Part shown: piece after piece, positions 1 to 64,000 of the stretch
Numbering within the stretch: position 1 is the stretch's first letter
Layout: each line of letters begins with the position of its first letter
NCBI RefSeq assembly: GCF_003751785.1
Contig: NZ_RKIE01000002.1
Coordinates: 682,001-746,000, forward strand
DNA from: Frigoribacterium sp. PhB160
GTDB taxonomy: Bacteria > Actinomycetota > Actinomycetes > Actinomycetales > Microbacteriaceae
Reading direction: 5' to 3'
Length of the DNA stretch: 64,000 bases
The notes under the pieces: model-generated
The model's database searches: none
Seen by the model: only the letters and a program-made list of their open reading frames with translations
Told to the model about the DNA's origin: nothing
Position numbers and translations under genes: made by a program

Positions 1-1
1 C

Positions 2-1159
2 GACCAGCGCGTCGGCCGCGAAGAGGTCCTGAACCACGCGGTCAGCGAGAGCCTCGACAAGTTCTACCGCGAGGCCGTCACCGAGACCGAGATCCGCGTC
101 CTCGGCCGTCCCGAGGCCGACGTCGTCGAGTGGCCCGACGTGAAGGACTTCTCCGGCGACCTCAAGATCGCCGTCGAGGTCGACGTGCGTCCCGAGTTCG
201 ACCTCCCCGCCTACGACGGCATCGAGCTCACGGTCGACACCGTCGAGATCACCGACGACGAGGTCGACGAAGAGCTCTCGAACCTCCGCACGCGCTTCGG
301 CACGCTCGTCACGGTCGACCGTCCCGCCACCACGGGCGACTTCGCCCAGATCGACCTCACCGCCACGATCGGCGACGACGAGGTCGACACGGCCAAGGGC
401 ATCTCGTACGAGCTCGGCTCGGGCGAGCTGATCGAGGGCATCGACGAGGCGCTCGAGTCGCTGACCGCCGGCGAGTCGACCACCTTCGAGTCGAAGCTGC
501 TCGGCGGCGACCGCGAGGGCGAGACCGCCCTGATCGCCGTCACCGTCACCGCCGTCAAGGAGCGCGAGCTGCCCGAGGCCGACGACGACTTCGCCCAGAT
601 CGCCAGCCAGTTCGACACCATCGACGAGCTCAAGGGCGACCTCAAGGAGCAGCTCGCCAAGTCGAAGACCTTCGGCCAGGGCGCCCAGGCGCGCGACCAG
701 GTCGTCGAGAAGCTCCTCGAGGCCGTCGAGATCCCCGTCCCCGAGAAGCTCGTCGAGGACGAGGTGCACCGTCACCTCGAGCAGGAGAACCGCCTCGAGG
801 ACGAGGAGCACCGCGCCGAGGTCAAGGAGAGCAGCGAGAAGGCCTTCCGCAACCAGATCCTCCTCGACGCGATCGCCGAGAAGGAAGAGGTCAAGGTCGA
901 GCAGGACGAGCTCACCCAGTACCTGATCCAGGGCGCCGCCCAGTACGGCATGGAGCCCGGCGAGTTCATCAAGGTCCTCGACCAGAACGGCCAGATCCCC
1001 GCCATGGTCGGCGAGGTGGCGCGCAGCAAGGCGCTGGCCGTCGTCCTGTCGAAGGCCACGGTCGTCGACGGCGAGGGCGCGGCGGTCGACCTGTCGGCCT
1101 TCACCGCCACGGCCGGCGTCGGCGGCGACGACGACCACGCGGGGCACGACCACGCGTAG
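2..1159 (+). CDS. tig: Trigger factor, 5'-truncated by the window edge
   Basis: Ribosome-associated chaperone and peptidyl-prolyl isomerase that meets nascent chains at the exit tunnel. The frame is open from base 2, giving 385 residues; roughly the first 55-65 residues, including the ribosome-binding signature loop, lie outside the window. The end of the ribosome-binding domain is followed by an FKBP-like PPIase domain (about residues 90-175 here) and an acidic helical C-terminal chaperone domain. The C-terminus is Gly/Asp/His-rich and ends [10 protein letters not shown], a possible metal-binding tail. It lies directly upstream of clpP1-clpP2-clpX, the usual actinobacterial order, but a strong hairpin separates it from clpP1. 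A GTG at 140 is internal and not the start. Confidence 0.97.
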
Positions 1160-1167
1160 GTCGTCCT

Positions 1168-1212
1168 GACGACGAGGGCCGGGTGCGAGATCGCACCCGG
1201 CCCTCCGTCGTC
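1168..1212 (+). terminator. Rho-independent-like terminator after tig
   Basis: A 21-nt left arm (1168-1188) pairs with 1191-1212 with one bulged C. The stem contains GGGCCGGGTGC and its complement. There is no long T run, as is usual in high-GC actinobacteria. It separates tig from the clpP operon. Confidence 0.8.
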
Positions 1213-1363
1213 CGGGGGCGGTGCCGGGCAGCTGCCCGGCGCCTCCTCGGCCGCTCGTCGGCGGTGCGCCCGAGACTCGGTATTGCCGTGGGCGAACACC
1301 CCGGACCGCTTGCGTTGCACCCGATAGGTTCGACACCAAGCGACAACGAATGGGAGCTCCACC

Positions 1364-1951
1364 ATGGCCGACGTGACACTGCCCAACAGTGTTTTTGACC
1401 GACTGCTCAAAGACCGCATCATCTGGCTCGGTTCCGAGGTGCGGGACGAGAACGCCAACGAGATCGCAGCGAAGCTCCTTCTCCTCGCCGCCGAGGACAG
1501 CGAGAAGGACATCTACCTCTACATCAACTCGCCCGGCGGGTCGATCACGGCCGGCATGGCGATCTACGACGCCATGGAGTTCGTGCCGAACGACATCGTC
1601 ACCGTCGGCATCGGCATGGCCGCGTCGATGGGTCAGCTGCTGCTGACCGCGGGCACCAAGGGCAAGCGGTACATCACCCCGAACGCCCGCGTCCTGCTGC
1701 ACCAGCCGCACGGCGGCTTCGGCGGCACCTCGTCCGACATCCAGACGCAGGCCCAGCTCATCCTCTCGATGAAGCAGCGCCTCGCCGAGATCACGGCGGC
1801 CCAGACGGGCAAGAGCGTCGAGCAGATCAACGAGGACGGCGACCGCGACCGCTGGTTCACGGCGGAAGAGGCCCTCGAGTACGGCTTCGTCGACCACATC
1901 CGCGGCTCGGCCACCGACGTCGTCGGCGGCGCCGGCACCGACCAGTCGTAG
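1364..1951 (+). CDS. clpP1: ATP-dependent Clp protease proteolytic subunit 1
   Basis: Serine peptidase that forms the barrel of the ClpXP/ClpCP proteases; actinobacterial ClpP1 and ClpP2 assemble as a mixed tetradecamer. The 195-residue protein carries the catalytic triad at Ser88 (GMAASMG), His113 (LLHQP) and Asp162 (DRDRW). The Ser-His-Asp spacing matches E. coli ClpP (97/122/171) when aligned by hand. It starts at ATG 1364 behind a GGGAG-like ribosome site. clpP2 follows 41 bp downstream, so the pair is probably one transcript. I looked for a ClgR-type operator upstream and did not find a convincing one. Confidence 0.97.
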
Positions 1952-1992
1952 CCGAACCCTCCCCGATCGTCAGCAGAGAAAGAGACAGACTC

Positions 1993-2655
1993 ATGGAACT
2001 CCCGATGATGGGCGGCGCGGGCCGACTGCAGACCCCCAGCTCCCGGTACATCCTCCCCAGCTTCGAAGAGCGCACGGCCTACGGCTACAAGCGCCAGGAC
2101 CCGTACGCCAAGCTGTTCGAGGACCGCATCGTCTTCCTCGGCGTGCAGGTCGACGACGCCTCGGCGGACGACATCATGGCCCAGCTGCTCGTGCTCGAGA
2201 GCATGGACCCCGACCGCGACATCACGCTCTACATCAACTCGCCCGGCGGCTCGTTCACGGCCATGACGGCGATCTACGACACGATGCAGTACATCCGTCC
2301 CGAGATCCAGACGGTGTGCCTCGGCCAGGCGGCCTCGGCCGCGGCCGTGCTGCTCGCGGCCGGCCAGCCCGGCAAGCGCCTGGCGCTGCCGAACGCCCGG
2401 GTGCTCATCCACCAGCCGTCCACCGGCGGCAGCGGCGGCGGACAGGCGTCCGACATCGAGATCCAGGCGGCCGAGGTGCTCCGCATGCGCACCTGGCTCG
2501 AGGAGACGCTGTCGAAGCACTCGAACAAGACGCCGCAGGAGGTCAACCGCGACATCGAGCGCGACAACATCCTCGGCGCCGACGAGGCGCTCGCCTACGG
2601 TCTCGTCGACCAGGTGCTCACCTCGCGCAAGAACCAGCCGGCGCTCACGCGCTGA
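1993..2655 (+). CDS. clpP2: ATP-dependent Clp protease proteolytic subunit 2
   Basis: Second ClpP paralogue, 220 residues, partner of ClpP1 in the mixed Clp peptidase. Triad by hand alignment: Ser115 (GQAASAA), His140 (LIHQP) and Asp191 (IERDN). A Gly-rich insertion (about residues 144-150) widens the His-Asp spacing by two. The N-terminus is longer than that of ClpP1 and includes the [18 protein letters not shown] stretch typical of actinobacterial ClpP2. It starts at ATG 1993 after a purine-rich stretch (AGAGAAAGAG) and ends just before a perfect terminator hairpin, so clpX has its own transcription start or depends on read-through. Confidence 0.97.
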
Positions 2656-2683
2656 CGCCGCGCGGCCTCCACGCCGCGCACCT

Positions 2684-2713
2684 CGAGGCCCCGGGCGGAC
2701 GCCCGGGGCCTCG
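2684..2713 (+). terminator. Terminator after clpP2
   Basis: Perfect 13-bp stem (2684-2696 with 2701-2713; CGAGGCCCCGGGC and complement) with a 4-nt loop, 28 bp after the clpP2 stop. Confidence 0.85.
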
Positions 2714-2830
2714 TCGCGTCCGGCGCAGGCGCGAATGGCCGGGCGGGGGTCCGTGAGTGTCGGGGGATCGGGTTAGGCTCGGTGGACGGCGTCCGACAGG
2801 GGGCGTCGACGAGCGACAGGGAGGCCGGGC

Positions 2831-4111
<1,281 letters not shown>

Positions 4112-4128
4112 CCGGCGGGCGTCGGGAC

Positions 4129-4161
4129 GACGACCCCGCTCGAGAGAGCGGGCGGGTCGTC
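4129..4161 (+). terminator. Terminator after clpX
   Basis: Imperfect hairpin GACGACC-CCGCT / AGCGGG-GGTCGTC with a short CGAGAG loop, 17 bp after the clpX stop. Confidence 0.7.
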
Positions 4162-4192
4162 ACCGGCGAGGAGGCTCGCTAGGGTCGGGCGC

Positions 4193-5011
4193 ATGAGCGA
4201 GCGCCCCGAGACCCCCGCCCGGTACACCCACGGCCACCACGAGAGCGTGCTGCGCAGCCACACGTGGCGGACGGTCGACAACAGCGCCGCGTACCTGGCG
4301 CCGCTGCTCCGGCCGGGCCGGTCGCTGCTCGACGTGGGGTCGGGCCCGGGCACGATCACCGTCGACCTGGCCGACCGGCTCGCCCCCGGTCGCGTCGTCG
4401 GGGTGGACTCGGCCTCCGTCGTCGTCGAGCAGGCGACGGCCCTGGCCCGAGAGCGCGGCGTCGAGAACGTCGAGTTCGTCACGGCCGACCTGTACGCGCT
4501 GCCCTTCGACGACGACACGTTCGACGTCGTCCACGCGCACCAGGTGCTCCAGCACGTCGGCGACCCGGTCGCCGCGCTCCGCGAGATGCGGCGGGTGGCC
4601 GTGCCCGGCGGTGTCGTCGCGGCGCGCGAGGTCGACTACCACGGCGTCGTCTGGGCTCCGGAGTCGCCCGGCCTCGAGCGGTGGATGGACGTCTACCAGC
4701 AGGTGCACCGCGGCAACGGCGGCGAGCCCGACGCCGGCAGGCGCCTGCGCGGGTGGGCGCTCGAGGCGGGCCTGACCGACGTCGTGAGCAGCGCCTCCGT
4801 GTGGTGCTTCGCCTCGGACGAGGAGCGTGCGTGGTGGGGGGACAGCTGGGCCGCGCGGGCGACGCAGTCGGCGTTCCACGGCGACGCGATCGGCAAGGGC
4901 GTGGCGACCGACGCCGAGCTGCGGGGCATCGCCGACGCGTGGCTCGCGTGGCGCGACGCCCCGGACGGCACGCTGTTCATGCCGCACGGCGAGGTGCTCG
5001 CCCGGGCATGA
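4193..5011 (+). CDS. Class I SAM-dependent methyltransferase (Methyltransf_11/UbiE-like)
   Basis: Predicted soluble methyltransferase of 272 residues, substrate unknown. Motif I is LLDVGSGPG at residues 45-53. An acidic motif II region (VVGVDSA) follows, then the [14 protein letters not shown] segment typical of UbiE/ArsM-like enzymes. It starts at ATG 4193. It is a monocistronic unit between clpX and the convergent valS operon, whose end lies 25 bp away. Homologues of this type methylate small molecules or quinones, but nothing nearby identifies the substrate. Confidence 0.85.
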
Positions 5012-5036
5012 TCCGGGCGGGTCGGTCGGCGCGGGG

Positions 5037-5297
5037 CTAGTCGTCGGCGTCGAGCTCGCCGTCGACGGGCTCGTGCACGTGCGCCTCACCCGTGACGGCG
5101 TCGACCCGGATGACGGTCCCGTCGTCGAGCTCGACGACGGGCCGGTGCTCGAGCCACGTGAGGGTCCATCGCCACGACGAGGCGTCGACGCCCTGCTCGG
5201 CGAGCTCGCGCTCGACCTGGGCGACCGCCCCGACGACCGGGGCGGGGAGGGCGGCCGGCGCCGCGCCTCCCACGGCCCAGCGGGTGCCGAGCTGCAT
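5037..5297 (-). CDS. Small conserved-looking protein coupled to valS (86 aa)
   Basis: An 86-residue ORF whose ATG (5297-5295) shares one base with the valS stop (TGATG), so translation is probably coupled. The sequence is a compact acidic domain with a predicted amphipathic helix (VERELAEQGVD) followed by beta-like segments around RPVVELDDGTVIRVD. It has no cysteines, signal peptide or membrane segment. I do not recognise the family. Codon use matches its neighbours and the frame ends cleanly, which argues for a real gene. The convergent methyltransferase stop is only 25 bp away. Confidence 0.7.
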   Translation of the reverse strand: MQLGTRWAVGGAAPAALPAPVVGAVAQVERELAEQGVDASSWRWTLTWLEHRPVVELDDGTVIRVDAVTGEAHVHEPVDGELDADD

Positions 5298-7921
5298 CAG
5301 GCGCCCGCCGCCGGGGCGACGGGAGCCGCTGCGGCCGGGGCCTCGGGCAGCTCGCCGAGCTCGATGCTCGCGACGGCGAGCGAGTCGCCCTCGACCAGCT
5401 CGAGCGACTGGATCTTGCCGACCGCGGCGAGGTCGGACATCGCGCCGCGCAGCACCTCGAGCTGGGCCGCCGGGGCCTGGATCGTCGCCTGCACGACGGG
5501 CGTCTTCTGCGACGCCTTCGCGTCGGACTTCGCCCGCCGGACTCCGATCAGCGCCTCGCCGACGAGCGCGAGCAGGCCGGAGGCGGGCGCCACGTCGCCG
5601 AGCTCGGCGACGGTCGGCCAGGCGGCCCGGTGCACCGAGTCGTCGTGCGTCCACGACCAGACCTCCTCCGTCGCGAAGGGCAGGTAGGGGGCGAGGAGGC
5701 GGAGCAGGCCGTCCAGGACCGTGCGGAGCGCCAGCACGGCCGAGGCCTGCTCGGCGGGGGTCGCGGCCCCGTACGCGCGCTCCTTGACGAGCTCGAGGTA
5801 GTCGTCGCAGAAGGTCCAGAAGAACTTCTCCGTCGCCTCGAGCGCGCGGGCGTGGTCGTAGGCCTCGAGGGCCTCGGTGGCGGTGGTCGCCACGGCGGCG
5901 AACTCGGCCACGAGGTCGCGGTCGAGCGGCTCGGTGATCGCGTGCTCGCCCGAGGGCAGCTCGAACGAGTACACGAACTTGGCGGCGTTCAGCACCTTGA
6001 TCGCCAGGCGTCGGCCGATCTTGATCTGCTTCGGGTTCTGCGGGTCGAAGGCGGCGTCGGTGCCGAGCCGGCTCGAGGCCGCCCAGTAGCGCACCGCGTC
6101 CGAGCCGTGGTCGTCGAGCATCGCGGCCGGGGTGACGACGTTGCCCTTCGACTTCGACATCTTCTTGCGGTCGGGGTCGACGATGAAGCCGGAGATCGAG
6201 GCGTTCCGCCACGGCACCGTGCCGTGCTCGAGCTGCGACCGGAGGGCCGTCGAGAAGAGCCAGGTGCGGATGATGTCCTGGCCCTGCGGGCGCAGCGAGT
6301 ACGGGAAGACGAGGTCGAACAGCTCGGGGTCGACCTCCCAGCCGCCGGCCAGCTGCGGGGTCAGCGACGAGGTGGCCCACGTGTCCATCACGTCGAGCTC
6401 GCCCTGGAAGCCGCCGGGCACGCCGCGCTGCGACTCGTCGTAGCCGGGGGCGGGGTCGCTCGAGGGGTCGACGGGAAGCGAGGCCTCGTCGGGCACGATG
6501 ACGTCGTCGAAGACGGGGTTGCCGTCGGCGTCGAGGGGGTACCAGACCGGCAGGGGCACGCCGAAGAAGCGCTGGCGGGAGATGAGCCAGTCGCCGTTCA
6601 GGCCGTCGACCCAGTTCTCGTAGCGGACCCGCATGAAGTCGGGGTGGAAGCCCACCTGGCGACCGCGCTCGAGCAGCGACTGCTTCAGGGCCTCGTCGCG
6701 GGCCCCGTTGACGATGTACCACTGACGCGTCGAGACGATCTCGAGCGGCTTGTCGCCCTTCTCGAAGAACTTCACGGGGTGCGAGATCTTCCGGATCTCG
6801 CCGACGAGCTCGCCCGAGGCGGTCAGCTGCTCGACCACGGCCTGCTTCGCGCTGAAGACCGTCTTGCCGGCGAGCTGGGCGTAGGCCTCGCGGCCCGCCT
6901 CCGACTCGATCGCGGCGGGCGCCTCGCTGACGAACCGGCCGTCGAAGCCGATCACCGCGCGGTTGGGCAGTTGCAGCTCGCGCCACCAGACGACGTCGTT
7001 CGTGTCGCCGAAGGTGCAGACCATCGCGATGCCCGATCCCTTGTCGGGCTGCGCGAGCCGGTGCGCCAGGACGGGCACCTCGACGTCGAAGAGGGGGGAG
7101 CGGACCGTCGTGCCGAAGAGGGCCTGGTAGCGCTCGTCGTCGGGGTGGGCGACCAGGGCGACGCAGGCGGGGAGCAGCTCGGGGCGCGTCGTGTCGATGA
7201 GCACGTCGCCCTGGCCGTCGGTGCGGTGGAAGGCGAGCTTGTGGTAAGCCCCGGGCACCTCCTTGTCCTCCAGCTCGGCCTGCGCGACCGCGGTGCGGAA
7301 GGTGACGTCCCACAGCGTCGGGGCGTCGGCCTGGTACGCCTCGCCGCGGGCGAGGTTGCGGAGGAACGCCTTCTGCGCCATCGCCTGCGAGCGGTCGTCG
7401 ATGGTGCGGTAGCTCTGGGTCCAGTCGACCGAGAGGCCGAGCTTCCGCCAGACGTCCTCGAACTGCTTCTCGTCCTCGACGGTGAGGCGCTCGCAGAGCT
7501 CGACGAAGTTGCGGCGCGAGATCGGCACCTGGTCGGCGGCCTTGGCGGACTTGCCGTCGCCGCCCTCGAAGGGAGGCGTGAAGTCGGCGTCGTAGGGCAG
7601 CGACGGGTCGCAGCGCACGCCGTAGAAGTTCTGCACGCGGCGCTCGGTCGGCAGGCCGTTGTCGTCCCAGCCCATCGGGTAGAAGACGCTCGCGCCGCGC
7701 ATGCGCTCGAACCGCGCCTTGACGTCGGTGTGCGTATAGCTGAAGACGTGGCCGATGTGCAGGCTGCCCGACGCGGTCGGGGGCGGCGTGTCGATCGAGA
7801 ACACGGAGGCGCGGGTCGCTTGGCCGCGGTCGAACCGGTAGGTGCCCGAGTCCTCCCACGACTGGCCCCAGCGGGCTTCGAGCCCCTCGAGAGCGGGCTT
7901 CTCGGGCATCGGTGACGTCAT
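5297..7921 (-). CDS. valS: Valine--tRNA ligase
   Basis: Charges tRNA-Val. The 874-residue class I synthetase has HIGH as HIGH (residues 55-58, in ASGSLHIGHV) and KMSKS around residue 587 (KKMSKSKGN), with the CP1 editing domain between them. I chose ATG 7921 because GGAG lies about 6 nt upstream and the protein then begins MTSPMPEKPALEGLEARW. A longer open frame up to 8014 has no ribosome site. The next gene overlaps its stop. The upstream 219 bp is a divergent spacer shared with the ProP-type transporter. Confidence 0.97.
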   Translation of the reverse strand: MTSPMPEKPALEGLEARWGQSWEDSGTYRFDRGQATRASVFSIDTPPPTASGSLHIGHVFSYTHTDVKARFERMRGASVFYPMGWDDNGLPTERRVQNFYGVRCDPSLPYDADFTPPFEGGDGKSAKAADQVPISRRNFVELCERLTVEDEKQFEDVWRKLGLSVDWTQSYRTIDDRSQAMAQKAFLRNLARGEAYQADAPTLWDVTFRTAVAQAELEDKEVPGAYHKLAFHRTDGQGDVLIDTTRPELLPACVALVAHPDDERYQALFGTTVRSPLFDVEVPVLAHRLAQPDKGSGIAMVCTFGDTNDVVWWRELQLPNRAVIGFDGRFVSEAPAAIESEAGREAYAQLAGKTVFSAKQAVVEQLTASGELVGEIRKISHPVKFFEKGDKPLEIVSTRQWYIVNGARDEALKQSLLERGRQVGFHPDFMRVRYENWVDGLNGDWLISRQRFFGVPLPVWYPLDADGNPVFDDVIVPDEASLPVDPSSDPAPGYDESQRGVPGGFQGELDVMDTWATSSLTPQLAGGWEVDPELFDLVFPYSLRPQGQDIIRTWLFSTALRSQLEHGTVPWRNASISGFIVDPDRKKMSKSKGNVVTPAAMLDDHGSDAVRYWAASSRLGTDAAFDPQNPKQIKIGRRLAIKVLNAAKFVYSFELPSGEHAITEPLDRDLVAEFAAVATTATEALEAYDHARALEATEKFFWTFCDDYLELVKERAYGAATPAEQASAVLALRTVLDGLLRLLAPYLPFATEEVWSWTHDDSVHRAAWPTVAELGDVAPASGLLALVGEALIGVRRAKSDAKASQKTPVVQATIQAPAAQLEVLRGAMSDLAAVGKIQSLELVEGDSLAVASIELGELPEAPAAAAPVAPAAGA

Positions 7922-8140
7922 GGGGCACTCCGGTTCTGTGGACGGCGCCGTGTCGGTGGGGAGGCGCCTGGCTGTGGGACCGGGCCAGTCTACGCGCGGC
8001 CCGTCGTCGGGCACGGAAACCTGCGGTCAGGGCAGTGTTGCGGTGCCTGCACTGGAACTGACATGCCACTTGCTGTTAGTCTCGTTCGGTTTTTGCCCGA
8101 CACCGCGGTCGTGCTCCGCCCGACAACCCGGAGGCATCCC

Positions 8141-9676
8141 ATGTCAGCCAAGAAGCACCCGCCGAAGTCCACCCGACGCCAACTGACCACCGACGACGTC
8201 ACCGTCGTCGAGGAGTCCATGCTCAAGCGCGCCGTCAGCGCCGCCGCCCTCGGCAACGCCATGGAGTGGTTCGACTTCGGCGTCTACGCCTACATCACCA
8301 CGACGATCGCGCAGGTCTTCTTCCCGCCCGGCAACGACGCGCTCAACATCCTCTTCACCTTCGGCACCTTCACGGCCGCCTTCGTCGTCCGGCCCATCGG
8401 CGGTGCCTTCTTCGGCCCGCTCGGCGACCGCATCGGCCGCCAGAAGGTGCTGGCCATGACGATGATCCTCATGGCGGCGGGCACGCTCGCGATCGGCCTC
8501 ATCCCGTCGTACGCGACCATCGGCATCTGGGCGCCGATCCTGCTGCTGCTGGCGCGCCTCCTGCAGGGGTTCTCGACCGGCGGGGAGTACGGCGGGGCGG
8601 CGACGTTCATCGCCGAGTACTCGCCCGACAAGCGGCGCGGCTTCATGGGCTCGTGGCTCGAGTTCGGCACCCTCGGCGGCTACGTGCTCGGCGCGTCGCT
8701 CGTCACGGCCCTGCAGCTCGGCCTGAGCGAGGAGGCGCTGCTCGGCTGGGGCTGGCGCATCCCGTTCATCGTCGCCGGGCCCCTCGGCCTGATCGGCCTC
8801 TACCTCCGCCTCAAGCTCGAGGAGACCCCCGCGTTCCAGAAGCAGCAGGCGGAGGCGTCGGAGCGCGAGCACCAGAAGGTGCCGTTCCTCACGCTGTTCC
8901 GCGAGAACTGGCGCGCCCTGATCGTCTGCGTCGGACTCGTGCTCGTCTTCAACGTGACCGACTACATGCTGCTCTCGTACATGCCGACCTACCTGTCGAA
9001 CACCCTGGGCCGAGACGCGACGAGCGGGCTGCTGTTCATCATCGTCGTGATGGTGCTGATGATGCTCGTCATCACGTTCGGCGGGCGCCTCAGCGACCGC
9101 TTCGGTCGCCGGCCGGTGCTGTTCGCCGGCTGCATCGGGTTCCTGGTGCTGTCGTTCCCGGCGCTGCGCATGGTGCAGAGCGACAACGGCGTGCTCTCGT
9201 TCGCCGGCCTGCTCGTGCTCGGCCTCGTGCTCGTCACGTTCACGTCGACGATGCCCTCGACGCTGCCCGCGCTGTTCCCGACGATCATCCGCTACGGCGC
9301 CCTCGCCATCGCGTTCAACGTGTCCGTCTCGCTCTTCGGCGGCACGACGCCCCTCGCGACGGAGGCGCTGGTCGTCTGGGCGGAGGGCCGCGGCTTCGGC
9401 TGGGCGCACGACATCCCCGCGTTCTACCTCATGGCCGCCGCGGTCATCGGCCTCGTGGCCGTCTGGTTCACCAAGGAGACCGCGAACGAGCCGCTGCTCG
9501 GCTCCGGCCCGACCGTCGCCACCGACGACGAGGCCCGCGAGCTGATCGCCGCCTACTCGGACGAGTCGAGCGACGTCGCCAAGTCCGACTGGGCGCTCGC
9601 CTTCGCCGAGTCCGGGCCGATCACCGTCATCAAGCCCGACGCGCCCGCCGACGAGTCGGAGCCCGCCAAGGCCTGA
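8141..9676 (+). CDS. MFS transporter, metabolite:H+ symporter (ProP-like)
   Basis: Predicted 12-helix inner-membrane symporter of 511 residues in the MHS family (osmoprotectant, citrate or ketoglutarate carriers). Visible family motifs are ALGNAMEWFDFGVYAY at the first helix, GDRIGRQKVL between helices 2 and 3, and RLLQGFSTGGEYGGAA in helix 4-5. Start ATG 8141 has GGAGG 6 nt upstream; an open extension to 8063 is not needed. The closest family picture is ProP (proline/glycine betaine), but the exact substrate cannot be read from sequence. It lacks an obvious C-terminal coiled coil of the E. coli ProP type. Confidence 0.85.
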   Translation: MSAKKHPPKSTRRQLTTDDVTVVEESMLKRAVSAAALGNAMEWFDFGVYAYITTTIAQVFFPPGNDALNILFTFGTFTAAFVVRPIGGAFFGPLGDRIGRQKVLAMTMILMAAGTLAIGLIPSYATIGIWAPILLLLARLLQGFSTGGEYGGAATFIAEYSPDKRRGFMGSWLEFGTLGGYVLGASLVTALQLGLSEEALLGWGWRIPFIVAGPLGLIGLYLRLKLEETPAFQKQQAEASEREHQKVPFLTLFRENWRALIVCVGLVLVFNVTDYMLLSYMPTYLSNTLGRDATSGLLFIIVVMVLMMLVITFGGRLSDRFGRRPVLFAGCIGFLVLSFPALRMVQSDNGVLSFAGLLVLGLVLVTFTSTMPSTLPALFPTIIRYGALAIAFNVSVSLFGGTTPLATEALVVWAEGRGFGWAHDIPAFYLMAAAVIGLVAVWFTKETANEPLLGSGPTVATDDEARELIAAYSDESSDVAKSDWALAFAESGPITVIKPDAPADESEPAKA

Positions 9677-9695
9677 CGGGCCCGGCTCGACCGAC

Positions 9696-9742
9696 GAGAC
9701 CCCCCGGAGCCGCGCGCACCCCTGCGCGCGCCGGGGGGTCTC
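9696..9742. terminator. Bidirectional terminator between the MFS gene and the ABC importer
   Basis: Long two-part hairpin: GAGACCCCCCGG (9696-9707) pairs with 9731-9742, and CGCGCGCA (9711-9718) with 9723-9730. It lies between two convergent genes. Confidence 0.85.
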
Positions 9743-9788
9743 CGCGTGTCCGCGGGGTGCAGGCGCGCCTCCCCCCGCGGCCTCGCCG

Positions 9789-11588
9789 TCAGGGCCGCGC
9801 GGCCAGGAGGGCGCGCGTGTACTCGTGCGCCGGTCGCCCGAACACCTCGGTCGTCACGCCCTCCTCGACGACGCGGCCGTGCTGCATGACCGCGACCCGG
9901 TCCGACATGTGCCCGACCACGTCGAGGTCGTGCGAGATGAGCAGGTACGCGAGGCCGTCCTCCCGCTGCAGGTCGTCGAGCAGGTCGAGCACCTGGGCCT
10001 GCACCGAGACGTCGAGCGCCGACACCGGCTCGTCGCACACGATCACGCGCGGCCCGGGGGCGAGCGCGCGCGCCACCGCCACCCGCTGCCGCTGCCCGCC
10101 CGAGAGCGACGCCGGACTGCGCTCGGCCGTGCCGGGCTCGAGCCCCACGCGCGCGAGCAGCCTCGCGACCTCGCCCTCCACCGACCGGAGGCGCGTGGTG
10201 CGCCCCGCGGTGACCGCGTCGGCCAGCAGGCGGCCGACCGGCCACCGCGGGTCGAACGAGCTCGCCGGGTCCTGGTACACCGCCCCGAGCTGCGGACGTC
10301 GAGCCCGCCGCGCCCGCTCGGCCAGCGGAGCCCAGGGCTCGCCGAGCAGCGAGACCGTGCCCGCGTCCGGCTCGTCGAGGCCCAGCAGGAGGCGCGCGGT
10401 CGTCGTCTTGCCGCTCCCGGAGGCGCCCACGAGGCCGAGCGTCTCGCCCTCGCGCAGCTCGAGCGAGACCTCGTCGACGGCGACCCGCGGCGACCCGCCG
10501 CGCGTCGGGAAGACGCGCCGCAGCCCGTGCGCCGCGAGCACGACCGGCCGGTCGGTCGGCGCCGCCGACGCGGCTGCCGCGGCCGGCGCGGCCGGCGCGG
10601 CAGCTGCCGGCTCTCCCCGCGTCGAACCGAGTTCCGAGCGATGAACCGCGAAGCTTCGCGGTTCATCGCTCGGAACGCGGTTCATGGTGGGGGAGGGAGT
10701 GGAAGCGGGAGCGGGAGCAGGAGCAACGGCGCCGGCACCCGCGCCGGCGCCGGGAGCGAGACGCGCGCCGCGCGCCACGTCGCGCGGCAACGCCGCGAGC
10801 AGGCGTCGCGTGTAGTCGTGCTGCGGCGCGCCGAGCACCGCGCCGGTCGGCCCCTGCTCGACCACGACGCCGTCGCGCATGACGACGACCCGGTCGGCCA
10901 GCCGGCGCACGACGCCGAGGTCGTGGCTGATCGCCAGCACCGCCGTCCCGCCGTCACGGAGGGCCGCGAGCCGGTCGACGACGACGCGCTGCACCTCCGC
11001 GTCGAGGGCGGTCGTGGGCTCGTCGGCCACGATGAGGCCGGGCCGCAGCGCGAGCGCCGCCGCGATGAGCGCGCGCTGGCGGAGTCCGCCCGACAGCTCT
11101 CCCGAGCGGAGGCCGAGCCGCGCCTCCGCGTCGGGCATGCCGACCTCGACGAGGGCCTCGATCGCGCGCTCGCGGCGCTGTCGCGGCGTGAGGCGGGTGT
11201 GCAGGCGGAGGGCGTCGTCGATCTCGCGGCCGATCGGGCGGAGGGGGTCGAGGGAGACGAGGGCGTCCTGCAGCACGAGGCCCACCTGCGGGCCGCGCAC
11301 CCGCCGCCAGGCCGCCTCGCGGAGCTCGAGCAGGTCGGTGCCGCCGAGCACGAGCCGGTCGGCCGCGACGCGACCGCCGCTGAGGCCGAGCAGCGACCGG
11401 GCCGTGACGCTCTTGCCCGACCCCGACTCGCCGACGAGCGCCACGCACTCGCCGGCCGCGACCGTGAACGAGACGCCCGAGACGACCTCGCCCTGGCCGA
11501 ACGACACGCGCAGGCCCTCGACCTCGAGCAGCGGGGCGCCGAGCGGCGAGCCGGCGAGCCGCGAGCCAGCGAGCGGGGCGGCGCTCAC
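9789..11588 (-). CDS. Dipeptide-type ABC transporter, fused double ATPase
   Basis: A 599-residue cytoplasmic ATPase that joins the two nucleotide-binding subunits (DppD- and DppF-like) in one chain. First half: Walker A GESGSGKS, signature LSGGLRQR, Walker B LIVADEPTTALD. Second half: Walker A GASGSGKTT, signature LSGGQRQR, Walker B VIVCDEPVSALD. GTG start 11588 overlaps the permease stop by 4 bp (GTGA); there is open frame to 11732 but it lies inside the permease gene. The Pro/Ala-rich linker between the halves contains a 46-bp perfect palindrome (10631-10676) read in frame. It is the last gene of a substrate-binding-protein / two permeases / ATPase operon. Confidence 0.93.
   Translation of the reverse strand: MSAAPLAGSRLAGSPLGAPLLEVEGLRVSFGQGEVVSGVSFTVAAGECVALVGESGSGKSVTARSLLGLSGGRVAADRLVLGGTDLLELREAAWRRVRGPQVGLVLQDALVSLDPLRPIGREIDDALRLHTRLTPRQRRERAIEALVEVGMPDAEARLGLRSGELSGGLRQRALIAAALALRPGLIVADEPTTALDAEVQRVVVDRLAALRDGGTAVLAISHDLGVVRRLADRVVVMRDGVVVEQGPTGAVLGAPQHDYTRRLLAALPRDVARGARLAPGAGAGAGAVAPAPAPASTPSPTMNRVPSDEPRSFAVHRSELGSTRGEPAAAAPAAPAAAAASAAPTDRPVVLAAHGLRRVFPTRGGSPRVAVDEVSLELREGETLGLVGASGSGKTTTARLLLGLDEPDAGTVSLLGEPWAPLAERARRARRPQLGAVYQDPASSFDPRWPVGRLLADAVTAGRTTRLRSVEGEVARLLARVGLEPGTAERSPASLSGGQRQRVAVARALAPGPRVIVCDEPVSALDVSVQAQVLDLLDDLQREDGLAYLLISHDLDVVGHMSDRVAVMQHGRVVEEGVTTEVFGRPAHEYTRALLAARP
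10631..10676. repeat. 46-bp perfect palindrome inside the ATPase linker
   Basis: 23-bp arms with no spacer and an AAGCTT centre. The arm contains GCGATGAACCGCG. Part of the arm (CGCGGTTCAT) recurs immediately downstream at 10676-10685. It is in frame and encodes part of the hydrophilic linker between the two ATPase domains. It looks like a small inserted palindromic element rather than coding constraint. Confidence 0.85.
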
Positions 11589-12442
11589 GACACGCTCCGA
11601 CCACGGCGGGCGGCCCCGCGCCCGAGCACCGTGGCCGCGGCGGCCGTGACGACGACGGCGATCCCCGGGAAGACGGTCATCCACCACGCGACCTGCACGT
11701 AGGTGCGCCCGGCCGCGAGCATCGCGCCCCACTCCGGCGCGGGCGGCGGCGACCCGAGCCCGAGGTAGCTCAGCGACGACGCCCAGACGACGGCCTGGCC
11801 GAGCCCGAGCGTGACGAGCACGACGACCGGGGCGAGAGCGTTGGGCAGAACGTGTCGCGTCAGGACGGAGCCAGGGCGCCGACCCAGCACGACGGCGGCC
11901 TCGACCATGGCCGAGCGGCGCACGCGGCGCACCTGGCTGCGGACGATGCGCGCGTACCCGGGGGCCGTCGCCAGCCCGACGGCGATCGTGGCCGGCACGG
12001 CTCCCGGCCCGGTGAAGGCGATGACGACGAGCGCGAGCAGCAGCCCGGGCAGCGCGAAGAGCACCTCGAGCAGGCGGCTGACCCCGGCGTCGGCGAGCCG
12101 TCCGGGCAGGGCGCCCCCGCCGAAGCCGGCCGCGAGCCCCAGCAGCACGCCGAGGCCCGTGCCGATCACGGTCGCGAGGGCGCCGATCGCGAGGGAGGCC
12201 CCGGCGCCGTGGACGACCCGGGTCCAGATGCCGCGCCCCGACTCGTCGGTGCCGAAGGGGTGGGCGAGCGACGGCGCCGCGAAGGCGTCCCGGGGCGACA
12301 CCGCGAGCGGGTCGGCGGGGGCGAGCAGGCCGGGCGCGACGGCGGCGACCACGATCAGCAGCAGAACCGCCGCCGCGACGAGCTCGACGACGCGGACGCG
12401 GCCCCGGCGGGAGGCGCGGGGCAGCGTGGGCAGGCTCGTCAC
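11585..12442 (-). CDS. Dipeptide-type ABC transporter permease (DppC/OppC-like)
   Basis: 285-residue inner-membrane permease. About six hydrophobic helices are visible, starting with VVELVAAAVLLLIVVAAVAPGL (residues 18-39). The periplasmic stretch ADPLAVSPRDAFAAPSLAHPFGTDESGRG is the classic DppC signature before the second helix. The EAA-type loop is near VEAAVVLGRRPGSVLTRHVLPN. GTG start 12442 overlaps the upstream permease stop by 4 bp, and its own stop overlaps the ATPase start by 4 bp, so expression is coupled. Confidence 0.93.
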   Translation of the reverse strand: MTSLPTLPRASRRGRVRVVELVAAAVLLLIVVAAVAPGLLAPADPLAVSPRDAFAAPSLAHPFGTDESGRGIWTRVVHGAGASLAIGALATVIGTGLGVLLGLAAGFGGGALPGRLADAGVSRLLEVLFALPGLLLALVVIAFTGPGAVPATIAVGLATAPGYARIVRSQVRRVRRSAMVEAAVVLGRRPGSVLTRHVLPNALAPVVVLVTLGLGQAVVWASSLSYLGLGSPPPAPEWGAMLAAGRTYVQVAWWMTVFPGIAVVVTAAAATVLGRGAARRGRSVS

Positions 12443-13434
12443 GTCGCGCGCTCCCTCGGGTCGACGGCCCGCTCGGCGAGGTCGCCGAGCGCGACGACGA
12501 CGACGTACGCCAGGGCCGAGACCAGGGCGACCCCGGTCACGAGCGGGATGTCGCGGAGGGTGACGGCGCCGAGCAGGGTCCGGCCGAGGCCCGGGCGGGC
12601 GAAGACCGACTCGACGACGACCGCCCCGCTCAGCAGGGAGCCGAACGCCCAGCCCGACAGCGCGAGGCCGGGCAGCGCCGCGTGCCGCAGCAGGTGCCGC
12701 CGGAAGAGCCCCGAGCGCGACTCGCCCCGGGCGCGGGCCGAGACGGCGAACGGCGCGGCGGCGGCGTCGAGCAGCGAGTCGCGGGTCACCTGCCCGAGGA
12801 ACCCCGCGACGGGCACGGCGAGCGTGACGACGGGCATGACGAGCCCGGCCGGCGTGCCCGTGCTGACCGGCGGCAGCAGCCCGAGCTGGGTGCTGAGCAG
12901 GAGCACGAGCACGCTCGCCAGCCAGAAGTGCGGAACGGCCGACGCGACGATCTCGAGCGTCGACGAGACCGCCGCCGCGACGCGGCCCCCGAGCGTCGCC
13001 CACCACGCCGTGCCGAGGGCGATGGCCCACGCGACGACGAGCGAGGCGACGGCGAGCAGCAGGGTGCCGGGCAGCTGGTCGAGCAGCAGTCCGGCCACCC
13101 CGGTGCGGAGCGAGTACGAGGTGCCGAGGTCGCCGGTGGCCAGCCGACCGAGCTGCGCGAGGTACTGCACGAGCAGGGGCTGGTCGAGCCCGTACTGCTC
13201 GCGGACCAGCGCGATCGCCTCGTCGGACGCCTGCGAGCCGGGCCCGCCCAGGATCGCCTCGGCAGGGTCGCCCGGCACGAGGCGGATGGCGAAGAAGATC
13301 AGGGTCGCCACGGCCCAGAGGACGACCAGCCCGCCCACCAGCCGACCCGTCGTCCACCGGAGCGCCGCGGTCAGGCGGGCGCGCCTCCGGGTGGCGGTCG
13401 GCGTCGCCCGGTCAGTCGGTGCGGGAGGCGTCAT
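12439..13434 (-). CDS. Dipeptide-type ABC transporter permease (DppB/OppB-like)
   Basis: 331-residue permease. The first helix LVGGLVVLWAVATLIFFAIRLVPGDPAE carries the family-typical RLVPGDP sequence. Six helices are expected. The cytoplasmic EAA-like loop lies near SARARGESRSGLFRRHLLRHA. ATG 13434 overlaps the end of the binding-protein gene by 23 bp and has no clear ribosome site, so it may be translated by coupling. Its stop overlaps the next permease start (GTGA). Confidence 0.92.
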   Translation of the reverse strand: MTPPAPTDRATPTATRRRARLTAALRWTTGRLVGGLVVLWAVATLIFFAIRLVPGDPAEAILGGPGSQASDEAIALVREQYGLDQPLLVQYLAQLGRLATGDLGTSYSLRTGVAGLLLDQLPGTLLLAVASLVVAWAIALGTAWWATLGGRVAAAVSSTLEIVASAVPHFWLASVLVLLLSTQLGLLPPVSTGTPAGLVMPVVTLAVPVAGFLGQVTRDSLLDAAAAPFAVSARARGESRSGLFRRHLLRHAALPGLALSGWAFGSLLSGAVVVESVFARPGLGRTLLGAVTLRDIPLVTGVALVSALAYVVVVALGDLAERAVDPRERAT

Positions 13435-15064
13435 AGAGCGTGACGGCCGACACCGGCGGCAGGGCGCGGACGCCGGTCACCGACGAGCGGACGAGGTAGT
13501 GGTTCTGCTGGTCGTAGAGCGGCAGCACCGTGTAGCTGTCGAGGACGACCTGCTGCGCCTGCTGGTAGAGGTCGGCCCGCTCGTCGGGATCGGTCGTCTC
13601 GGTGGCCCGCTGCAGCAGGTCGTCGAGCGCCGGGTCGGAGAGCTGCGCGTGGTTGGCGAAGTACCCGCTCGGCGCGGGAGTGATGCCCGACGAGTCGAAC
13701 AGGATGCGCAGCACGTCGGGTCCGACCTTCGTGTACGGGGCGCTGACCAGGTCGTAGTCGTCCGACGCGAGGGCGCCGTACCAGCTCGACAGGTCGAGCG
13801 GCTGCAGCACGACCTCGAACCCGAGGGTCTTCGCGCCCGCCTGGATCTGCTCGAAGAGCGACTGCTCGGCGGGGATCGACTGGTTCGTGCTGACCGGGAA
13901 GGTCAGGGAGAGGCGCGTGCCGTCCTTCGTGCGGTAGCCGTCGGAGTCGCGCTGCGACCAGCCGGCCTCGTCGAGCAGGTCGCCCGCCGCGTCGGCGTCG
14001 ACCTCGAAGAGCGACGGGTCGCCGTACGCCAGCGGCTCGACGCTCGACAGCGGCGAGTACGAGCGCTCGGCCGTCCCGAAGAAGAGCGAGTCGACGGCGT
14101 CGTCGACGTCGATGCCCCGGATGAACGCCTCGCGCACCCGCTCGTCGTCGAAGGGCGCCTTGCCCGAGTTGAGCTCGAGCCGGTTGGAGGCACCGGGTCG
14201 CGGCGCGTCGATCTCCGTCAGCTGGTCGTCGGACGCGGCCGCGACGAGGGTGTCGGGCTGCGCGTTGTCGATGACGTCGACCTGGCCGGCCTGGAGGGCG
14301 GCGTAGCGCGCCGCGGAGTCGGGGATGAAGCGCCAGACGACCGACTCGAGGTGCGCCGGGCCGTCGTGTCCGGCGTCGGCGGGCGGCGAGACGTAGTCGT
14401 CGTTGCGGGTGAAGGTGATCTGCTGCTGCTTGGTCCACTCGTCGACGACGAAGGGGCCCGTGCCGACGGGCGACTCGCAGTTCTCCTCCTGCGAGCGGCC
14501 GAGCGCCTCGGGCGACTCCATCGCGAGCCAGGGCTGGCTGAGCGACTCGAGCAGGGCGCTGTCGGGGGCGCTGAGGTCGAAGCGGGCGGTGTGCTCGTCG
14601 ACGGCCTCGACGCCCGTGACCTTCGCCAGGGCGAGGTAGCCGGTCGACGACAGCGTCGTGGGGTCCTGCACGTGGGCGACGTTCGCCGCGACGGCCTCGG
14701 CGTCGAAGGGCGTGCCGTCGGTGAACGAGACGTCGTCGCGCAGCGTGAAGGTCCAGCTGAGCCCGTCGTCGGCGACCTGCCACTCGGTCGCGAGCCACGG
14801 GATGATCGCGCCGTCGGAGTCGGTCGAGACGAGCGACTCGGCGTACTGCGTCGCGACGAGCGCCTGCGGGTAGTTGCCGCCGACGTGCGGGTCGAGGCAG
14901 GTCGGCTCGGCGTCGCCCGTCGCGTAGGTGAGCGTGCCGCCCTCGACGGGCGTCGCGTCGGCGTCGGGGGCGCCGCCGCTCGTGCAGGCGGTGAGCGCGA
15001 GCACGGCCGCGGCGGCGAGCGCCGCGGTCGACAGGGCACGGGAGGGCAGGAGGCGCGGCGACAT
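13412..15064 (-). CDS. ABC transporter substrate-binding lipoprotein (SBP_bac_5)
   Basis: 550-residue extracytoplasmic binding protein for peptides or a related ligand, anchored as a lipoprotein. The N-terminus MSPRLLPSRALSTAALAA leads to lipobox LTAC with Cys27. The mature part begins with GTLTYATGDAEPTCLDPH, typical of family 5 binding proteins. I chose ATG 15064 because it gives a proper signal peptide; an open upstream extension has none. It is the first gene of the importer operon. The inverted repeat at 15115-15136 upstream suggests repression by the divergent TetR protein. Ligand unknown. Confidence 0.92.
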   Translation of the reverse strand: MSPRLLPSRALSTAALAAAAVLALTACTSGGAPDADATPVEGGTLTYATGDAEPTCLDPHVGGNYPQALVATQYAESLVSTDSDGAIIPWLATEWQVADDGLSWTFTLRDDVSFTDGTPFDAEAVAANVAHVQDPTTLSSTGYLALAKVTGVEAVDEHTARFDLSAPDSALLESLSQPWLAMESPEALGRSQEENCESPVGTGPFVVDEWTKQQQITFTRNDDYVSPPADAGHDGPAHLESVVWRFIPDSAARYAALQAGQVDVIDNAQPDTLVAAASDDQLTEIDAPRPGASNRLELNSGKAPFDDERVREAFIRGIDVDDAVDSLFFGTAERSYSPLSSVEPLAYGDPSLFEVDADAAGDLLDEAGWSQRDSDGYRTKDGTRLSLTFPVSTNQSIPAEQSLFEQIQAGAKTLGFEVVLQPLDLSSWYGALASDDYDLVSAPYTKVGPDVLRILFDSSGITPAPSGYFANHAQLSDPALDDLLQRATETTDPDERADLYQQAQQVVLDSYTVLPLYDQQNHYLVRSSVTGVRALPPVSAVTLYDASRTD

Positions 15065-15114
15065 GGGGCTCCGGAGGCGGGGGCGGTGAGGTGGTCGGGG
15101 AGGGCTGACGATCG

Positions 15115-15136
15115 CTCGGTCTCTTTCTGTACCGAG
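15115..15136. promoter_or_regulatory. Likely TetR operator in the importer/TetR divergent spacer
   Basis: Perfect inverted repeat CTCGGT-N10-ACCGAG in the 102-bp spacer between the binding-protein gene and the TetR gene. Position and symmetry fit an operator for the adjacent regulator controlling both directions. Confidence 0.6.
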
Positions 15137-15166
15137 TCCAACAAGCCCGTCAGGGAGTCTAGCGCC

Positions 15167-15802
15167 ATGATGGTCGTCGTGACCCCGACCGACGACGACG
15201 CCGCGACGCCCCGGGCCGCCGCCCGCGGCGGGCGCCCGCGGCGCTCCTCCGGCGACGTGCTCGCCGACGCCGCCGCCGAGCTCTTCCTCGAGAACGGCTA
15301 CGCGCGCACGACGGTCGACCAGATCGCGCAGCGGGCGGGCGTCAGCCGGGCCACCTTCTTCAACTACGTCGACGCGAAGGCCGACCTGTTCTGGCTCGAC
15401 CTCGACGCGGCGCTGGCGGGCCTGGGCGACCGGCTGCGCGCCTCCTCGGGGCTGTCGCCCGTGAGGGCGGTCGAGGCGGCGCTCGTCGGCGTCGGCCGCG
15501 ACCACGACCGCGACCGGGTGCCGTGGGCGCTCACGCAGTCGGAGGCGATGCGCCTCGGCGACGACCTCGTCGCGTCGGCGGCGGTGCGCTTCGTCCGGCT
15601 GCAGGCGACGGTGGCGGCGTACCTCGCCGAGCGGACGGGCGGCCGGGCCGACGACCTCGGTCCCTCGGCCGCCGCCGCGGTGCTGCTGGCGGCCGCGGGG
15701 GCGGCGGTCACGGCCTGGGCCCGCGCCGGGGTCTCGCGGGGAGATCTCGGCGACGTGGTGGCGGTCGCCCTGGAGCCCGTGGCCGACGGGCTCGACCGCT
15801 GA
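15167..15802 (+). CDS. TetR/AcrR family transcriptional regulator
   Basis: 211-residue one-component repressor. The N-terminal helix-turn-helix spans about residues 49-68 (TVDQIAQRAGVSRATFFNY) and matches TetR-family positions closely. The C-terminal helical domain for ligand binding is Ala/Val-rich and not informative. ATG 15167 is followed by a second ATG; either could be used. It is divergent from the dipeptide-type importer, with the only clean palindrome between them, so it probably controls that operon and itself. The inducer is unknown. Confidence 0.88.
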   Translation: MMVVVTPTDDDAATPRAAARGGRPRRSSGDVLADAAAELFLENGYARTTVDQIAQRAGVSRATFFNYVDAKADLFWLDLDAALAGLGDRLRASSGLSPVRAVEAALVGVGRDHDRDRVPWALTQSEAMRLGDDLVASAAVRFVRLQATVAAYLAERTGGRADDLGPSAAAAVLLAAAGAAVTAWARAGVSRGDLGDVVAVALEPVADGLDR

Positions 15803-15815
15803 CGCGTCGTGCGGG

Positions 15816-16346
15816 CTAGCGGCTGGGGACCGTCGGCGTCGGCGCCGTCGGGGGAGTGACGCCGGGGGCGAGCACGTCGACGGCGTCGGGCGTCTCGGCC
15901 GCCTTCGGGAAGACCCACTTGTTCATCGCCCAGTAGCGGAAGACCATGGCGATGAGGGTGCCGATGATCGGCCCGCTGACGAAGTCGGCGACCTCCATCG
16001 TGGTGCGGCTGACGTTCGGCACCTCGAGGCCGAAGCCGTAGCGCGAGAGGTAGAGGGGCGCCGAGTTGAGGCCGACGCCGATCGCGCTGACGACGACGAA
16101 GAGCAGCATCTCGTGCGCCGTGTGGCGCTCGCCGCGGTCGTCGAAGGACCACTTCTTGTTCATCCAGTACGAGACGACGGTGGCGACGATGATGCCGATC
16201 GCCAGGGCCGTGACCGGGTGCTGGGGGATCACGAAGAGCTTCAGCCCGTAGTTGATCACCATGGTGATGACGAAGCCGATGCCGCCGACGACCAGGAACC
16301 GCAGGGCGGAGGGATTGGCCTTGGCCAGTCGGATCAGAGCGTGCAC
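15816..16346 (-). CDS. GtrA family membrane protein
   Basis: 176-residue integral membrane protein with four hydrophobic helices (starting near FLVVGGIGFVITMVINYGL, VTALAIGIIVATVVSYWMN, MLLFVVVSAIGVGLNSAPL, VSGPIIGTLIAMVFRYWAMNK). GtrA proteins are linked to translocation or use of polyprenyl-phosphate-linked sugars. The start is GTG 16346 with GTGGGG just upstream; an open extension to 16415 is unlikely. No glycosyltransferase is adjacent, so its partner is elsewhere. It converges with the TetR gene, 13 bp apart. Confidence 0.85.
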   Translation of the reverse strand: MHALIRLAKANPSALRFLVVGGIGFVITMVINYGLKLFVIPQHPVTALAIGIIVATVVSYWMNKKWSFDDRGERHTAHEMLLFVVVSAIGVGLNSAPLYLSRYGFGLEVPNVSRTTMEVADFVSGPIIGTLIAMVFRYWAMNKWVFPKAAETPDAVDVLAPGVTPPTAPTPTVPSR

Positions 16347-16460
16347 TGCCCCACGGTACCTCGGCCCCCTATGAGCCAGCCGCACCGGGGCACGCCGCAC
16401 TCGGTGTCCGGCCATCGCCCGTCGTCGGCAGGGCTCGCCCGGCTGCGGCGTCGGGGGCGG

Positions 16461-17474
16461 TCAGCGACGCAGGGGGAGGCTCGGCTCGTCCGGCGTCGAG
16501 AGCGTGAGCACCGCCTCCTCGACGGCGTCGTGCTCCTCGAGCTCGCGCTCGACGCGGCGGAGGGCGACGGCGACGTGCTCCTCGCGCTCGTCGCCCCGCA
16601 TGTCGACCGCCGCGACCAGGTAGAGGCGCCCCGGGCCGACGAACTCGGTGTGGAGGTACGTGACGCGGTCGATCTCGGGGCGCGAGAGCAGGCGGTCGAG
16701 CACCGTCGCCTCGAGCTCGTCGCTGGGGCTCTCGCCCACGAGGAAGCGCCGGTTGCGGTCGACGAGGACGAGGGCGACGACGCCGAGCAGCACGCCGACG
16801 AGGATCGAGCCGACCGCGTCGAACACCGCCGAGCCGGTCAGCTGGTGCAGCAGGATGCCGAGGAAGGCGATGACGAGGCCGACGAGGGCGGCGGCGTCCT
16901 CGGCGAAGACGGCCCGCAGGGTCGAGTTCGAGCTGCGCAGCACGAAGCGGAGGGTCGGCAGCTGCCGGTCCTTCGCGGTGCCCCGCGCCTGGCGGAAGGC
17001 CTGGGTGAAGGAGACGCCCTCGAGCACGGAGGCGACGGCGAGCACGACGTAGTTGACGAGGTAGTCCTCGGCCTCCTCGGCGGCGCCGAGCTGGGAGATG
17101 CCGTGCTGGATCGACACGACGGCCCCGACCGTGAAGAGGCCGAAGGCGGCGAACATCGACCAGACGTAGGTCTCCTTGCCGTAGCCGAGCGGGTGGTCGA
17201 CGTCCCTCTTCTTGACCCCGCGCTTGTCGGCGACGAAGAGGAAGACCTCGTTGCCGGTGTCGGCCCAGGAGTGGGCGGACTCGGCGACCATCGAGGCCGA
17301 GCCGGTCAGGAAGGCGGCGACCGTCTTGGCCACGGCCACGAGCAGGTTCGCGAGGAAGGCGATGACGACGGTCAGCGAGCTCTCGGGCTTCGGGCCCGAC
17401 GCCTCCGGAGGGGTCGACGGCGTGCCCGAGGGCTGCGGGGGGCGGCCGGCGGAGGCCGGGGGGTGCGTGGTCAT
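16461..17474 (-). CDS. Cation diffusion facilitator, ZnT9 (SLC30A9)-like
   Basis: 337-residue predicted divalent-metal/proton antiporter. The helix-2 metal motif appears as HSWADTGNE (HxxxD), while the second motif is EDAAA instead of HxxxD. The HPLGYGKETYVWSM segment after helix 2 and the long soluble C-terminal domain resemble the SLC30A9-like branch rather than FieF/CzcD. The N-terminus is Pro-rich and cytoplasmic. Start ATG 17474 gives MTTHPP; the frame is open to 17558 without a better start. It is divergent from the ileS T-box leader. The metal cannot be assigned. Confidence 0.85.
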   Translation of the reverse strand: MTTHPPASAGRPPQPSGTPSTPPEASGPKPESSLTVVIAFLANLLVAVAKTVAAFLTGSASMVAESAHSWADTGNEVFLFVADKRGVKKRDVDHPLGYGKETYVWSMFAAFGLFTVGAVVSIQHGISQLGAAEEAEDYLVNYVVLAVASVLEGVSFTQAFRQARGTAKDRQLPTLRFVLRSSNSTLRAVFAEDAAALVGLVIAFLGILLHQLTGSAVFDAVGSILVGVLLGVVALVLVDRNRRFLVGESPSDELEATVLDRLLSRPEIDRVTYLHTEFVGPGRLYLVAAVDMRGDEREEHVAVALRRVERELEEHDAVEEAVLTLSTPDEPSLPLRR

Positions 17475-17531
17475 GACGTCGATCCTGCACTGCCTGCACC
17501 GATCGCGCCGCGCCTCCTCGACGCGTAGGAT

Positions 17532-17745
17532 GGGGGCCTGCGTCGATCCGGCCATCACCGGGGAGCTCTCGGAAGAACGCGGCGTGCCCCTCGGGGCTCG
17601 TCGTCAGTAGAACCGAGCGGGTCAGGCCCGTCACAGCCGCAGCAGAGTGGTCGCCCCCGCGCGGGGCGGCAAGCGGGGTGGTACCGCGTCCGGTCGAGGA
17701 GCTCGCCGGGTCGTCCTCGTGGCCGACCGCATCACCCTGGAGACA
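17532..17745 (+). promoter_or_regulatory. T-box riboswitch leader of ileS, probably translational
   Basis: A TAGGAT -10-like box at 17526-17531 precedes the leader. An ATC triplet at 17554-17556 sits in the expected specifier position for Ile in a reduced stem I. CAGTAGAACCGAGCGGG follows (about 17605-17621). The conserved T-box TGGTACCGCG lies at 17679-17688; its TGGT can pair with ACCA of uncharged tRNA-Ile. A GAGGA...TCCTC complementary pair (about 17696-17718) follows before the ribosome site GGAG at about 17740. No terminator T-run is seen, so control is likely at translation initiation, as known for actinobacterial ileS T-boxes. Confidence 0.88.
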
Positions 17746-17747
17746 CC

Positions 17748-20700
17748 ATGGCCCGCCCGCCGGTTCCCGCCTCGCCCCGCTTCCCCGACGTCGAGAAGGC
17801 CGTCCTCGCCTTCTGGGAGAGCGACGACACCTTCCAGGAGTCGATCCGCGCCCGCGAGGGACGCGACGAGTGGGTCTTCTACGACGGGCCGCCCTTCGCC
17901 AACGGCCTGCCGCACTACGGGCACCTGCTGACCGGCTACGCGAAGGACGCCTTCCCGCGGTACCAGACCATGCGCGGCAAGCAGGTGCACCGCCGCTTCG
18001 GCTGGGACACGCACGGCCTGCCCGCCGAGCTCGAGGCGATGCGCCAGCTCGGCATCACCGAGAAGGGCCAGATCGACGAGATGGGCGTCGGCGCGTTCAA
18101 CGCGGCCGCCCGCGCGTCGGTGCTGCAGTACACCGACGAGTGGCAGGCCTACGTCACCCGCCAGGCCCGCTGGGTCGACTTCGAGGACGACTACAAGACG
18201 CTCGACGCGACCTTCATGGAGAGCGTCCTCTGGGCGTTCGCGCAGCTGCACGAGAAGTCGCTCGCCTACGAGGGCTTCCGCGTGCTGCCGTACTGCTGGC
18301 ACGACCAGACCCCGCTCTCGAACCACGAGCTGCGCATGGACGACGACGTCTACAAGATGCGTCAGGACCAGACCGTCACCGTCGCCTTCCCGCTCGTCGG
18401 CGCGAAGGCCGAGGCGCTCGGGCTCACCGGCGTCGAGGCGCTCGCCTGGACGACGACCCCGTGGACCCTGCCGACGAACATGGCGCTCGCCGTGGGTCCC
18501 GAGATCTCGTACGTCACGGTGCCGCACGCGCTGCTGCCCGGCGAGCGCACCGGAGACCAGCAGCTGCTCACCGGCAGCGTCTTCCTGCTCGCGGCCGACA
18601 CGCTCGCCGCGTACTCGCGCGACCTCGGCTACGACTCTCCCGAGGCGGCGGCCGAGGCCGTCACCGCGACCTTCACGGGCGCCGAGCTCGGCGGGGTCGA
18701 GTACGACCGCATCTGGGACGTCTACGCCGACACCGAGACCTGGGGCACCGAGAACGCGTGGCGCATCCTGGTCGCCGACTACGTCGCCACGGGCGAGGGC
18801 ACGGGCATCGTGCACCAGGCGCCCGCCTACGGCGAGGACGACCAGCTGGTCTGCGCCGCGGCCGGCATCCCGGTCATCGTCTCCGTCGACGACAACGGCC
18901 GATTCCTGCCGATGTTCGACGAGCTCGGCGTCGCCGGCCTCCAGGTCTTCGAGGCCAACAAGACGCTCGTGCAGCGCCTGCGCGCCGACGGGCGCCTCGT
19001 GCGCCTCGCGAGCTACGAGCACAGCTACCCGCACTGCTGGCGCTGCCGCAACCCGCTGATCTACAAGGCCGTCTCGAGCTGGTTCGTGCGCGTCACCGAG
19101 ATCCGCGACCGCATGGGCGAGCTCAACCAGGAGATCACCTGGGTGCCCGACAACGTCAAGGACGGCCAGTTCGGCAAGTGGGTGGCCGGCGCGCGCGACT
19201 GGTCGATCTCGCGGAACCGCTACTGGGGCTCGCCGATCCCCGTGTGGCGGAGCGACGACCCCGCGTACCCGCGCACCGACGTGTACGGCTCGCTCGCCGA
19301 GATGGAGGCCGACTTCGGCCGCCTGCCGGTGAACGAGCAGGGCGAGCCCGACCTGCACCGCCCCTACATCGACGAGCTGACGCGCCCGAACCCCGACGAC
19401 CCGACCGGGCAGAGCACCATGCGCCGCATCGAGGACGTCTTCGACGTCTGGTTCGACAGCGGGTCGATGCCGTTCGCGCAGGTGCACTACCCGTTCGAGA
19501 ACCAGGACTGGTTCGAGACGCACGCCCCCGCCGACTTCATCGTCGAGTACATCGGGCAGACGCGCGGCTGGTTCTACGTCATGCACGTGCTCTCGACGGC
19601 CCTGTTCGACCGCCCGGCCTTCTCGAACGTCATCAGCCACGGCATCGTGCTCGGCTCCGACGGGCAGAAGATGTCGAAGAGCCTCCGCAACTACCCCGAC
19701 GTCAGCGAGGTCTTCGACCGCGACGGCGCCGACGCCATGCGGTGGTTCCTCCTGTCGAGCTCGGTGATCCGCGGCGGCAACCTCGTCGTGACCGAGGAGG
19801 GCATCCGCGAGGGCGTCCGGCAGTTCCTCCTGCCGCTCTGGAGCACCTACTACTTCTTCTCGCTCTACGCCGACGCCGGGCGCGAGCCGCAGTGGCGCAC
19901 CGACTCGACCGACGTGCTCGACCGCTACCTGCTCGCGCGCACGCGCCGCCTCGTGGAGGAGGTGCAGGGCCACCTCGACGCCCTCGACTCCCCGCTGGCC
20001 GCCGCCGCGCTCCGCGACTTCGCCGACGTGCTGACGAACTGGTACGTGCGCCGGTCGCGCGACCGGTTCTGGGCGGGCGACGACCACGACGCCTCCGACA
20101 CGCTCTTCACCGTGCTCGAGACCGTCACCCGGGTCGCGGCGCCCCTCGCGCCGCTCGTCTCGGAGGAGGTCTGGAAGGGCCTCACCGGCGGTCGCAGCGT
20201 CCACCTGACCGACTGGCCCGACGCCTCCGCCTTCCCCGCGGACGAAGCGCTCGTCGACGCGATGGACGCCGTGCGCTCGATCGCGTCGGCCGGCCTCGCG
20301 CTCCGCAAGTCGACCGGGCTGCGGGTGCGCCTGCCGCTCGCGCGGCTCACCGTCGTCGTCCCCGAGACCACCGGGCTCGACTCGTTCCGCGAGATCCTCC
20401 GCGACGAGCTCAACGTCAAGGACGTCGCACTCGTTCCGCTCTCGGAGGAGGCGCTCGGCACGTTCGGCGTGACCCGTCGCCTCCGCGTCGACGCCCGGGC
20501 CGCGGGGCCCCGCATCGGCAAGCAGGTCCAGCAGGTCATCCCGGCCGCCAAGAAGGGCGACTGGCAGCCCGCCGGCGACAACGTCGTCGTCGGGGGAGTC
20601 GAGCTGCTGCCGGGCGAGTTCACGCTCGAGCTGGCCGTGGCCGACCCCACGGCCGCGATCGGCTTCGTCGGCGACGGCGGCTTCGTGCTGCTCGACACGG

Positions 20701-20984
20701 CGACCACGCCCGAGCTCGAGGCCGAGGGGCTGGCCCGCGACGTCGTGCGTGCCGTGCAGCAGGCCCGCAAGGAGGCCGGCCTCGACGTGGGCGACCGCGT
20801 CGTGACGACCCTCACCACCGACCGCGCCGCGGCCGAGGCCGTCGAGGCCCACCGCGACCTCATCACCGGCGAGACCCTGACCACCGAGCTGCGCGTCGAG
20901 CTCCGCGAGGAGGCCGTCGCTCCCGACACGGCCGTCGCGGTCGGCGCCGGCTCCGCCCTGACCGTGGAGGTGCGGCGAGCATGA
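17748..20984 (+). CDS. ileS: Isoleucine--tRNA ligase
   Basis: Charges tRNA-Ile. The 1078-residue class I synthetase has the HIGH motif as HYGH (residues 56-59) and KMSKS at 641-645 ([11 protein letters not shown]), with the editing domain between. Length is typical of the long actinobacterial enzyme, and I see no C-terminal zinc finger. ATG 17748 follows GGAG and the T-box leader, so expression should respond to uncharged tRNA-Ile. The stop overlaps the folC start (ATGA), making ileS-folC-DUF4233 one coupled operon. Confidence 0.97.
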
Positions 20985-22378
20985 GCCCGAAGAAGAAGAA
21001 CCCCGACGCCGGGCCCGAGGGCGGCGAGTTCGCCGAGGGCGCCCGTCGCGTCTACGACGAGCTGCTCGCCCGCGTCGGCGAGCAGGCCCCGCAGCCCCGT
21101 CTCGGCGCCACCCGCCGGGCCGCCGAGCTGCTCGGCGACCCGCAGCGCGCCTACCCCGTGATCCACGTCACGGGCACGAACGGCAAGACCTCGACGAGCC
21201 GCATGATCGAGAGCGTGCTCCGCGCGTACGGCCTGCGCACCGGCCTCATGACGAGCCCGCACCTGGTGAGGCTCAACGAGCGCATCGTCGTCGACGGCGA
21301 GCCGATCAGCGACGAGCTCCTCGTCGCCAACTGGGACGACATCCAGCCCTACCTGACGATGGTCGACACCGAGCTCGAGACGGCCGGCGAGCAGCCGCTG
21401 ACGTTCTTCGAGGCGCTCACGGTGCTCGCCTTCGCGTGCTTCGCCGACGCCCCGGCCGACGTCGTCGTGCTCGAGGTCGGCATGGGCGGCGAGTGGGACA
21501 GCACGAACGTCGCCGACGGCCAGGTCGCGGTCTTCACGCCGATCGCGCTCGACCACATGGCCCGCCTCGGCTCGACGGTGCAGGAGATCGCCCGCACGAA
21601 GTCGGGCATCGTCAAGCCCGCGGCGAGCGTCGTCAGCGCCTCGCAGACCGAGGAGGCGCTGGCCGAGCTCCGGAGGGCCGCCGACCTCACCGAGTCGTCG
21701 CTCGCGGTGGAGGGCACGGCGTTCGGCGTCGAGTCGACGGTGCTCGCCGTCGGCGGTCAGCTCGTCACGATCCGCGGCCTCGCCGGACGCTACGACGACC
21801 TCCTCCTGCCCTTCTTCGGCGACCACCAGGCGCAGAACGCCGCCGTCGCGGTGGCCGCCGTGGAGTCGTTCCTCGGGAGCGGCTCGCAGGCCCTCGACCA
21901 CGAGGTGCTCGCCGAGGGGCTGGCCGCGGCCACCTCGCCCGGCCGCCTGCAGATCGTCGCGAACGAGCCGACCATCCTCGTCGACGCCGCCCACAACCCC
22001 CACGGCGCCCGCGCCCTGGCGAAGGCGATCGACGACTACTTCCAGTTCGGCCGGGTCGTCGCCGTCATCGCCGTGCTCGGCGACAAGGACGCGGCCGGGA
22101 TCGTGCGCGCCCTGTCGGGAACGGTGCAGCAGTTCGTCGTCACGAGCAGCGCCTCCGACCGGGCGGTCGACGCCGACGAGCTGGCGGCGATCGCGGTCGG
22201 CGTCGTGGGCGCCGACCGGGTCGTCGTCGAGACCGACCTCACGGCCGCCCTCCGGACGGCCCGCGACCTGGCCGAGGAGTCCGAGGGCGACGAGCCCGGG
22301 GGCGTCGTCGTCACGGGGTCGATCACCCTGGTCGGCGACGTGCTGGCCCTGGCGCAGGCGCCCGGGGGGCTCTCGTGA
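20981..22378 (+). CDS. folC: Bifunctional folylpolyglutamate/dihydrofolate synthase
   Basis: Adds glutamates to folates (and can ligate dihydropteroate and glutamate). The 465-residue Mur-ligase-type enzyme has its P-loop TGTNGKTS at residues 64-71, an omega-loop region after MTSPHL, and a C-terminal domain containing [10 protein letters not shown]. The N-terminus starts Lys-rich (MSPKKKNPD). The ATG start overlaps the ileS stop by 4 bp, and its stop overlaps the DUF4233 start by 4 bp. Length and motifs are normal. Confidence 0.96.
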
Positions 22379-22824
22379 CCGACACCGCGCCTCCGGACGG
22401 TCCGCCTGCCGGCGACGGTCCCGGCGCTCCCGGTGCGCGCGGCGGCCGGGGGAGGCGCCCCGCGCGCCGACGCGGGGCGGCCGAGAGCCTGCTGTCGATC
22501 GTGCTCGTGCTCGAGGCGATGTCGCTCTTCTTCGTCATGCTCGTCGTCAACGGCCGCGGGATCCTGCCGACCGGCGTCGCCTTCGGCGGGGGCATCGCGG
22601 CCATCGTGCTGATCATGCTCGTGTCGCGGACGCTCCGCTGGCGCTGGGGCATCGCCCTCGGCTGGGTGGTGCAGGCCGGGCTCGTGGCCTGCGGCCTGCT
22701 CGACCCGGTCATGTGGGTCGTCGCGGCGCTCTTCGTCGCGATCTGGACCTACTGCCTCGTCAAGGGCACCCAGCTCGACCGCCTCAACGCCGCCCGGTAC
22801 GGTGAGGCGTCGGACCGGGCCTGA
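22375..22824 (+). CDS. DUF4233 membrane protein
   Basis: 149-residue predicted inner-membrane protein. A Pro/Gly/Arg-rich cytoplasmic N-terminus (about 40 residues) is followed by four hydrophobic segments, beginning LLSIVLVLEAMSLFFVMLVVN. This family is regularly found directly after folC in actinobacteria; its function is unknown. GTG 22375 overlaps the folC stop (GTGA), so it is translationally coupled. Confidence 0.88.
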   Translation: MTDTAPPDGPPAGDGPGAPGARGGRGRRPARRRGAAESLLSIVLVLEAMSLFFVMLVVNGRGILPTGVAFGGGIAAIVLIMLVSRTLRWRWGIALGWVVQAGLVACGLLDPVMWVVAALFVAIWTYCLVKGTQLDRLNAARYGEASDRA

Positions 22825-22910
22825 GCGCCGACCGCGCCGCCCACCGGCGGCGGGCCGCGACGCCCGGCGTCGCCCGACCGATCACCGTCCCACCACCTGA
22901 AGGAGCACCC

Positions 22911-23327
22911 GTGACCGACCTGCAAGAGACCCTCGTCCTCGTCAAGCCCGACGGCGTCGCCCGTGGCCTCACCGGCGAGATCCTGCGCCGCATCGAGGCC
23001 AAGGGCTACGAGCTCGTCGACGTGCGCATGCTGCAGGCCGACCGCGACCTGCTCTCGCAGCACTACGAGGAGCACGTCGGCAAGCCGTTCTACGAGCCCC
23101 TCGTCGAGTTCATGGAGAGCGGCCCGACCGTCGCCCTCCGCGTCGCCGGCAACGCCGTGATCGCGGGCTTCCGCTCGCTGGCCGGCACCACCGACCCGAC
23201 CACGGCCGCGCCCGGCACGATCCGCGGCGACCTCGGCCGCGACTGGGGCCTCGCCGTGCAGCAGAACCTCGTGCACGGCAGCGACAGCCCCGAGAGCGCC
23301 GCGCGCGAGCTGGCCCTCTGGTTCTGA
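22911..23327 (+). CDS. ndk: Nucleoside-diphosphate kinase
   Basis: Transfers phosphate between NTPs and NDPs via a phosphohistidine. 138 residues, with active-site His122 in NLVHGSDS and the family stretches LVLVKPDGVARGL and GTIRGD. GTG 22911 has a near-perfect AAGGAG 7 nt upstream. It probably has its own promoter or continues the ileS operon over an 86-bp gap. It ends next to a 14-bp tandem repeat and a bidirectional terminator. Confidence 0.97.
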   Translation: MTDLQETLVLVKPDGVARGLTGEILRRIEAKGYELVDVRMLQADRDLLSQHYEEHVGKPFYEPLVEFMESGPTVALRVAGNAVIAGFRSLAGTTDPTTAAPGTIRGDLGRDWGLAVQQNLVHGSDSPESAARELALWF

Positions 23328-23383
23328 GACGGGCGCTGCCTGACGGGAGCTCCCTGACGGGCGCTGCCTGACGCCCCCCGCCT
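23328..23383. repeat. Four tandem 14-bp units after ndk
   Basis: Units start at 23328, 23342, 23356 and 23370. Units 1 and 3 are identical (GACGGGCGCTGCCT); units 2 and 4 are degenerate. It begins on the base after the ndk stop. Confidence 0.85.
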
Positions 23384-23397
23384 GACGGCCGGAGCAC

Positions 23398-23447
23398 GAC
23401 GACGCGACGGTGTCCGCCGAGCTGGCGGACACCGTCCCGTCGTCGTC
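23398..23447. terminator. Bidirectional terminator between ndk and dsbA-like gene
   Basis: Long stem with GACGGTGTCCGCC in the left arm (about 23398-23418) and its complement in the right arm (about 23424-23447), loop GAGCT. It lies between convergent genes. Confidence 0.85.
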
Positions 23448-23463
23448 CGGTGCGGAGGGCGCG

Positions 23464-24393
23464 CTACGGGGTCGCCGACGGGCTCGGGGTCGACTCCGGG
23501 GCCTCGCCGGTGCTCGTGTCGCCGGTCGCCTGGCCGCCGGCCACCTCCGCGACGAACTGGGCGAAGACCGAGGCGTCCGTGAGGGAGCCCTGGTACTGCT
23601 GCCCGTTGACCAGCACGGTCGGGGTGCCGGTGACCTTCTCGAGGTCGGAGTTCGGCAGCGGGTCGTTGAGGGCCCGCTCGGTCGCGGACGCCACCCAGTC
23701 GTCGAAGTCGCCCCCGGTGATGCATCCGGCCACCTGGTCGTCGGTCACGCCCGCGCCCTCGACGAGGGTCACGAGCTGCTCGTCGGTCAGGCCCCGCGTG
23801 TTCTCCTCCGGCTGCTGGGCGAAGAGCGCCGTGTTCACGTCGAGGGCGACGTCGGGCTGGTAGTTCGCCACGCAGGCCAGCGCGTTGGCCGACCGGGTCG
23901 AGTACTTCGACCCCTGCGACGCGCTGTCGAGGAAGCCCAGCGGGTGGATCTCGAGGTCGACGAGCCCCTGGCTGGTCCACGTGGCCAGCTGCTCGGCGTT
24001 GGTCGTGTCGAAGTCGCCGCAGTACGGGCACATGTAGTCGAGGTAGACGACGATGCTCGGCTTCTCGGCCGTGCCCGCCGCCGACGCCGTCGGGGTGCCG
24101 TCGGCCGGCACCGCGTCGGTCGTCGTCGCCGACACGCTCGTGCCGTCGCCCGAGAGCACGATGCCGTCGCTGGCCATGTTGAGGGGCCCCGGCCCGGCCG
24201 GGGCGATCGAGCGGGTGACGACGAGCACCACGATCGCGGCGATCGCGAGCACGCCCACGACGAGCCCGCCCTGCAGGGCCCACCTGTTCCGACGGCGACG
24301 CCGGGCCTCGGCCTCACGGGTGGCCCGGGCCTTCTCGCGGGCGGCCTCGCGGCGCTCGCGCTTGGTGTCTCCGGTGCCGGCAGGTGGCGTCAT
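23464..24393 (-). CDS. Membrane-anchored DsbA-like thiol oxidoreductase
   Basis: 309-residue thioredoxin-fold protein that probably introduces disulfides in secreted proteins. It has an Arg/Lys/Glu-rich cytoplasmic N-terminus (residues 10-37), one membrane anchor (about 40-61), an extracytoplasmic thioredoxin domain with CPYC (Cys122, Cys125), and a cis-Pro loop GTPTVLVNG. Two further cysteines (in NALACVANY and VAGCITG) may form a structural disulfide, as in mycobacterial DsbA. The tail is Ser/Pro/Thr-rich. It lies 88 bp downstream of the VKOR gene on the same strand, giving an enzyme plus its reoxidase. Confidence 0.92.
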   Translation of the reverse strand: MTPPAGTGDTKRERREAAREKARATREAEARRRRRNRWALQGGLVVGVLAIAAIVVLVVTRSIAPAGPGPLNMASDGIVLSGDGTSVSATTTDAVPADGTPTASAAGTAEKPSIVVYLDYMCPYCGDFDTTNAEQLATWTSQGLVDLEIHPLGFLDSASQGSKYSTRSANALACVANYQPDVALDVNTALFAQQPEENTRGLTDEQLVTLVEGAGVTDDQVAGCITGGDFDDWVASATERALNDPLPNSDLEKVTGTPTVLVNGQQYQGSLTDASVFAQFVAEVAGGQATGDTSTGEAPESTPSPSATP

Positions 24394-24481
24394 GGGTCCT
24401 CGCTGTGCTCGTGACGGTCGTGGGGGCGCGTCGCCCGGCGACCACCATCGTGCCCTCGGCCAAGAGCCACCTGAGTGCCGT

Positions 24482-25120
24482 TCAGCCGAGCAGCAGCGGC
24501 AGCAGGAGCGGGAACTTGACGAGGACGACCGTGGCCACCACGACGTAGTTCAGCACGGGCAGGACCCACGAGTACGGGAGGAACCGCGCGGCGAGGCGCT
24601 GCACGCGTCCGCGGCGCACCGTGACGCCCCGGGCGAGGCCCCACGTCGTGAAGATCCAGAACAGGGGGATCGTCACCGACCACACGAGCATGCACCAGGG
24701 GCAGAGGCTGCCGATGACGAAGACCGTCTGGACGAAGAGCCACGTGATGAAGACCCAGGCCAGCAGCACGCCGACGGTGAGCCCCACCCAGAACCACCGG
24801 GCGAAGCGGGCCCCGGCGAGCAGCCCGACGGCGACGGCGACGACCACCGAGAAGCCGATCAGGCCGAGGATCGGGTTGGGGAAGCCGAAGAGGGACGCCT
24901 GCCAGCTGTTGATGACGTTCGTGCAGCCCACGAACGGGTTGACGTCGCAGCCGAGGGCCTGCGTGGGGTTCCCCAGGAGGCGGAACTTGTCGAGCGTGAG
25001 CTCGAACGCGCCGACGAGGCCGCCGACCCCGGCGACGATCATCAACACGGCCGCGACGACCGGAGCACGGCCCGTGGGGAGGGTGGTCTGGGGTGCGCTG
25101 GCGTCCGTCACACGGGTCAT
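24482..25120 (-). CDS. Vitamin K epoxide reductase (VKOR) family protein
   Basis: 212-residue membrane quinone reductase that reoxidises DsbA in actinobacteria lacking DsbB. The loop cysteines Cys58 and Cys66 (CDVNPFVGC), the conserved Ser72 (NSW) and the active-site pair Cys140/Cys143 (CPWC) are all present. About five hydrophobic segments are visible. Unlike some homologues it has no fused thioredoxin domain, and the separate DsbA-like gene follows. ATG 25120. It is divergent from the long rne leader. Confidence 0.93.
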   Translation of the reverse strand: MTRVTDASAPQTTLPTGRAPVVAAVLMIVAGVGGLVGAFELTLDKFRLLGNPTQALGCDVNPFVGCTNVINSWQASLFGFPNPILGLIGFSVVVAVAVGLLAGARFARWFWVGLTVGVLLAWVFITWLFVQTVFVIGSLCPWCMLVWSVTIPLFWIFTTWGLARGVTVRRGRVQRLAARFLPYSWVLPVLNYVVVATVVLVKFPLLLPLLLG

Positions 25121-25551
25121 TCTCGCACCGGGCGGATCGTGCTCCGTCGACAGGCGTGCGATGATGGGGACAGTCGCGGGGCGAAGGCCCCGAGATCATG
25201 ACTTTCCGGGCCGTGCCGGCCCGCTGCGGGACCCGCGGGTGCCCGCCCCACCAGGGCGGCGCCGTACGGGGCACCGCGCGGGCGCGACAGAATCCGGGCC
25301 AGAGCGCAGGCGCTCATCGTCGGATGGCCAGTTCCGGAGCAAGAGCAAGAACCGCACGTCGGCTGACGACACGGCGGTGACGAGGGCCAGCACACCGGCC
25401 CCGCGCACCTCGTGACCGAACGCCACGTGACCCACATGCGCGTCGTGAGAGGGCGCGGCGGTCCGGGGACAGGTGCACCGCGCCGCCCGGCCGCGACACG
25501 AGACCACCTGCCGACGGCGAGAGCCGAGGCGGGGCGAGGAGCACACCAGCA
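25121..25551 (+). other. Long gene-free leader upstream of rne
   Basis: 431 bp without a convincing gene. GATGAT at about 25160-25165 could be a -10 box for rne. A 6-bp hairpin with a GAAG loop (25177-25192, CGGGGC/GCCCCG) would sit near the 5' end of the transcript. Several more GC stems follow (for example around 25208-25290). A 60-codon frame at 25198-25380 is Arg-rich and has no ribosome site. This could be the structured 5' UTR of rne, by analogy with autoregulated rne leaders in other bacteria (inference). Confidence 0.45.
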
Positions 25552-28500
25552 GTGGTTGACGACACCGACAACGACGGCCAGCCGAAGAAGAGGAGGGGAC
25601 TGTTCGGAGGACGACGGGCTCGCCAGGCGAGCACCGCCCCCGCGGGCGCCGCGCCGAGCAGCGCACCGCCCACCGACCGGACCGCCCGACCCATCGACGC
25701 CCAGGAGGCACAGCACGTGACCCACGAGAACGAGGTCGCGGGCGACGCCCCGACCGTCCCCAGCACCCCGACCGCACCCGAGACCCCCGCGACGCCCGAC
25801 GCGTCGGCGCCCGACGCCGGGACGGGCCTCGCGCCCGCCGTCGTCGACACCGCCGTCGTCGAGGCCGACATCGCGGACGCCGAGCCGGCCGCCGCGCCGA
25901 CCGTCGAGGCCGAGCCCGAGGCCGAGGGCGGGTCGCCCATCCCCGCCCGGCTGACGACGACGAGCCTGATCTTCCACGCGCCCGTCATCACCCCCCTCCC
26001 GGCCCGTCCCGGCCGACGCCGCCAGGACGACGACCACGACGACTACCGCGACGACTACCGCGACGAGCGCGACGACCGCGACGACGACGACCGCGACGAC
26101 GACGACCAGCCCTCGCGCGGCACCTCGCGCCGCCGTTCCCGCGGCCGGTCGCAAGACCGCGAGGAGCGCGACTCCGAGCCCCGTCAGCAGGGCGGCGACC
26201 GCGCGCCCCGCGAGCGTCCCCAGCGCCAGGTCGAGCTCATCACCGAGCCGCAGCGCATCAAGGGCTCGACGCGCCTCGAGGCGAAGAAGCAGCGCCGCCG
26301 CGACGGCCGCGACGCCGGCCGTCGCCGCACGGTCATCACCGAGGCCGAGTTCCTCGCCCGCCGCGAGAGCGTCGACCGCAAGATGGTCGTCCGCTCGTCG
26401 GGCGACCGCATCGAGATCGGCGTCATGGAGGACGGCACCCTCGCCGAGCACTACGTCGCCAAGGCGCAGAACGTCTCCCTGATCGGCAACGTCTACCTCG
26501 GCCGCGTGCAGAACGTGCTGCCGAGCATGGAGGCCGCCTTCGTCGACATCGGACGCGGCCGCAACGCCGTGCTCTACTCCGGCGAGGTCGACTGGGACTC
26601 GCTGTCGAACGGCAACCAGCCCCGCCGCATCGAGCTGGCGCTCAAGCCCGGCGACCGCGTGCTCGTCCAGGTCACGAAAGACCCGGTGGGCCACAAGGGC
26701 GCCCGCCTCACCAGCCAGGTCTCGCTGCCCGGCCGCTACCTCGTCTACGTGCCCAACGGCTCGATGAACGGCATCAGCCGCAAGCTGCCCGACACCGAGC
26801 GCGCGCGCCTCAAGAAGATCCTGAAGGAGGCGCTGCCCGAGAACGCGGGAGTCATCGTCCGCACCGCGGCGGAGGGCGCCACGGAGGAGCAGCTCACCCT
26901 CGACATCAAGCGCCTCACGAACCAGTGGGCGGACATCGCCAAGAAGGTCGAGGTCGGCAACGCGCCTGCCCAGCTGCACTCCGAGCCCGACCTGCTCATC
27001 AAGATCGTCCGCGACGTCTTCAACGAGGACTTCCACGAGATGGTCATCGACGGCGACGACGCCCACGAGACGCTGCAGTCGTACCTCTCGGCCGTGGCCC
27101 CCGACCTGCTCGACCGCGTCAAGCGCTACGAGGGCGACCGCGACGCGTTCGACGAGTACCGCCTGAACGAGCAGATCGAGAAGGCGCTCGACCGCAAGGT
27201 CTGGCTGCCCTCGGGCGGCTCGCTCGTCATCGACCGCACCGAGGCCATGACCGTCGTCGACGTCAACACCGGCAAGTTCGTCGGCTCGGGCGGCAACCTC
27301 GAGGAGACGGTCACCAAGAACAACCTCGAGGCGGCGGAGGAGATCGTCCGTCAGCTGCGCCTGCGCGACATCGGCGGCATCATCGTCGTCGACTTCATCG
27401 ACATGGTGCTCGAGTCGAACCGCGACCTCGTGCTGCGCCGCCTCGTCGAGTGCCTGAGCCGCGACCGGACCAAGCACCAGGTCGCCGAGGTCACCTCGCT
27501 CGGCCTCGTGCAGATGACCCGCAAGAAGCTCGGGCTCGGCCTCGCCGAGTCGTTCGCCGAGGCCGGCAGCGCGGCCCGCGTGCAGGAGCAGCAGCCCCGC
27601 AAGGGCGGCCAGCAGGAGCAGCGCCGTCGCGGCGGCGCCCAGGCCGGCCCGAAGTCGGGCGGCTCCGCGCCGCAGGGCCCGGGCCGGGCCGGCTCGTCCG
27701 CCCCGACCAGCCCGGCGCACCCGACGACCGGCACCCACGCCATCACGGAGGACGTGAAGAACGCCCTCTCGCGCATCGCGGCGTCGACCATCGCCCATGC
27801 GGAGGACGGCGAGCGCCCCGGCGACAGCGCGGCCGAGGCCGCGGCTGCCGTCGAGGCGGCCATCGACGCCGCGGCGGCGCAGGCCACGGGCACGGAGTCG
27901 TCGAGCTCGTCGTCGACCGGCTCGTCGAGCGACGCCGGCCAGGACGAGCAGCAGGGCGAGGGACGCCGCGGCCGCGGGCGCAAGAGCCGCCGGGCCTCGC
28001 GCTCCGGCCGTGAGGCGGACCAGCAGGCCGGTGACCAGCAGGCGGGCGACCAGCAGGCGGGCGACCAGCAGACGGGCGACCGGCCCGCGGCGGGCCAGCC
28101 CTCGCACGACGGACCGACGAGCGACCGTGACCGTGACCGGGCGGACGACCGGTCAGGCGTGGCCGCGGCGTCCGCCACGGTCGAGCCCGTCGTCGTGCCG
28201 ACCGCGACGGAGGAGGCCCCCGCAGCCCCCGCCGCGTCGACGCCCAAGGCCGAGCGCAGCACCGAGTCGCGTCGTTCGTCGGCGGTCGTCTCGACGCCGG
28301 ACGCGTCGGTGGCGATCCTCGACATCCCCGTCGCGGCGACCCGTCGCGAGCCCCGCAAGCTGAGCAGCGAGGACGCCGAGCAGCTGCTCGACTCCGTGCT
28401 CGGCGCGCTCCCCGAGCCCAAGCAGCCGGGCCAGGGGCGTGGCCGCTCGCGTCGCGCCTCCAGCGCGGGCACCGCGCCCGCCGCGCCCACGACGCCGGCC

Positions 28501-28572
28501 TCCGGCGACGCGGGCTCCGGCGACTCGGGTCCGTTCATCCTCGGCGTGGGGGTCAGCTCCGACGAACTGTGA
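25552..28572 (+). CDS. rne: Ribonuclease E/G family endoribonuclease
   Basis: Single-strand-specific endoribonuclease for mRNA decay and rRNA/tRNA maturation. The 1006-residue protein has a long disordered N-terminus including an Asp/Arg-rich stretch (about residues 157-220), an S1 domain near residue 310, and catalytic Asp570 (VVDVNTGK) and Asp614 (VVDFIDM). A disordered Ala/Gln/Ser-rich C-terminus with four 5-residue DQQAG-type repeats ends in FILGVGVSSDEL. The Zn-link CxxC expected near residue 672 is absent; I find only one cysteine (VECLSR). GTG 25552 has GAGGAG 10 nt upstream. An in-frame GTG at 25717 has a perfect AGGAGG 8 nt upstream and is a serious alternative start. Confidence 0.95.
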   Translation: MVDDTDNDGQPKKRRGLFGGRRARQASTAPAGAAPSSAPPTDRTARPIDAQEAQHVTHENEVAGDAPTVPSTPTAPETPATPDASAPDAGTGLAPAVVDTAVVEADIADAEPAAAPTVEAEPEAEGGSPIPARLTTTSLIFHAPVITPLPARPGRRRQDDDHDDYRDDYRDERDDRDDDDRDDDDQPSRGTSRRRSRGRSQDREERDSEPRQQGGDRAPRERPQRQVELITEPQRIKGSTRLEAKKQRRRDGRDAGRRRTVITEAEFLARRESVDRKMVVRSSGDRIEIGVMEDGTLAEHYVAKAQNVSLIGNVYLGRVQNVLPSMEAAFVDIGRGRNAVLYSGEVDWDSLSNGNQPRRIELALKPGDRVLVQVTKDPVGHKGARLTSQVSLPGRYLVYVPNGSMNGISRKLPDTERARLKKILKEALPENAGVIVRTAAEGATEEQLTLDIKRLTNQWADIAKKVEVGNAPAQLHSEPDLLIKIVRDVFNEDFHEMVIDGDDAHETLQSYLSAVAPDLLDRVKRYEGDRDAFDEYRLNEQIEKALDRKVWLPSGGSLVIDRTEAMTVVDVNTGKFVGSGGNLEETVTKNNLEAAEEIVRQLRLRDIGGIIVVDFIDMVLESNRDLVLRRLVECLSRDRTKHQVAEVTSLGLVQMTRKKLGLGLAESFAEAGSAARVQEQQPRKGGQQEQRRRGGAQAGPKSGGSAPQGPGRAGSSAPTSPAHPTTGTHAITEDVKNALSRIAASTIAHAEDGERPGDSAAEAAAAVEAAIDAAAAQATGTESSSSSSTGSSSDAGQDEQQGEGRRGRGRKSRRASRSGREADQQAGDQQAGDQQAGDQQTGDRPAAGQPSHDGPTSDRDRDRADDRSGVAAASATVEPVVVPTATEEAPAAPAASTPKAERSTESRRSSAVVSTPDASVAILDIPVAATRREPRKLSSEDAEQLLDSVLGALPEPKQPGQGRGRSRRASSAGTAPAAPTTPASGDAGSGDSGPFILGVGVSSDEL
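28018..28077 (+). repeat. Four tandem 15-bp units in the rne C-terminal region
   Basis: Units at 28018, 28033, 28048 and 28063 of the form GACCAGCAGGCGGGC encode DQQAG three times and DQQTG once. It is prone to slippage in whole codons. Confidence 0.9.
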
Positions 28573-28591
28573 CTCGTCTAGGGTGACAGCC

Positions 28592-29497
28592 GTGACCTCG
28601 ACGCAGCCCGGCCCGACGACTCCCGAGTCGTCCGGCCGGGCTGCCGTCGTCGTGCCCCGCGGCGCGACCGGCCGGGCGCGGCTGCTCGCGGCGGCCTCGG
28701 CCGTCGGCGTCGTGCTGCTGGCGCGCTTCGTGCTCGGCCTGCTCGCCATGGTCGGCTCCGCCATCGGCTTCTCGGTGACCGCCTTCCCGAGCGGCTTCAC
28801 CGCCACGCCCGTCGGCCAGTTCCTCGGCGGCTTCGCCTTCTACCCCTTCCCGTTCTACGTCGTCGCCTTCCTCGTGCTCCTCCTCGTGCGTCCGATCGAC
28901 GCCGCGACCCCGCTCGACCGGGTCCTGCGGCACGCCGTCGTCGCGGGCGCGGCCGGCACCCTCGCCCTGGCGGTCGTCGGCATCGTGCCGGGCGTGCTCC
29001 TCTCGCAGAGCGGCAACACCTGGGCCAACCTCGTGCTCTACGTGACGACGATCCCGCTCGCGGCCGGGGTGGTCGACACGGCCCTCCTCGTCGTGGGCTG
29101 CGTGCTCGCCTGGGTCTGGGCCCACCACGACGGGGCCCCCGCGACCCCGGCCGGCGCGGCGACCGGCGAGGCCGCGGTCACCGCGCCTCCGGCGGGGGGA
29201 GACGCTGCGGACGAGCAGCCCGCCTCGCCCTCGGGTGCCGCGGCCGAGTCCGCGCGGCACCCCGAGCCCGCGGCGTCCGCCGAGCCGGCGCCGTCGTCCG
29301 GGCCGGTGCGACCGGTGCTGCAGTCGGGCCCGACGGAGGCCGTGCCCCGGGCCGGCAGCGACGCCGAGGTCGCGACGACGCCGGTCGACGACGGCCCGAG
29401 GCGCGCCCGCCGGGCCCCCGCGGCCGACGACTGGTCGCGCTACGCGCCCCCCTCCGAGAGCCCGGTCCGCCCCGACCGTCTCGAGGACGAGGCGTGA
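28592..29497 (+). CDS. Membrane protein of unknown function downstream of rne
   Basis: About 301 residues. A short cytoplasmic N-terminus is followed by four hydrophobic segments (RLLAAASAVGVVLLARFVLGLLAM; FPFYVVAFLVLLLVRPI; HAVVAGAAGTLALAVVGIVPGVLL; VLYVTTIPLAAGVVDTALLVVG) and then a long Pro/Ala/Glu-rich tail (about residues 195-300) that is probably cytoplasmic and disordered. GTG 28592 has AGGGTG 8 nt upstream; GTG 28583 is an alternative. Its stop overlaps the YraQ-type permease start (GTGA), so it is coupled to that gene. I do not recognise the family. Confidence 0.75.
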   Translation: MTSTQPGPTTPESSGRAAVVVPRGATGRARLLAAASAVGVVLLARFVLGLLAMVGSAIGFSVTAFPSGFTATPVGQFLGGFAFYPFPFYVVAFLVLLLVRPIDAATPLDRVLRHAVVAGAAGTLALAVVGIVPGVLLSQSGNTWANLVLYVTTIPLAAGVVDTALLVVGCVLAWVWAHHDGAPATPAGAATGEAAVTAPPAGGDAADEQPASPSGAAAESARHPEPAASAEPAPSSGPVRPVLQSGPTEAVPRAGSDAEVATTPVDDGPRRARRAPAADDWSRYAPPSESPVRPDRLEDEA

Positions 29498-30630
29498 GCT
29501 CGCCGCTGCCCCGGGGCAGCGCCACGGCCGACCTCGACCGGCCGCACGACCACGGCCACGGCGACGACCACGGCGGGCACGACCGCGGGGCCGGCTCCGG
29601 CGGCGGCCCGGGCCACCGGCACGACCACGGCACGGCCCGCCGCCGACCGTCACGGGCCCCCCTGCTCGTCGCGGGAGCCCTCGTCGCCGCGGTGCTCGTC
29701 GCCGTGCGGCTCGCCTCCCCGGCGATCGGCCCGGGCCTGCTGCCCGACACCCTGCAGGACTTCGTCACCCTGACGATCAGCGTCATCGTCGAGTCGATGC
29801 CGTTCGTGCTGCTCGGCATCGTGCTCTCGATCGTCGTGCAGGTCTGGCTGCCGCAGGCCTTCTTCACGTCGTGGCTGCCGCGGCAGCCGCTGCTGCGGCG
29901 GGCGGTCATCTCGTTCCTCGGCATGTTCCTGCCCGTCTGCGAGTGCGGCAACGTGCCGCTGGCGCGGGGGCTCGTGCTCAAGGGCTTCACCGTCTCCGAG
30001 TCGATGACGTTCCTGCTCGCGGCGCCGATCCTCAACCCGATCACGATCATCACGACGCACCAGGCGTTCGGCTGGAGCGACGGCATCCTCGTCGCCCGGC
30101 TCGCCGGCGGCTTCCTCATCGCGAACCTGATCGGCTGGCTCTACAGCCGCCACCCCGACCCCGAGAGCCTGCTCACGAAGTCGTTCGCGGCCGAGTGCGC
30201 CCTGCCGACCGGCCACGAGCACGGCGGCGGCCGCCTGCGCGAGAGCGTCGAGCTCTTCCGCCGCGAGGTGGCGACCATGATGCCGGCGCTGTTCATCGGC
30301 GCGGCGATCGCGGGCGGCGTCCAGACCGCCGTGCCCCGCTCGGTGCTCGTGACGCTCGGCACGAACCCGGTCTGGTCGGTGCTCGCCATGATGGTGCTCG
30401 CCTTCGTCATCTCCCTCTGCTCGAACGTCGACGCGTTCTTCGTGCTGCCGTTCGCGACGACCTTCATGCCCGGCGGCATCGCCGCCTTCCTCGTGTTCGG
30501 GCCCATCATCGACGTGAAGATGCTGGCCCTGCTGCGCACGACGTACCGTCCCCGGGTCCTCGCGCAGCTGACCCTCGTGGTGGCGCTGACCAGCGCCGCG
30601 ATCGGACTGGTGGTGAACTTCCTTGCTTAG
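29494..30630 (+). CDS. YraQ/UPF0718-type permease with His-rich N-terminus
   Basis: 378-residue predicted permease. Residues 15-50 are strikingly His/Asp/Gly-rich (HDHGHGDDHGGHD), a likely metal-binding cytoplasmic segment. The family motif PVCECGNVP sits after the second or third helix, and LSLCSNVDAFF-like (SLCSNVDAFF) before the last helices. Around eight helices are visible. Homologues are paired with TIGR03943 proteins, as here, where the next gene starts inside its last codons. The transported species is unproven; the His-rich segment makes a metal ion or metal-complex role an inference only. GTG start overlaps the preceding gene by 4 bp. Confidence 0.85.
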   Translation: MSSPLPRGSATADLDRPHDHGHGDDHGGHDRGAGSGGGPGHRHDHGTARRRPSRAPLLVAGALVAAVLVAVRLASPAIGPGLLPDTLQDFVTLTISVIVESMPFVLLGIVLSIVVQVWLPQAFFTSWLPRQPLLRRAVISFLGMFLPVCECGNVPLARGLVLKGFTVSESMTFLLAAPILNPITIITTHQAFGWSDGILVARLAGGFLIANLIGWLYSRHPDPESLLTKSFAAECALPTGHEHGGGRLRESVELFRREVATMMPALFIGAAIAGGVQTAVPRSVLVTLGTNPVWSVLAMMVLAFVISLCSNVDAFFVLPFATTFMPGGIAAFLVFGPIIDVKMLALLRTTYRPRVLAQLTLVVALTSAAIGLVVNFLA

Positions 30631-31429
30631 TCGACTGACCGAGAGGTGGCAGGGCGTGCTCCTGACGCTCGTCGTGGGCGTCTCGACGCTCTGGCTCGCG
30701 GCCACGGGCCAGCTCATCCTCTACATCCACCCGCGCTACGTCGTGTTCACGGTGGTGATGATCGCGATCGGCATGGTCCTCTCGCTCGGCGTCCTGGCGC
30801 TGGCGCCGATGCGCGACGAGCACGACCACGACGACCCCGACGAGGAGGCGCGGGCCGCCTCCCTGCGCCCTCGCCGCACCCGACGCGGCCGGGTCGCCGC
30901 GCGGGGCACGGCCGTCGTCGCCGGCGCGACGGTCACCGTGGCCGTCGCGGTCGCCCTGGTCGCGCTGCCCCCGGCCACCCTCACGAGCGCCACCGCCGGG
31001 CAGCGCGACGTCAACTCGTCGACGGCCGCGCTGAAGGGCACGAGCGTGGTCGACGCCGAGGCCGCCTCGAGCGACGCGTACGCCAGCTTCTCGGTGCTCG
31101 ACTGGGCGGGCCTGCTCCGCCAGACGAGCGACCTGGCCTTCTACGAGGGCAAGACCGCCGACGTGACCGGCTTCGTCGTCCCGGCCGGCGACGAGGAGGA
31201 CGTCTTCTACGTCTCGCGCTTCGTCATCACCTGCTGCGCCGTCGACGCGCAGCCCGTGGGCGTGCCGGTCCAGCTCGACGACTGGCGCTCCGAGCTCCAG
31301 CCCGACGAGTGGGTGACGGTCTCCGGCGGCTTCCGCACGAACCCCAGCAGCACGTCGAGCGACCCGGTCGCCGTCGTGCCCGACAGCCTCGAGAAGGTCG
31401 GTCAGCCGAGTGACCCGTACCTCTACTGA
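30623..31429 (+). CDS. TIGR03943 family membrane protein
   Basis: 268 residues with two N-terminal helices (VLLTLVVGVSTLWLAATGQLILYI; VVFTVVMIAIGMVLSLGVLAL), an HDHDDPDEE acidic/His loop, a third helix (VVAGATVTVAVAVALVAL) and an extracytoplasmic OB-like domain. That domain includes GFVVPAGDEEDVFYVSRFVITCCAVDAQPVG; the vicinal Cys-Cys is family-typical. It is translated from a TTG at 30623 that overlaps the YraQ-type stop by 8 bp; no better start is visible. It is the known partner gene of UPF0718 permeases. Function is not established. Confidence 0.85.
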   Translation: MLSRLTERWQGVLLTLVVGVSTLWLAATGQLILYIHPRYVVFTVVMIAIGMVLSLGVLALAPMRDEHDHDDPDEEARAASLRPRRTRRGRVAARGTAVVAGATVTVAVAVALVALPPATLTSATAGQRDVNSSTAALKGTSVVDAEAASSDAYASFSVLDWAGLLRQTSDLAFYEGKTADVTGFVVPAGDEEDVFYVSRFVITCCAVDAQPVGVPVQLDDWRSELQPDEWVTVSGGFRTNPSSTSSDPVAVVPDSLEKVGQPSDPYLY

Positions 31430-32825
31430 CCGCGCCGCGCGGTCGGGGGAGGACGAGCTCGACGTCGCCGACCTGCGCGTCCGCCAGCGCCGCCGGTTCG
31501 TCGCGGTCGTCGCCGTGCTCGCGCTCGTCTGCGCGGTCTTCGGCGTCCTCACGCACCTCCAGGGCCCGAAGCTCACCGACACGCAGGTCGACGCCTCGGC
31601 GGTCGTCGAGCGGTCGGGCCAGCAGCTGCGCCTCTTCTCGAACCAGGCGATCGCGCAGGTCGACGCCGACCAGGTCGAGGTGACGCCGGCGACCGACTTC
31701 ACGGTGCAGGCCTCCGGCGACGTGGTCGCGGTGCAGTTCACCGACCGGCTCCGCTACGACACGGAGTACCAGGTGCGCGTCGAGGGCGTCTCGAGCATCT
31801 ACCAGCAGCAGCGCTCGACCTTCTCGACGTCGTTCACGACCGAGCCGGCCGTCGCCTGGCGCATCGTCCACGGCGCCGACGGGCAGGACGACTCGATCGA
31901 GCGGGCCGGGCTCCGCGGCGGCGTCGACCGCACGACGGTGTGGAGCGCCCCGCGCATCCAGGCCTTCGAGGTGTTCGACAGCGCCGTGGCGGTCGTCACC
32001 GACGACGGCGAGCGGTCGACGCTCAGCCTCGTCTCGCTCGACGGGGTCGCGGTCGAGACGCTGCCCCTGCCGGGCGACGGCGACGGGCTCGTGACCCAGC
32101 TCGGCGCCGACCGGGCGACGACGACCCTCGCCTTCTCGTGGCAGCCCGCCGGCACCGAGCAGGCGTCGCTCTGGACCCTCCCGCTGCAGGGGGAGCGGAC
32201 CGTCGCGCCGGTGACGTCGATCTCGGGCGAGCCGCTCTCGGTGCTCGACTGGCAGTTCGTGCCCGGGCTCGACAGCGTGGTGGCCCAGGCGACCGACGAG
32301 CAGGTGACGCTGATCGACCTGACCGGCACCGCGCCTCCCCGTCCTCTCGGCACCTTCGTGGCCCTGCAGGGCGTCGCCCTCGACGGCACCGGCTTCGTGG
32401 CGGCGACGGCGCTGCAGGCGTTCCGCGTCGACCTCGCCACGGGCGAGCAGACGCCGATCCCGTTCTCGGCCGTCGAGGGGCAGACGCCCTACCGCGGCGA
32501 CCTCGTCGCCGTCGCCGCGACCGAGTACGTGCAGCAGGTGGCGCTGCCGGCCGACGGCGGAGCCAGCTTCACGAGCCTCATCGTCTCGGACGACGAGCAG
32601 GAGGCGCGGGTGCTGTTCCGCCCGTCGGGCCGGGCCTCCGAGATCGAGGGCTTCTCGGTCTCGCCGAACGGGCAGTACCTGGCCGTCGAGACCGCCGACG
32701 CGACCACGCCGACGGACTACACGTACACGATCGACCCGACGCCCACGGACGTCACGACGACCGTCGTCGACATCGAGAGCGCGGCCGTCGTCGCGAGCTT
32801 CGTGGGCCACTCGCCGCAGTGGTGA
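31410..32825 (+). CDS. Membrane-anchored Ig-like / beta-propeller-like protein
   Basis: 471 residues. A short cytoplasmic N-terminus and one anchor helix (RRFVAVVAVLALVCAVFGVLTHL, about residues 28-50) are followed by an Ig-like Big_5-type domain (about 55-145, ending RSTFSTSFTT). Repeated beta-rich segments with GxDG-like turns follow (about 150-470), resembling a propeller. GTG 31410 overlaps the TIGR03943 gene by 20 bp, so it belongs to this operon. It has no catalytic motif I recognise. It may be an extracytoplasmic scaffold or sensor for the permease complex (inference). Confidence 0.75.
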   Translation: MTRTSTDRAARSGEDELDVADLRVRQRRRFVAVVAVLALVCAVFGVLTHLQGPKLTDTQVDASAVVERSGQQLRLFSNQAIAQVDADQVEVTPATDFTVQASGDVVAVQFTDRLRYDTEYQVRVEGVSSIYQQQRSTFSTSFTTEPAVAWRIVHGADGQDDSIERAGLRGGVDRTTVWSAPRIQAFEVFDSAVAVVTDDGERSTLSLVSLDGVAVETLPLPGDGDGLVTQLGADRATTTLAFSWQPAGTEQASLWTLPLQGERTVAPVTSISGEPLSVLDWQFVPGLDSVVAQATDEQVTLIDLTGTAPPRPLGTFVALQGVALDGTGFVAATALQAFRVDLATGEQTPIPFSAVEGQTPYRGDLVAVAATEYVQQVALPADGGASFTSLIVSDDEQEARVLFRPSGRASEIEGFSVSPNGQYLAVETADATTPTDYTYTIDPTPTDVTTTVVDIESAAVVASFVGHSPQW

Positions 32826-32895
32826 CCCCCGGGGCGTCGGCCGCGGCGACGTCGGTCGTCCATCCGAGGCGGGCCGGTCGTCGGCCGGGGCGGGC

Positions 32896-33168
32896 TCAGA
32901 GACCGCGCTTGACGCGCTGCGACACACGGAGGCCGCTGCGCTCGAGGCGCCGGGCGAGCTCGAGGCCCGTGACGGGCTCGGCGCCGCCCGCGACGAGGTC
33001 GTCGAGACGGTCGGCCGGCACGTCGTAGTGATCGTGGTCGAAGCCGCGACGGGGGATGCCGTGCACGGCCGCGAAGGCGTGCAGCTCGGCGTACGACGCG
33101 TCGCTGACGAGGTGGGCCCACACGGTGCCGTGGGCGGGCCAGATGGCCTCGTCGATCAGGATCGTCAC
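32896..33168 (-). CDS. DUF4031 domain-containing protein
   Basis: 90-residue small soluble protein. It matches the DUF4031 pattern: [23 protein letters not shown] at the start, then [28 protein letters not shown] and a C-terminal [14 protein letters not shown]. Function unknown. GTG 33168 lacks a ribosome site, but TACCAT lies 7 nt upstream on the same strand, so it may be a leaderless transcript. It faces the Ig-like protein gene (70 bp between stops) and is divergent from obgE. Confidence 0.85.
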
Positions 33169-33190
33169 GGGGGTGATGGTAGTGGACGCG

Positions 33191-33219
33191 TTGACTGCCC
33201 GACCGGCACGCCGTAGTCT
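33191..33219 (+). promoter_or_regulatory. Near-consensus promoter for obgE
   Basis: TTGACT (33191-33196), 17-bp spacer, TAGTCT (33214-33219). Expected transcription start is near 33226, giving a leader of about 214 nt before obgE. It is the cleanest sigma70-type promoter I see in the window. Confidence 0.75.
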
Positions 33220-33439
33220 GGTGCGTTGGTGCGCGCAGACCCGAGGTCGCGGCGACACGATGTCCGCCCTCGACCGGCCCCCCGCACGGTCGGGTCCGTC
33301 ACCACGTCGGCCGAGAGGCCGTCGTCCGCCTCGCCCTCCCGGCGCAGCCGGACCACCGACGGGCCGAGCGGTGCTCGCCCCGTCGTGCACGACCCGGGGC
33401 GCGACCCCTCGGCACCCTGAGCAAGAAGAGACTCCCACC

Positions 33440-34975
33440 ATGGCCACCTTCGTCGACCACGTGACCCTCCACCTCCGCGCCGGCAACGGCGGAAACGGCT
33501 GCGTGTCGGTCAAGCGCGAGAAGTTCAAGCCCCTCGCGGGCCCCGACGGCGGCAACGGCGGCAACGGCGGCGACATCGTCCTCGTCGCCGACGCCGGCGT
33601 CACCACGCTGCTCGGCTTCCACCGCGCCCCGCACCGCTCGAGCGAGAACGGCGGCCCCGGAATGGGCGACCACCGCAGCGGCACCCAGGGCCAGGAGCTC
33701 GAGCTCGCGGTGCCCCTCGGCACGGTCGTCAAGACCACCGACGGCGACGAGCTGATCGACATGACCGAGCACGGCACGCGGTACGTCGTCGCCGAGGCCG
33801 GCATCGGCGGGCTCGGCAACGCGGCGCTCTCGTCGACGAAGCGCAAGGCCCCCGGCTTCGCGCTGCTCGGCACGCCGGGCTGGCAGGGCGACGTGCTGCT
33901 CGAGCTCAAGGTCGTCGCCGACGTCGCGCTCGTCGGCTACCCCTCGGCCGGCAAGTCGAGCCTCGTCGCCGCGCTCTCGGCCGCGAAGCCGAAGATCGCG
34001 GACTACCCGTTCACGACGCTGCACCCGAACCTCGGCGTCGTCGAGTCGGGCGAGACGCGCTACACCGTGGCCGACGTGCCCGGCCTCATCGAGGGCGCCA
34101 GCGAGGGCAAGGGGCTCGGCCTCGAGTTCCTCCGCCACGTCGAGCGCTGCTCGGCCCTGCTGCACGTGCTCGACTGCGCCACGCTCGAGCCCGGCCGCGA
34201 CCCGCTGACCGACCTCGACGTCATCCTCCGCGAGCTCGAGGCGTACCCGGTGCCCGAGGGCCAGCTGCCCTTGCTCGAGCGACCCCAGATGATCGCGCTC
34301 AACAAGGTCGACGTGCCCGACGGCCGTGAGCTCGCCGACTTCGTCACGCCCGAGCTCGAGGCGCGCGGCTACCGCGTCTTCGAGATCTCGGCCGTCAGCC
34401 ACGAGGGCCTGCGCAACCTGTCGTTCGCGCTGGCCGAGGTCGTCGAGCAGAGCCGCGCCGAGATCGCGGCCCGGCCCGCGCCTCCCCGCCTGGTCATGCG
34501 CCCGCGCGCGGTCAACGAGAAGCCGTTCGTCGTCCGCGTCGAGGGCGGCACGTACGGCAACGTGTACCGCATCCTCGGCCAGAAGCCCGAGCGCTGGGTC
34601 GTGCAGACCGACTTCAACAACGAGGAGGCGGTGGGCTACCTCGCCGACCGGCTCAACGCCATCGGCATCGAGGACGCCCTCTTCAAGGCGGGCGCGCAGG
34701 CCGGCTCGACCGTGCTCATCGGACCGGGCGGCGGCATCGTCTTCGACTGGGAGCCCACGCTCACCTCGACGGCCGAGCTCATGACCTCGGCCCGCGGCAC
34801 CGACCCGCGCCTCGTCAAGAACGACCGCCCGACGCGCAACCAGCGCCGGGAGGACCACTTCGACCGCATGGACGCCAAGGCGGAGGCCCGTGCCGAGCTG
34901 CAGCGTGAGCGCGCCGCCGGCATCTGGACCGACGACGAGGGCTTCCTCGTCAAGGAGGGCGACGAGGAGCGATGA
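33440..34975 (+). CDS. obgE: GTPase ObgE/CgtA
   Basis: Ribosome-associated GTPase for 50S assembly and stress signalling. 511 residues: Gly-rich Obg fold (1-158), G domain with GYPSAGKS (166-173), DVPG (212-215) and NKVD (about 290), then the C-terminal OCT domain (about 345-420), typical of actinobacteria, and a charged tail. ATG 33440 follows AAGAAGAG. Its stop overlaps the proB start (ATGA). The usual upstream partners rplU and rpmA are missing from this locus. Confidence 0.97.
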
Positions 34976-35820
34976 GCGTCGAGGGCCCCGTCGAGACCCC
35001 GCTGCGCCCCACCGGCGAGCCGGTCGTCGACCGCTCGGGCGTCGGGCGTGCCCGACGCATCGTCGTCAAGGTCGGCTCGTCGTCGATCAGCGGCGCCCAG
35101 GCCGGGCAGATCGAGCCGCTCGTCGACGCCCTGGCCGAGGCCTACGGCCGCGGCGCCGAGGTCGTGCTCGTCTCGTCGGGCGCGATCGCGACGGGCATGC
35201 CCCACCTGCGCCTCGACACGCGCCCGACCGACCTCGCGACGCAGCAGGCGGCCGCCGCGGTCGGCCAGAACGTGCTCATCTACCGCTACCAGCAGAGCCT
35301 GCGACGCTACGACATCGTCGCCGGCCAGGTGCTGCTGACGGCGGGCGACGTCGCCGACCCGACGCACCGCAGCAACGCGCAGCGGGCCATGTCGCGCCTC
35401 CTCGACCTGCGCATCCTTCCGATCGTCAACGAGAACGACACGGTGGCGACGCAGGAGATCCGCTTCGGCGACAACGACCGGCTCGCCGCCCTCGTGGCCG
35501 AGCTGGTCGGGGCCGACGCCCTCGTCCTGCTCAGCGACGTCGACGCGCTCTACACCCGCCCGCCGAGCGAGCCCGGCGCGGTCGCCCTCGTCGACGTGCC
35601 GTTCGGCGACGACCTCGCGGGCGTCACCTTCGGCACGGCGGGCGCCGCCGGCGTCGGCACCGGGGGAGCGGGCACCAAGGTCGCCGCCGCGCGCTACGCC
35701 GCCGCCGCGGGCACGCCGGTGCTCGTCACCTCGACGGCGAACGTCGCCCGGGCGCTCCGCGGCGAGGACGTCGGCACGTTCTTCGTCGCCGGCCCCGTGC
35801 CCGCCGGCGGTCGGTCGTAG
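34972..35820 (+). CDS. proB: Glutamate 5-kinase, lacking the PUA domain
   Basis: First step of proline synthesis: phosphorylates glutamate. 282 residues cover the amino-acid-kinase domain only ([65 protein letters not shown]). The C-terminal PUA domain of the roughly 370-residue enzymes is absent, and the frame ends cleanly after the kinase fold. It starts inside the obgE stop (ATGA) and is followed 9 bp later by proA. Confidence 0.95.
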
Positions 35821-35829
35821 GCTCTCGGC

Positions 35830-37146
35830 ATGACGTCCGTCGTGCCCGCCGCCCCGACCGCCGCCGACCCGACCGCCGCCGGGACGGCCCGCCCGGCCCC
35901 GCGGCCGGTCGCCGAGACCCTCGCGGCCGCGAAGGCCGCCTCGCGGGTGCTCGCCCAGCTCACGACGAGCCGCAAGGACGCCGCCCTGCTCGCGGTGGCC
36001 TCGGCCCTCGTCGACGCGTCCGAGCGCGTCCTCGCCGCGAACACCCTCGACCTCGAGGCCGGCGAGCGCGAGGGACTGAGCCCGGCCCTCCGCGACCGCC
36101 TCCGACTCGACGCCGACCGGCTCGACGGCCTCGCCACGGCCGTGCGGCTCGTCGTCTCGCTCGACGACCCGGTCGGCGGCAGCGTCCGCGGACGGGTCCT
36201 GCCGAACGGCCTCCGCCTCGACCAGGTCCGCGTGCCGTTCGGCGTCGTCGGCGCGATCTACGAGGCGCGCCCGAACGTCACGGTCGACATCGCCGCCCTC
36301 GCGCTCAAGAGCGGCAACGCGGCCGTGCTCCGCGGCGGCAGCGCGGCGCGGCGCACCAACGCGGTGCTCGTCGAGGTGATGCAGGAGGCGCTGGTCGCCT
36401 CCGGCCTCCCCGCCGACTCCGTCGTGACGATCGACGAGCACGGCCGCGAGGGCGCCGCCGAGCTGATGCGGGCCCGCGGCCTGGTCGACGTGCTCGTGCC
36501 CCGCGGCAGCGCGCAGCTCATCGAGGCTGTGGTGACCGGGTCGACCGTGCCGGTGATCGAGACCGGGGCGGGCGTCGTGCACGTCTTCCTCGACGAGAGC
36601 GCCGACGAGGCCACGGCGGTCGACGTCGTCGTCGACTCGAAGGTGCGGCGACCGAGCGTCTGCAACGCGCTCGAGACGCTGCTCGTGCACGAGGGGGCGG
36701 CCGACCGCCTGCTGCCGCCGGTGCTGGCGGCCCTCCGCGCCTCCGGCGTGACGGTGCACGGCGACGCCCGCGTGCAGGCCGTCGCCGACGACGTCGTGCC
36801 CGCCACCGACGACGACTGGGCCGCCGAGTACCTGAGCCTCGACCTCGCCGTCGCCGTCGTGCGCGACGTCGACGAGGCGATCGAGCACGTCGCGCGGTGG
36901 TCGACGCACCACACCGAGTCGATCGTCACGAACGACCACGCGGTCGCCGAGCGGTTCCTGGCCGAGGTCGACAGCGCCGTCGTCATGGTCAACGCCTCGA
37001 CCCGGTTCACGGACGGGTCGCAGTTCGGATTCGGGGCCGAGGTCGGCATCTCCACCCAGAAGCTGCACGCCCGCGGCCCGATGGGCCTGCCCGAGCTGAC
37101 GAGCACGAAGTGGATCGTGCGCGGCACCGGCCAGGTGCGCGGCTAG
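35830..37146 (+). CDS. proA: Glutamate-5-semialdehyde dehydrogenase (gamma-glutamyl phosphate reductase)
   Basis: NADPH-dependent reduction of glutamyl phosphate, second step of proline synthesis. 438 residues with catalytic Cys278 in [15 protein letters not shown], the [16 protein letters not shown] stretch and the C-terminal [20 protein letters not shown] signature. The N-terminus carries an Ala/Pro-rich extension of about 25 residues. ATG 35830 lies 9 bp after proB, so the two are co-transcribed. Confidence 0.97.
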
Positions 37147-37178
37147 ACTGGCCCGGATCGTCCCCGAACGGAGAACCC

Positions 37179-37397
37179 ATGCTCGACGTCACCCTCATCG
37201 CCGCCGCTCACGAAGAACTCGCGCCGCTGATCGCGCCCCCCATCGTGATCTCGCTGGTGTTCGGCGTGGTGTTCCTGTTCCTCGGCTACGTCGTCTGGTC
37301 GTACCGCGACGTCGCCAACCGCTCGCCCCGCAAGGCCTCGACGCAGGCCCACCACGCCGGCCCGATCGACGAGTACGGCCACCCCGAGTCGCACTGA
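37179..37397 (+). CDS. Small single-pass membrane protein between proA and nadD
   Basis: 72 residues: [19 protein letters not shown], then one helix ([22 protein letters not shown], residues 21-42) and a hydrophilic His-containing tail. ATG 37179 has GGAG about 6 nt upstream. Gene position between proA and nadD suggests co-transcription with both. Function unknown. Codon use is like that of its neighbours and a ribosome site is present, so I regard it as real. Confidence 0.8.
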
Positions 37398-37414
37398 CCG
37401 GGCGGTCTGACAGC

Positions 37415-38041
37415 ATGGTCGCGGCCGATCCCCACGCCGACGCCGCCGAGACGGGGCGACGTCCCCGCATCGGGGTGATGGGCGGCACGTTCGACCCCGT
37501 CCACCACGGCCACCTGGTCGCCGCGAGCGAGGTCGCGCAGTCGTTCGACCTCGACGAGGTGCTCTTCGTGCCGACCGGTCAGCCCTACATGAAGACCCCG
37601 GCCAGCAGCGGCGAGCACCGCTACCTCATGACCGTCATCGCCACGGCGTCGAACCCCCGGTTCTCCGTCAGCCGCGTCGACATCGACCGTGAGGGGCCGA
37701 CCTTCACGATCGACACCCTCCGCGACGTGCGCGCCCAGCACCCCGACGCCGAGCTCTTCTTCATCACGGGCGCCGACGCCGTCGCCCAGATCCTCGACTG
37801 GAAGGACGCGAGCGAGCTGTGGGAGCTCGCCCACTTCGTCGCCGTCACCCGCCCCGGTCACGACCTCAGCGTCAGCGGGCTGCCCGAGAGCGACGTAAGC
37901 TTGCTCGAGGTGCCCGCCCTGGCGATCTCGTCGACCGACTGCCGCGCCCGCGTGGGTCGAGACTTCCCGGTGTGGTACCTGGTCCCCGACGGAGTCGTCC
38001 AGTACATCTCCAAGCATCATCTGTACAGGAGCGTTGCATGA
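37415..38041 (+). CDS. nadD: Nicotinate-nucleotide adenylyltransferase
   Basis: Makes deamido-NAD from nicotinate mononucleotide and ATP. 208 residues, with the nucleotidyltransferase motif [11 protein letters not shown] (about 23-33), TFTIDTL and the C-terminal ISSTDCR. The last motif is usually ISST..R, so it is preserved. ATG 37415, 17 bp after the small membrane gene. The stop overlaps the next gene start (ATGA). Confidence 0.96.
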
Positions 38042-39429
38042 GCACGACCGACGGCCAGCCGCCGCTCACCAGGCGTCAGATGCGCGACCTCGAGCGCGCC
38101 CGACAGACGTCGGGCAGCGTCGACGACGCCCCCGGCAGCGCGCCCGCCTCGGCCCTGGCCCCGGCGTCGGCCGTGACGCCGTCGTCCGTGGCCTCGCCGT
38201 CCCCCCTGCCGGCGGCCCCGTCGTCGGCGACCACGCCGCCGCCCGCCTCGGTCGCCGAGCCGGGTCAGCTGACGCGCCGTGAGCTGCGCGCGCTGCGCGA
38301 GGCGGAGGAGGCGCGTCGCGCCGGCCCCGTCCCGTTGCAGCCGCCCGTGCCCGAGCAGGGCCGCACCCTCTCCGAGGCGCTGAGCACCGCCGACGAGCTC
38401 ACCGACCCGGCGACCGGGGCGATCACCATCGTGCCGGCGTCGTCGCCGTCCGGCGAGGCCGTCGACCCGGGAGAGCCGCGGTCGGTGGCCCGTCCGGTCT
38501 CGCCCGCCGCGGCGTCCGCCGCCGAGACCGTCGTGCCGGCCTCCGCGCCGTCCGCGCCCGAGCCGGCGTCGTCCGACCGGGGCGGGGTCGCACCGACGTC
38601 GACGCCGACGGTCTTCCCGCTCGGACCCGTCCCCGCGTCACCGTCCGGGCTCCGCCCGGCGTCACCCGCCGCGGCGGTGCCGGCCTCGACGACTCCTGCC
38701 TCCTCGCCCGACCCGGCGACGCCGTCGCCGACGACGGTGCCGCGCACGACGTCGCCCGCCGCTCCGGCGTCGCCCGCGTCCGGCGCCGAGGCGGTCCAGC
38801 CGCTCCGCCCGGCGCTGCTGCGACCCGCCACCCCCGACGACGGCGGGTCGGAGGACGACGGCGTCGTGAGCGGTCCCGCGTCGGCGGCCCGCGCCTCCGG
38901 TGCGTCCCCCGCCGCCGAGGCGGCCCCGGCCTCGGTGCCCGAGCCCACCGGGTTCGTGCCACCGGTCGGCCACTGGTCGACGCAGTCCGACGGCGACCTC
39001 GACGAAGAGACCCTGCCCGGGCGCGCGCTCGGCACGCACACCGGCCAGACCAACGCGCTGATCCTCACCGACCAGCAAGTCGCCGACGTCACGGGCGCGC
39101 TGAACGCGACCGGCGAGATCATCATCACCGGCTCGATCGACCTGCCCCGCAGCCTCGGCGCGACGGGGTCGCAGGCCCGCATCGACAACTCTGACATCGA
39201 CCGCCTGCTCGAGCAGGGCGACGCCGAGGGGGCCGACACGGACGCCGCGCCGGTGCGGGCCAGCCGGGCCATCAGCACCCACACGTCGACCCGTGCCGTC
39301 GTGCTCGCCGCGTCGCAGCCGCCGTCGAGCCGCATCCCCCTCGTGCTCGGCATCGTCGGCGGCGTCGTGGGGCTTGGTATCATCGGTGTGGTCATCACCG
39401 GTTTCGCCACGGGCATCCTCGGCGGCTGA
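38038..39429 (+). CDS. Pro/Ala/Ser-rich protein with C-terminal membrane anchor
   Basis: 463 residues. Two short basic helices of the form LTRRxxRxLxxA (about residues 10-22 and 78-92) lie in a very long low-complexity Pro/Ala/Ser/Thr region (to about 310). A conserved-looking segment [39 protein letters not shown] (about 338-378) follows, then a C-terminal helix ([29 protein letters not shown]). This fits a tail-anchored protein whose bulk is cytoplasmic. It is coupled to nadD (ATGA) and precedes rsfS. I do not recognise it; the LTRR repeats may bind nucleic acid or membrane. Confidence 0.8.
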
Positions 39430-39551
39430 CCCCCTGATCCTCCGTGATCGTCCCGTCGCAGCGTCGACGCGGCACGGTCCGGGGCCGGTCCGCCACCGAG
39501 CGTCGGCCCCCACCAGCTCGACCTCCCCGACCCCCTGAACCAGAGGAATCC

Positions 39552-39944
39552 GTGACAGCCACCCCTCGCGCCATCGAGATCCTGCAGATCGCCGCCCGCG
39601 CCGCCGACGACAAGCAGGCCGACGACCTCGTCGCCCTCGACGTCTCCGAGCCGCTGCCCCTCACCGACGTCTTCCTGCTGGCCTCCGGCCGCAGCGAGCG
39701 CAACGTCGTCGCCATCGCCGGCGAGATCGAGGACAAGCTGCTCGAGGCCGGCGTCAAGACGCTCCGCCGCGAGGGTCGCGCCGAGGGTCGCTGGATCCTC
39801 CTCGACTTCGGCGACCTCGTCGTCCACGTCTTCCACGACGAAGACCGCCAGTACTACTCGCTCGAGCGCCTGTGGAGCGACTGCCCCACGATCCCGCTCG
39901 ACGTCGTCGCCGAGGCGTCGGTCGCCGCGTCCACCGAGGCGTAG
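39552..39944 (+). CDS. rsfS: Ribosome silencing factor
   Basis: Binds ribosomal protein L14 and blocks 30S/50S joining in poor nutrient conditions. 130 residues of the Oligomerisation/RsfS fold with DDLVALDVSEPLPLTDVFLLASG, EGRWILLDFGDLVVHVFHDEDRQYYSLERLW. GTG 39552 follows AGAGGAA. It is the last gene of the obgE operon, followed by a perfect terminator. Confidence 0.96.
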   Translation: MTATPRAIEILQIAARAADDKQADDLVALDVSEPLPLTDVFLLASGRSERNVVAIAGEIEDKLLEAGVKTLRREGRAEGRWILLDFGDLVVHVFHDEDRQYYSLERLWSDCPTIPLDVVAEASVAASTEA

Positions 39945-39963
39945 GCCCGGCTGCACGAGCGTC

Positions 39964-39995
39964 GACGAGACCCCCGCCGCGGCGGGGGTCTCGTC
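39964..39995. terminator. Terminator after rsfS
   Basis: 32-bp perfect palindrome (16-bp arms, GACGAGACCCCCGCCG and complement), 19 bp after the stop. It ends the obgE-rsfS transcription unit. Confidence 0.9.
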
Positions 39996-40066
39996 GTGTC
40001 CGGGGGGAGCGGCGGCGGGCCGTCGGCCTCCGCGCCGCGTCTCGCGCACGGCGCCGAGGCAGGCCC

Positions 40067-40106
40067 GGGCGCGGTGCAGGGGGCGCGGTGCAGGGGGACG
40101 CGGTGC
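40067..40106. repeat. Short GC-rich tandem repeat
   Basis: Three imperfect 13-14-bp units around GGGCGCGGTGCAG in the 272-bp spacer between rsfS and the tRNA gene. The rest of the spacer shows no gene. Confidence 0.7.
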
Positions 40107-40175
40107 GACGGCGAGGTCCCGGCCGACCCGGCGTCCGCGGCAGGTGGACATGACGGCTCGAGATCTGTAGTAGGG

Positions 40176-40204
40176 TTGACGAGTTGCTTCGCAAGGGCAA
40201 CAGA
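40176..40204 (+). promoter_or_regulatory. Likely promoter of the tRNA-Ala gene
   Basis: TTGACG (40176-40181), 17-bp spacer, AACAGA (40199-40204). Transcription would start about 5-8 bp before the mature tRNA. Confidence 0.55.
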
Positions 40205-40216
40205 AGAAGTGAACAT

Positions 40217-40292
40217 GGGTCTGTGGCGCAGCTGGTAGCGCACCTGCATGGCATGCAGGGGGTCAGGGGTTCGAGTCCCCTCAGATCCACCA
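40217..40292 (+). tRNA. tRNA-Ala (anticodon GGC)
   Basis: 76 nt including an encoded CCA (40290-40292). The acceptor stem GGGTCTG/CAGATCC closes with one G-T pair. The D-arm is GCGCAGCTGGTAGCGC, the anticodon stem CCTGC/GCAGG has loop ATGGCAT (anticodon GGC), and the T-arm contains GGTTCGAGTCC. Reads GCC codons. Confidence 0.97.
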
Positions 40293-40301
40293 ACGAGAGA
40301 A

Positions 40302-40326
40302 GGCATCCGCGACGCGGGTGCCTTTT
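40302..40326 (+). terminator. Terminator after tRNA-Ala
   Basis: 10-bp stem GGCATCCGCG/CGCGGGTGCC followed by TTTT; the most classical intrinsic terminator in the window. Confidence 0.9.
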
Positions 40327-40459
40327 GTCGTTTCCGGGGCTGAGTGATCGAGAAACGCGTCGGCGCCCGGCCGGTGCTCGCCGTGCGTCGGCCTGGTGCA
40401 TGCTGTGGGGCGACTGTGCGAAGGCTCCACGCGGGCGGGCAGGCGGGTAGAACTGACGC

Positions 40460-41227
40460 ATGAGCAACGACCAGCCCGACCTCAGCAGCACCCCCGACGG
40501 CGAGGCGCCCCGCGCCTCCGGCACTCCCGACCGCGACGCGCGCCCCCGCCCGGCCTACGGCGAGTACGCGCCGACTCCCGTGCCCGGCACCGCCAGCCCC
40601 GAGACCGACGTCTACGGCGAGCCCACGGCGACGCAGCAGCCGGGCCAGGGCCAGGGCCAGCAGCCCGCGCAGGGCCAGCAGCCCGCGCCGACGCAGGCAC
40701 CCGTGGGCGGCTCGACCGGCCTCCTGGGCGGCATGGGCGGTGCGGCCGCCGCCGCCGGCATCGGCGCGTTCGCCGGCTCCGGCCACCCACAGACTCTCGC
40801 CACCTTCACGAAGTACGAGGACGCGCAGGCCGCCGTCGACCTGCTGAGCGACGAGGGCTTCCCCGTCGAGGCCGTGTCGATCGTGGGCCACGACATCCGC
40901 ACCGTCGAGAACGTCGCCGGTCGCCTCACGACCGGCAAGGCCGCCGCGCGCGGCGCCGGCGGCGGGGCCTGGTTCGGCCTCCTGCTCGGCCTGCTCTTCG
41001 GCATCTTCGCCGCGTCGGGCGCCTTCATCGGCGTGCTGCTCGTCGCCGTCGGCGCCGGTGCCCTCTGGGGCGCGCTGTGGGGCGCCATCGGCCACGCCGC
41101 GACCCGCGGTCGTCGCGACTTCTCGTCGGTCAAGACCATGGAGGCCGGGCGTTACGAGGTGCTCGTGCGCAGCGAGCTCTCGGCCCGGGCGCACCAGGTG
41201 CTCTCCGCGGGCCGCAAGGTCGCCTGA
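40460..41227 (+). CDS. YflT-like general stress protein with membrane segment
   Basis: 255 residues. The Gln/Pro/Gly-rich N-terminus (about 1-90) is probably disordered. A YflT-type alpha/beta domain (LATFTKYEDAQAAVDLLSDEGFPVEAVSIVGHDIRTVENV, about 113-153) follows, then a Gly-zipper double hydrophobic segment (WFGLLLGLLFGIFAASGAFIGVLLVAVGAGALWGALWG) and a final beta/alpha part. Similar proteins are general-stress induced in Bacillus and actinobacteria; biochemical role unknown. ATG 40460. It stands alone between the tRNA gene and a bidirectional terminator. Confidence 0.8.
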   Translation: MSNDQPDLSSTPDGEAPRASGTPDRDARPRPAYGEYAPTPVPGTASPETDVYGEPTATQQPGQGQGQQPAQGQQPAPTQAPVGGSTGLLGGMGGAAAAAGIGAFAGSGHPQTLATFTKYEDAQAAVDLLSDEGFPVEAVSIVGHDIRTVENVAGRLTTGKAAARGAGGGAWFGLLLGLLFGIFAASGAFIGVLLVAVGAGALWGALWGAIGHAATRGRRDFSSVKTMEAGRYEVLVRSELSARAHQVLSAGRKVA

Positions 41228-41250
41228 CCGGCATCCCGCCCCACCACGCC

Positions 41251-41285
41251 ACGACGCCCGGCTCCCCAGGGGAGCCGGGCGTCGT
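41251..41285. terminator. Bidirectional terminator between stress protein and SDR genes
   Basis: 17-bp perfect arms (ACGACGCCCGGCTCCCC and complement) around one central base. Confidence 0.9.
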
Positions 41286-41318
41286 CGCGTCCGGGCGGCG
41301 AGCCGCCGCCGCCGCGGG

Positions 41319-42218
41319 CTACGGCGTGACCATGCCGCCGTTGACGTTGAGCGTCTCGCCCGCGACGAAGCTCGACTCGGCGCTCGTGAGGAAGACGTAC
41401 GCCGGGGCCTGCTCGGCCGGCTGGGCGGCGCGGCCGATCGGGGACTCGCTCGAGCCGAACTCCGGCAGCGTCTCGGGGTCGACCCCGCCCGTCACCTGCA
41501 GCACCGACCAGGTGGGCCCGGGCGCGACGACGTTGACGCGGATGCCCTTCGAGATCAGCTGCTGCGCGAGCCCCTTCGAGAAGTTGTTGATCGCGCCCTT
41601 CGTCGTCGCGTAGTCGAGGCGGTCGGGGGCCGGCGTGTAGGCCTCGAGCGACGCCGTGTTGACGATCGTCGAGCCGGGCTGCAGGTGCGGCAGCGCGGCC
41701 TTGACGATCCAGAACGGCGCGTAGACGTTCGTCTTGAAGGTGCGGTCGAACTGCTCGTCGGTGATCTCGTCGATCGACTCGTGCCAGACCTGCACGCCGG
41801 CGACGTTGACGATCGCGTCGAGGCCGCCCATGCCGTCGACGGCCTGCTGCACGAGGTCGCGGCAGAAGGAGGCGTTCGTCAGGTCGCCGGGGACGCGCAC
41901 GGCCTTCTGTCCCGCGGCCTCGATCATCGCGGCGACGTGGCGGGCGTCGTCCTCCTCCTCGGGCAGGTACGACAGCGTCACGTCGGCGCCCTCGCGAGCG
42001 AAGGCGATGGCGACCGCGGCGCCGATGCCGGAGTCGGCACCCGTGATGAGGGCCTTGCGACCCGTGAGCCGGCCGGTGCCGCGGTAGGTCTCCTCGCCGA
42101 GGTCGGGCACCGGGGTCATCCGCGACTGGAGGCCCGGCTCGGGCTGCTGCTGCACCTCGGGGCTGATCACGGGGTAGCGGTGGCGGGGGTCGTCGAACGT
42201 GTACTGGTCGCGTGTCAT
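41319..42218 (-). CDS. SDR family oxidoreductase (general stress protein 39-like)
   Basis: 299-residue classical-extended short-chain dehydrogenase. The cofactor motif TGADSGIG (in RKALITGADSGIGAAVAIAFAREG), NAG as NVAG, catalytic Ser in NTASLEAY and YATTK are present. The N-terminal extension of about 40 residues is typical of the YdaD/YhxC-like stress subgroup. Start ATG 42218 (MTRDQYTF); an open frame to 42305 runs through the operator region. The substrate is unknown. It is divergent from the MarR operon and the palindrome at 42297-42317 lies about 80 bp upstream, so it may be under that regulator. Confidence 0.88.
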   Translation of the reverse strand: MTRDQYTFDDPRHRYPVISPEVQQQPEPGLQSRMTPVPDLGEETYRGTGRLTGRKALITGADSGIGAAVAIAFAREGADVTLSYLPEEEDDARHVAAMIEAAGQKAVRVPGDLTNASFCRDLVQQAVDGMGGLDAIVNVAGVQVWHESIDEITDEQFDRTFKTNVYAPFWIVKAALPHLQPGSTIVNTASLEAYTPAPDRLDYATTKGAINNFSKGLAQQLISKGIRVNVVAPGPTWSVLQVTGGVDPETLPEFGSSESPIGRAAQPAEQAPAYVFLTSAESSFVAGETLNVNGGMVTP

Positions 42219-42290
42219 GGTCCCGTCGTACGCCCCGAGGCCGGGAGCGAGGTCGGCGTCGTACCCCGCGCCTCCCCGTGACGAGACAGA

Positions 42291-42318
42291 TGCATGGTGC
42301 ACCAATCATTGGTACACT
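42291..42318 (+). promoter_or_regulatory. Promoter with overlapping palindromic operator for the MarR operon
   Basis: TGCATG (42291-42296), 16-bp spacer, TACACT (42313-42318, extended by TGG). The inverted repeat GTGCACCAAT-C-ATTGGTACAC (42297-42317, 9 of 10 pairs) covers the spacer and -10, the classic place for a repressor. The ATG at 42325 is 6 nt after the -10, so the mRNA is probably leaderless. Confidence 0.65.
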
Positions 42319-42324
42319 CATCAG

Positions 42325-42573
42325 ATGACGAGACGACGCCGCGACCCGGTCGAGCACGAGCACGGCAGTCGCCTCGGCGACCTCGTCGAGCGCATGAACG
42401 CGCGGCTGCGGCCGTACATCGGCGGCGCGCAGCTCGGCCTGAAGAACGAGGCACCGCTCGTCGCCCCCGACCACGGCGGGGTGTGCCCGCTCTGTCGGCG
42501 GCCCATGGACGAGCACGTCGTCGACCGCTCCGGCCCGCGCACCATGCTGCACTGCCCGACGGACGCGGCGTGA
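42325..42573 (+). CDS. Small zinc-ribbon-like protein upstream of MarR gene
   Basis: 82 residues with a basic N-terminus (MTRRRRDPVEHEHG) and a C-terminal CPLC...HCP arrangement (CPLCRRPMDEHVVDRS then LHCP) that could bind one zinc with histidines. ATG 42325 is 6 nt after the -10 box and has no ribosome site, which fits leaderless translation. The stop overlaps the MarR start (GTGA). I do not recognise the family. Confidence 0.72.
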   Translation: MTRRRRDPVEHEHGSRLGDLVERMNARLRPYIGGAQLGLKNEAPLVAPDHGGVCPLCRRPMDEHVVDRSGPRTMLHCPTDAA

Positions 42574-43085
42574 CGGTGCGCAGGGCCGGGGCCGCCGGCG
42601 TCGCCGAGGCCGAGGCCGGGGCCGGGGCCGAGACCGACGGCGCGGGCCGGGCGGCCGTCGTCGACCCCCTCGCGCTGGAGGCGCAGGTCTGCTTCGCCCT
42701 GTCGGTCGCGTCCCGCAGCGTGGTCGCCGCCTACCGTCCGGTCCTCGAGCCGCTGGGCCTGACGCACCCGCAGTACCTCGTCATGCTCGCCCTGTGGGAG
42801 CGCTGCCCGCTGTCGATCCGCGACCTGGCCGGCCTGCTGCGGCTCGACCCCGGCACGCTCTCGCCGCTCGTCAAGCGCCTCGAGGCGCAGGGCCTCGTCA
42901 CGCGGGGCCGCGACCCCCGCGACGAGCGCGTGCTCGCCGTCGCGCTGACGCCCGCCGGCCGCGCCCTCCGCGCCGAGGCCGAGTCGATCCCCGAGCGCAT
43001 GGCGCGGCGGCTCGACGTGACCCACGACGAGCTGGTCGTGCTGCACCGCACCATGGCGAAGCTGATCGCCGCCGCGGAGGGGTGA
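42570..43085 (+). CDS. MarR family regulator, OhrR-like
   Basis: 171 residues. The core aligns by eye with OhrR: Cys41 (QVCFALSVASR) occupies the reactive-cysteine position, Tyr55 (AAYRP) is conserved, and LTHPQYLVMLALWE plus the winged helix (SIRDLAGLLRLDPGTLSPLVKRLEAQGLV, wing RDPRDERV) follow. One of the usual tyrosines that orient the cysteine is Ser45 here. An Ala/Glu/Gly-rich N-terminal extension of about 30 residues is unusual. No ohr peroxidase gene is adjacent. Likely an autoregulated sensor of peroxide or another electrophile (inference). Confidence 0.85.
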   Translation: MTVRRAGAAGVAEAEAGAGAETDGAGRAAVVDPLALEAQVCFALSVASRSVVAAYRPVLEPLGLTHPQYLVMLALWERCPLSIRDLAGLLRLDPGTLSPLVKRLEAQGLVTRGRDPRDERVLAVALTPAGRALRAEAESIPERMARRLDVTHDELVVLHRTMAKLIAAAEG

Positions 43086-43103
43086 GGCGGGCGGGGTGCC
43101 GCG

Positions 43104-43144
43104 CCGCGCCTCCTCGTGTCCGGTGCCGGCGTCAGGAGGCGCGG
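43104..43144. terminator. Inverted pair of the over-represented octamer between MarR and aminopeptidase genes
   Basis: CCGCGCCTCCT (43104-43114) and AGGAGGCGCGG (43134-43144) form an 11-bp stem with a 19-nt loop between convergent genes. It can act as a bidirectional terminator. Confidence 0.6.
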
Positions 43145-44481
43145 GGCAGCGACGGCAGCGAGGTGCCGTCGAGCCAGGCCGCGAAGAGGGCCGGCAGCGA
43201 GCCGTCGTCGACGCCGGTGACGGCCACGCAGTGCTCGACGAAGTCGCGGGTGGTGACGACGCCGTGCCGGTTCGCGTCGGTCCACGAGCGCAGCACGTCG
43301 AAGAACGCCGCGTCGCCCACGGTCACCCGGAGCGCCTGCAGCGTGAGGGCGCCCCGCTTGTAGACGCGGTCGTCGAACATGAGGGCCGGCCCGGGGTCGC
43401 CGACCACGATGTCGTGCGGCGGGAGCACGAGCCGCAGGTGCGTCCGGCCCGCCTGGGTCGCGGCGCTCGGCCCGCCGGAGCGCTCGGCCCAGAGCCACTC
43501 CGCGTAGCAGGCGAAGCCCTCGTTGAGCCAGATGTCGCGCCAGGACGCCAGTCCGACGCTGTTGCCGAACCACTGGTGAGCGAGCTCGTGCGCGATGAGC
43601 CGCTCGGTGCCCGACTGCCCGTCGACGTGGTTGGCCCCGAAGACGGCCATGCCCTGCGCCTCCAGCGGGATCTCGAGCTCGTCGGCCGTGACGACGACGG
43701 TGTAGCTCGGGAACGGGTACGGCCCGAACGCCTCGACGAAGCACGTCATCATGTCGCCGAGGTCGGCGAAGTCGTGCTCGGCGCGGTCGTGCAGCCCGGG
43801 CGGCGAGACGAGCAGGCCCGCGACCGGCGCGGCGGCGTCGCCGAGCGCCGTCGCCGTCGTCTCGTAGCGGCCGATCTGCACGGTGGCGAGGTAGGTCGCG
43901 GTCGGCTCGGGCTGCTCGTACGTCCAGGTGACGCGGCCCGGCGTGGTGCGGCGGCCGACGAGCTCGCCGTTGCAGACGACGGTGTAGCCGTGCTCGGCCG
44001 AGACGCTGACCCGGTAGCTCGCCTTGTCGTCGGGGCGGTCGTTGCACGGGAACCAGGTCGCGGCCCCGTTCGGCTGCGACGCGACGAGGACGCCGTCGGC
44101 GAGCTCCTCCCAGCCGAGCTCTCCCCACGTCGTGCGGCGGGGGGCGGGCGCCCCGCCGTAGTCGATGCGCACGACGAGCCGCACGCCGGCCTCGACCTCG
44201 CCGGGCAGGGTCACGACGAGCTTCGTCGCCGTCTGCTGGAACCGCGTCTTGGCGCCGTCGACCCGCACCTTGTCGACGCGCAGGCCCACCAGGTCGAACG
44301 AGAGCCGCCGGAGGCGCGTGGACGCCACCGCGGTCACCGTCGCCGTGCCGTCGAGCCGGTTGGTGGCCACGCGGTACGACAGGTCGAGGTCGTACAGGTC
44401 GACCGACCAGGCGGGGTCGCCGCTCTCGGGCGTGTAGTCGGGCGTCGCGGGGCCGGAGGCGGGCGGGCGGCCGGTCGTCAC
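43132..44481 (-). CDS. M1 family zinc aminopeptidase
   Basis: 449-residue metallopeptidase with HELAH (His298, Glu299, His302) and the third ligand Glu321 in NEGFA. The exopeptidase GxMEN motif reads GMAVFG here, a variant. No signal peptide or membrane segment is visible, so it should be cytoplasmic. GTG 44481 overlaps the stop of the NRPS-like gene by 4 bp (GTGA): the two are translationally coupled. Zinc aminopeptidases degrade epsilon-poly-lysine in producer Streptomyces, so it may trim or clear the product of the upstream synthetase (inference). At 449 residues it is shorter than the roughly 850-residue aminopeptidase N type. Confidence 0.9.
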   Translation of the reverse strand: MTTGRPPASGPATPDYTPESGDPAWSVDLYDLDLSYRVATNRLDGTATVTAVASTRLRRLSFDLVGLRVDKVRVDGAKTRFQQTATKLVVTLPGEVEAGVRLVVRIDYGGAPAPRRTTWGELGWEELADGVLVASQPNGAATWFPCNDRPDDKASYRVSVSAEHGYTVVCNGELVGRRTTPGRVTWTYEQPEPTATYLATVQIGRYETTATALGDAAAPVAGLLVSPPGLHDRAEHDFADLGDMMTCFVEAFGPYPFPSYTVVVTADELEIPLEAQGMAVFGANHVDGQSGTERLIAHELAHQWFGNSVGLASWRDIWLNEGFACYAEWLWAERSGGPSAATQAGRTHLRLVLPPHDIVVGDPGPALMFDDRVYKRGALTLQALRVTVGDAAFFDVLRSWTDANRHGVVTTRDFVEHCVAVTGVDDGSLPALFAAWLDGTSLPSLPRAS

Positions 44482-47400
44482 GACGACGACACGGCGTGGT
44501 AGTCGGCGAAGGCGACCTCGCGCCACGGCCCGATGGGGTTGCCGCTCCACCGGCTGCCGGCGGGCACGCCCTCGCCGCGCATGACGAGCGAGGCGGGCCC
44601 GACGGTCGCGTGCTCGCCGACGACGGCGGCGGGCAGCACGACCCCGTGCGGGCCGAGGGTCGCCCCGGCGCGGATGATGACGGTGTCCATGGACATGATT
44701 CGATCATGGAACAGGTGCGTCTGCACGACGCAGCCGCGGTTCACCGTGCTGCCGTCGCCGAGCGTGACGAGGTCGGCCTCGGGCAGCCAGTAGCTGTCGG
44801 TCCACACGCCGCGGCCGATGGAGGCCCCGAGCGAGCGCAGCCACCAGACCAGCGCGGGCGTGCCGGCGGCCGCCCGGGCGAACCAGGGCGCGGCGCACAT
44901 CTCGGTGAAGACGTCGGCGACCTCGCTGCGCCAGACGAACGACGACCAGAGCGGCTTCTCGGACGCGGCGACCCGGCCGATGAGCAGCCACTTCGCCGCC
45001 GTGCTGACGGCGGCGGCGACCCCGCCGGCGGCGAGCATGACGACCGGGCTGGCCAGGGCGGCGAGCCCGACGCCGCCGACGGCGGCGAGGGCGAGCAGCG
45101 CGGCGACGAGGCCGAGGCCGATCCAGACGGTGACGACGACCGGGACGACCCGGCCGAGCTCCCACGCGACGCGGGCGGCGCGCAGGCGGGCCGGGGGCCG
45201 GAACGTGCGCGACTCGTCGGAGGCCGCCACCGTGCGACGGAGCCGGACCGGCGGCGAGCCCAGCCACGACGACCCCGCCTTCGACGAGCGGGGCGCCGCC
45301 GACAGGACGGCCACGAGGCCGTCCTCCGGCACCGTGTGGCCGGGGCCGGCCATGCCCGAGTTGCCGAGGAAGGCGCGCCGGCCGATCTCGGCACGGGCCA
45401 CCCGGAGGTAGCCGCCCCCGAGCTCGTACGAGGCGACGAGGGTGTCGTCGGCGAGGAACGCCCCGTCGCGGATCGTCGTCATGCAGGGCAGCAGCAGCAC
45501 GGTCGAGGCCTCGACGTCCGTGCCGACCCGCGCGCCCAGCAGGCGCAGCCAGACCGGCGTGAACAGGCTCGAGTACAGGGGGAACAGGTACGAGCGCGCC
45601 AGGTCGAGCAGCCGCTCGGTGCTCCACACCTGCCAGCCGACGCGGCTGCGGACGGGGAACGTGCCCTCCGTCACCCCCGTCGCGGCGACCCGCACGAGCA
45701 CGACGACGGCGACCGCGGCGACGACTCCCGCGACGAGCGTGCCGGGCACGCTCCAGGCGAGGGCCAGCCAGCCGGCCTCGGCCAGGGTGTCCGCGCCCCG
45801 GACGCCGAGCGCGACGACGAGGCCGCCGGCCGCCAGCGAGGCCACGGGGAGGAGGCTGATCAGCAGCGACGAGACGCCGTAGGCGACGAGCCAGCGCGTC
45901 GCCCGGGCGGGCCGCTCGGCCGGCCACCACGTGCGGGCCTTGCCGGTGCGGGCGGCGGGGGAGCCCGACCAGGCCTGCCCCGCACGCACGCGCCCGAAGA
46001 CGGCCGAGCCGGGCGCGACCGTCGCGCCCTTGCCGATGCGGGTGCCGGGCAGCAGGGTGCTGCGCATGCCGATGGTGCTGCCCGCGCCGATTCGCACGGC
46101 GCCGAGCCGCAGCACGTCGCCGTCGAGCCAGTGGCCGGAGAGGTCGACCTCGGGCTCGATCGAGGCGCCGCGGCCGACGCGCAGCAGGCCCGTCACGGGC
46201 GGCAGGGTGTGCAGGTCGACGTCGCGGGCGACGCGGGCGCCGAGCGCCCGGGCGTAGTAGCTGATCCAGGGCGCCCCCGCGAGGCCGGTCGCGGCGGTCT
46301 GCAGCTGCACCTGCTCGGCCAGCCAGAGGCGCAGGTGGACGCTGCCGCCCCGTGGGTGGTCGCCCGCGGCGACGCCGTGCAGCAGGAGGCGCGAGGCCGC
46401 CACCGAGATCGCCATGCGGCCGGGCGGCGCCACGAAGAGCAGCAGGCCGACGACCAGCCACGCGACGTCGACCCGCGGCAGCACCGCGACGCCGCCCCAG
46501 GTCGCCGCCGCCGTCGAGGCGGTCAGGGCGATCGTCGTCCAGCGCAGCCCGGAGAGGAGGTGGAGGGGGACGCCGAGCAGGGTCTGCAGCCACTGGGCGC
46601 GGGCCGGGGTCGGGAGCGAACGGTGGAACTCGGTGCGGGAGGGGTGCGCGGTGCCCGACGCGCCTTCGGCGGTCCGGGTCGCGAGGGACTCGGCCATGGC
46701 CCCGAGGCGCGGGTGGGAGTACGCGTCGGCGACGGTGTACTCGGACGCCCGGTCGCGGAGCCGTGCCACGAGCTGGGCCGCCGCGAGCGAGCCGCCCCCG
46801 AGGTCGAAGAAGTTCGCCGAGGCGTCGGCGACGGGCAGGCCGAGGACCGCCTGCCAGTCCGCCGCGAGCTCGAGCTCGTCGGGGGTCAGCGCCCCCTCGT
46901 CGGCGCCCTGGTCGGGCAGCGGCCAGGGCAGGGCGCCGCGGTCGATCTTGCCGGAGGTCTTCGTCGGCAGGTCGCCCTCGACGACCGCCAGCAGGGGCAC
47001 GAGGGCCGCGGGCAGCTCGTCCCGGAGCCGGGCCAGGGCCGCCGCGCGGTCGAGGGCGGGGGCCGCGCCGCCCGGTGCGCCGTCGCCCCGCAGCGCGAGG
47101 TACCCGACGATGACCTGGTTGCCGGCGTCCGTCTCGCGGACCGCCGCCGCCGCGCCGGCGACGCCGGGCAGGGCCTGCAGCGCCGCCTCGATCTCGCCGA
47201 GCTCGATGCGGCGCCCGCCGACCTTGACCTGGTCGTCGGCCCGGCCCTGGAACAGCAGCCCGGCCGGGTCGAAGCGCACCAGGTCGCCGCTGCGGTACGC
47301 GCGGGCCCAGCCGAGCTGCGGGTGCGGCGCGTACTTCTCGGCGTCCTTCGCCGGGTCGAGGTAGCGGGCGAGGCCGACGCCGCCGATGATCAGCTCGCCG

Positions 47401-48533
47401 ACCTCGCCGTCGCCGACCGGCCGGCCCTCCGGGTCGACGACCGCGACGTCCCAGCCGAGCAGCGGCAGTCCGATGCGGATCGGCTCGCCGGGCACCACGA
47501 GGGCCCCCGTCGCGACGACCGTCGACTCGGTCGGCCCGTAGGTGTTCCAGACCTCGCGGCCCTCGCCGCAGACCCGGTCGACGAGCTCGGGCGGGAAGGA
47601 CTCGCCGCCGAAGACGAGCAGCCGGACCGACTCGAGCGCCTCGGGGGGCCACAGCGCGGCGAGCGTCGGCACGGTCGAGACGACGGTGATGCCGTGGGTC
47701 ACGAGCCACGGCCCGAGGTCGGCCCCGGTGCGGACGAGGCTGCGGGGCGCGGGGACCAGGCACGCGCCGCTCCGCCAGGCCAGCCACATCTCCTCGCACG
47801 AGGCGTCGAAGGCCACCGACAGCCCGGCGAGCACGCGGTCGCCCGGGCCGAGGGGGCCGAGAGGCCCGCTGGGCTCGCCGGCGAGGAACAGCCGGGCCTC
47901 GGCGTCGGCGAACGCGGCGGCCGACCGGTGGCTCGCGGCCACGCCCTTCGGGGTGCCGGTGGATCCCGAGGTGAAGATGACCCAGGCGTCGTCCTCCGGT
48001 CGGGGCGGCTGGACGGCGGCCCCGGCGCCGGCCGAGCGGGGGTGCGGGGCCCGGGCGGAGAACAGGGGCGTGCCCTGCAGCTCGCCCTGGCCGGGGGTCC
48101 GGTAGACGCCGCCGGCCGCAACGACGCCGGCGACGTGGGCCTCGCCGAAGACGAGGGCGGCGCGCTCCTCGGGGTCGTCGGCGTCGACGGGCACGTAGGC
48201 CGCGCCGGCGGCCAGCACGGCGAGGACAGCGACGTACAGGCGCCGGTCGCCCGAGGGCATGCGCACGCCCACGCGGTCGCCCCGGCGGACTCCCGCCCCG
48301 GCGAGGGCCGAGGCGGCGGCCTCGACGAGGGCGGTCAGCTCGCGGTAGCTCACCGCGCCCCGGTCGTCCTCGAGGGCGGAGGCCTCGGGGTGCGCGGCGG
48401 TCGTGGCGACGAGCACGTCGACGAGGGTGCGCGGCGGGGCGGCCGCCGACGAGCGGGCGACGACGCCGGGCAGCTCGGCCCCGGGCTGGTCGGCGCGGGG
48501 CCGGTCGGCGTCCGGCAGGGGGGTCTCCGGCAT
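44478..48533 (-). CDS. Membrane-bound single-module NRPS, poly-amino-acid-synthetase (Pls) architecture
   Basis: 1351 residues. Adenylation domain (about 40-540) has TSGSTGTPKG (188-197), FDASCEEMW (242-250), YGPTE (332-336), YRSGDLVRF and SGK (Lys529). The carrier domain has NFFDLGGGS with Ser582 for phosphopantetheine. Then come about six membrane helices in three pairs (near 659-718, 881-950, 1128-1186) separated by three left-handed beta-helix/acyltransferase-like domains (about 753-860, 996-1098, 1233-1335). There is no condensation or thioesterase domain. This A-T-TM-C1-C2-C3 order is that of epsilon-poly-L-lysine synthetase and the TIGR02353 family. My specificity-code reading is DAESVGTVVK. 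ATG 48533; preceded by a phosphopantetheinyl transferase, followed by an M1 aminopeptidase. Confidence 0.92.
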   Translation of the reverse strand: MPETPLPDADRPRADQPGAELPGVVARSSAAAPPRTLVDVLVATTAAHPEASALEDDRGAVSYRELTALVEAAASALAGAGVRRGDRVGVRMPSGDRRLYVAVLAVLAAGAAYVPVDADDPEERAALVFGEAHVAGVVAAGGVYRTPGQGELQGTPLFSARAPHPRSAGAGAAVQPPRPEDDAWVIFTSGSTGTPKGVAASHRSAAAFADAEARLFLAGEPSGPLGPLGPGDRVLAGLSVAFDASCEEMWLAWRSGACLVPAPRSLVRTGADLGPWLVTHGITVVSTVPTLAALWPPEALESVRLLVFGGESFPPELVDRVCGEGREVWNTYGPTESTVVATGALVVPGEPIRIGLPLLGWDVAVVDPEGRPVGDGEVGELIIGGVGLARYLDPAKDAEKYAPHPQLGWARAYRSGDLVRFDPAGLLFQGRADDQVKVGGRRIELGEIEAALQALPGVAGAAAAVRETDAGNQVIVGYLALRGDGAPGGAAPALDRAAALARLRDELPAALVPLLAVVEGDLPTKTSGKIDRGALPWPLPDQGADEGALTPDELELAADWQAVLGLPVADASANFFDLGGGSLAAAQLVARLRDRASEYTVADAYSHPRLGAMAESLATRTAEGASGTAHPSRTEFHRSLPTPARAQWLQTLLGVPLHLLSGLRWTTIALTASTAAATWGGVAVLPRVDVAWLVVGLLLFVAPPGRMAISVAASRLLLHGVAAGDHPRGGSVHLRLWLAEQVQLQTAATGLAGAPWISYYARALGARVARDVDLHTLPPVTGLLRVGRGASIEPEVDLSGHWLDGDVLRLGAVRIGAGSTIGMRSTLLPGTRIGKGATVAPGSAVFGRVRAGQAWSGSPAARTGKARTWWPAERPARATRWLVAYGVSSLLISLLPVASLAAGGLVVALGVRGADTLAEAGWLALAWSVPGTLVAGVVAAVAVVVLVRVAATGVTEGTFPVRSRVGWQVWSTERLLDLARSYLFPLYSSLFTPVWLRLLGARVGTDVEASTVLLLPCMTTIRDGAFLADDTLVASYELGGGYLRVARAEIGRRAFLGNSGMAGPGHTVPEDGLVAVLSAAPRSSKAGSSWLGSPPVRLRRTVAASDESRTFRPPARLRAARVAWELGRVVPVVVTVWIGLGLVAALLALAAVGGVGLAALASPVVMLAAGGVAAAVSTAAKWLLIGRVAASEKPLWSSFVWRSEVADVFTEMCAAPWFARAAAGTPALVWWLRSLGASIGRGVWTDSYWLPEADLVTLGDGSTVNRGCVVQTHLFHDRIMSMDTVIIRAGATLGPHGVVLPAAVVGEHATVGPASLVMRGEGVPAGSRWSGNPIGPWREVAFADYHAVSSS

Positions 48534-48597
48534 GGGGGCTCCGCGGCTCGTCGGGCCCCGCGGCGGGTCGCGGGGCGGGGGCAGGTCGCCTGGGAAC

Positions 48598-49302
48598 CTA
48601 GGTCGCGTCGGTGACCGGCAGGTGAACGCGGGCCCCCGCGGCCGCGAGCCCGACCCCCGCGACGGCGGCCGCGAGCCGCGGGCCGAGCGGGAGGTCGAGC
48701 ACGTCGACGGCGACGGCCGTGCCCTCGGCCGCCGTGGCGACGCCGTCGCCCGCCGACCGCAGCAGCACGCCGTCGGGGTCGCGCGCGAGCCCCTCGCCGG
48801 TGGCCTTGAGGGCCGCCTCGACGCGCACCCAGCGCGGCAGGTCGTCCACGACGCCCCGGCCCGCCGGACGGCCGGGGAGGGGGCGGGGGCCGGCGACGTG
48901 CTGCTCGACGTCGACGCCGACCGGCAGCCCGCGACGGAGGGCGACGAGCGCCTCCCCGCCCGACCTGCTGAGGGAGAGGTGCAGGTCGTCGCCGTCGACG
49001 ACGACGGGCCGGCCGTGCGGCCCGCCGCAGCGCGGGCACGGCTCGCGGCCGAGGCGCACGTCGCGGGGGTGCCGGCCCAGGGCCCGGCCCACGACGAGGC
49101 GGAGCGCGACGCGCGACAGCAGCAGTCGGTGGCGGACGGTGGCGTCGAGGGCCGACGCGGCGCGGGCGCGCTCGTCGTCGTCGAGCCAGCCGGCCGGGTC
49201 GCCGGGCGGCAGCGACAGGGCGAGCGCGGCGCCGAGGCCGTCCGCGGTGTCGTCGAGCCCGAACGACCAGACGTCGGCGGGGGCGTCGGTCGGCTCGGTC
49301 AC
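48598..49302 (-). CDS. 4'-phosphopantetheinyl transferase (Sfp-type)
   Basis: Loads phosphopantetheine on carrier-protein serines; the obvious target is Ser582 of the synthetase 64 bp downstream. 234 residues with CPRCGGPHGRP, LSLSRSGG, the magnesium motif GVDVEQ and WVRVEAALKATGEGL (the usual WxxKEA has Val for Lys). The gap between the last two motifs is shorter than in Sfp, about 30 residues. GTG 49302. Same strand as the synthetase, so it is probably the first or second gene of that operon. Confidence 0.9.
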   Translation of the reverse strand: MTEPTDAPADVWSFGLDDTADGLGAALALSLPPGDPAGWLDDDERARAASALDATVRHRLLLSRVALRLVVGRALGRHPRDVRLGREPCPRCGGPHGRPVVVDGDDLHLSLSRSGGEALVALRRGLPVGVDVEQHVAGPRPLPGRPAGRGVVDDLPRWVRVEAALKATGEGLARDPDGVLLRSAGDGVATAAEGTAVAVDVLDLPLGPRLAAAVAGVGLAAAGARVHLPVTDAT

Positions 49303-49371
49303 GCGCTCAGTCTGTCGTGCCGCCGGCCGCCGCGGGGGCGTCGGCGAGGACGACGGGGAGGCGCGGGGCCG

Positions 49372-49704
49372 TCAGCGGAGCGGCTGCGGCACGACGTCGG
49401 GGCGCGACCAGTGCAGGTCGAGCGGCCTGCCGACCCGCAGGTCGACCTCGGAGCGGAACGCCGCCTCGAAGTGCCGCGCCGCGCGCTCGTCCGACACGAC
49501 CACGTCGACGCGGAGGGCCCCGAGCTCGTCGGTCACGAGCACGGGGCCGTCGGTGAAGCGCACGAGGTACTGGTGGTCGCGCACGGGGATGTTCTCGTAG
49601 TGCCGGCGCAGGGCCTGCTCGAGCAGCCGCACCGACTGGATGCCGTCGGTCGGCCGGACGGAGGCGCTCATCGCGATCATGAGCCGATGGTGCGCCGTCG
49701 ACAC
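49372..49704 (-). CDS. Hypothetical protein upstream of the PPTase gene
   Basis: Up to 110 residues, compact alpha/beta composition without cysteines, signal or membrane segment. The open frame begins at GTG 49704; ATGs at 49680 and 49671 (MSASVRPTDGIQSVRLLEQ) are alternatives, and none has a good ribosome site. Core segments are HYENIPVRDHQYLVRFTDGPVLVTDELGAL and VVVSDERAARHFEAAF. I do not recognise it. It lies 69 bp before the PPTase gene on the same strand and may belong to the same transcript. Confidence 0.6.
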   Translation of the reverse strand: MSTAHHRLMIAMSASVRPTDGIQSVRLLEQALRRHYENIPVRDHQYLVRFTDGPVLVTDELGALRVDVVVSDERAARHFEAAFRSEVDLRVGRPLDLHWSRPDVVPQPLR

Positions 49705-49789
49705 GACGGGGGCGTGAACGGGAGGTGACCGGATGCTGGCAGCGGGCTCCGCGCCTCCCGGCGTCGGGCCGAGGGTGCCGTGCTCGTCG

Positions 49790-50068
49790 TCAGTGGAACT
49801 GCGGGATGATCAGCCACAGCCCGGCGAGCACGGCCGCGACGCCCACGGCGAAGCAGGCCGAGCCCGCGACGGTCGCGCCGAGGGGCCGGGCCCGTGGGGC
49901 TGCCGCCGCGGCGGGCGAGGAGGCGCCCGGGCCGTCCGGCACGGGGTCGAGCGCCCCGTCGGCGAACAGCCGGATGCCGGCGGCGAAGGCCGTCACGATG
50001 ACGGCGGTGGCGACGAGCGCCACGAGGAAGACGACCACGAAGGCGCCCCAGTCCACTCCGAGGAACAC
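49790..50068 (-). CDS. Small two-helix membrane protein following the phosphate transporter
   Basis: 92 residues: helix WGAFVVVFLVALVATAVIVTAFAAGIRLF (7-35), a Pro/Ala-rich loop and a second helix (GATVAGSACFAVGVAAVLAGLWLIIPQF). GTG 50068 has GGGAG upstream and lies 1 bp after the transporter stop, so the two are coupled. Small proteins of this kind often follow actinobacterial pit genes; function unknown. Confidence 0.8.
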   Translation of the reverse strand: MFLGVDWGAFVVVFLVALVATAVIVTAFAAGIRLFADGALDPVPDGPGASSPAAAAAPRARPLGATVAGSACFAVGVAAVLAGLWLIIPQFH

Positions 50069-50069
50069 G

Positions 50070-51233
50070 TCACTCTCCCTGTCCGCGCGCGGCGCCGGCG
50101 GGCTGTGCCGCCGCCGGGGCCTCGTCGCTGTCGTTGACCGTCTCGTGCGTCACGGGGTGCCGGCGGGCCAGCACCCCGAACGCGACCCCGCCGCCGAGCG
50201 CCAGGACGGCGACGACCACGAGGCCGGCCGTGCTCGTGCTGGCGAGCCAGGCCGAGGCGCCGCCGACGAGCGCGGCGGCGGGCAGCGTCACCACCCAGGC
50301 CGAGGCGATGCGGCCGACGACGCCCCAGTGCACGGTCGCGAGCCTCTTGCCGAGCCCGGCGCCGACGATCGAGCCCGACGTGACCTGCGTCGTCGAGAGG
50401 GCGAAGCCGAGGTGCGACGAGATGAGGATCGTCGCGGCCGAGCTGGTCTCGGCGGCGAAGCCCTGCGGCGCCTGCACGTCGGTGATGCGCTTGCCCACGG
50501 TGCGCATGATGCGCCAGCCGCCGAGGTAGGTGCCGAGGGCGATCGCGAGGCCGCAGGCGACGATCACCCACAGCTGCGGCGGAGTGCCCGAGCCCTGGTA
50601 GCCCGCCGCCACGAGGGTGAGGGTGATGACGCCCATCGTCTTCTGGGCGTCGTTGGTGCCGTGGGCGAGGGAGACGAGGGAGGCGCTGATCGTCTGGCCG
50701 TGGCGGAAGCCGGCCGTCGAGCCGCGGAGGGTCGCCTGCCGCGTGACGCGGTACGCGACGTAGGTCGCGACCAGCGCCACGACGCCGGCGACGAGCGGGC
50801 TGATGAGGGCAGGCAGCACGACCTTGGAGAGGACGACCGCGAAGTCGACCGAGCCGAGGCCCGCCCCGATGACCGCGGCGCCGATGAGGCCGCCGAAGAG
50901 GGCGTGCGACGAGCTGGACGGCAGCCCCAGGTACCAGGTCGCCAGGTTCCAGACGACGGCGCCGACGAGGCCGGCGAAGATCATCGTCGGCGTCACCTGC
51001 ACCCCTCCGTCGCCCTCGCGGATGATGCCGTTCGACACGGTGCTCGCGACCTCGGTCGAGAGGAAGGCCCCGACGAGGTTGAGGACGGCCGAGATGAGGA
51101 CGGCCGCCTTGGGCTTCAACGCGCCGGTGGCGACCGAGGTGGCCATCGCGTTGGCGGTGTCGTGGAACCCGTTCGTGAAGTCGAACACGAGGGCGACGAC
51201 GATCACGAGCGTCACGGTGACGAGGACGTCCAC
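50070..51233 (-). CDS. PiT family inorganic phosphate transporter
   Basis: 387-residue low-affinity phosphate (metal-phosphate):H+ symporter. Both PiT signature regions are visible: FTNGFHDTANAMA near the N-terminus (about 19-31) and SLAHGTNDAQKTMGVI in the second half. About ten helices. GTG 51233 has GGGAGGAG 5 nt upstream; the open extension to 51770 is not coding. The C-terminus is a short Ala/Glu-rich tail. The upstream 330 bp contains an inverted repeat and a GTTCACGG element (see that entry). Confidence 0.93.
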   Translation of the reverse strand: MDVLVTVTLVIVVALVFDFTNGFHDTANAMATSVATGALKPKAAVLISAVLNLVGAFLSTEVASTVSNGIIREGDGGVQVTPTMIFAGLVGAVVWNLATWYLGLPSSSSHALFGGLIGAAVIGAGLGSVDFAVVLSKVVLPALISPLVAGVVALVATYVAYRVTRQATLRGSTAGFRHGQTISASLVSLAHGTNDAQKTMGVITLTLVAAGYQGSGTPPQLWVIVACGLAIALGTYLGGWRIMRTVGKRITDVQAPQGFAAETSSAATILISSHLGFALSTTQVTSGSIVGAGLGKRLATVHWGVVGRIASAWVVTLPAAALVGGASAWLASTSTAGLVVVAVLALGGGVAFGVLARRHPVTHETVNDSDEAPAAAQPAGAARGQGE

Positions 51234-51564
51234 GGGTGCTCCTCCCTTCGGGACGGCCTCGTGGCCGCGACGACGGCGGAGCGTCCCGTGCGAGGCCGAC
51301 GCTACGTCCGGCACGCGACGCGCACCGTGAACAGCCGATGAATTCGTGCAGGCCGTGCACGATCGGGTCACCGAGCTCCTCGACGGGGTGGTCGGCGGAT
51401 CACCCGCCCACGACCAGGGGTCACCCGTCCCCCCGGTTGGGGGGCGGGTGCCGGGGAGGTAATCTCCGAGAGCGCGGGACACACCCGGCCCGCGCGGAGA
51501 CCGCGAGGCCCGAACCTCGTGAAGATCGCGTCGGCCCGAGACCGTCGTGAGGATCGAGTCCGCC
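51234..51564. promoter_or_regulatory. Divergent regulatory region between pit and the first FnIII gene
   Basis: 331 bp with no gene. It contains GTTCACGG on the minus strand (51325-51332, PHO-box-like half), the inverted repeat TCGTGCA-N5-TGCACGA (51344-51362), three TCACC sites (51368, 51400, 51421) about two and three helical turns apart, and a long C6/G6 hairpin (51422-51450). The plus-strand promoter TTGGGG-17-TAATCT (51437-51465) overlaps that hairpin. Confidence 0.5.
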
Positions 51565-52956
51565 ATGAAGCGTTCCCTGCCCGTCGTCGTCGCGCTCGCG
51601 ACGGCCCTCGCCTGCCTCGGCGGGGCCCCGGCCCTGGCGGCCGGCACCGTGCCGACCGGCAGCGCCTCGTCCGGCACCACGGCGGCGCCCGCCGCCGCCC
51701 GCGCCACGGCGGCGCCGTCCGTGCCTCGCTCCGTCACCGTGGTCGCCTCCGGCGCGACCGGTGCCGTCATCTCGTGGAAGGCCCCGGCGACCTCCGGCAG
51801 CGGCTCCCTGCTCGGCTACTCGCTCGACGGCTTCGTCGGCGCCGCGAAGCAGCCGATCAGCACCGAGTGGACGAGCGCCACGACGTTCCGCTACGACGAC
51901 CTGACCCCCGGCGTGACGTACCGCCTCCAGCTCAAGGCGTGGAACCACGACGTCGCCAGCAAGCCCGTCACCGTCAGCTACACCGTGCCCACCACGCCGA
52001 CGACGCCCGCGAGCCCCACCGTCTTCGCCGTCGTGGGCGGCCAGATCGTCTCCGTCCCCTCGACCGGAGGCGCCGCCACGGTCGTCGCGGCGGCCCCCGC
52101 CTCGGGCGGCTGGGACGTCGACGCGAAGGGCGTGACCGTGCTCGACAGCGCGGCGGGCACGCTCGTGCGCCACGACCTGGCGAACAAGGCCACCACGCTC
52201 GCGACGGGCCTCGTCGGCGCCGCCGAGCTCACCGTCGACGCGTCGGGCACGGCGTTCGTGAACACCGCCGACGGGGGGATCGCGAAGATCACCGCGACGG
52301 GCGCGCGCAGCGTGCTGGCCGCTCCCTTCGGGTCGAAGGGCAAGCAGCTCTCGGTCGGCAGCGACGGCCGGCTCGTCGTCCTCTACGCCGCCTCGGGCGC
52401 CTCGTTCTACACGACCGCACGCAGCTACCCGGCGGGGTCGTCGACGCCCACCGCCGACACCCCCTACTCGCGCAGCTACGGCTTCTACGACATGGTCGCC
52501 GGCCCCACGGGCATCTACTACACGCACGACAACGCCGGCGGCGGCACCGGGTTCGTCAGCTGGCTGCTGCAGACGGGCGCGGGCGCGCCCTCGACGCCCT
52601 CGCCCAGCCTCTCGACCCGCATCACGACGAACGCCGGCGGCTACGGCAACGACGGCGTCTTCCACTCGCTGCAGGCCGCGAAGATCTGCTTCGGCTACTC
52701 GCCCGTCAACCCCTGCGTCGCCGACGACACCCTGACCGAGCTCGTGGCGTCGCCCGCCGCCGGCACGACGACGGTCGTCCCGGCCAGCGGCCTCCGCGTC
52801 TCGCCGACCGGCTCGAGCGTCGACGCCGACACCGCCGGCACGGTCTACGTCGCCGACGCCGCGACCTCGCCCGGTCTCTGGTCGGTGGCCGGGTCGGGAG
52901 GCGCCGCGAAGCTCCTCCTCGCCGGCGCGGCCCGTGACGTGAAGGTCCGCGGCTAG
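51565..52956 (+). CDS. Secreted FnIII / beta-propeller-like protein (paralogue 1)
   Basis: 463 residues. Signal peptide MKRSLPVVVALATALACLGG with APALAA cleavage site, a fibronectin-III-like domain (about 42-132, VPRSVTVVASGATGAVISWKAP to VSYTVP), then repeated beta-strand segments like a propeller (VFAVVGGQIVSVPSTGG, GTVYVADAA). A cysteine pair (ICFGYSPVNPC) near residue 375 may form a disulfide loop. ATG 51565 chosen for the signal peptide; GTG 51547 is in frame. Function unknown; possibly surface binding. Confidence 0.82.
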   Translation: MKRSLPVVVALATALACLGGAPALAAGTVPTGSASSGTTAAPAAARATAAPSVPRSVTVVASGATGAVISWKAPATSGSGSLLGYSLDGFVGAAKQPISTEWTSATTFRYDDLTPGVTYRLQLKAWNHDVASKPVTVSYTVPTTPTTPASPTVFAVVGGQIVSVPSTGGAATVVAAAPASGGWDVDAKGVTVLDSAAGTLVRHDLANKATTLATGLVGAAELTVDASGTAFVNTADGGIAKITATGARSVLAAPFGSKGKQLSVGSDGRLVVLYAASGASFYTTARSYPAGSSTPTADTPYSRSYGFYDMVAGPTGIYYTHDNAGGGTGFVSWLLQTGAGAPSTPSPSLSTRITTNAGGYGNDGVFHSLQAAKICFGYSPVNPCVADDTLTELVASPAAGTTTVVPASGLRVSPTGSSVDADTAGTVYVADAATSPGLWSVAGSGGAAKLLLAGAARDVKVRG

Positions 52957-52971
52957 GTCGACGGCCACCTC

Positions 52972-54321
52972 GTGAGACGCACGCTCGCCGTCACCGCCGT
53001 CGTCGTCGGTGCCCTCGTCCTCGGGGGAGGGGCGGCGGCGAGCACGCTGCTGCCCGCCCACGAGCCGCCGCCGCCCGCCGCCCTCACGGCCACGGGGGAC
53101 GGGCCCACCGTGATCGAGCTCGCCTGGCAGCCGCCGGGTCGGAGCACGGCGGGTCCCGTCACCGCCTACTCGCTGACGCTCGTGCCGACGGCCGGGCAGA
53201 CCTCGACCTTCACCCGGTGGCTGGAGGCGGACGAGACCTCCGCCCGACTCGACGGCGCCGTGGCCGAGACGTCGTACCGCTACGAGCTGACGGCCTGGGC
53301 GGGCGACGTCGAGGGCCGCAGCGCCAGCGTCGACTTCACCACCCCCGAGAGCACCTCCCGCGTCGTCGCGGTCGTCGACGACGAGATCGTCTCGATCCCG
53401 TCGGGCGGCGGCGAGCTGACGAGGGTGGCGACCGCGCCCGCCGCGCCGGGCGGCTACGTCGTCGACGCGAGCGGCAACGTGACCGTGCTCGACAGCGAGC
53501 GGGGCACCCTCGTGCGCCGCGCCTCCTCGGGGGCTGCTCCCGAGACCCTGGCCGCCGACGTCGAGGGAGCCCGCGAGCTCGCGGTCGACTCGCTCGGCAC
53601 CGTGTACCTGCTCACCGCAGACGGCCGGGTCGCCGCCTACGGCGCCCGCGGCGCGGAGCGCACCGTCGCCCGCACGCTGCCGGCGCCGGGCGCCCAGCTG
53701 TCGGTCGGGCCGGACGACAGCCTGCTCGTGCTCTACGGGGTCGCCGACACGAACGACTACACGGCCCGCACCTACGCGCCCGACGGCCTCGACGACTTCA
53801 CTGAGCGGACCTTCCTGCAGGGCGTCGGCCTCCGCGACGTCGTGGCGGGCCCGTCCGGCACGCTGTTCTACGACCGCAACGCCGGCGGCGCCTCGGGCCT
53901 GCAGTTCTGGGGCCGCGACGACGGCATGCCGACGGCCCGCAGCGTCGCCGTCTCGTCGCGGGCGACCGCGGTGGCGGGCGGCCTCGGCTCCGACGGGCTC
54001 TTCCACGTGCTCGAGGCGGCCCAGACGTGCCCGCCGGCCCTGGCCGACGCCGACGCGACCGCCGCGACCTGCACCGAGGACCTCGCCGTCGACGCCCTCA
54101 CCGCCACGACGACGGACGGCGACCGCACGACGCGGGCCGTGACGGGCGTGTCGCTCGCCGACGCCGTCGACACCGGCAGCCTCGCGGCCGACTCGTCGGG
54201 CACCGTGCTCGTCGCCGAGCCGGACGGCGCGACGCCGGGGCTCTGGGCGATCGACCCCGACGGGACGGAGGCGCGCCTCCTCGTCCCCGGGTCGGCCCGC
54301 GACGTGCGCGTCGTCGGCTGA
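52972..54321 (+). CDS. Secreted FnIII / beta-propeller-like protein (paralogue 2)
   Basis: 449 residues, clearly a paralogue of the preceding gene: same order of signal/anchor segment (RRTLAVTAVVVGALVLGGGAA), FnIII-like domain (PTVIELAWQPPG to SVDFTTPE) and propeller-like part. Matching phrases include VLDSERGTLVRR versus VLDSAAGTLVRH, and an end of GSARDVRVVG versus GAARDVKVRG. The disulfide loop is conserved but longer (TCPPALADADATAATC). GTG 52972 lies 15 bp after the first gene, so the pair is one transcript from a tandem duplication that has since diverged widely. Confidence 0.8.
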   Translation: MRRTLAVTAVVVGALVLGGGAAASTLLPAHEPPPPAALTATGDGPTVIELAWQPPGRSTAGPVTAYSLTLVPTAGQTSTFTRWLEADETSARLDGAVAETSYRYELTAWAGDVEGRSASVDFTTPESTSRVVAVVDDEIVSIPSGGGELTRVATAPAAPGGYVVDASGNVTVLDSERGTLVRRASSGAAPETLAADVEGARELAVDSLGTVYLLTADGRVAAYGARGAERTVARTLPAPGAQLSVGPDDSLLVLYGVADTNDYTARTYAPDGLDDFTERTFLQGVGLRDVVAGPSGTLFYDRNAGGASGLQFWGRDDGMPTARSVAVSSRATAVAGGLGSDGLFHVLEAAQTCPPALADADATAATCTEDLAVDALTATTTDGDRTTRAVTGVSLADAVDTGSLAADSSGTVLVAEPDGATPGLWAIDPDGTEARLLVPGSARDVRVVG

Positions 54322-54383
54322 GCGGGCTGTCGGCAGGCTGTCGGCGGCCGGGCGATCGGCGGGCGGCAGCCCGGCGGTCGGGC

Positions 54384-55112
54384 TCAGGCCCGGCCGCCGG
54401 CCTCCGCCACGAACTCGTCGACCGTGCCCTGGATCAGCTCGGTCATGATGGCGCCTGCCGTCTCCGCGTCGCGCGCGGCGAGCGCGTCGGCGACGGCGAG
54501 GTGGCGCTCGGCCGCGGCAGGCGTCCAGCCGGTGATGGTGAAGCGCTTCTCCTCGACGCGGGTGCGCAGCAGCGCCTCGACCTGGGTCGCGAAGTGACCG
54601 AGCACCTGGTTGCCCGAGCCGTGCAGCAGGGCGGTGTGGAAGGCGATGTCGGCCTCGAGGTAGCGCCGGCCGTCGCCCGAGGTGCCGGCCTCGACCATGG
54701 TGCGGGCCGCGGCCTGCACGAGCGAGGCCTGCAGCTCGTCCATGGCGGCCGCGCCGAGGCGGGCGGCCACCGGCTCGATGCCGAGCCGCAGCTCGAGGAG
54801 CTCGCGCATCTGGGTGAAGTACTCGGGGCCCCGCCCGCGCCACTCGATCACCTGGGGGTTCATGAGGTCCCAGGAGGAGCGCGGCAGCACCGTCGTGCCC
54901 GTGCGCTGACGGGGCTCCACCATGCCGAGCGACTGGAGCACGCGCACCGCCTCGCGGAGGACCGAGCGCGACACCGAGAAGCGGACGCCGAGCTGCTCGA
55001 GGTTCAGGATGGAGCCCGGCGGGAGCGTCGCGTCGACGATCTCCTGGCCGACGGCGTCGATCACGCGGGCGTGCAGCCCGCGGTCGCGGGACGAGGGGAG
55101 GCCGGGGATCAT
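54384..55112 (-). CDS. GntR/FadR-family regulator of the gluconate genes
   Basis: 242 residues. The N-terminal winged helix (about 10-75; LNLEQLGVRFSVSRSVLREAVRVLQSLGMV) and the all-helical FCD effector domain (EYFTQMRELLELRLGIEPVAARLGA; IAFHTALLHGSGNQVL with metal-binding His) place it in the FadR subfamily. ATG 55112 has AAGGAG 6 nt upstream. It is divergent from gntT-gntK, and the inverted repeat at 55214-55238 lies between them, so it probably represses them until gluconate or 6-phosphogluconate binds (inference). Confidence 0.9.
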   Translation of the reverse strand: MIPGLPSSRDRGLHARVIDAVGQEIVDATLPPGSILNLEQLGVRFSVSRSVLREAVRVLQSLGMVEPRQRTGTTVLPRSSWDLMNPQVIEWRGRGPEYFTQMRELLELRLGIEPVAARLGAAAMDELQASLVQAAARTMVEAGTSGDGRRYLEADIAFHTALLHGSGNQVLGHFATQVEALLRTRVEEKRFTITGWTPAAAERHLAVADALAARDAETAGAIMTELIQGTVDEFVAEAGGRA

Positions 55113-55198
55113 CGTCGACTCCTTCGGGGCCTGGGCGGTCAGGGGACGTGGTGCCCGGCCTCCGACGGGTCGGGCGTGTTGCCGGGGGAGCAGCCGTA

Positions 55199-55238
55199 TG
55201 GCACACTCCATAAATCTGATTATTCACACTCATCAGAT
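55199..55238 (+). promoter_or_regulatory. gntT promoter with overlapping GntR operator
   Basis: TGGCAC (55199-55204), 16-bp spacer, TATTCA (55221-55226). The perfect inverted repeat ATCTGAT-N11-ATCAGAT (55214-55220 and 55232-55238) overlaps the -10 and start site. The AT-rich patch stands out in this GC-rich window. The rest of the 266-bp spacer shows no gene. Confidence 0.65.
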
Positions 55239-55378
55239 CCACGCGTCCCCAGGATGACAGACCCGCCCGCACGCGGCTGCATCCGCCCCCGCCGCACCAC
55301 CCGGAGCGGTCGGCACGCGCGGAGCACTCCACCTGACGAAGAGGTCGCAGCGACGCGTCCTCGGAAGGACGCGACAGC

Positions 55379-56767
55379 ATGCACCTGATCGCCGCGGCGA
55401 CCGCCGCACCCACCCCCTCCGGCAGCGAGGCCCAGCTGATCATCGCGGCCCTCGTGGGCATCGCCGTGATCGTCGGGCTGATCACCTGGCTGAAGGTCCA
55501 CCCGTTCCTGGCCCTGCTGCTCGGCGCCGTCGGCGTCGGCATCGGCGCGGGGCTCGCGCCCGGCGACGCCGTCACGAGCTTCGGCGCCGGCTTCGGCTCG
55601 ACGATGACGAGCGTCGGCATCCTCATCGGCCTCGGCGCCATGTTCGGCAAGCTGCTGAGCGACTCCGGCGGCGCCGACCGCATCGTCGACACGCTCATCA
55701 CGCGGGCGTCGCCGCGGGCCCTGCCGTGGGTGATGGCCCTCATCGGCGCCCTGATCGGCCTGCCGATGTTCTTCGAGGTCGGCCTCGTGCTGCTGATCCC
55801 CGTCATCGTGCTCGTGGCCCGCCGCTCCGGCCTGCCGCTCATGCGCATCGCGATCCCGGCCCTCGCCGGCCTCTCCGCGATGCACGCCCTGGTGCCGCCG
55901 CACCCCGGCCCGCTGCTCGCCGTCTCGACCGTCGGGGCTGACCTCGGCCTGACCCTCGGCCTCGGCGTGCTCGTCGCGATCCCGACCGTCATCGTCGCGG
56001 GTCCGCTCTTCTCCAAGCTCGCCGCGCGCTGGGCCCCGGTGCCCGTGCCCGAGCTCTTCGTCTCGAAGGAGGAGGAGAAGGACGCTCCCGCGCGCCTCCG
56101 TCCGTCGTTCGCCAACGCGCTCGTCGGCATCCTCCTGCCCGTCGTGCTCATGCTCGCCCGCTCGGTCCGCGAGGCGGCCCTGCCGAGCGCGACCGGCGCG
56201 TGGGTCGACCTGCTCGAGTTCCTCGGGACGCCGATGGTCGCCCTCACCGTCGCCGTGCTCTACGCCATGGTCTTCTACGCCCGGGCGGGCGGCATGGACA
56301 AGGCGGCCGTCTCGAAGACGCTCGGCGCCTCGCTGCCCGACGTCGCGGGCATCCTGCTCATCGTCGGCGCCGGCGGCGGGTTCAAGCAGGTGCTGATCGA
56401 CACGGGCATCGGCACCGTGATCGGCGACGCCGTGTCGGAGTCGGGCGTCAGCGTGCTGCTCGTCGCCTGGTTCGTCGCCGCGCTCGTGCGCGTCGCCACC
56501 GGCTCGGCCACGGTCGCGACCGTCACGGCCGCCGGCATCATGGCCCCGCTCGCCGCCGACATGTCGACGCCCGAGGCGTCCCTGCTCGTGCTGGCGATCG
56601 GCTCGGGCTCGGTGTTCCTCTCGCACGTCAACGACGCGGGCTTCTGGCTGATCAAGGAGTACCTCGGCACCACCGTCGGCCAGAACCTCAAGACCTGGGG
56701 CGTGATGGAGTGCATCCTCTCCGTCACGGGCCTCGCCGGCGTCATGCTCGTCAGCCTGGTGATCTAG
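55379..56767 (+). CDS. gntT: Gluconate:H+ symporter (GntP family)
   Basis: 462-residue integral membrane permease with about 12-14 hydrophobic segments. Family stretches include the LLLGAVGVGIGAGLAPGDAV region, GLPMFFEVGLVLLIPVI, SAMHALVPPHPGPL and the C-terminal SHVNDAGFWLIKEYLG. These match gluconate/keto-gluconate permeases. ATG 55379 follows GGAAGGA. The next gene starts on the last base of its stop and encodes gluconokinase, confirming the substrate class. Confidence 0.92.
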   Translation: MHLIAAATAAPTPSGSEAQLIIAALVGIAVIVGLITWLKVHPFLALLLGAVGVGIGAGLAPGDAVTSFGAGFGSTMTSVGILIGLGAMFGKLLSDSGGADRIVDTLITRASPRALPWVMALIGALIGLPMFFEVGLVLLIPVIVLVARRSGLPLMRIAIPALAGLSAMHALVPPHPGPLLAVSTVGADLGLTLGLGVLVAIPTVIVAGPLFSKLAARWAPVPVPELFVSKEEEKDAPARLRPSFANALVGILLPVVLMLARSVREAALPSATGAWVDLLEFLGTPMVALTVAVLYAMVFYARAGGMDKAAVSKTLGASLPDVAGILLIVGAGGGFKQVLIDTGIGTVIGDAVSESGVSVLLVAWFVAALVRVATGSATVATVTAAGIMAPLAADMSTPEASLLVLAIGSGSVFLSHVNDAGFWLIKEYLGTTVGQNLKTWGVMECILSVTGLAGVMLVSLVI

Positions 56768-57387
56768 TGGTCTCCTCGGCTCCCGTGTCGGCAGCGGTGC
56801 TGACCGGCGGACCCGTCGACGCCACCGGCGAGGGCGGGGCGACCGACGCCTCCGGCGCTCGCGTCTCCTTCCCGGCGACGTCCGCGCCCGTCCTCGTCGT
56901 CATGGGCGTGTCGGGGTCGGGCAAGTCGACCGTCGCGGGCCTGCTCGCCGAGAAGCTCGGCTGGGACAGCATCGAGGGCGACGACCTCCACCCCGACGAG
57001 AACGTCGCCAAGATGGCGGCGGGCATCCCGCTCGACGACGACGACCGGGCCCCGTGGCTCGACACCGTCTCGTCGTGGATCATCGAGCACGCGATGCAGG
57101 GCGTCCCCGGCGTCGTGACCTGCTCGGCCCTCAAGCGCCGCTACCGCGACGTGCTGCGCGAGCACGACGTCGTCTTCGTGTACCTGCAGGGCGCGAGCGA
57201 CCTGCTCGGCGAGCGGATGGCCGCGCGGCCCGGCCACTTCATGCCGACGTCGCTGCTCGACTCGCAGCTCGCGACCCTCGAGCCGCCGGCGGCCGACGAG
57301 CGCCACGTCGTCGTCGACGCCACCCGCACGCCCGAGGAGGAGGCGGACGACGTCATCCGCCTGCTGGGGCTGACGCCGGTCGCGTAG
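56767..57387 (+). CDS. gntK: Gluconokinase
   Basis: Phosphorylates gluconate to 6-phosphogluconate for the pentose phosphate pathway. 206 residues with P-loop GVSGSGKST (47-55), GDDLHPDENVAKMAAGIPLDDDDRAPWL and CSALKRRYRDVLR, all family hallmarks. The first 40 residues are a Ser/Ala/Gly-rich extension; a downstream GTG could instead be the start. GTG 56767 shares its G with the gntT stop (TAGTG), so the genes are coupled. Confidence 0.94.
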   Translation: MVSSAPVSAAVLTGGPVDATGEGGATDASGARVSFPATSAPVLVVMGVSGSGKSTVAGLLAEKLGWDSIEGDDLHPDENVAKMAAGIPLDDDDRAPWLDTVSSWIIEHAMQGVPGVVTCSALKRRYRDVLREHDVVFVYLQGASDLLGERMAARPGHFMPTSLLDSQLATLEPPAADERHVVVDATRTPEEEADDVIRLLGLTPVA

Positions 57388-57400
57388 GGCCGGGAGCGGG

Positions 57401-57437
57401 GGAGGCGCGGGGTCCGACGAGCGGGCACCGCGCCTCC
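57401..57437. terminator. Terminator-like hairpin after gntK
   Basis: GGAGGCGCGG (57401-57410) and CCGCGCCTCC (57428-57437) form a 10-bp perfect stem, again built from the over-represented octamer. Confidence 0.6.
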
Positions 57438-57535
57438 GTCCGTTCACCTGCCGGTCGCCGGCCGCTCACCGGGCCTCCGTAGCGTCGGGGCTCGTCGCGG
57501 GCACCGCCGCCGGGCGGCGCGGACGGGGGCGACGC

Positions 57536-58732
57536 ATGACGAGCAGGACGACGACGCGCACGTCGACGCGCGGCGACGGCACGGCGACGGGGCACGACCT
57601 CGTCCTGCCGCGCGCCGCCGTCGCGGCGACCTGGCAGGGCGTCGGCCGCCCGCTGCAGGAGGTGGCCGTGCCGGGCGTCCGCCTGCAGCGCGGCGACGCC
57701 CTCGTGCGCGTGTCGCTCGCGACGATCTGCGACGGCGACGTGCTCACCGTCGCCGGACGGCGACCGGGCGCCGCGCCCTGCGTCCTCGGCCACGAGCAGG
57801 TCGGCCGGGTCGTCGAGGCCGACGCGCACGCCCGGTCCCTCGACGGGCGACGGCTGCTGCCGGGCGCGCGGGTCGTCTGGTCGACCGTCGTCGCGTGCGG
57901 CCGCTGCGTCGAGTGCCAGCGGGGGCTGCCGCAGGCCTGCGCGACGCTCGAGCGCTACGGGCACGCCGCCGTCCGCCGGTCGTGGGAGCTCGCGGGCGGG
58001 TTCGCCAGCCACGTCCACGTGCGGCGGGGCACCGCGGTCGTCGTGGTCGACGACGACGCCGTGCCCGACGCGGTGCTCGCCCCCGTGTCGTGCGGGGTGG
58101 CGACGGCGGCGGAGGCGGTGCACCGCGCCTCCTCGGTGCTCGGCCTCGCGGGCGGCCCGGGCCTGTCGGGGCAGGTCGTCGTCGTGACGGGGGCCGGCGT
58201 GCGCGGGCTCGCCGCCACGGCGATGGCCACGCAGGCGGGCGCGCGGGTCGTGGTCGTCGACGAGTCCGAGCCGCGTCGCCTCCTCGCGTGCCGCTTCGGC
58301 GCCGCCGCCGTCGCCCACCCGCAGGAGGCGCGGGGCCCGCTCGCCCTCGCCCGCGCGCTCGCGCAGGTCGACCGCTCGGGCCGGCACCGCACCGTCGGCC
58401 TCGAGACGACGGGGTCGGCCGCGGCCGCGGGGCTGCTGCTCGACGCGGTCGGGGTCGGCGGGGTGGTCGTGCTCGCCGGGCCCGCCGCGCCCGGGCCGGC
58501 CGCGGCCGTGCTGCCCGAGCGCGTCACGACGGGACTGCTCACCGTGACGGGCGTGCACGACTACGCGCCCTCGCGGCTGGCGTCCGCGGTCGCCTTCGTC
58601 GCGGAGCAGCGGCACCGGTACCCGTTCGAGGAGCTGGTCGGGCACGTCGTGGCGCTCGACCGGCTCGACGAGGGGCTGCGGCTCGCCGGGGCGCCCGGGG
58701 CGCCGCCGCGGGTGGGGGTCCGCCCGGCGTGA
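57536..58732 (+). CDS. Zinc-dependent alcohol dehydrogenase, medium-chain
   Basis: 398 residues. Catalytic zinc ligands are Cys65 (CDGD) and His86-Glu87 (GHEQ); the structural zinc cluster is Cys121, 124, 127, 135 (CGRCVECQRGLPQAC). The Rossmann motif is VTGAGVRGLAA. The stretch VWSTVVACGRC...GLPQAC...YGH resembles the subgroup often annotated as phosphonate-catabolism-associated dehydrogenase, but no phosphonate gene is near. ATG 57536. It sits 148 bp after gntK with a hairpin between, so a link with sugar-acid metabolism is possible but unproven. Confidence 0.85.
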   Translation: MTSRTTTRTSTRGDGTATGHDLVLPRAAVAATWQGVGRPLQEVAVPGVRLQRGDALVRVSLATICDGDVLTVAGRRPGAAPCVLGHEQVGRVVEADAHARSLDGRRLLPGARVVWSTVVACGRCVECQRGLPQACATLERYGHAAVRRSWELAGGFASHVHVRRGTAVVVVDDDAVPDAVLAPVSCGVATAAEAVHRASSVLGLAGGPGLSGQVVVVTGAGVRGLAATAMATQAGARVVVVDESEPRRLLACRFGAAAVAHPQEARGPLALARALAQVDRSGRHRTVGLETTGSAAAAGLLLDAVGVGGVVVLAGPAAPGPAAAVLPERVTTGLLTVTGVHDYAPSRLASAVAFVAEQRHRYPFEELVGHVVALDRLDEGLRLAGAPGAPPRVGVRPA

Positions 58733-58746
58733 GCGGCGCGGTCGTC

Positions 58747-58816
58747 GGGTCGCGTCACGGTTCGCTCGTCGCGTCGCGTTCTCTCGTGACGCGACGCGCA
58801 GAACGTGACGCGACCC
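58747..58816. terminator. Long nested hairpin between adh and GNAT genes
   Basis: The outer arms GGGTCGCGTCAC (58747-58758) and 58805-58816 pair perfectly. An inner pair CGTCGCGTC/GACGCGACG pairs around a TTCTC loop. It lies between convergent genes, as a bidirectional terminator or REP-like element. Confidence 0.7.
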
Positions 58817-58865
58817 GCGCCTCCGGCCGGCCCTCGGGCACTCCCGCCTCTGGCCGCCGCGGCGG

Positions 58866-59882
58866 CTACAGCCGCTTCTCCATGCACCAGCTCGTCTCGT
58901 CGCCGACGTACGGCCCGAACGCGGGGATCGGCACGTACCCGGTCTTCTCGTAGAGGATCACCGCCGCCACCTGCGGCAGCCCCGTCTCGAGCTGCACGAG
59001 GCCGATGCCGAGGCCGCGGGCGTGCTGCTCGACGGCGGCGAGCAGCGCCCGGCCGACGCCGAGCCCGCGGGCCGCGTCGGCCACGAAGACGCGCTTGAGC
59101 TCGCCGCTGCCGTCGCCGCGGTCGACGATCGCGGCCGTGCCCACGGCGGTGCCCTCGTGGCGCGCGACGAAGAACGAGACGTCGGGCCGACGGAGGCTCT
59201 CGACGTCGAGCACGTGGTAGTTCTCGGCGGGGTAGAGGCTCAGCGCGTACTCGTCGGCCTGTCGCAGGAGCGACAGCACGTCGTCGCCCGCAGGCTGCTC
59301 GATGGCGACCGACGGCGCCGGGCGCCCGAGCGTCAGCCGGTACAGCACGTGCGCCCGCTGGGGGTGCCCGACGGGCAGGGCCGGGTGCTCGAAGTCGTCG
59401 GCGGGGTCTCGGGTCATGCCGAGTCGTTCCATCAGGGCCCGCGACCGCAGGTTGCCCTCCGCGGTGAAGCTCACGACGGACTCGAGTCCGAGCCCGCCCG
59501 TGTCCGTCCCGGAGCGCGCGACCCGCAGCACCTCGCGCGCCGCCTCCGCGGCGTACCCCTGCCCCCACGCGTCCCGCCGCAGCCGCCAGCCGATCTCGAC
59601 CTCGTCCGAGAGCGCCCGACCCGACACCACCACGTCGACGGACGGCCGCGACAGGCCGACGAAGCCGAGCAGCTCGCCGTCCTCGCGCCGCTCGACGGCC
59701 CACAGCCCGAACCCGTGGGCCTCGAAGCCCGCCTCGATGCGGTCGACCAGCGCGTCGGACTCGGCGCGTGTGCGGGTCGAGGGGAAGTGCTCCATGACGA
59801 CGGGGTCCGCGTTCATCGCGGCGAAGGAGGCACGGTCGGCGTCGCGCCAGCGGCGCAGCAGCAGGCGGTCGGTGGTGAGCAT
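58866..59882 (-). CDS. Fusion of two GNAT acetyltransferase domains
   Basis: 338 residues. Domain 1 (about 1-180) is RimJ/RimL-like: TDRLLLRRW at the start, acetyl-CoA loop WGQGYAAEAA, then SRALMERLGM. Domain 2 (about 190-338) is a separate GNAT with the loop RGLGVGRALLAAV and ILYEKTGYVP. The join near residue 182 (YRLTLGRPAPSVAIEQ) is in frame with no sign of sequencing error. Neither substrate is known; the first may act on an N-terminal residue, the second on a small molecule. ATG 59882. Confidence 0.85.
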   Translation of the reverse strand: MLTTDRLLLRRWRDADRASFAAMNADPVVMEHFPSTRTRAESDALVDRIEAGFEAHGFGLWAVERREDGELLGFVGLSRPSVDVVVSGRALSDEVEIGWRLRRDAWGQGYAAEAAREVLRVARSGTDTGGLGLESVVSFTAEGNLRSRALMERLGMTRDPADDFEHPALPVGHPQRAHVLYRLTLGRPAPSVAIEQPAGDDVLSLLRQADEYALSLYPAENYHVLDVESLRRPDVSFFVARHEGTAVGTAAIVDRGDGSGELKRVFVADAARGLGVGRALLAAVEQHARGLGIGLVQLETGLPQVAAVILYEKTGYVPIPAFGPYVGDETSWCMEKRL

Positions 59883-59930
59883 GCGACGACGGTAGCGGTC
59901 CGGGGCGGGCGACCCGCGCCTCCGGCCGGG

Positions 59931-61343
59931 TCAGGCGGCGTCCGAGGGCGCCGCGTCCGCGTCGACGAGGGGCGACGAGGAGGCGCGGGCCACGCCCCGC
60001 AGCCCCACGAACGACACCAGGGCGCTCGCCGTGAGCAGCACGGCGACCACGACCACGACGCGGTGGAAGCCGTCGACGGTGAGCGCGCCTCCCGCGATGA
60101 CCCCGAGGAACGCCACGGCGACGAGGCCCGCCACGCGCGACACGGCGTTGTTGACCGCGGAGGCGATGCCCGAGCGGGCGGGCGGGATCTGCGACAGCAC
60201 GGTCGACGTCAGCGGCGCGACGGTCACGGCGAGGCCGAAGCCGAAGAGCACCACGCCCGGCACGATCTGCCACCACACGTCGATCGGGTCGCGGACGAGC
60301 AGCATCCAGAGGAACCCGCTCGCGGTGATCAGCGGGCCGGTCGTCATGAACGGCCGGGGGCCGTGCTTCGCGGCGAGCGTGCCGAAGAGGGTGGAGAAGA
60401 GCAGCGACACGATGGTCGTCGGCAGGGTGACGAGGCCGGCGAGGGTGGCGGGCAGGCCCGCGAGCTCCTGCACGACGAGGGGGATGGTGAGCGTGCCGAG
60501 GCTGAGCGCCGCGTAGATGCCGACGGTCGCGAGGTTGCCGACGGTGAACGCGCGGGTGCGGAAGAGGTCGAGCGGCATCATCGGCTGCGGCGCGCGGCGC
60601 TCCCACGCGACGAAGGCGACGAGGGCCGCCACGCCGACGACGAGCGGCGCGAGCACGGACCCGGTGCCGAAGCCGACCCGCTGGCCCTCGATCAGCGCGA
60701 AGACCGGGCCCGCGAGGCCGACCGCCGCGAGCACGGCGCCCACCACGTCGACGCGCGCGGGCGAGTCGGGCGTGCCGCGGTGGGCGTCGCCGGGGAGGCG
60801 CGTCATCAGCACCAGCGTCACCGCCACCGGCAGCACCACCACCGCGAACACCCAGCGCCAGCCGACCGTGTCGACGAGGGCGCCGCCGGTGAGCGGCCCG
60901 ACGAGGAAGGCGACGCCGGTCCAGGCGGTCCAGCTGCCGATCGCGCGGCCCTGGGCCGGGCCGCTGAAGGTCGACGTGATGAGCGCGAGGCTCGACGGCA
61001 CGAGCAGCGCGGCGGCGACGCCCTGGAGCGCCCGGGCGGCGATGAGCAGGCCCGGGTCGGGGGCGAGGGCGGCGAGCACGCTCGTCGCGGCGAAGGCGAC
61101 CAGCCCGGCCCGGAGCACCCGTACCCGGCCGAACGTGTCGCTCAGCGAGCCGGCGACGAGCATGAGCGACCCGAGCGTGAGCAGGTACGCGTCGACGACC
61201 CACTGCTGCAGGGTCAGGTCTCCGCCGAGCTCGCCCGCGATCGCCGGCAGGGCCACGGTCACGATCGAGCCGTCGAGGAACGCCACGAACGACGCGAGCA
61301 CGGCCACCGTGAGCACGACGCGGCGGCCGCGGTCGTCCGTCAT
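59931..61343 (-). CDS. MFS multidrug exporter, DHA2 (14-helix) family
   Basis: 470-residue predicted drug:H+ antiporter. The first helix carries LDGSIVTVALPAIAGEL, followed by QWVVDAYLLTLGSLMLVAGSLSDTFGRVRV (motif A variant) and motif C-like VGPLTGGALVDTVGWRWVF. Length and the central hydrophobic pair fit the EmrB/QacA type. ATG 61343. The tail ends in an Ala/Asp-rich stretch. No regulator is adjacent. Substrates unknown. Confidence 0.9.
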   Translation of the reverse strand: MTDDRGRRVVLTVAVLASFVAFLDGSIVTVALPAIAGELGGDLTLQQWVVDAYLLTLGSLMLVAGSLSDTFGRVRVLRAGLVAFAATSVLAALAPDPGLLIAARALQGVAAALLVPSSLALITSTFSGPAQGRAIGSWTAWTGVAFLVGPLTGGALVDTVGWRWVFAVVVLPVAVTLVLMTRLPGDAHRGTPDSPARVDVVGAVLAAVGLAGPVFALIEGQRVGFGTGSVLAPLVVGVAALVAFVAWERRAPQPMMPLDLFRTRAFTVGNLATVGIYAALSLGTLTIPLVVQELAGLPATLAGLVTLPTTIVSLLFSTLFGTLAAKHGPRPFMTTGPLITASGFLWMLLVRDPIDVWWQIVPGVVLFGFGLAVTVAPLTSTVLSQIPPARSGIASAVNNAVSRVAGLVAVAFLGVIAGGALTVDGFHRVVVVVAVLLTASALVSFVGLRGVARASSSPLVDADAAPSDAA

Positions 61344-61430
61344 GAGGCGAGTCTCGTCATGCGACGAGTCTCCACCCGCAGGGCGTCCGCCGGTCGGCCG
61401 GCCTGGCAGTCCGTGGATCCGGTGGTCGGC

Positions 61431-61473
61431 GGGTCGGGCGATCGGCGGGGTCGGGCGATCGGCGGGTCGGCGG
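61431..61473. repeat. Short direct repeat between MFS and ligD genes
   Basis: Two copies of GGGTCGGGCGATCGGC (61431-61446 and about 61448-61463) plus a partial third. The 144-bp spacer holds nothing else I can support. Confidence 0.75.
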
Positions 61474-61487
61474 CCCGCTCGCGGCGG

Positions 61488-63974
61488 TCAGTCCTCGCGG
61501 ACGACCTCGTCGGGCGACTTGTCGGGCCGCCAGCCGCGCCACGAGGGCTGACGGAGCCGGCCGGTCGAGGTCCACTCGGCGAACGAGACCTCGCCGACCC
61601 GGGACGGCGTGACCCACCGGGCGTCGCGGGCGTCGGCGGCCGGCACGTCGCGCAGCGGGCTCGTCGCCCGCTCGGCCGCCTCGAACTCGGCCAGCAACGC
61701 CTCGAGGTCGCGATCGCGGAACCCCGTGCCGACCCGCCCGACGTAGACGAGCCCGTCGTCGCCCGGCACGCCCATGAGCAGCGAGCCGACGCCCCCGGCC
61801 CGGCGACCGCCACCGGGCCGCCAGCCCGCGATCACGACCTCCTGCGACCGGTGGTGCTTCATCTTGATCCACGACCGCGACCGCCGCCCCGCGACGTAGG
61901 TCGCGTCGCGACGCTTCGCCACGACACCCTCCAGCCGGAGGCGCACCGACGTCCGCATCGCCGCCTCGAGGTCGCCGTCGAAGACGTGCGGCACGTCGAT
62001 CGGCCCCTCCGCCGCCACCACGCGCTCGAGCACCTCCCGCCGCTCGTCGTAGGTGTCGTGGACCAGCGAGCGCCCCTCCGCGTGCATGACGTCGAACAGC
62101 AGGTACCGCACCGGCGCCCCGGCGGCGGCGTGCTCGACGTCGCGCGGTCGGGTGAGGCCCATCCGCGTCTGCAGCAGCCCGAAGTCGGGGCGACCGGACT
62201 CGTCGACGGCCACGATCTCGCCGTCGAGCACCGCGCCTCCGTCGCTCGTGACCTGCTCGGCCAGCACCTGCAGCTCGGGGTAGGCGGGCGTGAGGTCGTG
62301 GCCGTTGCGGCTCGTGAACGTCACCGATCCGTCGCGCACGACGGCCACGGCGCGGATGCCGTCCCACTTCATCTCGTAGGCCCAGTCGTCGTCGACGTCG
62401 TGCTCGTCGCCGGACGAGGCGAGCATCGGGGCCACGGGGTCGAGGCGAGGGGCGCCGGCGTCGGCGCCTCCCGACCTGGCGCCTCCCGACCTGGCGTCCC
62501 CCGACGTGGCGTCTCCCGACCCCGCGCCTCCGTCGTCCTTCATGCGGTGGATCAGCCAGTTCTTCTCCGAGCCGCCGCCGTGGCCGGTGTGGATGAGGGC
62601 GATCCGTCTCTCGCCTCGCTGCTCGCCGTGCAGCACCGCGATGACCTCCTTGCCGTCTCGCCACTTCTCGAGGTCGTAGGTGCCGGAGTCCCAGATGGTG
62701 ACCTCGCCGGCGCCGTACTCGCCCTCGGCGATCGTGCCCTCGAAGGTGCCGTACTCGAGCGGGTGGTCCTCGGTCTGGACGGCGAGGTGGTTGTGGGCGG
62801 GGTCGTCGGGCTCGCCCTTGGGGAGGGCCCAGCTGACGAGCACGCCGTCGTGCTCGAGGCGGAAGTCCCAGTGCAGGCGGCTGGCGTGGTGCTCCTGGAT
62901 GACGAAGCTCTGCCCGTCGCTCGTCGGCGGCGCGTCGGCGGGCACGGGCTCGCGCGTCTTCGCGGGGTCGCGCTTCGATCGGTAGACCTCGAGGCGGTCC
63001 CGGCGCTGCCGGGCCTCGCCGTCGCCGGACGAGTCGTGCTCGGGCGACTCGGTGTTGCGCATGTCGTCGCCGAGCTCGCCGGGAGGCACCGGGGTGCCGC
63101 TCGACACGTCGGCGAGCGGGTCGCCGCGACGCCGCAGCCGCGCCAGCACCTCGGTGTGCTCGAGCTGCCGCAGGCTCGGGGACGCCAGCTCACGCCAGGT
63201 GCGCGGCATCGCGACGGTCGGGCGTTCGCGCCCTCGCAGCGAGTACGGCGCGACCGTCGTCTTGGCGCCGTTGTTCTGCGACCAGTCGAGCAGCACCTTG
63301 CCGCGCCGGTCGGCCTTGCCCATCGTGCTGAGCACGAGGTCGGGGTGGTCGGCCTCGACCGCGCGGGCCAGCTCGTGCGCGACGTCGCTCACCTGCGCGC
63401 TCGTCTGGTTCCCGTCGAGTCGCGCGTACAGGTGCACGCCCTTGCTGCCGCTCGTCACGGGCACGAGCTCGAGGCCCATGCCGTCGAGCAGGGGCCGCAG
63501 CAGCTGCGCGACCTCGACGCACTCGGCCAGGCCCACGCCCTCGCCCGGGTCGAGGTCGAGCACGAGGCGGTCGGGGTTCCGCTGCGCGCCCCGAGGCCCG
63601 AACCGCCACTGCGGCACGTGCACCTCGAGCGCCGCGACCTGGGCCAGCCAGGTGAGCGTCGCGAGGTCGTTGACCATCGGGTAGACGTTCACGTGGTCCT
63701 TGTGCTCGATCTCGTGCCGCGCGACCCACTCCGGCGCGGAGTCGGGCAGGTTCTTCTCGAAGAAGACCTCGCCGCCGACCCCGTCCACCCAGCGCTTGCG
63801 GGTGGCGGGCCGGCCCTCGACGTGCGGCAGCATCCACTCGGCGACGGCGGCGTAGTAGCCGAGCACGTCCGCCTTCGTCGTGCCGGTGGCGGGGTAGAGC
63901 ACCTTGTCGAGGTTCGTGAGCTGCAGGGTGTGCCCGCCGACCTGCACGCGCTCGCCGCGTCCCTTAGTGGCCAT
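61488..63974 (-). CDS. ligD: Multifunctional DNA ligase LigD (polymerase, phosphoesterase, ligase)
   Basis: Non-homologous end-joining enzyme, 828 residues in the order polymerase-phosphoesterase-ligase, as in Mycobacterium. The primase-polymerase domain (about 1-300) has DLDPGEG and the SGSKGVHLY segment; the 3'-phosphoesterase (about 330-475) has QEHHASRLHWDFRLEHDG. The ligase (about 510-815) has YEMKWDG with the adenylated Lys near residue 535, plus LDGEIVA and KMKHHRS. The Gly/Ser/Ala-rich linker (about 480-505) carries near-repeats of SGDA/SGGA. ATG 63974 has GGAGG 7 nt upstream. The partner Ku gene is not in the window. Confidence 0.96.
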   Translation of the reverse strand: MATKGRGERVQVGGHTLQLTNLDKVLYPATGTTKADVLGYYAAVAEWMLPHVEGRPATRKRWVDGVGGEVFFEKNLPDSAPEWVARHEIEHKDHVNVYPMVNDLATLTWLAQVAALEVHVPQWRFGPRGAQRNPDRLVLDLDPGEGVGLAECVEVAQLLRPLLDGMGLELVPVTSGSKGVHLYARLDGNQTSAQVSDVAHELARAVEADHPDLVLSTMGKADRRGKVLLDWSQNNGAKTTVAPYSLRGRERPTVAMPRTWRELASPSLRQLEHTEVLARLRRRGDPLADVSSGTPVPPGELGDDMRNTESPEHDSSGDGEARQRRDRLEVYRSKRDPAKTREPVPADAPPTSDGQSFVIQEHHASRLHWDFRLEHDGVLVSWALPKGEPDDPAHNHLAVQTEDHPLEYGTFEGTIAEGEYGAGEVTIWDSGTYDLEKWRDGKEVIAVLHGEQRGERRIALIHTGHGGGSEKNWLIHRMKDDGGAGSGDATSGDARSGGARSGGADAGAPRLDPVAPMLASSGDEHDVDDDWAYEMKWDGIRAVAVVRDGSVTFTSRNGHDLTPAYPELQVLAEQVTSDGGAVLDGEIVAVDESGRPDFGLLQTRMGLTRPRDVEHAAAGAPVRYLLFDVMHAEGRSLVHDTYDERREVLERVVAAEGPIDVPHVFDGDLEAAMRTSVRLRLEGVVAKRRDATYVAGRRSRSWIKMKHHRSQEVVIAGWRPGGGRRAGGVGSLLMGVPGDDGLVYVGRVGTGFRDRDLEALLAEFEAAERATSPLRDVPAADARDARWVTPSRVGEVSFAEWTSTGRLRQPSWRGWRPDKSPDEVVRED

Positions 63975-64000
63975 GCCGCGCCTCCTCGTGTCGTGGTCCC

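What the first reader, a model, noticed from the sequence alone, without database searches (positions are those of the whole stretch)
43132..49302. A compact poly-amino-acid synthetase operon: PPTase, Pls-type membrane NRPS and coupled M1 aminopeptidase
Seen: a 1351-residue protein with adenylation and carrier domains, six helices in three pairs and three soluble beta-helix/acyltransferase-like domains, no condensation or thioesterase domain. Known: this is the layout of epsilon-poly-L-lysine synthetase and TIGR02353 proteins. Inference: the upstream phosphopantetheinyl transferase activates it, and the M1 aminopeptidase, overlapping by GTGA, degrades or trims the product, as zinc peptidases do in poly-lysine producers. 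Homopolymers are scarcely described in Microbacteriaceae, so product and role are open.
Basis: partly seen in the sequence, partly recalled or inferred. Interest (0 to 1): 0.82.

Follow-up and report, generated by a model that had tools for sequence, protein, structure and literature searches.

The report
Three-gene polylysine synthetase cassette
An actinobacterium carries a compact three-gene set that very probably makes the antimicrobial polymer epsilon-polylysine; the enzyme family is already known, but in this bacterium's genus the synthetase, its likely activating enzyme and a peptidase are present or absent together as one block.

Summary
The 1351-residue protein is a Pls/PosA-family synthetase (TIGR02353 684.8 bits, cut-off 423.1). 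Its adenylation domain is 67% identical to Streptomyces albulus epsilon-poly-L-lysine synthase of known structure, with pocket DAESVGTVVK against DAESIGTVVK, so the likely product is epsilon-poly-L-lysine. The overlapping M1 peptidase sits where PldII sits in S. albulus (4-nt overlap, PMC4361855) and follows pls in 80 of 80 named loci. Pls with a coupled peptidase is thus known, and Pls homologues in Microbacterium are in print (PMC8117764).

Points I did not find in print: a PPTase lies near pls in 36 of 40 named Micrococcales loci and 0 of 39 Mycobacteriales. In the window's genus the three genes are all present or all absent (8 and 8 of 16 genomes). In the 12 congeners without them at this site the flanking genes lie 21-79 bp apart. 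The M1 has no export signal here; of 116 pls-linked M1 proteins only that of the sampled locus nearest S. albulus Pls has a signal-like N-terminus. Product, chain length and peptidase role are untested. A member of a known kind.

The parts
48598..49302 (-). Sfp-type 4'-phosphopantetheinyl transferase, 234 aa; GTG start; ends 64 bp before the synthetase
   Evidence: HetI model 31 bits only, cut-off 370; AlphaFold model matches Sfp 4mrt, E 8e-12; motifs
44478..48533 (-). Pls-type epsilon-poly-L-lysine synthetase, 1351 aa (A-T-membrane polymerisation half)
   Evidence: TIGR02353 684.8 bits
46911..48461 (-). adenylation domain (residues 25-541); pocket DAESVGTVVK at residues 243, 244, 247, 286, 307, 309, 331, 339, 340, 529
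   Evidence: phmmer to 7wew 618 bits; 67% identity; pocket code
46689..46868 (-). carrier (PP-binding) domain, residues 556-615, with LGGGSLA serine
   Evidence: 40.4 bits; sequence
44532..46589 (-). TIGR02353 region, residues 649-1334: three helix pairs, each followed by a beta-helix acyltransferase-like domain
   Evidence: AlphaFold model; Foldseek
44478..44481 (-). GTGA stop/start overlap between synthetase and peptidase
   Evidence: 4-nt overlap in 68 of 120 loci and 1-nt overlap in 18 of 120
43132..44481 (-). two-domain M1 metallopeptidase, 449 aa, no signal-like N-terminus
   Evidence: nearest PDB 6a8z, 174 bits; N-terminus
43519..43590 (-). M1 zinc motif HELAHQWFGNSVGLASWRDIWLNE
   Evidence: sequence
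42669..43082 (+). MarR-family gene flanking the cassette (right border; the stretch used as query, the ORF starts further up)
49372..49704 (-). 110-aa ORF flanking the cassette (left border), no Pfam hit

Best explanation
This is a self-contained cassette for making epsilon-poly-L-lysine. The PPTase attaches phosphopantetheine to the carrier domain of Pls. The A domain activates L-lysine as the adenylate and loads it on that arm. [quoted passage not shown] The co-translated M1 peptidase hydrolyses polylysine and protects the producer; because it lacks an export signal here, I think it most likely clears polymer or short chains inside the cell. Shown by sequence: domains, pocket, gene overlap, co-inheritance. 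Inferred: product, chemistry in this organism, PPTase-Pls pairing, peptidase substrate and place of action.
For: TIGR02353 684.8 bits, named by NCBIfam Pls/PosA family. A domain best PDB match is epsilon-poly-L-lysine synthase 7wew, 618 bits, 67% identity. Pocket DAESVGTVVK against 7wew DAESIGTVVK; 117 of 120 loci carry exactly the 7wew code, the window and L109 carry Val, and the one locus with another code, L121 DFEYNGTVTK, has no M1. In PosA the Asp at position 1 and Glu at position 3 bind the substrate, and Ala at position 2 goes with lysine enzymes (PMC10522769 passages). A Corynebacterium Pls, reported 51% identical to Streptomyces Pls, made epsilon-PL in S. coelicolor (PMC8117764). M1 on the same strand downstream in 80 of 80 named loci and in 116 of 120 loci; among the 113 loci compared, three pairs are over 99% alike. 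PPTase near pls in 36 of 40 named Micrococcales. In the genus 8 of 8 pls-positive genomes have M1 and PPTase and 0 of 8 negatives do. Flanking genes 21-79 bp apart in 12 of 12 congeners lacking the cassette there. S. albulus pls and pldII overlap by 4 nt (PMC4361855 passages).
Against: No product or expression data. C. variabile itself made no detectable epsilon-PL in the conditions tried (PMC8117764), so the gene may be silent. Three loci with the lysine code (L169, L170, L171; best-segment identities of the synthetase 50, 42 and 38%) have no M1 in the stretch held (rest of those genomes not searched), so M1 is not always beside a lysine-code enzyme. PPTase is absent near pls in 39 of 39 named Mycobacteriales loci and missed in 4 of 40 Micrococcales. 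PldII is reported on the cell surface (PMC9205021 passages), unlike the leaderless M1 here, so its role may differ. No passage I saw states that PldII is an M1 peptidase; that rests on the gene in its position in L158 and on recall.
Confidence: 0.85

Rival explanations
1. Same enzyme layout, other product: a homopolymer of another diamino acid (ornithine, diaminobutyrate, beta-lysine) or a short oligomer or conjugate.
For: Pls/PosA relatives make delta-poly-ornithine and others (PMC10522769 passages); the window and its nearest relative L109 differ from 7wew at one pocket position, I to V.
Against: Position 2 is Ala and nine of ten positions equal 7wew; Phe is reported at position 2 for diaminopropionate/diaminobutyrate enzymes and Met for the ornithine enzyme (PMC10522769 passages); identity to the lysine enzyme is 67% over the A domain. 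I-to-V is conservative.
Confidence: 0.1
2. The M1 peptidase is an extracellular chain trimmer or surface protector, as proposed for PldII in S. albulus.
For: PldII activity reported on the cell surface (PMC9205021 passages); repression of pldII gave chains over 40 residues (PMC9223678 passages); the sampled locus closest to S. albulus Pls, L158, has a Tat-like N-terminus.
Against: Of 116 pls-linked M1 proteins 115, the window's among them, have no strongly hydrophobic stretch before the M1 domain (highest 15-residue mean 1.22 against 2.09 in L158, two extensions too short to measure; a hydropathy measure, not a trained predictor); Pld/PldII inactivation reported to have no effect on chain length (PMC8506220 passage).
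Confidence: 0.2
3. The PPTase is a general enzyme for the cell that only happens to lie here.
For: Its position varies between lineages and it is a weak match to curated PPTase models.
Against: No homologue at E <= 1e-5 in any of 8 pls-negative congeners, present in all 8 positives; linkage occurs in three arrangements: upstream co-directional, downstream convergent, downstream co-directional; the own genome has only two other PP-binding hits, in open frames of 97 and 380 codons.
Confidence: 0.05

Closest known systems
Streptomyces albulus Pls / pldII operon (epsilon-poly-L-lysine)
   Same: Pls with lysine pocket; peptidase gene overlapping by 4 nt, translationally coupled (PMC4361855, PMC9223678 passages)
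   Different: M1 here has no export signal; a PPTase is part of the unit here; Ile to Val at one pocket position. The S. albulus locus itself was not in hand, only its A domain (7wew)
Corynebacterium variabile Pls operon (PMC8117764, parts 1-2 of 4 read, rest searched by terms)
   Same: Pls plus peptidase gene in an operon in a non-filamentous actinobacterium; that Pls shown to make epsilon-PL in a heterologous host
   Different: The paper's main text holds no mention of a PPTase. Two unnamed 3.0-3.5 Mb genomes of one genus (L167, L168) have a convergent PPTase at the end of M1, but their genus name is not shown
PosA delta-poly-L-ornithine synthetase, Acinetobacter baumannii
   Same: Same TIGR02353 architecture, Asp and Glu in the pocket (PMC10522769 passages)
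   Different: Pocket DMEHNGTVSK; single-gene operon without obvious co-transcribed neighbours according to that paper
Two-domain M1 peptidase, PDB 6a8z / 6iff
   Same: Nearest solved relative of the M1, aligned over nearly its whole length
   Different: Linkage of that gene to a synthetase was not examined; organism (Deinococcus radiodurans) is recalled
Sfp phosphopantetheinyl transferase, PDB 4mrt
   Same: Predicted fold and motifs
   Different: 18% identity; this branch has a conserved C-x2-C ... HG stretch

Membership tests
Pls/PosA-family synthetase (TIGR02353) | TIGR02353 score over curated cut-off | tested here: met
   684.8 bits against 423.1
Pls/PosA-family synthetase (TIGR02353) | one A and one T domain, no C or TE domain | tested here: met
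   Pfam scan
Pls/PosA-family synthetase (TIGR02353) | six helices and three tandem acyltransferase-like domains | tested here: met
   AlphaFold model and Foldseek; a hydropathy scan alone gave merged stretches
epsilon-poly-L-lysine synthetase (Pls) | lysine-type pocket (Asp, Ala, Glu at positions 1-3) | tested here: met
   DAESVGTVVK; criteria from PMC10522769 passages
epsilon-poly-L-lysine synthetase (Pls) | makes epsilon-poly-L-lysine | not testable with these tools
   needs expression and MS
PldII-type polylysine-degrading peptidase | gene directly after pls, overlapping it | tested here: met
   GTGA overlap; PldII overlap in PMC4361855 passages
PldII-type polylysine-degrading peptidase | exported, bound outside the membrane | tested here: not met
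   no signal-like N-terminus in the window M1; only L158 of 116 has one. I therefore call it a PldII-position homologue, not PldII
PldII-type polylysine-degrading peptidase | hydrolyses epsilon-polylysine | not testable with these tools
   needs enzyme assay
M1 metallopeptidase | HExxH-18-E zinc site and M1 domains | tested here: met
Sfp-type PPTase | fold and G-x-D-x-E / W-x3-E-A-x2-K motifs | tested here: met
Sfp-type PPTase | Pfam ACPS (PF01648) over cut-off | tested here: not met
   12.4 bits against 25; the assignment as a PPTase therefore rests on fold and motifs

The most novel reading that the evidence does not exclude
In most actinobacteria polylysine synthesis is a self-contained trait: synthetase and a leaderless cytosolic M1 peptidase made in fixed proportion by translational coupling, so that the peptidase acts as an internal safety valve against polymer that forms or leaks inside the cell, plus, in Micrococcales, a dedicated activating PPTase; in the window's genus the whole block is gained, lost or moved as one roughly 6.3-kb unit without any transfer genes of its own. 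The exported, surface PldII of S. albulus would then be a derived special case.
Probability: 0.4. Interest if true: 0.5.

Novelty: new member of a known kind. Interest (0 to 1): 0.42.

Why it matters
Epsilon-polylysine is a food preservative whose natural role is poorly understood (PMC8117764). A compact cassette with its own likely activating enzyme, with a Pls-type A domain in 128 of 299 sampled genomes of this family, offers portable expression units and a natural experiment (sister species with and without the block, with an empty site) for asking what the polymer does. The leaderless peptidase makes the question of where and why producers degrade their own polymer directly testable.

Tried and rejected
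Considered and rejected: M1 as a housekeeping PepN (TIGR02412 101 bits against cut-off 591; all 16 genomes of the genus searched have a separate larger M1 at 26-28% identity). Loss of the exopeptidase glutamate in M1: the QGMAV stretch first looked like a degenerate GAMEN motif (recalled), but the HMMER alignment puts the Glu of IPLEAQGM there, so I dropped it. Product other than lysine polymer: see rivals. Chance neighbour for the PPTase: rejected by co-occurrence.

Results against a simple story: the upstream PPTase order is limited to the genus and Frondihabitans; four congeners (G004, G008, G013, G015) carry the cassette at another place and have the MarR-ORF110 genes 39-40 bp apart, and their cassette flanks were not followed; in G006 only the MarR side of the junction is kept. 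Of four named Micrococcales without a PPTase hit (L026, L027, L029, L062), L062 has a short downstream flank. The 80 named loci are the best 80 of at least 583 confirmed stretches, so they lean to close relatives. Sorting them into orders used genus names from the titles and recalled taxonomy (only Frondihabitans was looked up). Gaps are between tblastn match ends, not gene ends. In one search plain hydropathy over the first residues did not single out an export signal: L028 (1.96) and L033 (1.94) exceed L158 (1.83), their peak lying inside the M1 domain; one search measured only the part before the domain. Starts of M1 genes that do not overlap pls are uncertain.

Rows dropped: alignment A1 had L019 and L020 on the wrong strand and was replaced by A2, which also leaves out L005 and the divergent L022. 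A4 used 28 of the 113 loci listed plus the window; A3 used 24 of the PPTase hits plus the window. In one search my reference for the 110-aa ORF was one base out of frame; it was redone.

Limits: the class search hides genome names, so a Streptomyces identity of L158-L163 and L175 is a guess from genome size. PMC2935060, the primary PldII paper, is not held; Yamanaka 2008 was not read. No paper linking a PPTase gene to pls was seen: searches (1 paper; 15 of 55 listed); term look-ups gave no phosphopantetheinyl hit in PMC8117764, PMC10522769, PMC9205021 and PMC8506220 and only unrelated ones in PMC4361855 and PMC8949500.

Full report
CHECK. Three ORFs on the minus strand are as described: PPTase 48598-49302, synthetase 44478-48533, M1 peptidase 43132-44481, the last two sharing GTGA. 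The synthetase scores 684.8 bits for TIGR02353 (cut-off 423.1), which NCBIfam names Pls/PosA family. Pfam sees AMP-binding, PP-binding and hexapeptide repeats, no C or TE domain. A model of residues 632-1351 shows three pairs of long helices (about residues 644-717, 879-951, 1115-1185), each followed by a beta-helix domain; Foldseek matches are mainly serine and sugar acetyltransferases. The family is Microbacteriaceae: G019, same family, has the contig length of Frondihabitans sp. Leaf304, and Frondihabitans is in that family.

SUBSTRATE. The best solved relative is the A domain of epsilon-poly-L-lysine synthase, 7wew (618 bits; 67% identity). Using the ten GrsA-numbered pocket positions (recalled), the pocket is DAESVGTVVK; 7wew is DAESIGTVVK. 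Of 120 loci examined 117 carry the 7wew code, the window and its nearest congener L109 have Val, and L121 has DFEYNGTVTK. PMC10522769 (passages) shows that Asp and Glu at positions 1 and 3 bind the two amino groups and that Ala at position 2 goes with lysine. I therefore expect L-lysine.

PEPTIDASE. M1 is downstream on the same strand in 80 of 80 named loci, 48-63% identical to the window's. Over 120 loci (80 named, 39 unnamed, window; among 113 compared, three pairs are over 99% alike) 116 have it: 68 with the 4-nt overlap, 18 with a 1-nt overlap, 30 with another spacing; 4 have none. The four without are L121 (other code) and L169-L171 (lysine code; only the stretches held were searched). 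M1 belongs to a short two-domain kind; nearest PDB 6a8z, 174 bits. In S. albulus pldII overlaps pls by 4 nt (PMC4361855 passages), so this arrangement is known. PldII is described as an aminopeptidase on the outside of the membrane (PMC9223678, PMC9205021 passages). Here the M1 begins VTTGRPPASGPATPDYTPESGDPAW, with nothing like a signal peptide. Measured only on the part before the M1 domain, 1 of 116 proteins has a strongly hydrophobic stretch: L158, 15-residue mean 2.09, next highest 1.22, window -0.69. L158 is the locus whose A domain is nearest to 7wew in the class sample (78%); its M1 begins with a Tat-like stretch, SRRGLLTAAAALPLGAAVLC.

PPTASE. The sequence is weakly matched (HetI 31 bits; ACPS 12.4 bits) but the predicted structure is Sfp-like, and the catalytic-type Asp, Trp, Glu, Ala and Lys columns are invariant among 25 aligned sequences, window included. 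With an iterated profile a PPTase lies near pls in 58 of 120 loci: 36 of 40 named Micrococcales and 0 of 39 named Mycobacteriales; one further named locus, L089, is of unknown order and has none. It is upstream and co-directional in the window, seven congeners and Frondihabitans; in the other hits it is downstream, convergent except in L090 and L170. My explanation (inference, recalled biology): Mycobacteriales have a general Sfp-type PPTase (PptT), while Micrococcales with few carrier proteins need a dedicated one; the window genome has only three PP-binding hits at E <= 0.1.

ONE UNIT. Of the window genome and 15 congeners, 8 have pls (own, G004, G006, G007, G008, G011, G013, G015). The same 8 have the short M1 at 64-100% identity and the PPTase; the other 8 have neither, only the larger M1 at 27-28%. 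Relatedness of the genomes is not corrected for. In the window, G007 and G011 the three genes lie between a 110-aa ORF and a MarR gene; in the 8 negatives these two are 21-79 bp apart, and in the four congeners with the cassette elsewhere 39-40 bp apart. In G006 only the MarR side is kept. So PPTase, synthetase and peptidase were gained or lost together here as about 6.3 kb; in the window the three ORFs fill it, leaving no room for an integrase or transposase.

DISTRIBUTION. A Pls-type A domain at E <= 1e-140 is in 128 of 299 sampled genomes of the family, 41 of 78 genera, and in 104 of 393 sampled genomes of the class. PMC8117764 (parts 1-2 of 4) had already listed Microbacterium among Pls-bearing genera and proved a Corynebacterium Pls by heterologous expression, so 'scarcely described in Microbacteriaceae' may hold for products but not for genes.

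VERDICT. A well-conserved epsilon-polylysine synthetase cassette. Known kind; the PPTase as part of the unit and the leaderless peptidase are the points that I did not find in print (paper searches, open-licence full text only).

Noticed in passing
51547-54321 (+): Two tandem ORFs, each with one fibronectin type III domain near the N-terminus; they look like paralogues. One stretch matching both at about 39-43% lies beside ORF110 in G002, G003 and G005.
   Followed up: no
50070-51360 (-): Phosphate transporter of the PHO4 family; close to the cassette here but far from it in G007.
   Followed up: partly
G000:C1:79707-80395: A carrier-domain hit next to an ACPS-type PPTase hit elsewhere in the own genome; not examined.
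   Followed up: no
L170:9410-10027: A lysine-code Pls relative (best segment 42%) without M1 has a weak PPTase-profile hit (30.8 bits) by the end of the synthetase, where M1 would be (coordinates in the orientation used).
   Followed up: no
L121: A TIGR02353-type protein 37% identical to the window's with pocket DFEYNGTVTK, not lysine-type, no M1, in a same-order genome that also has very long frames with several adenylation-domain matches.
   Followed up: no
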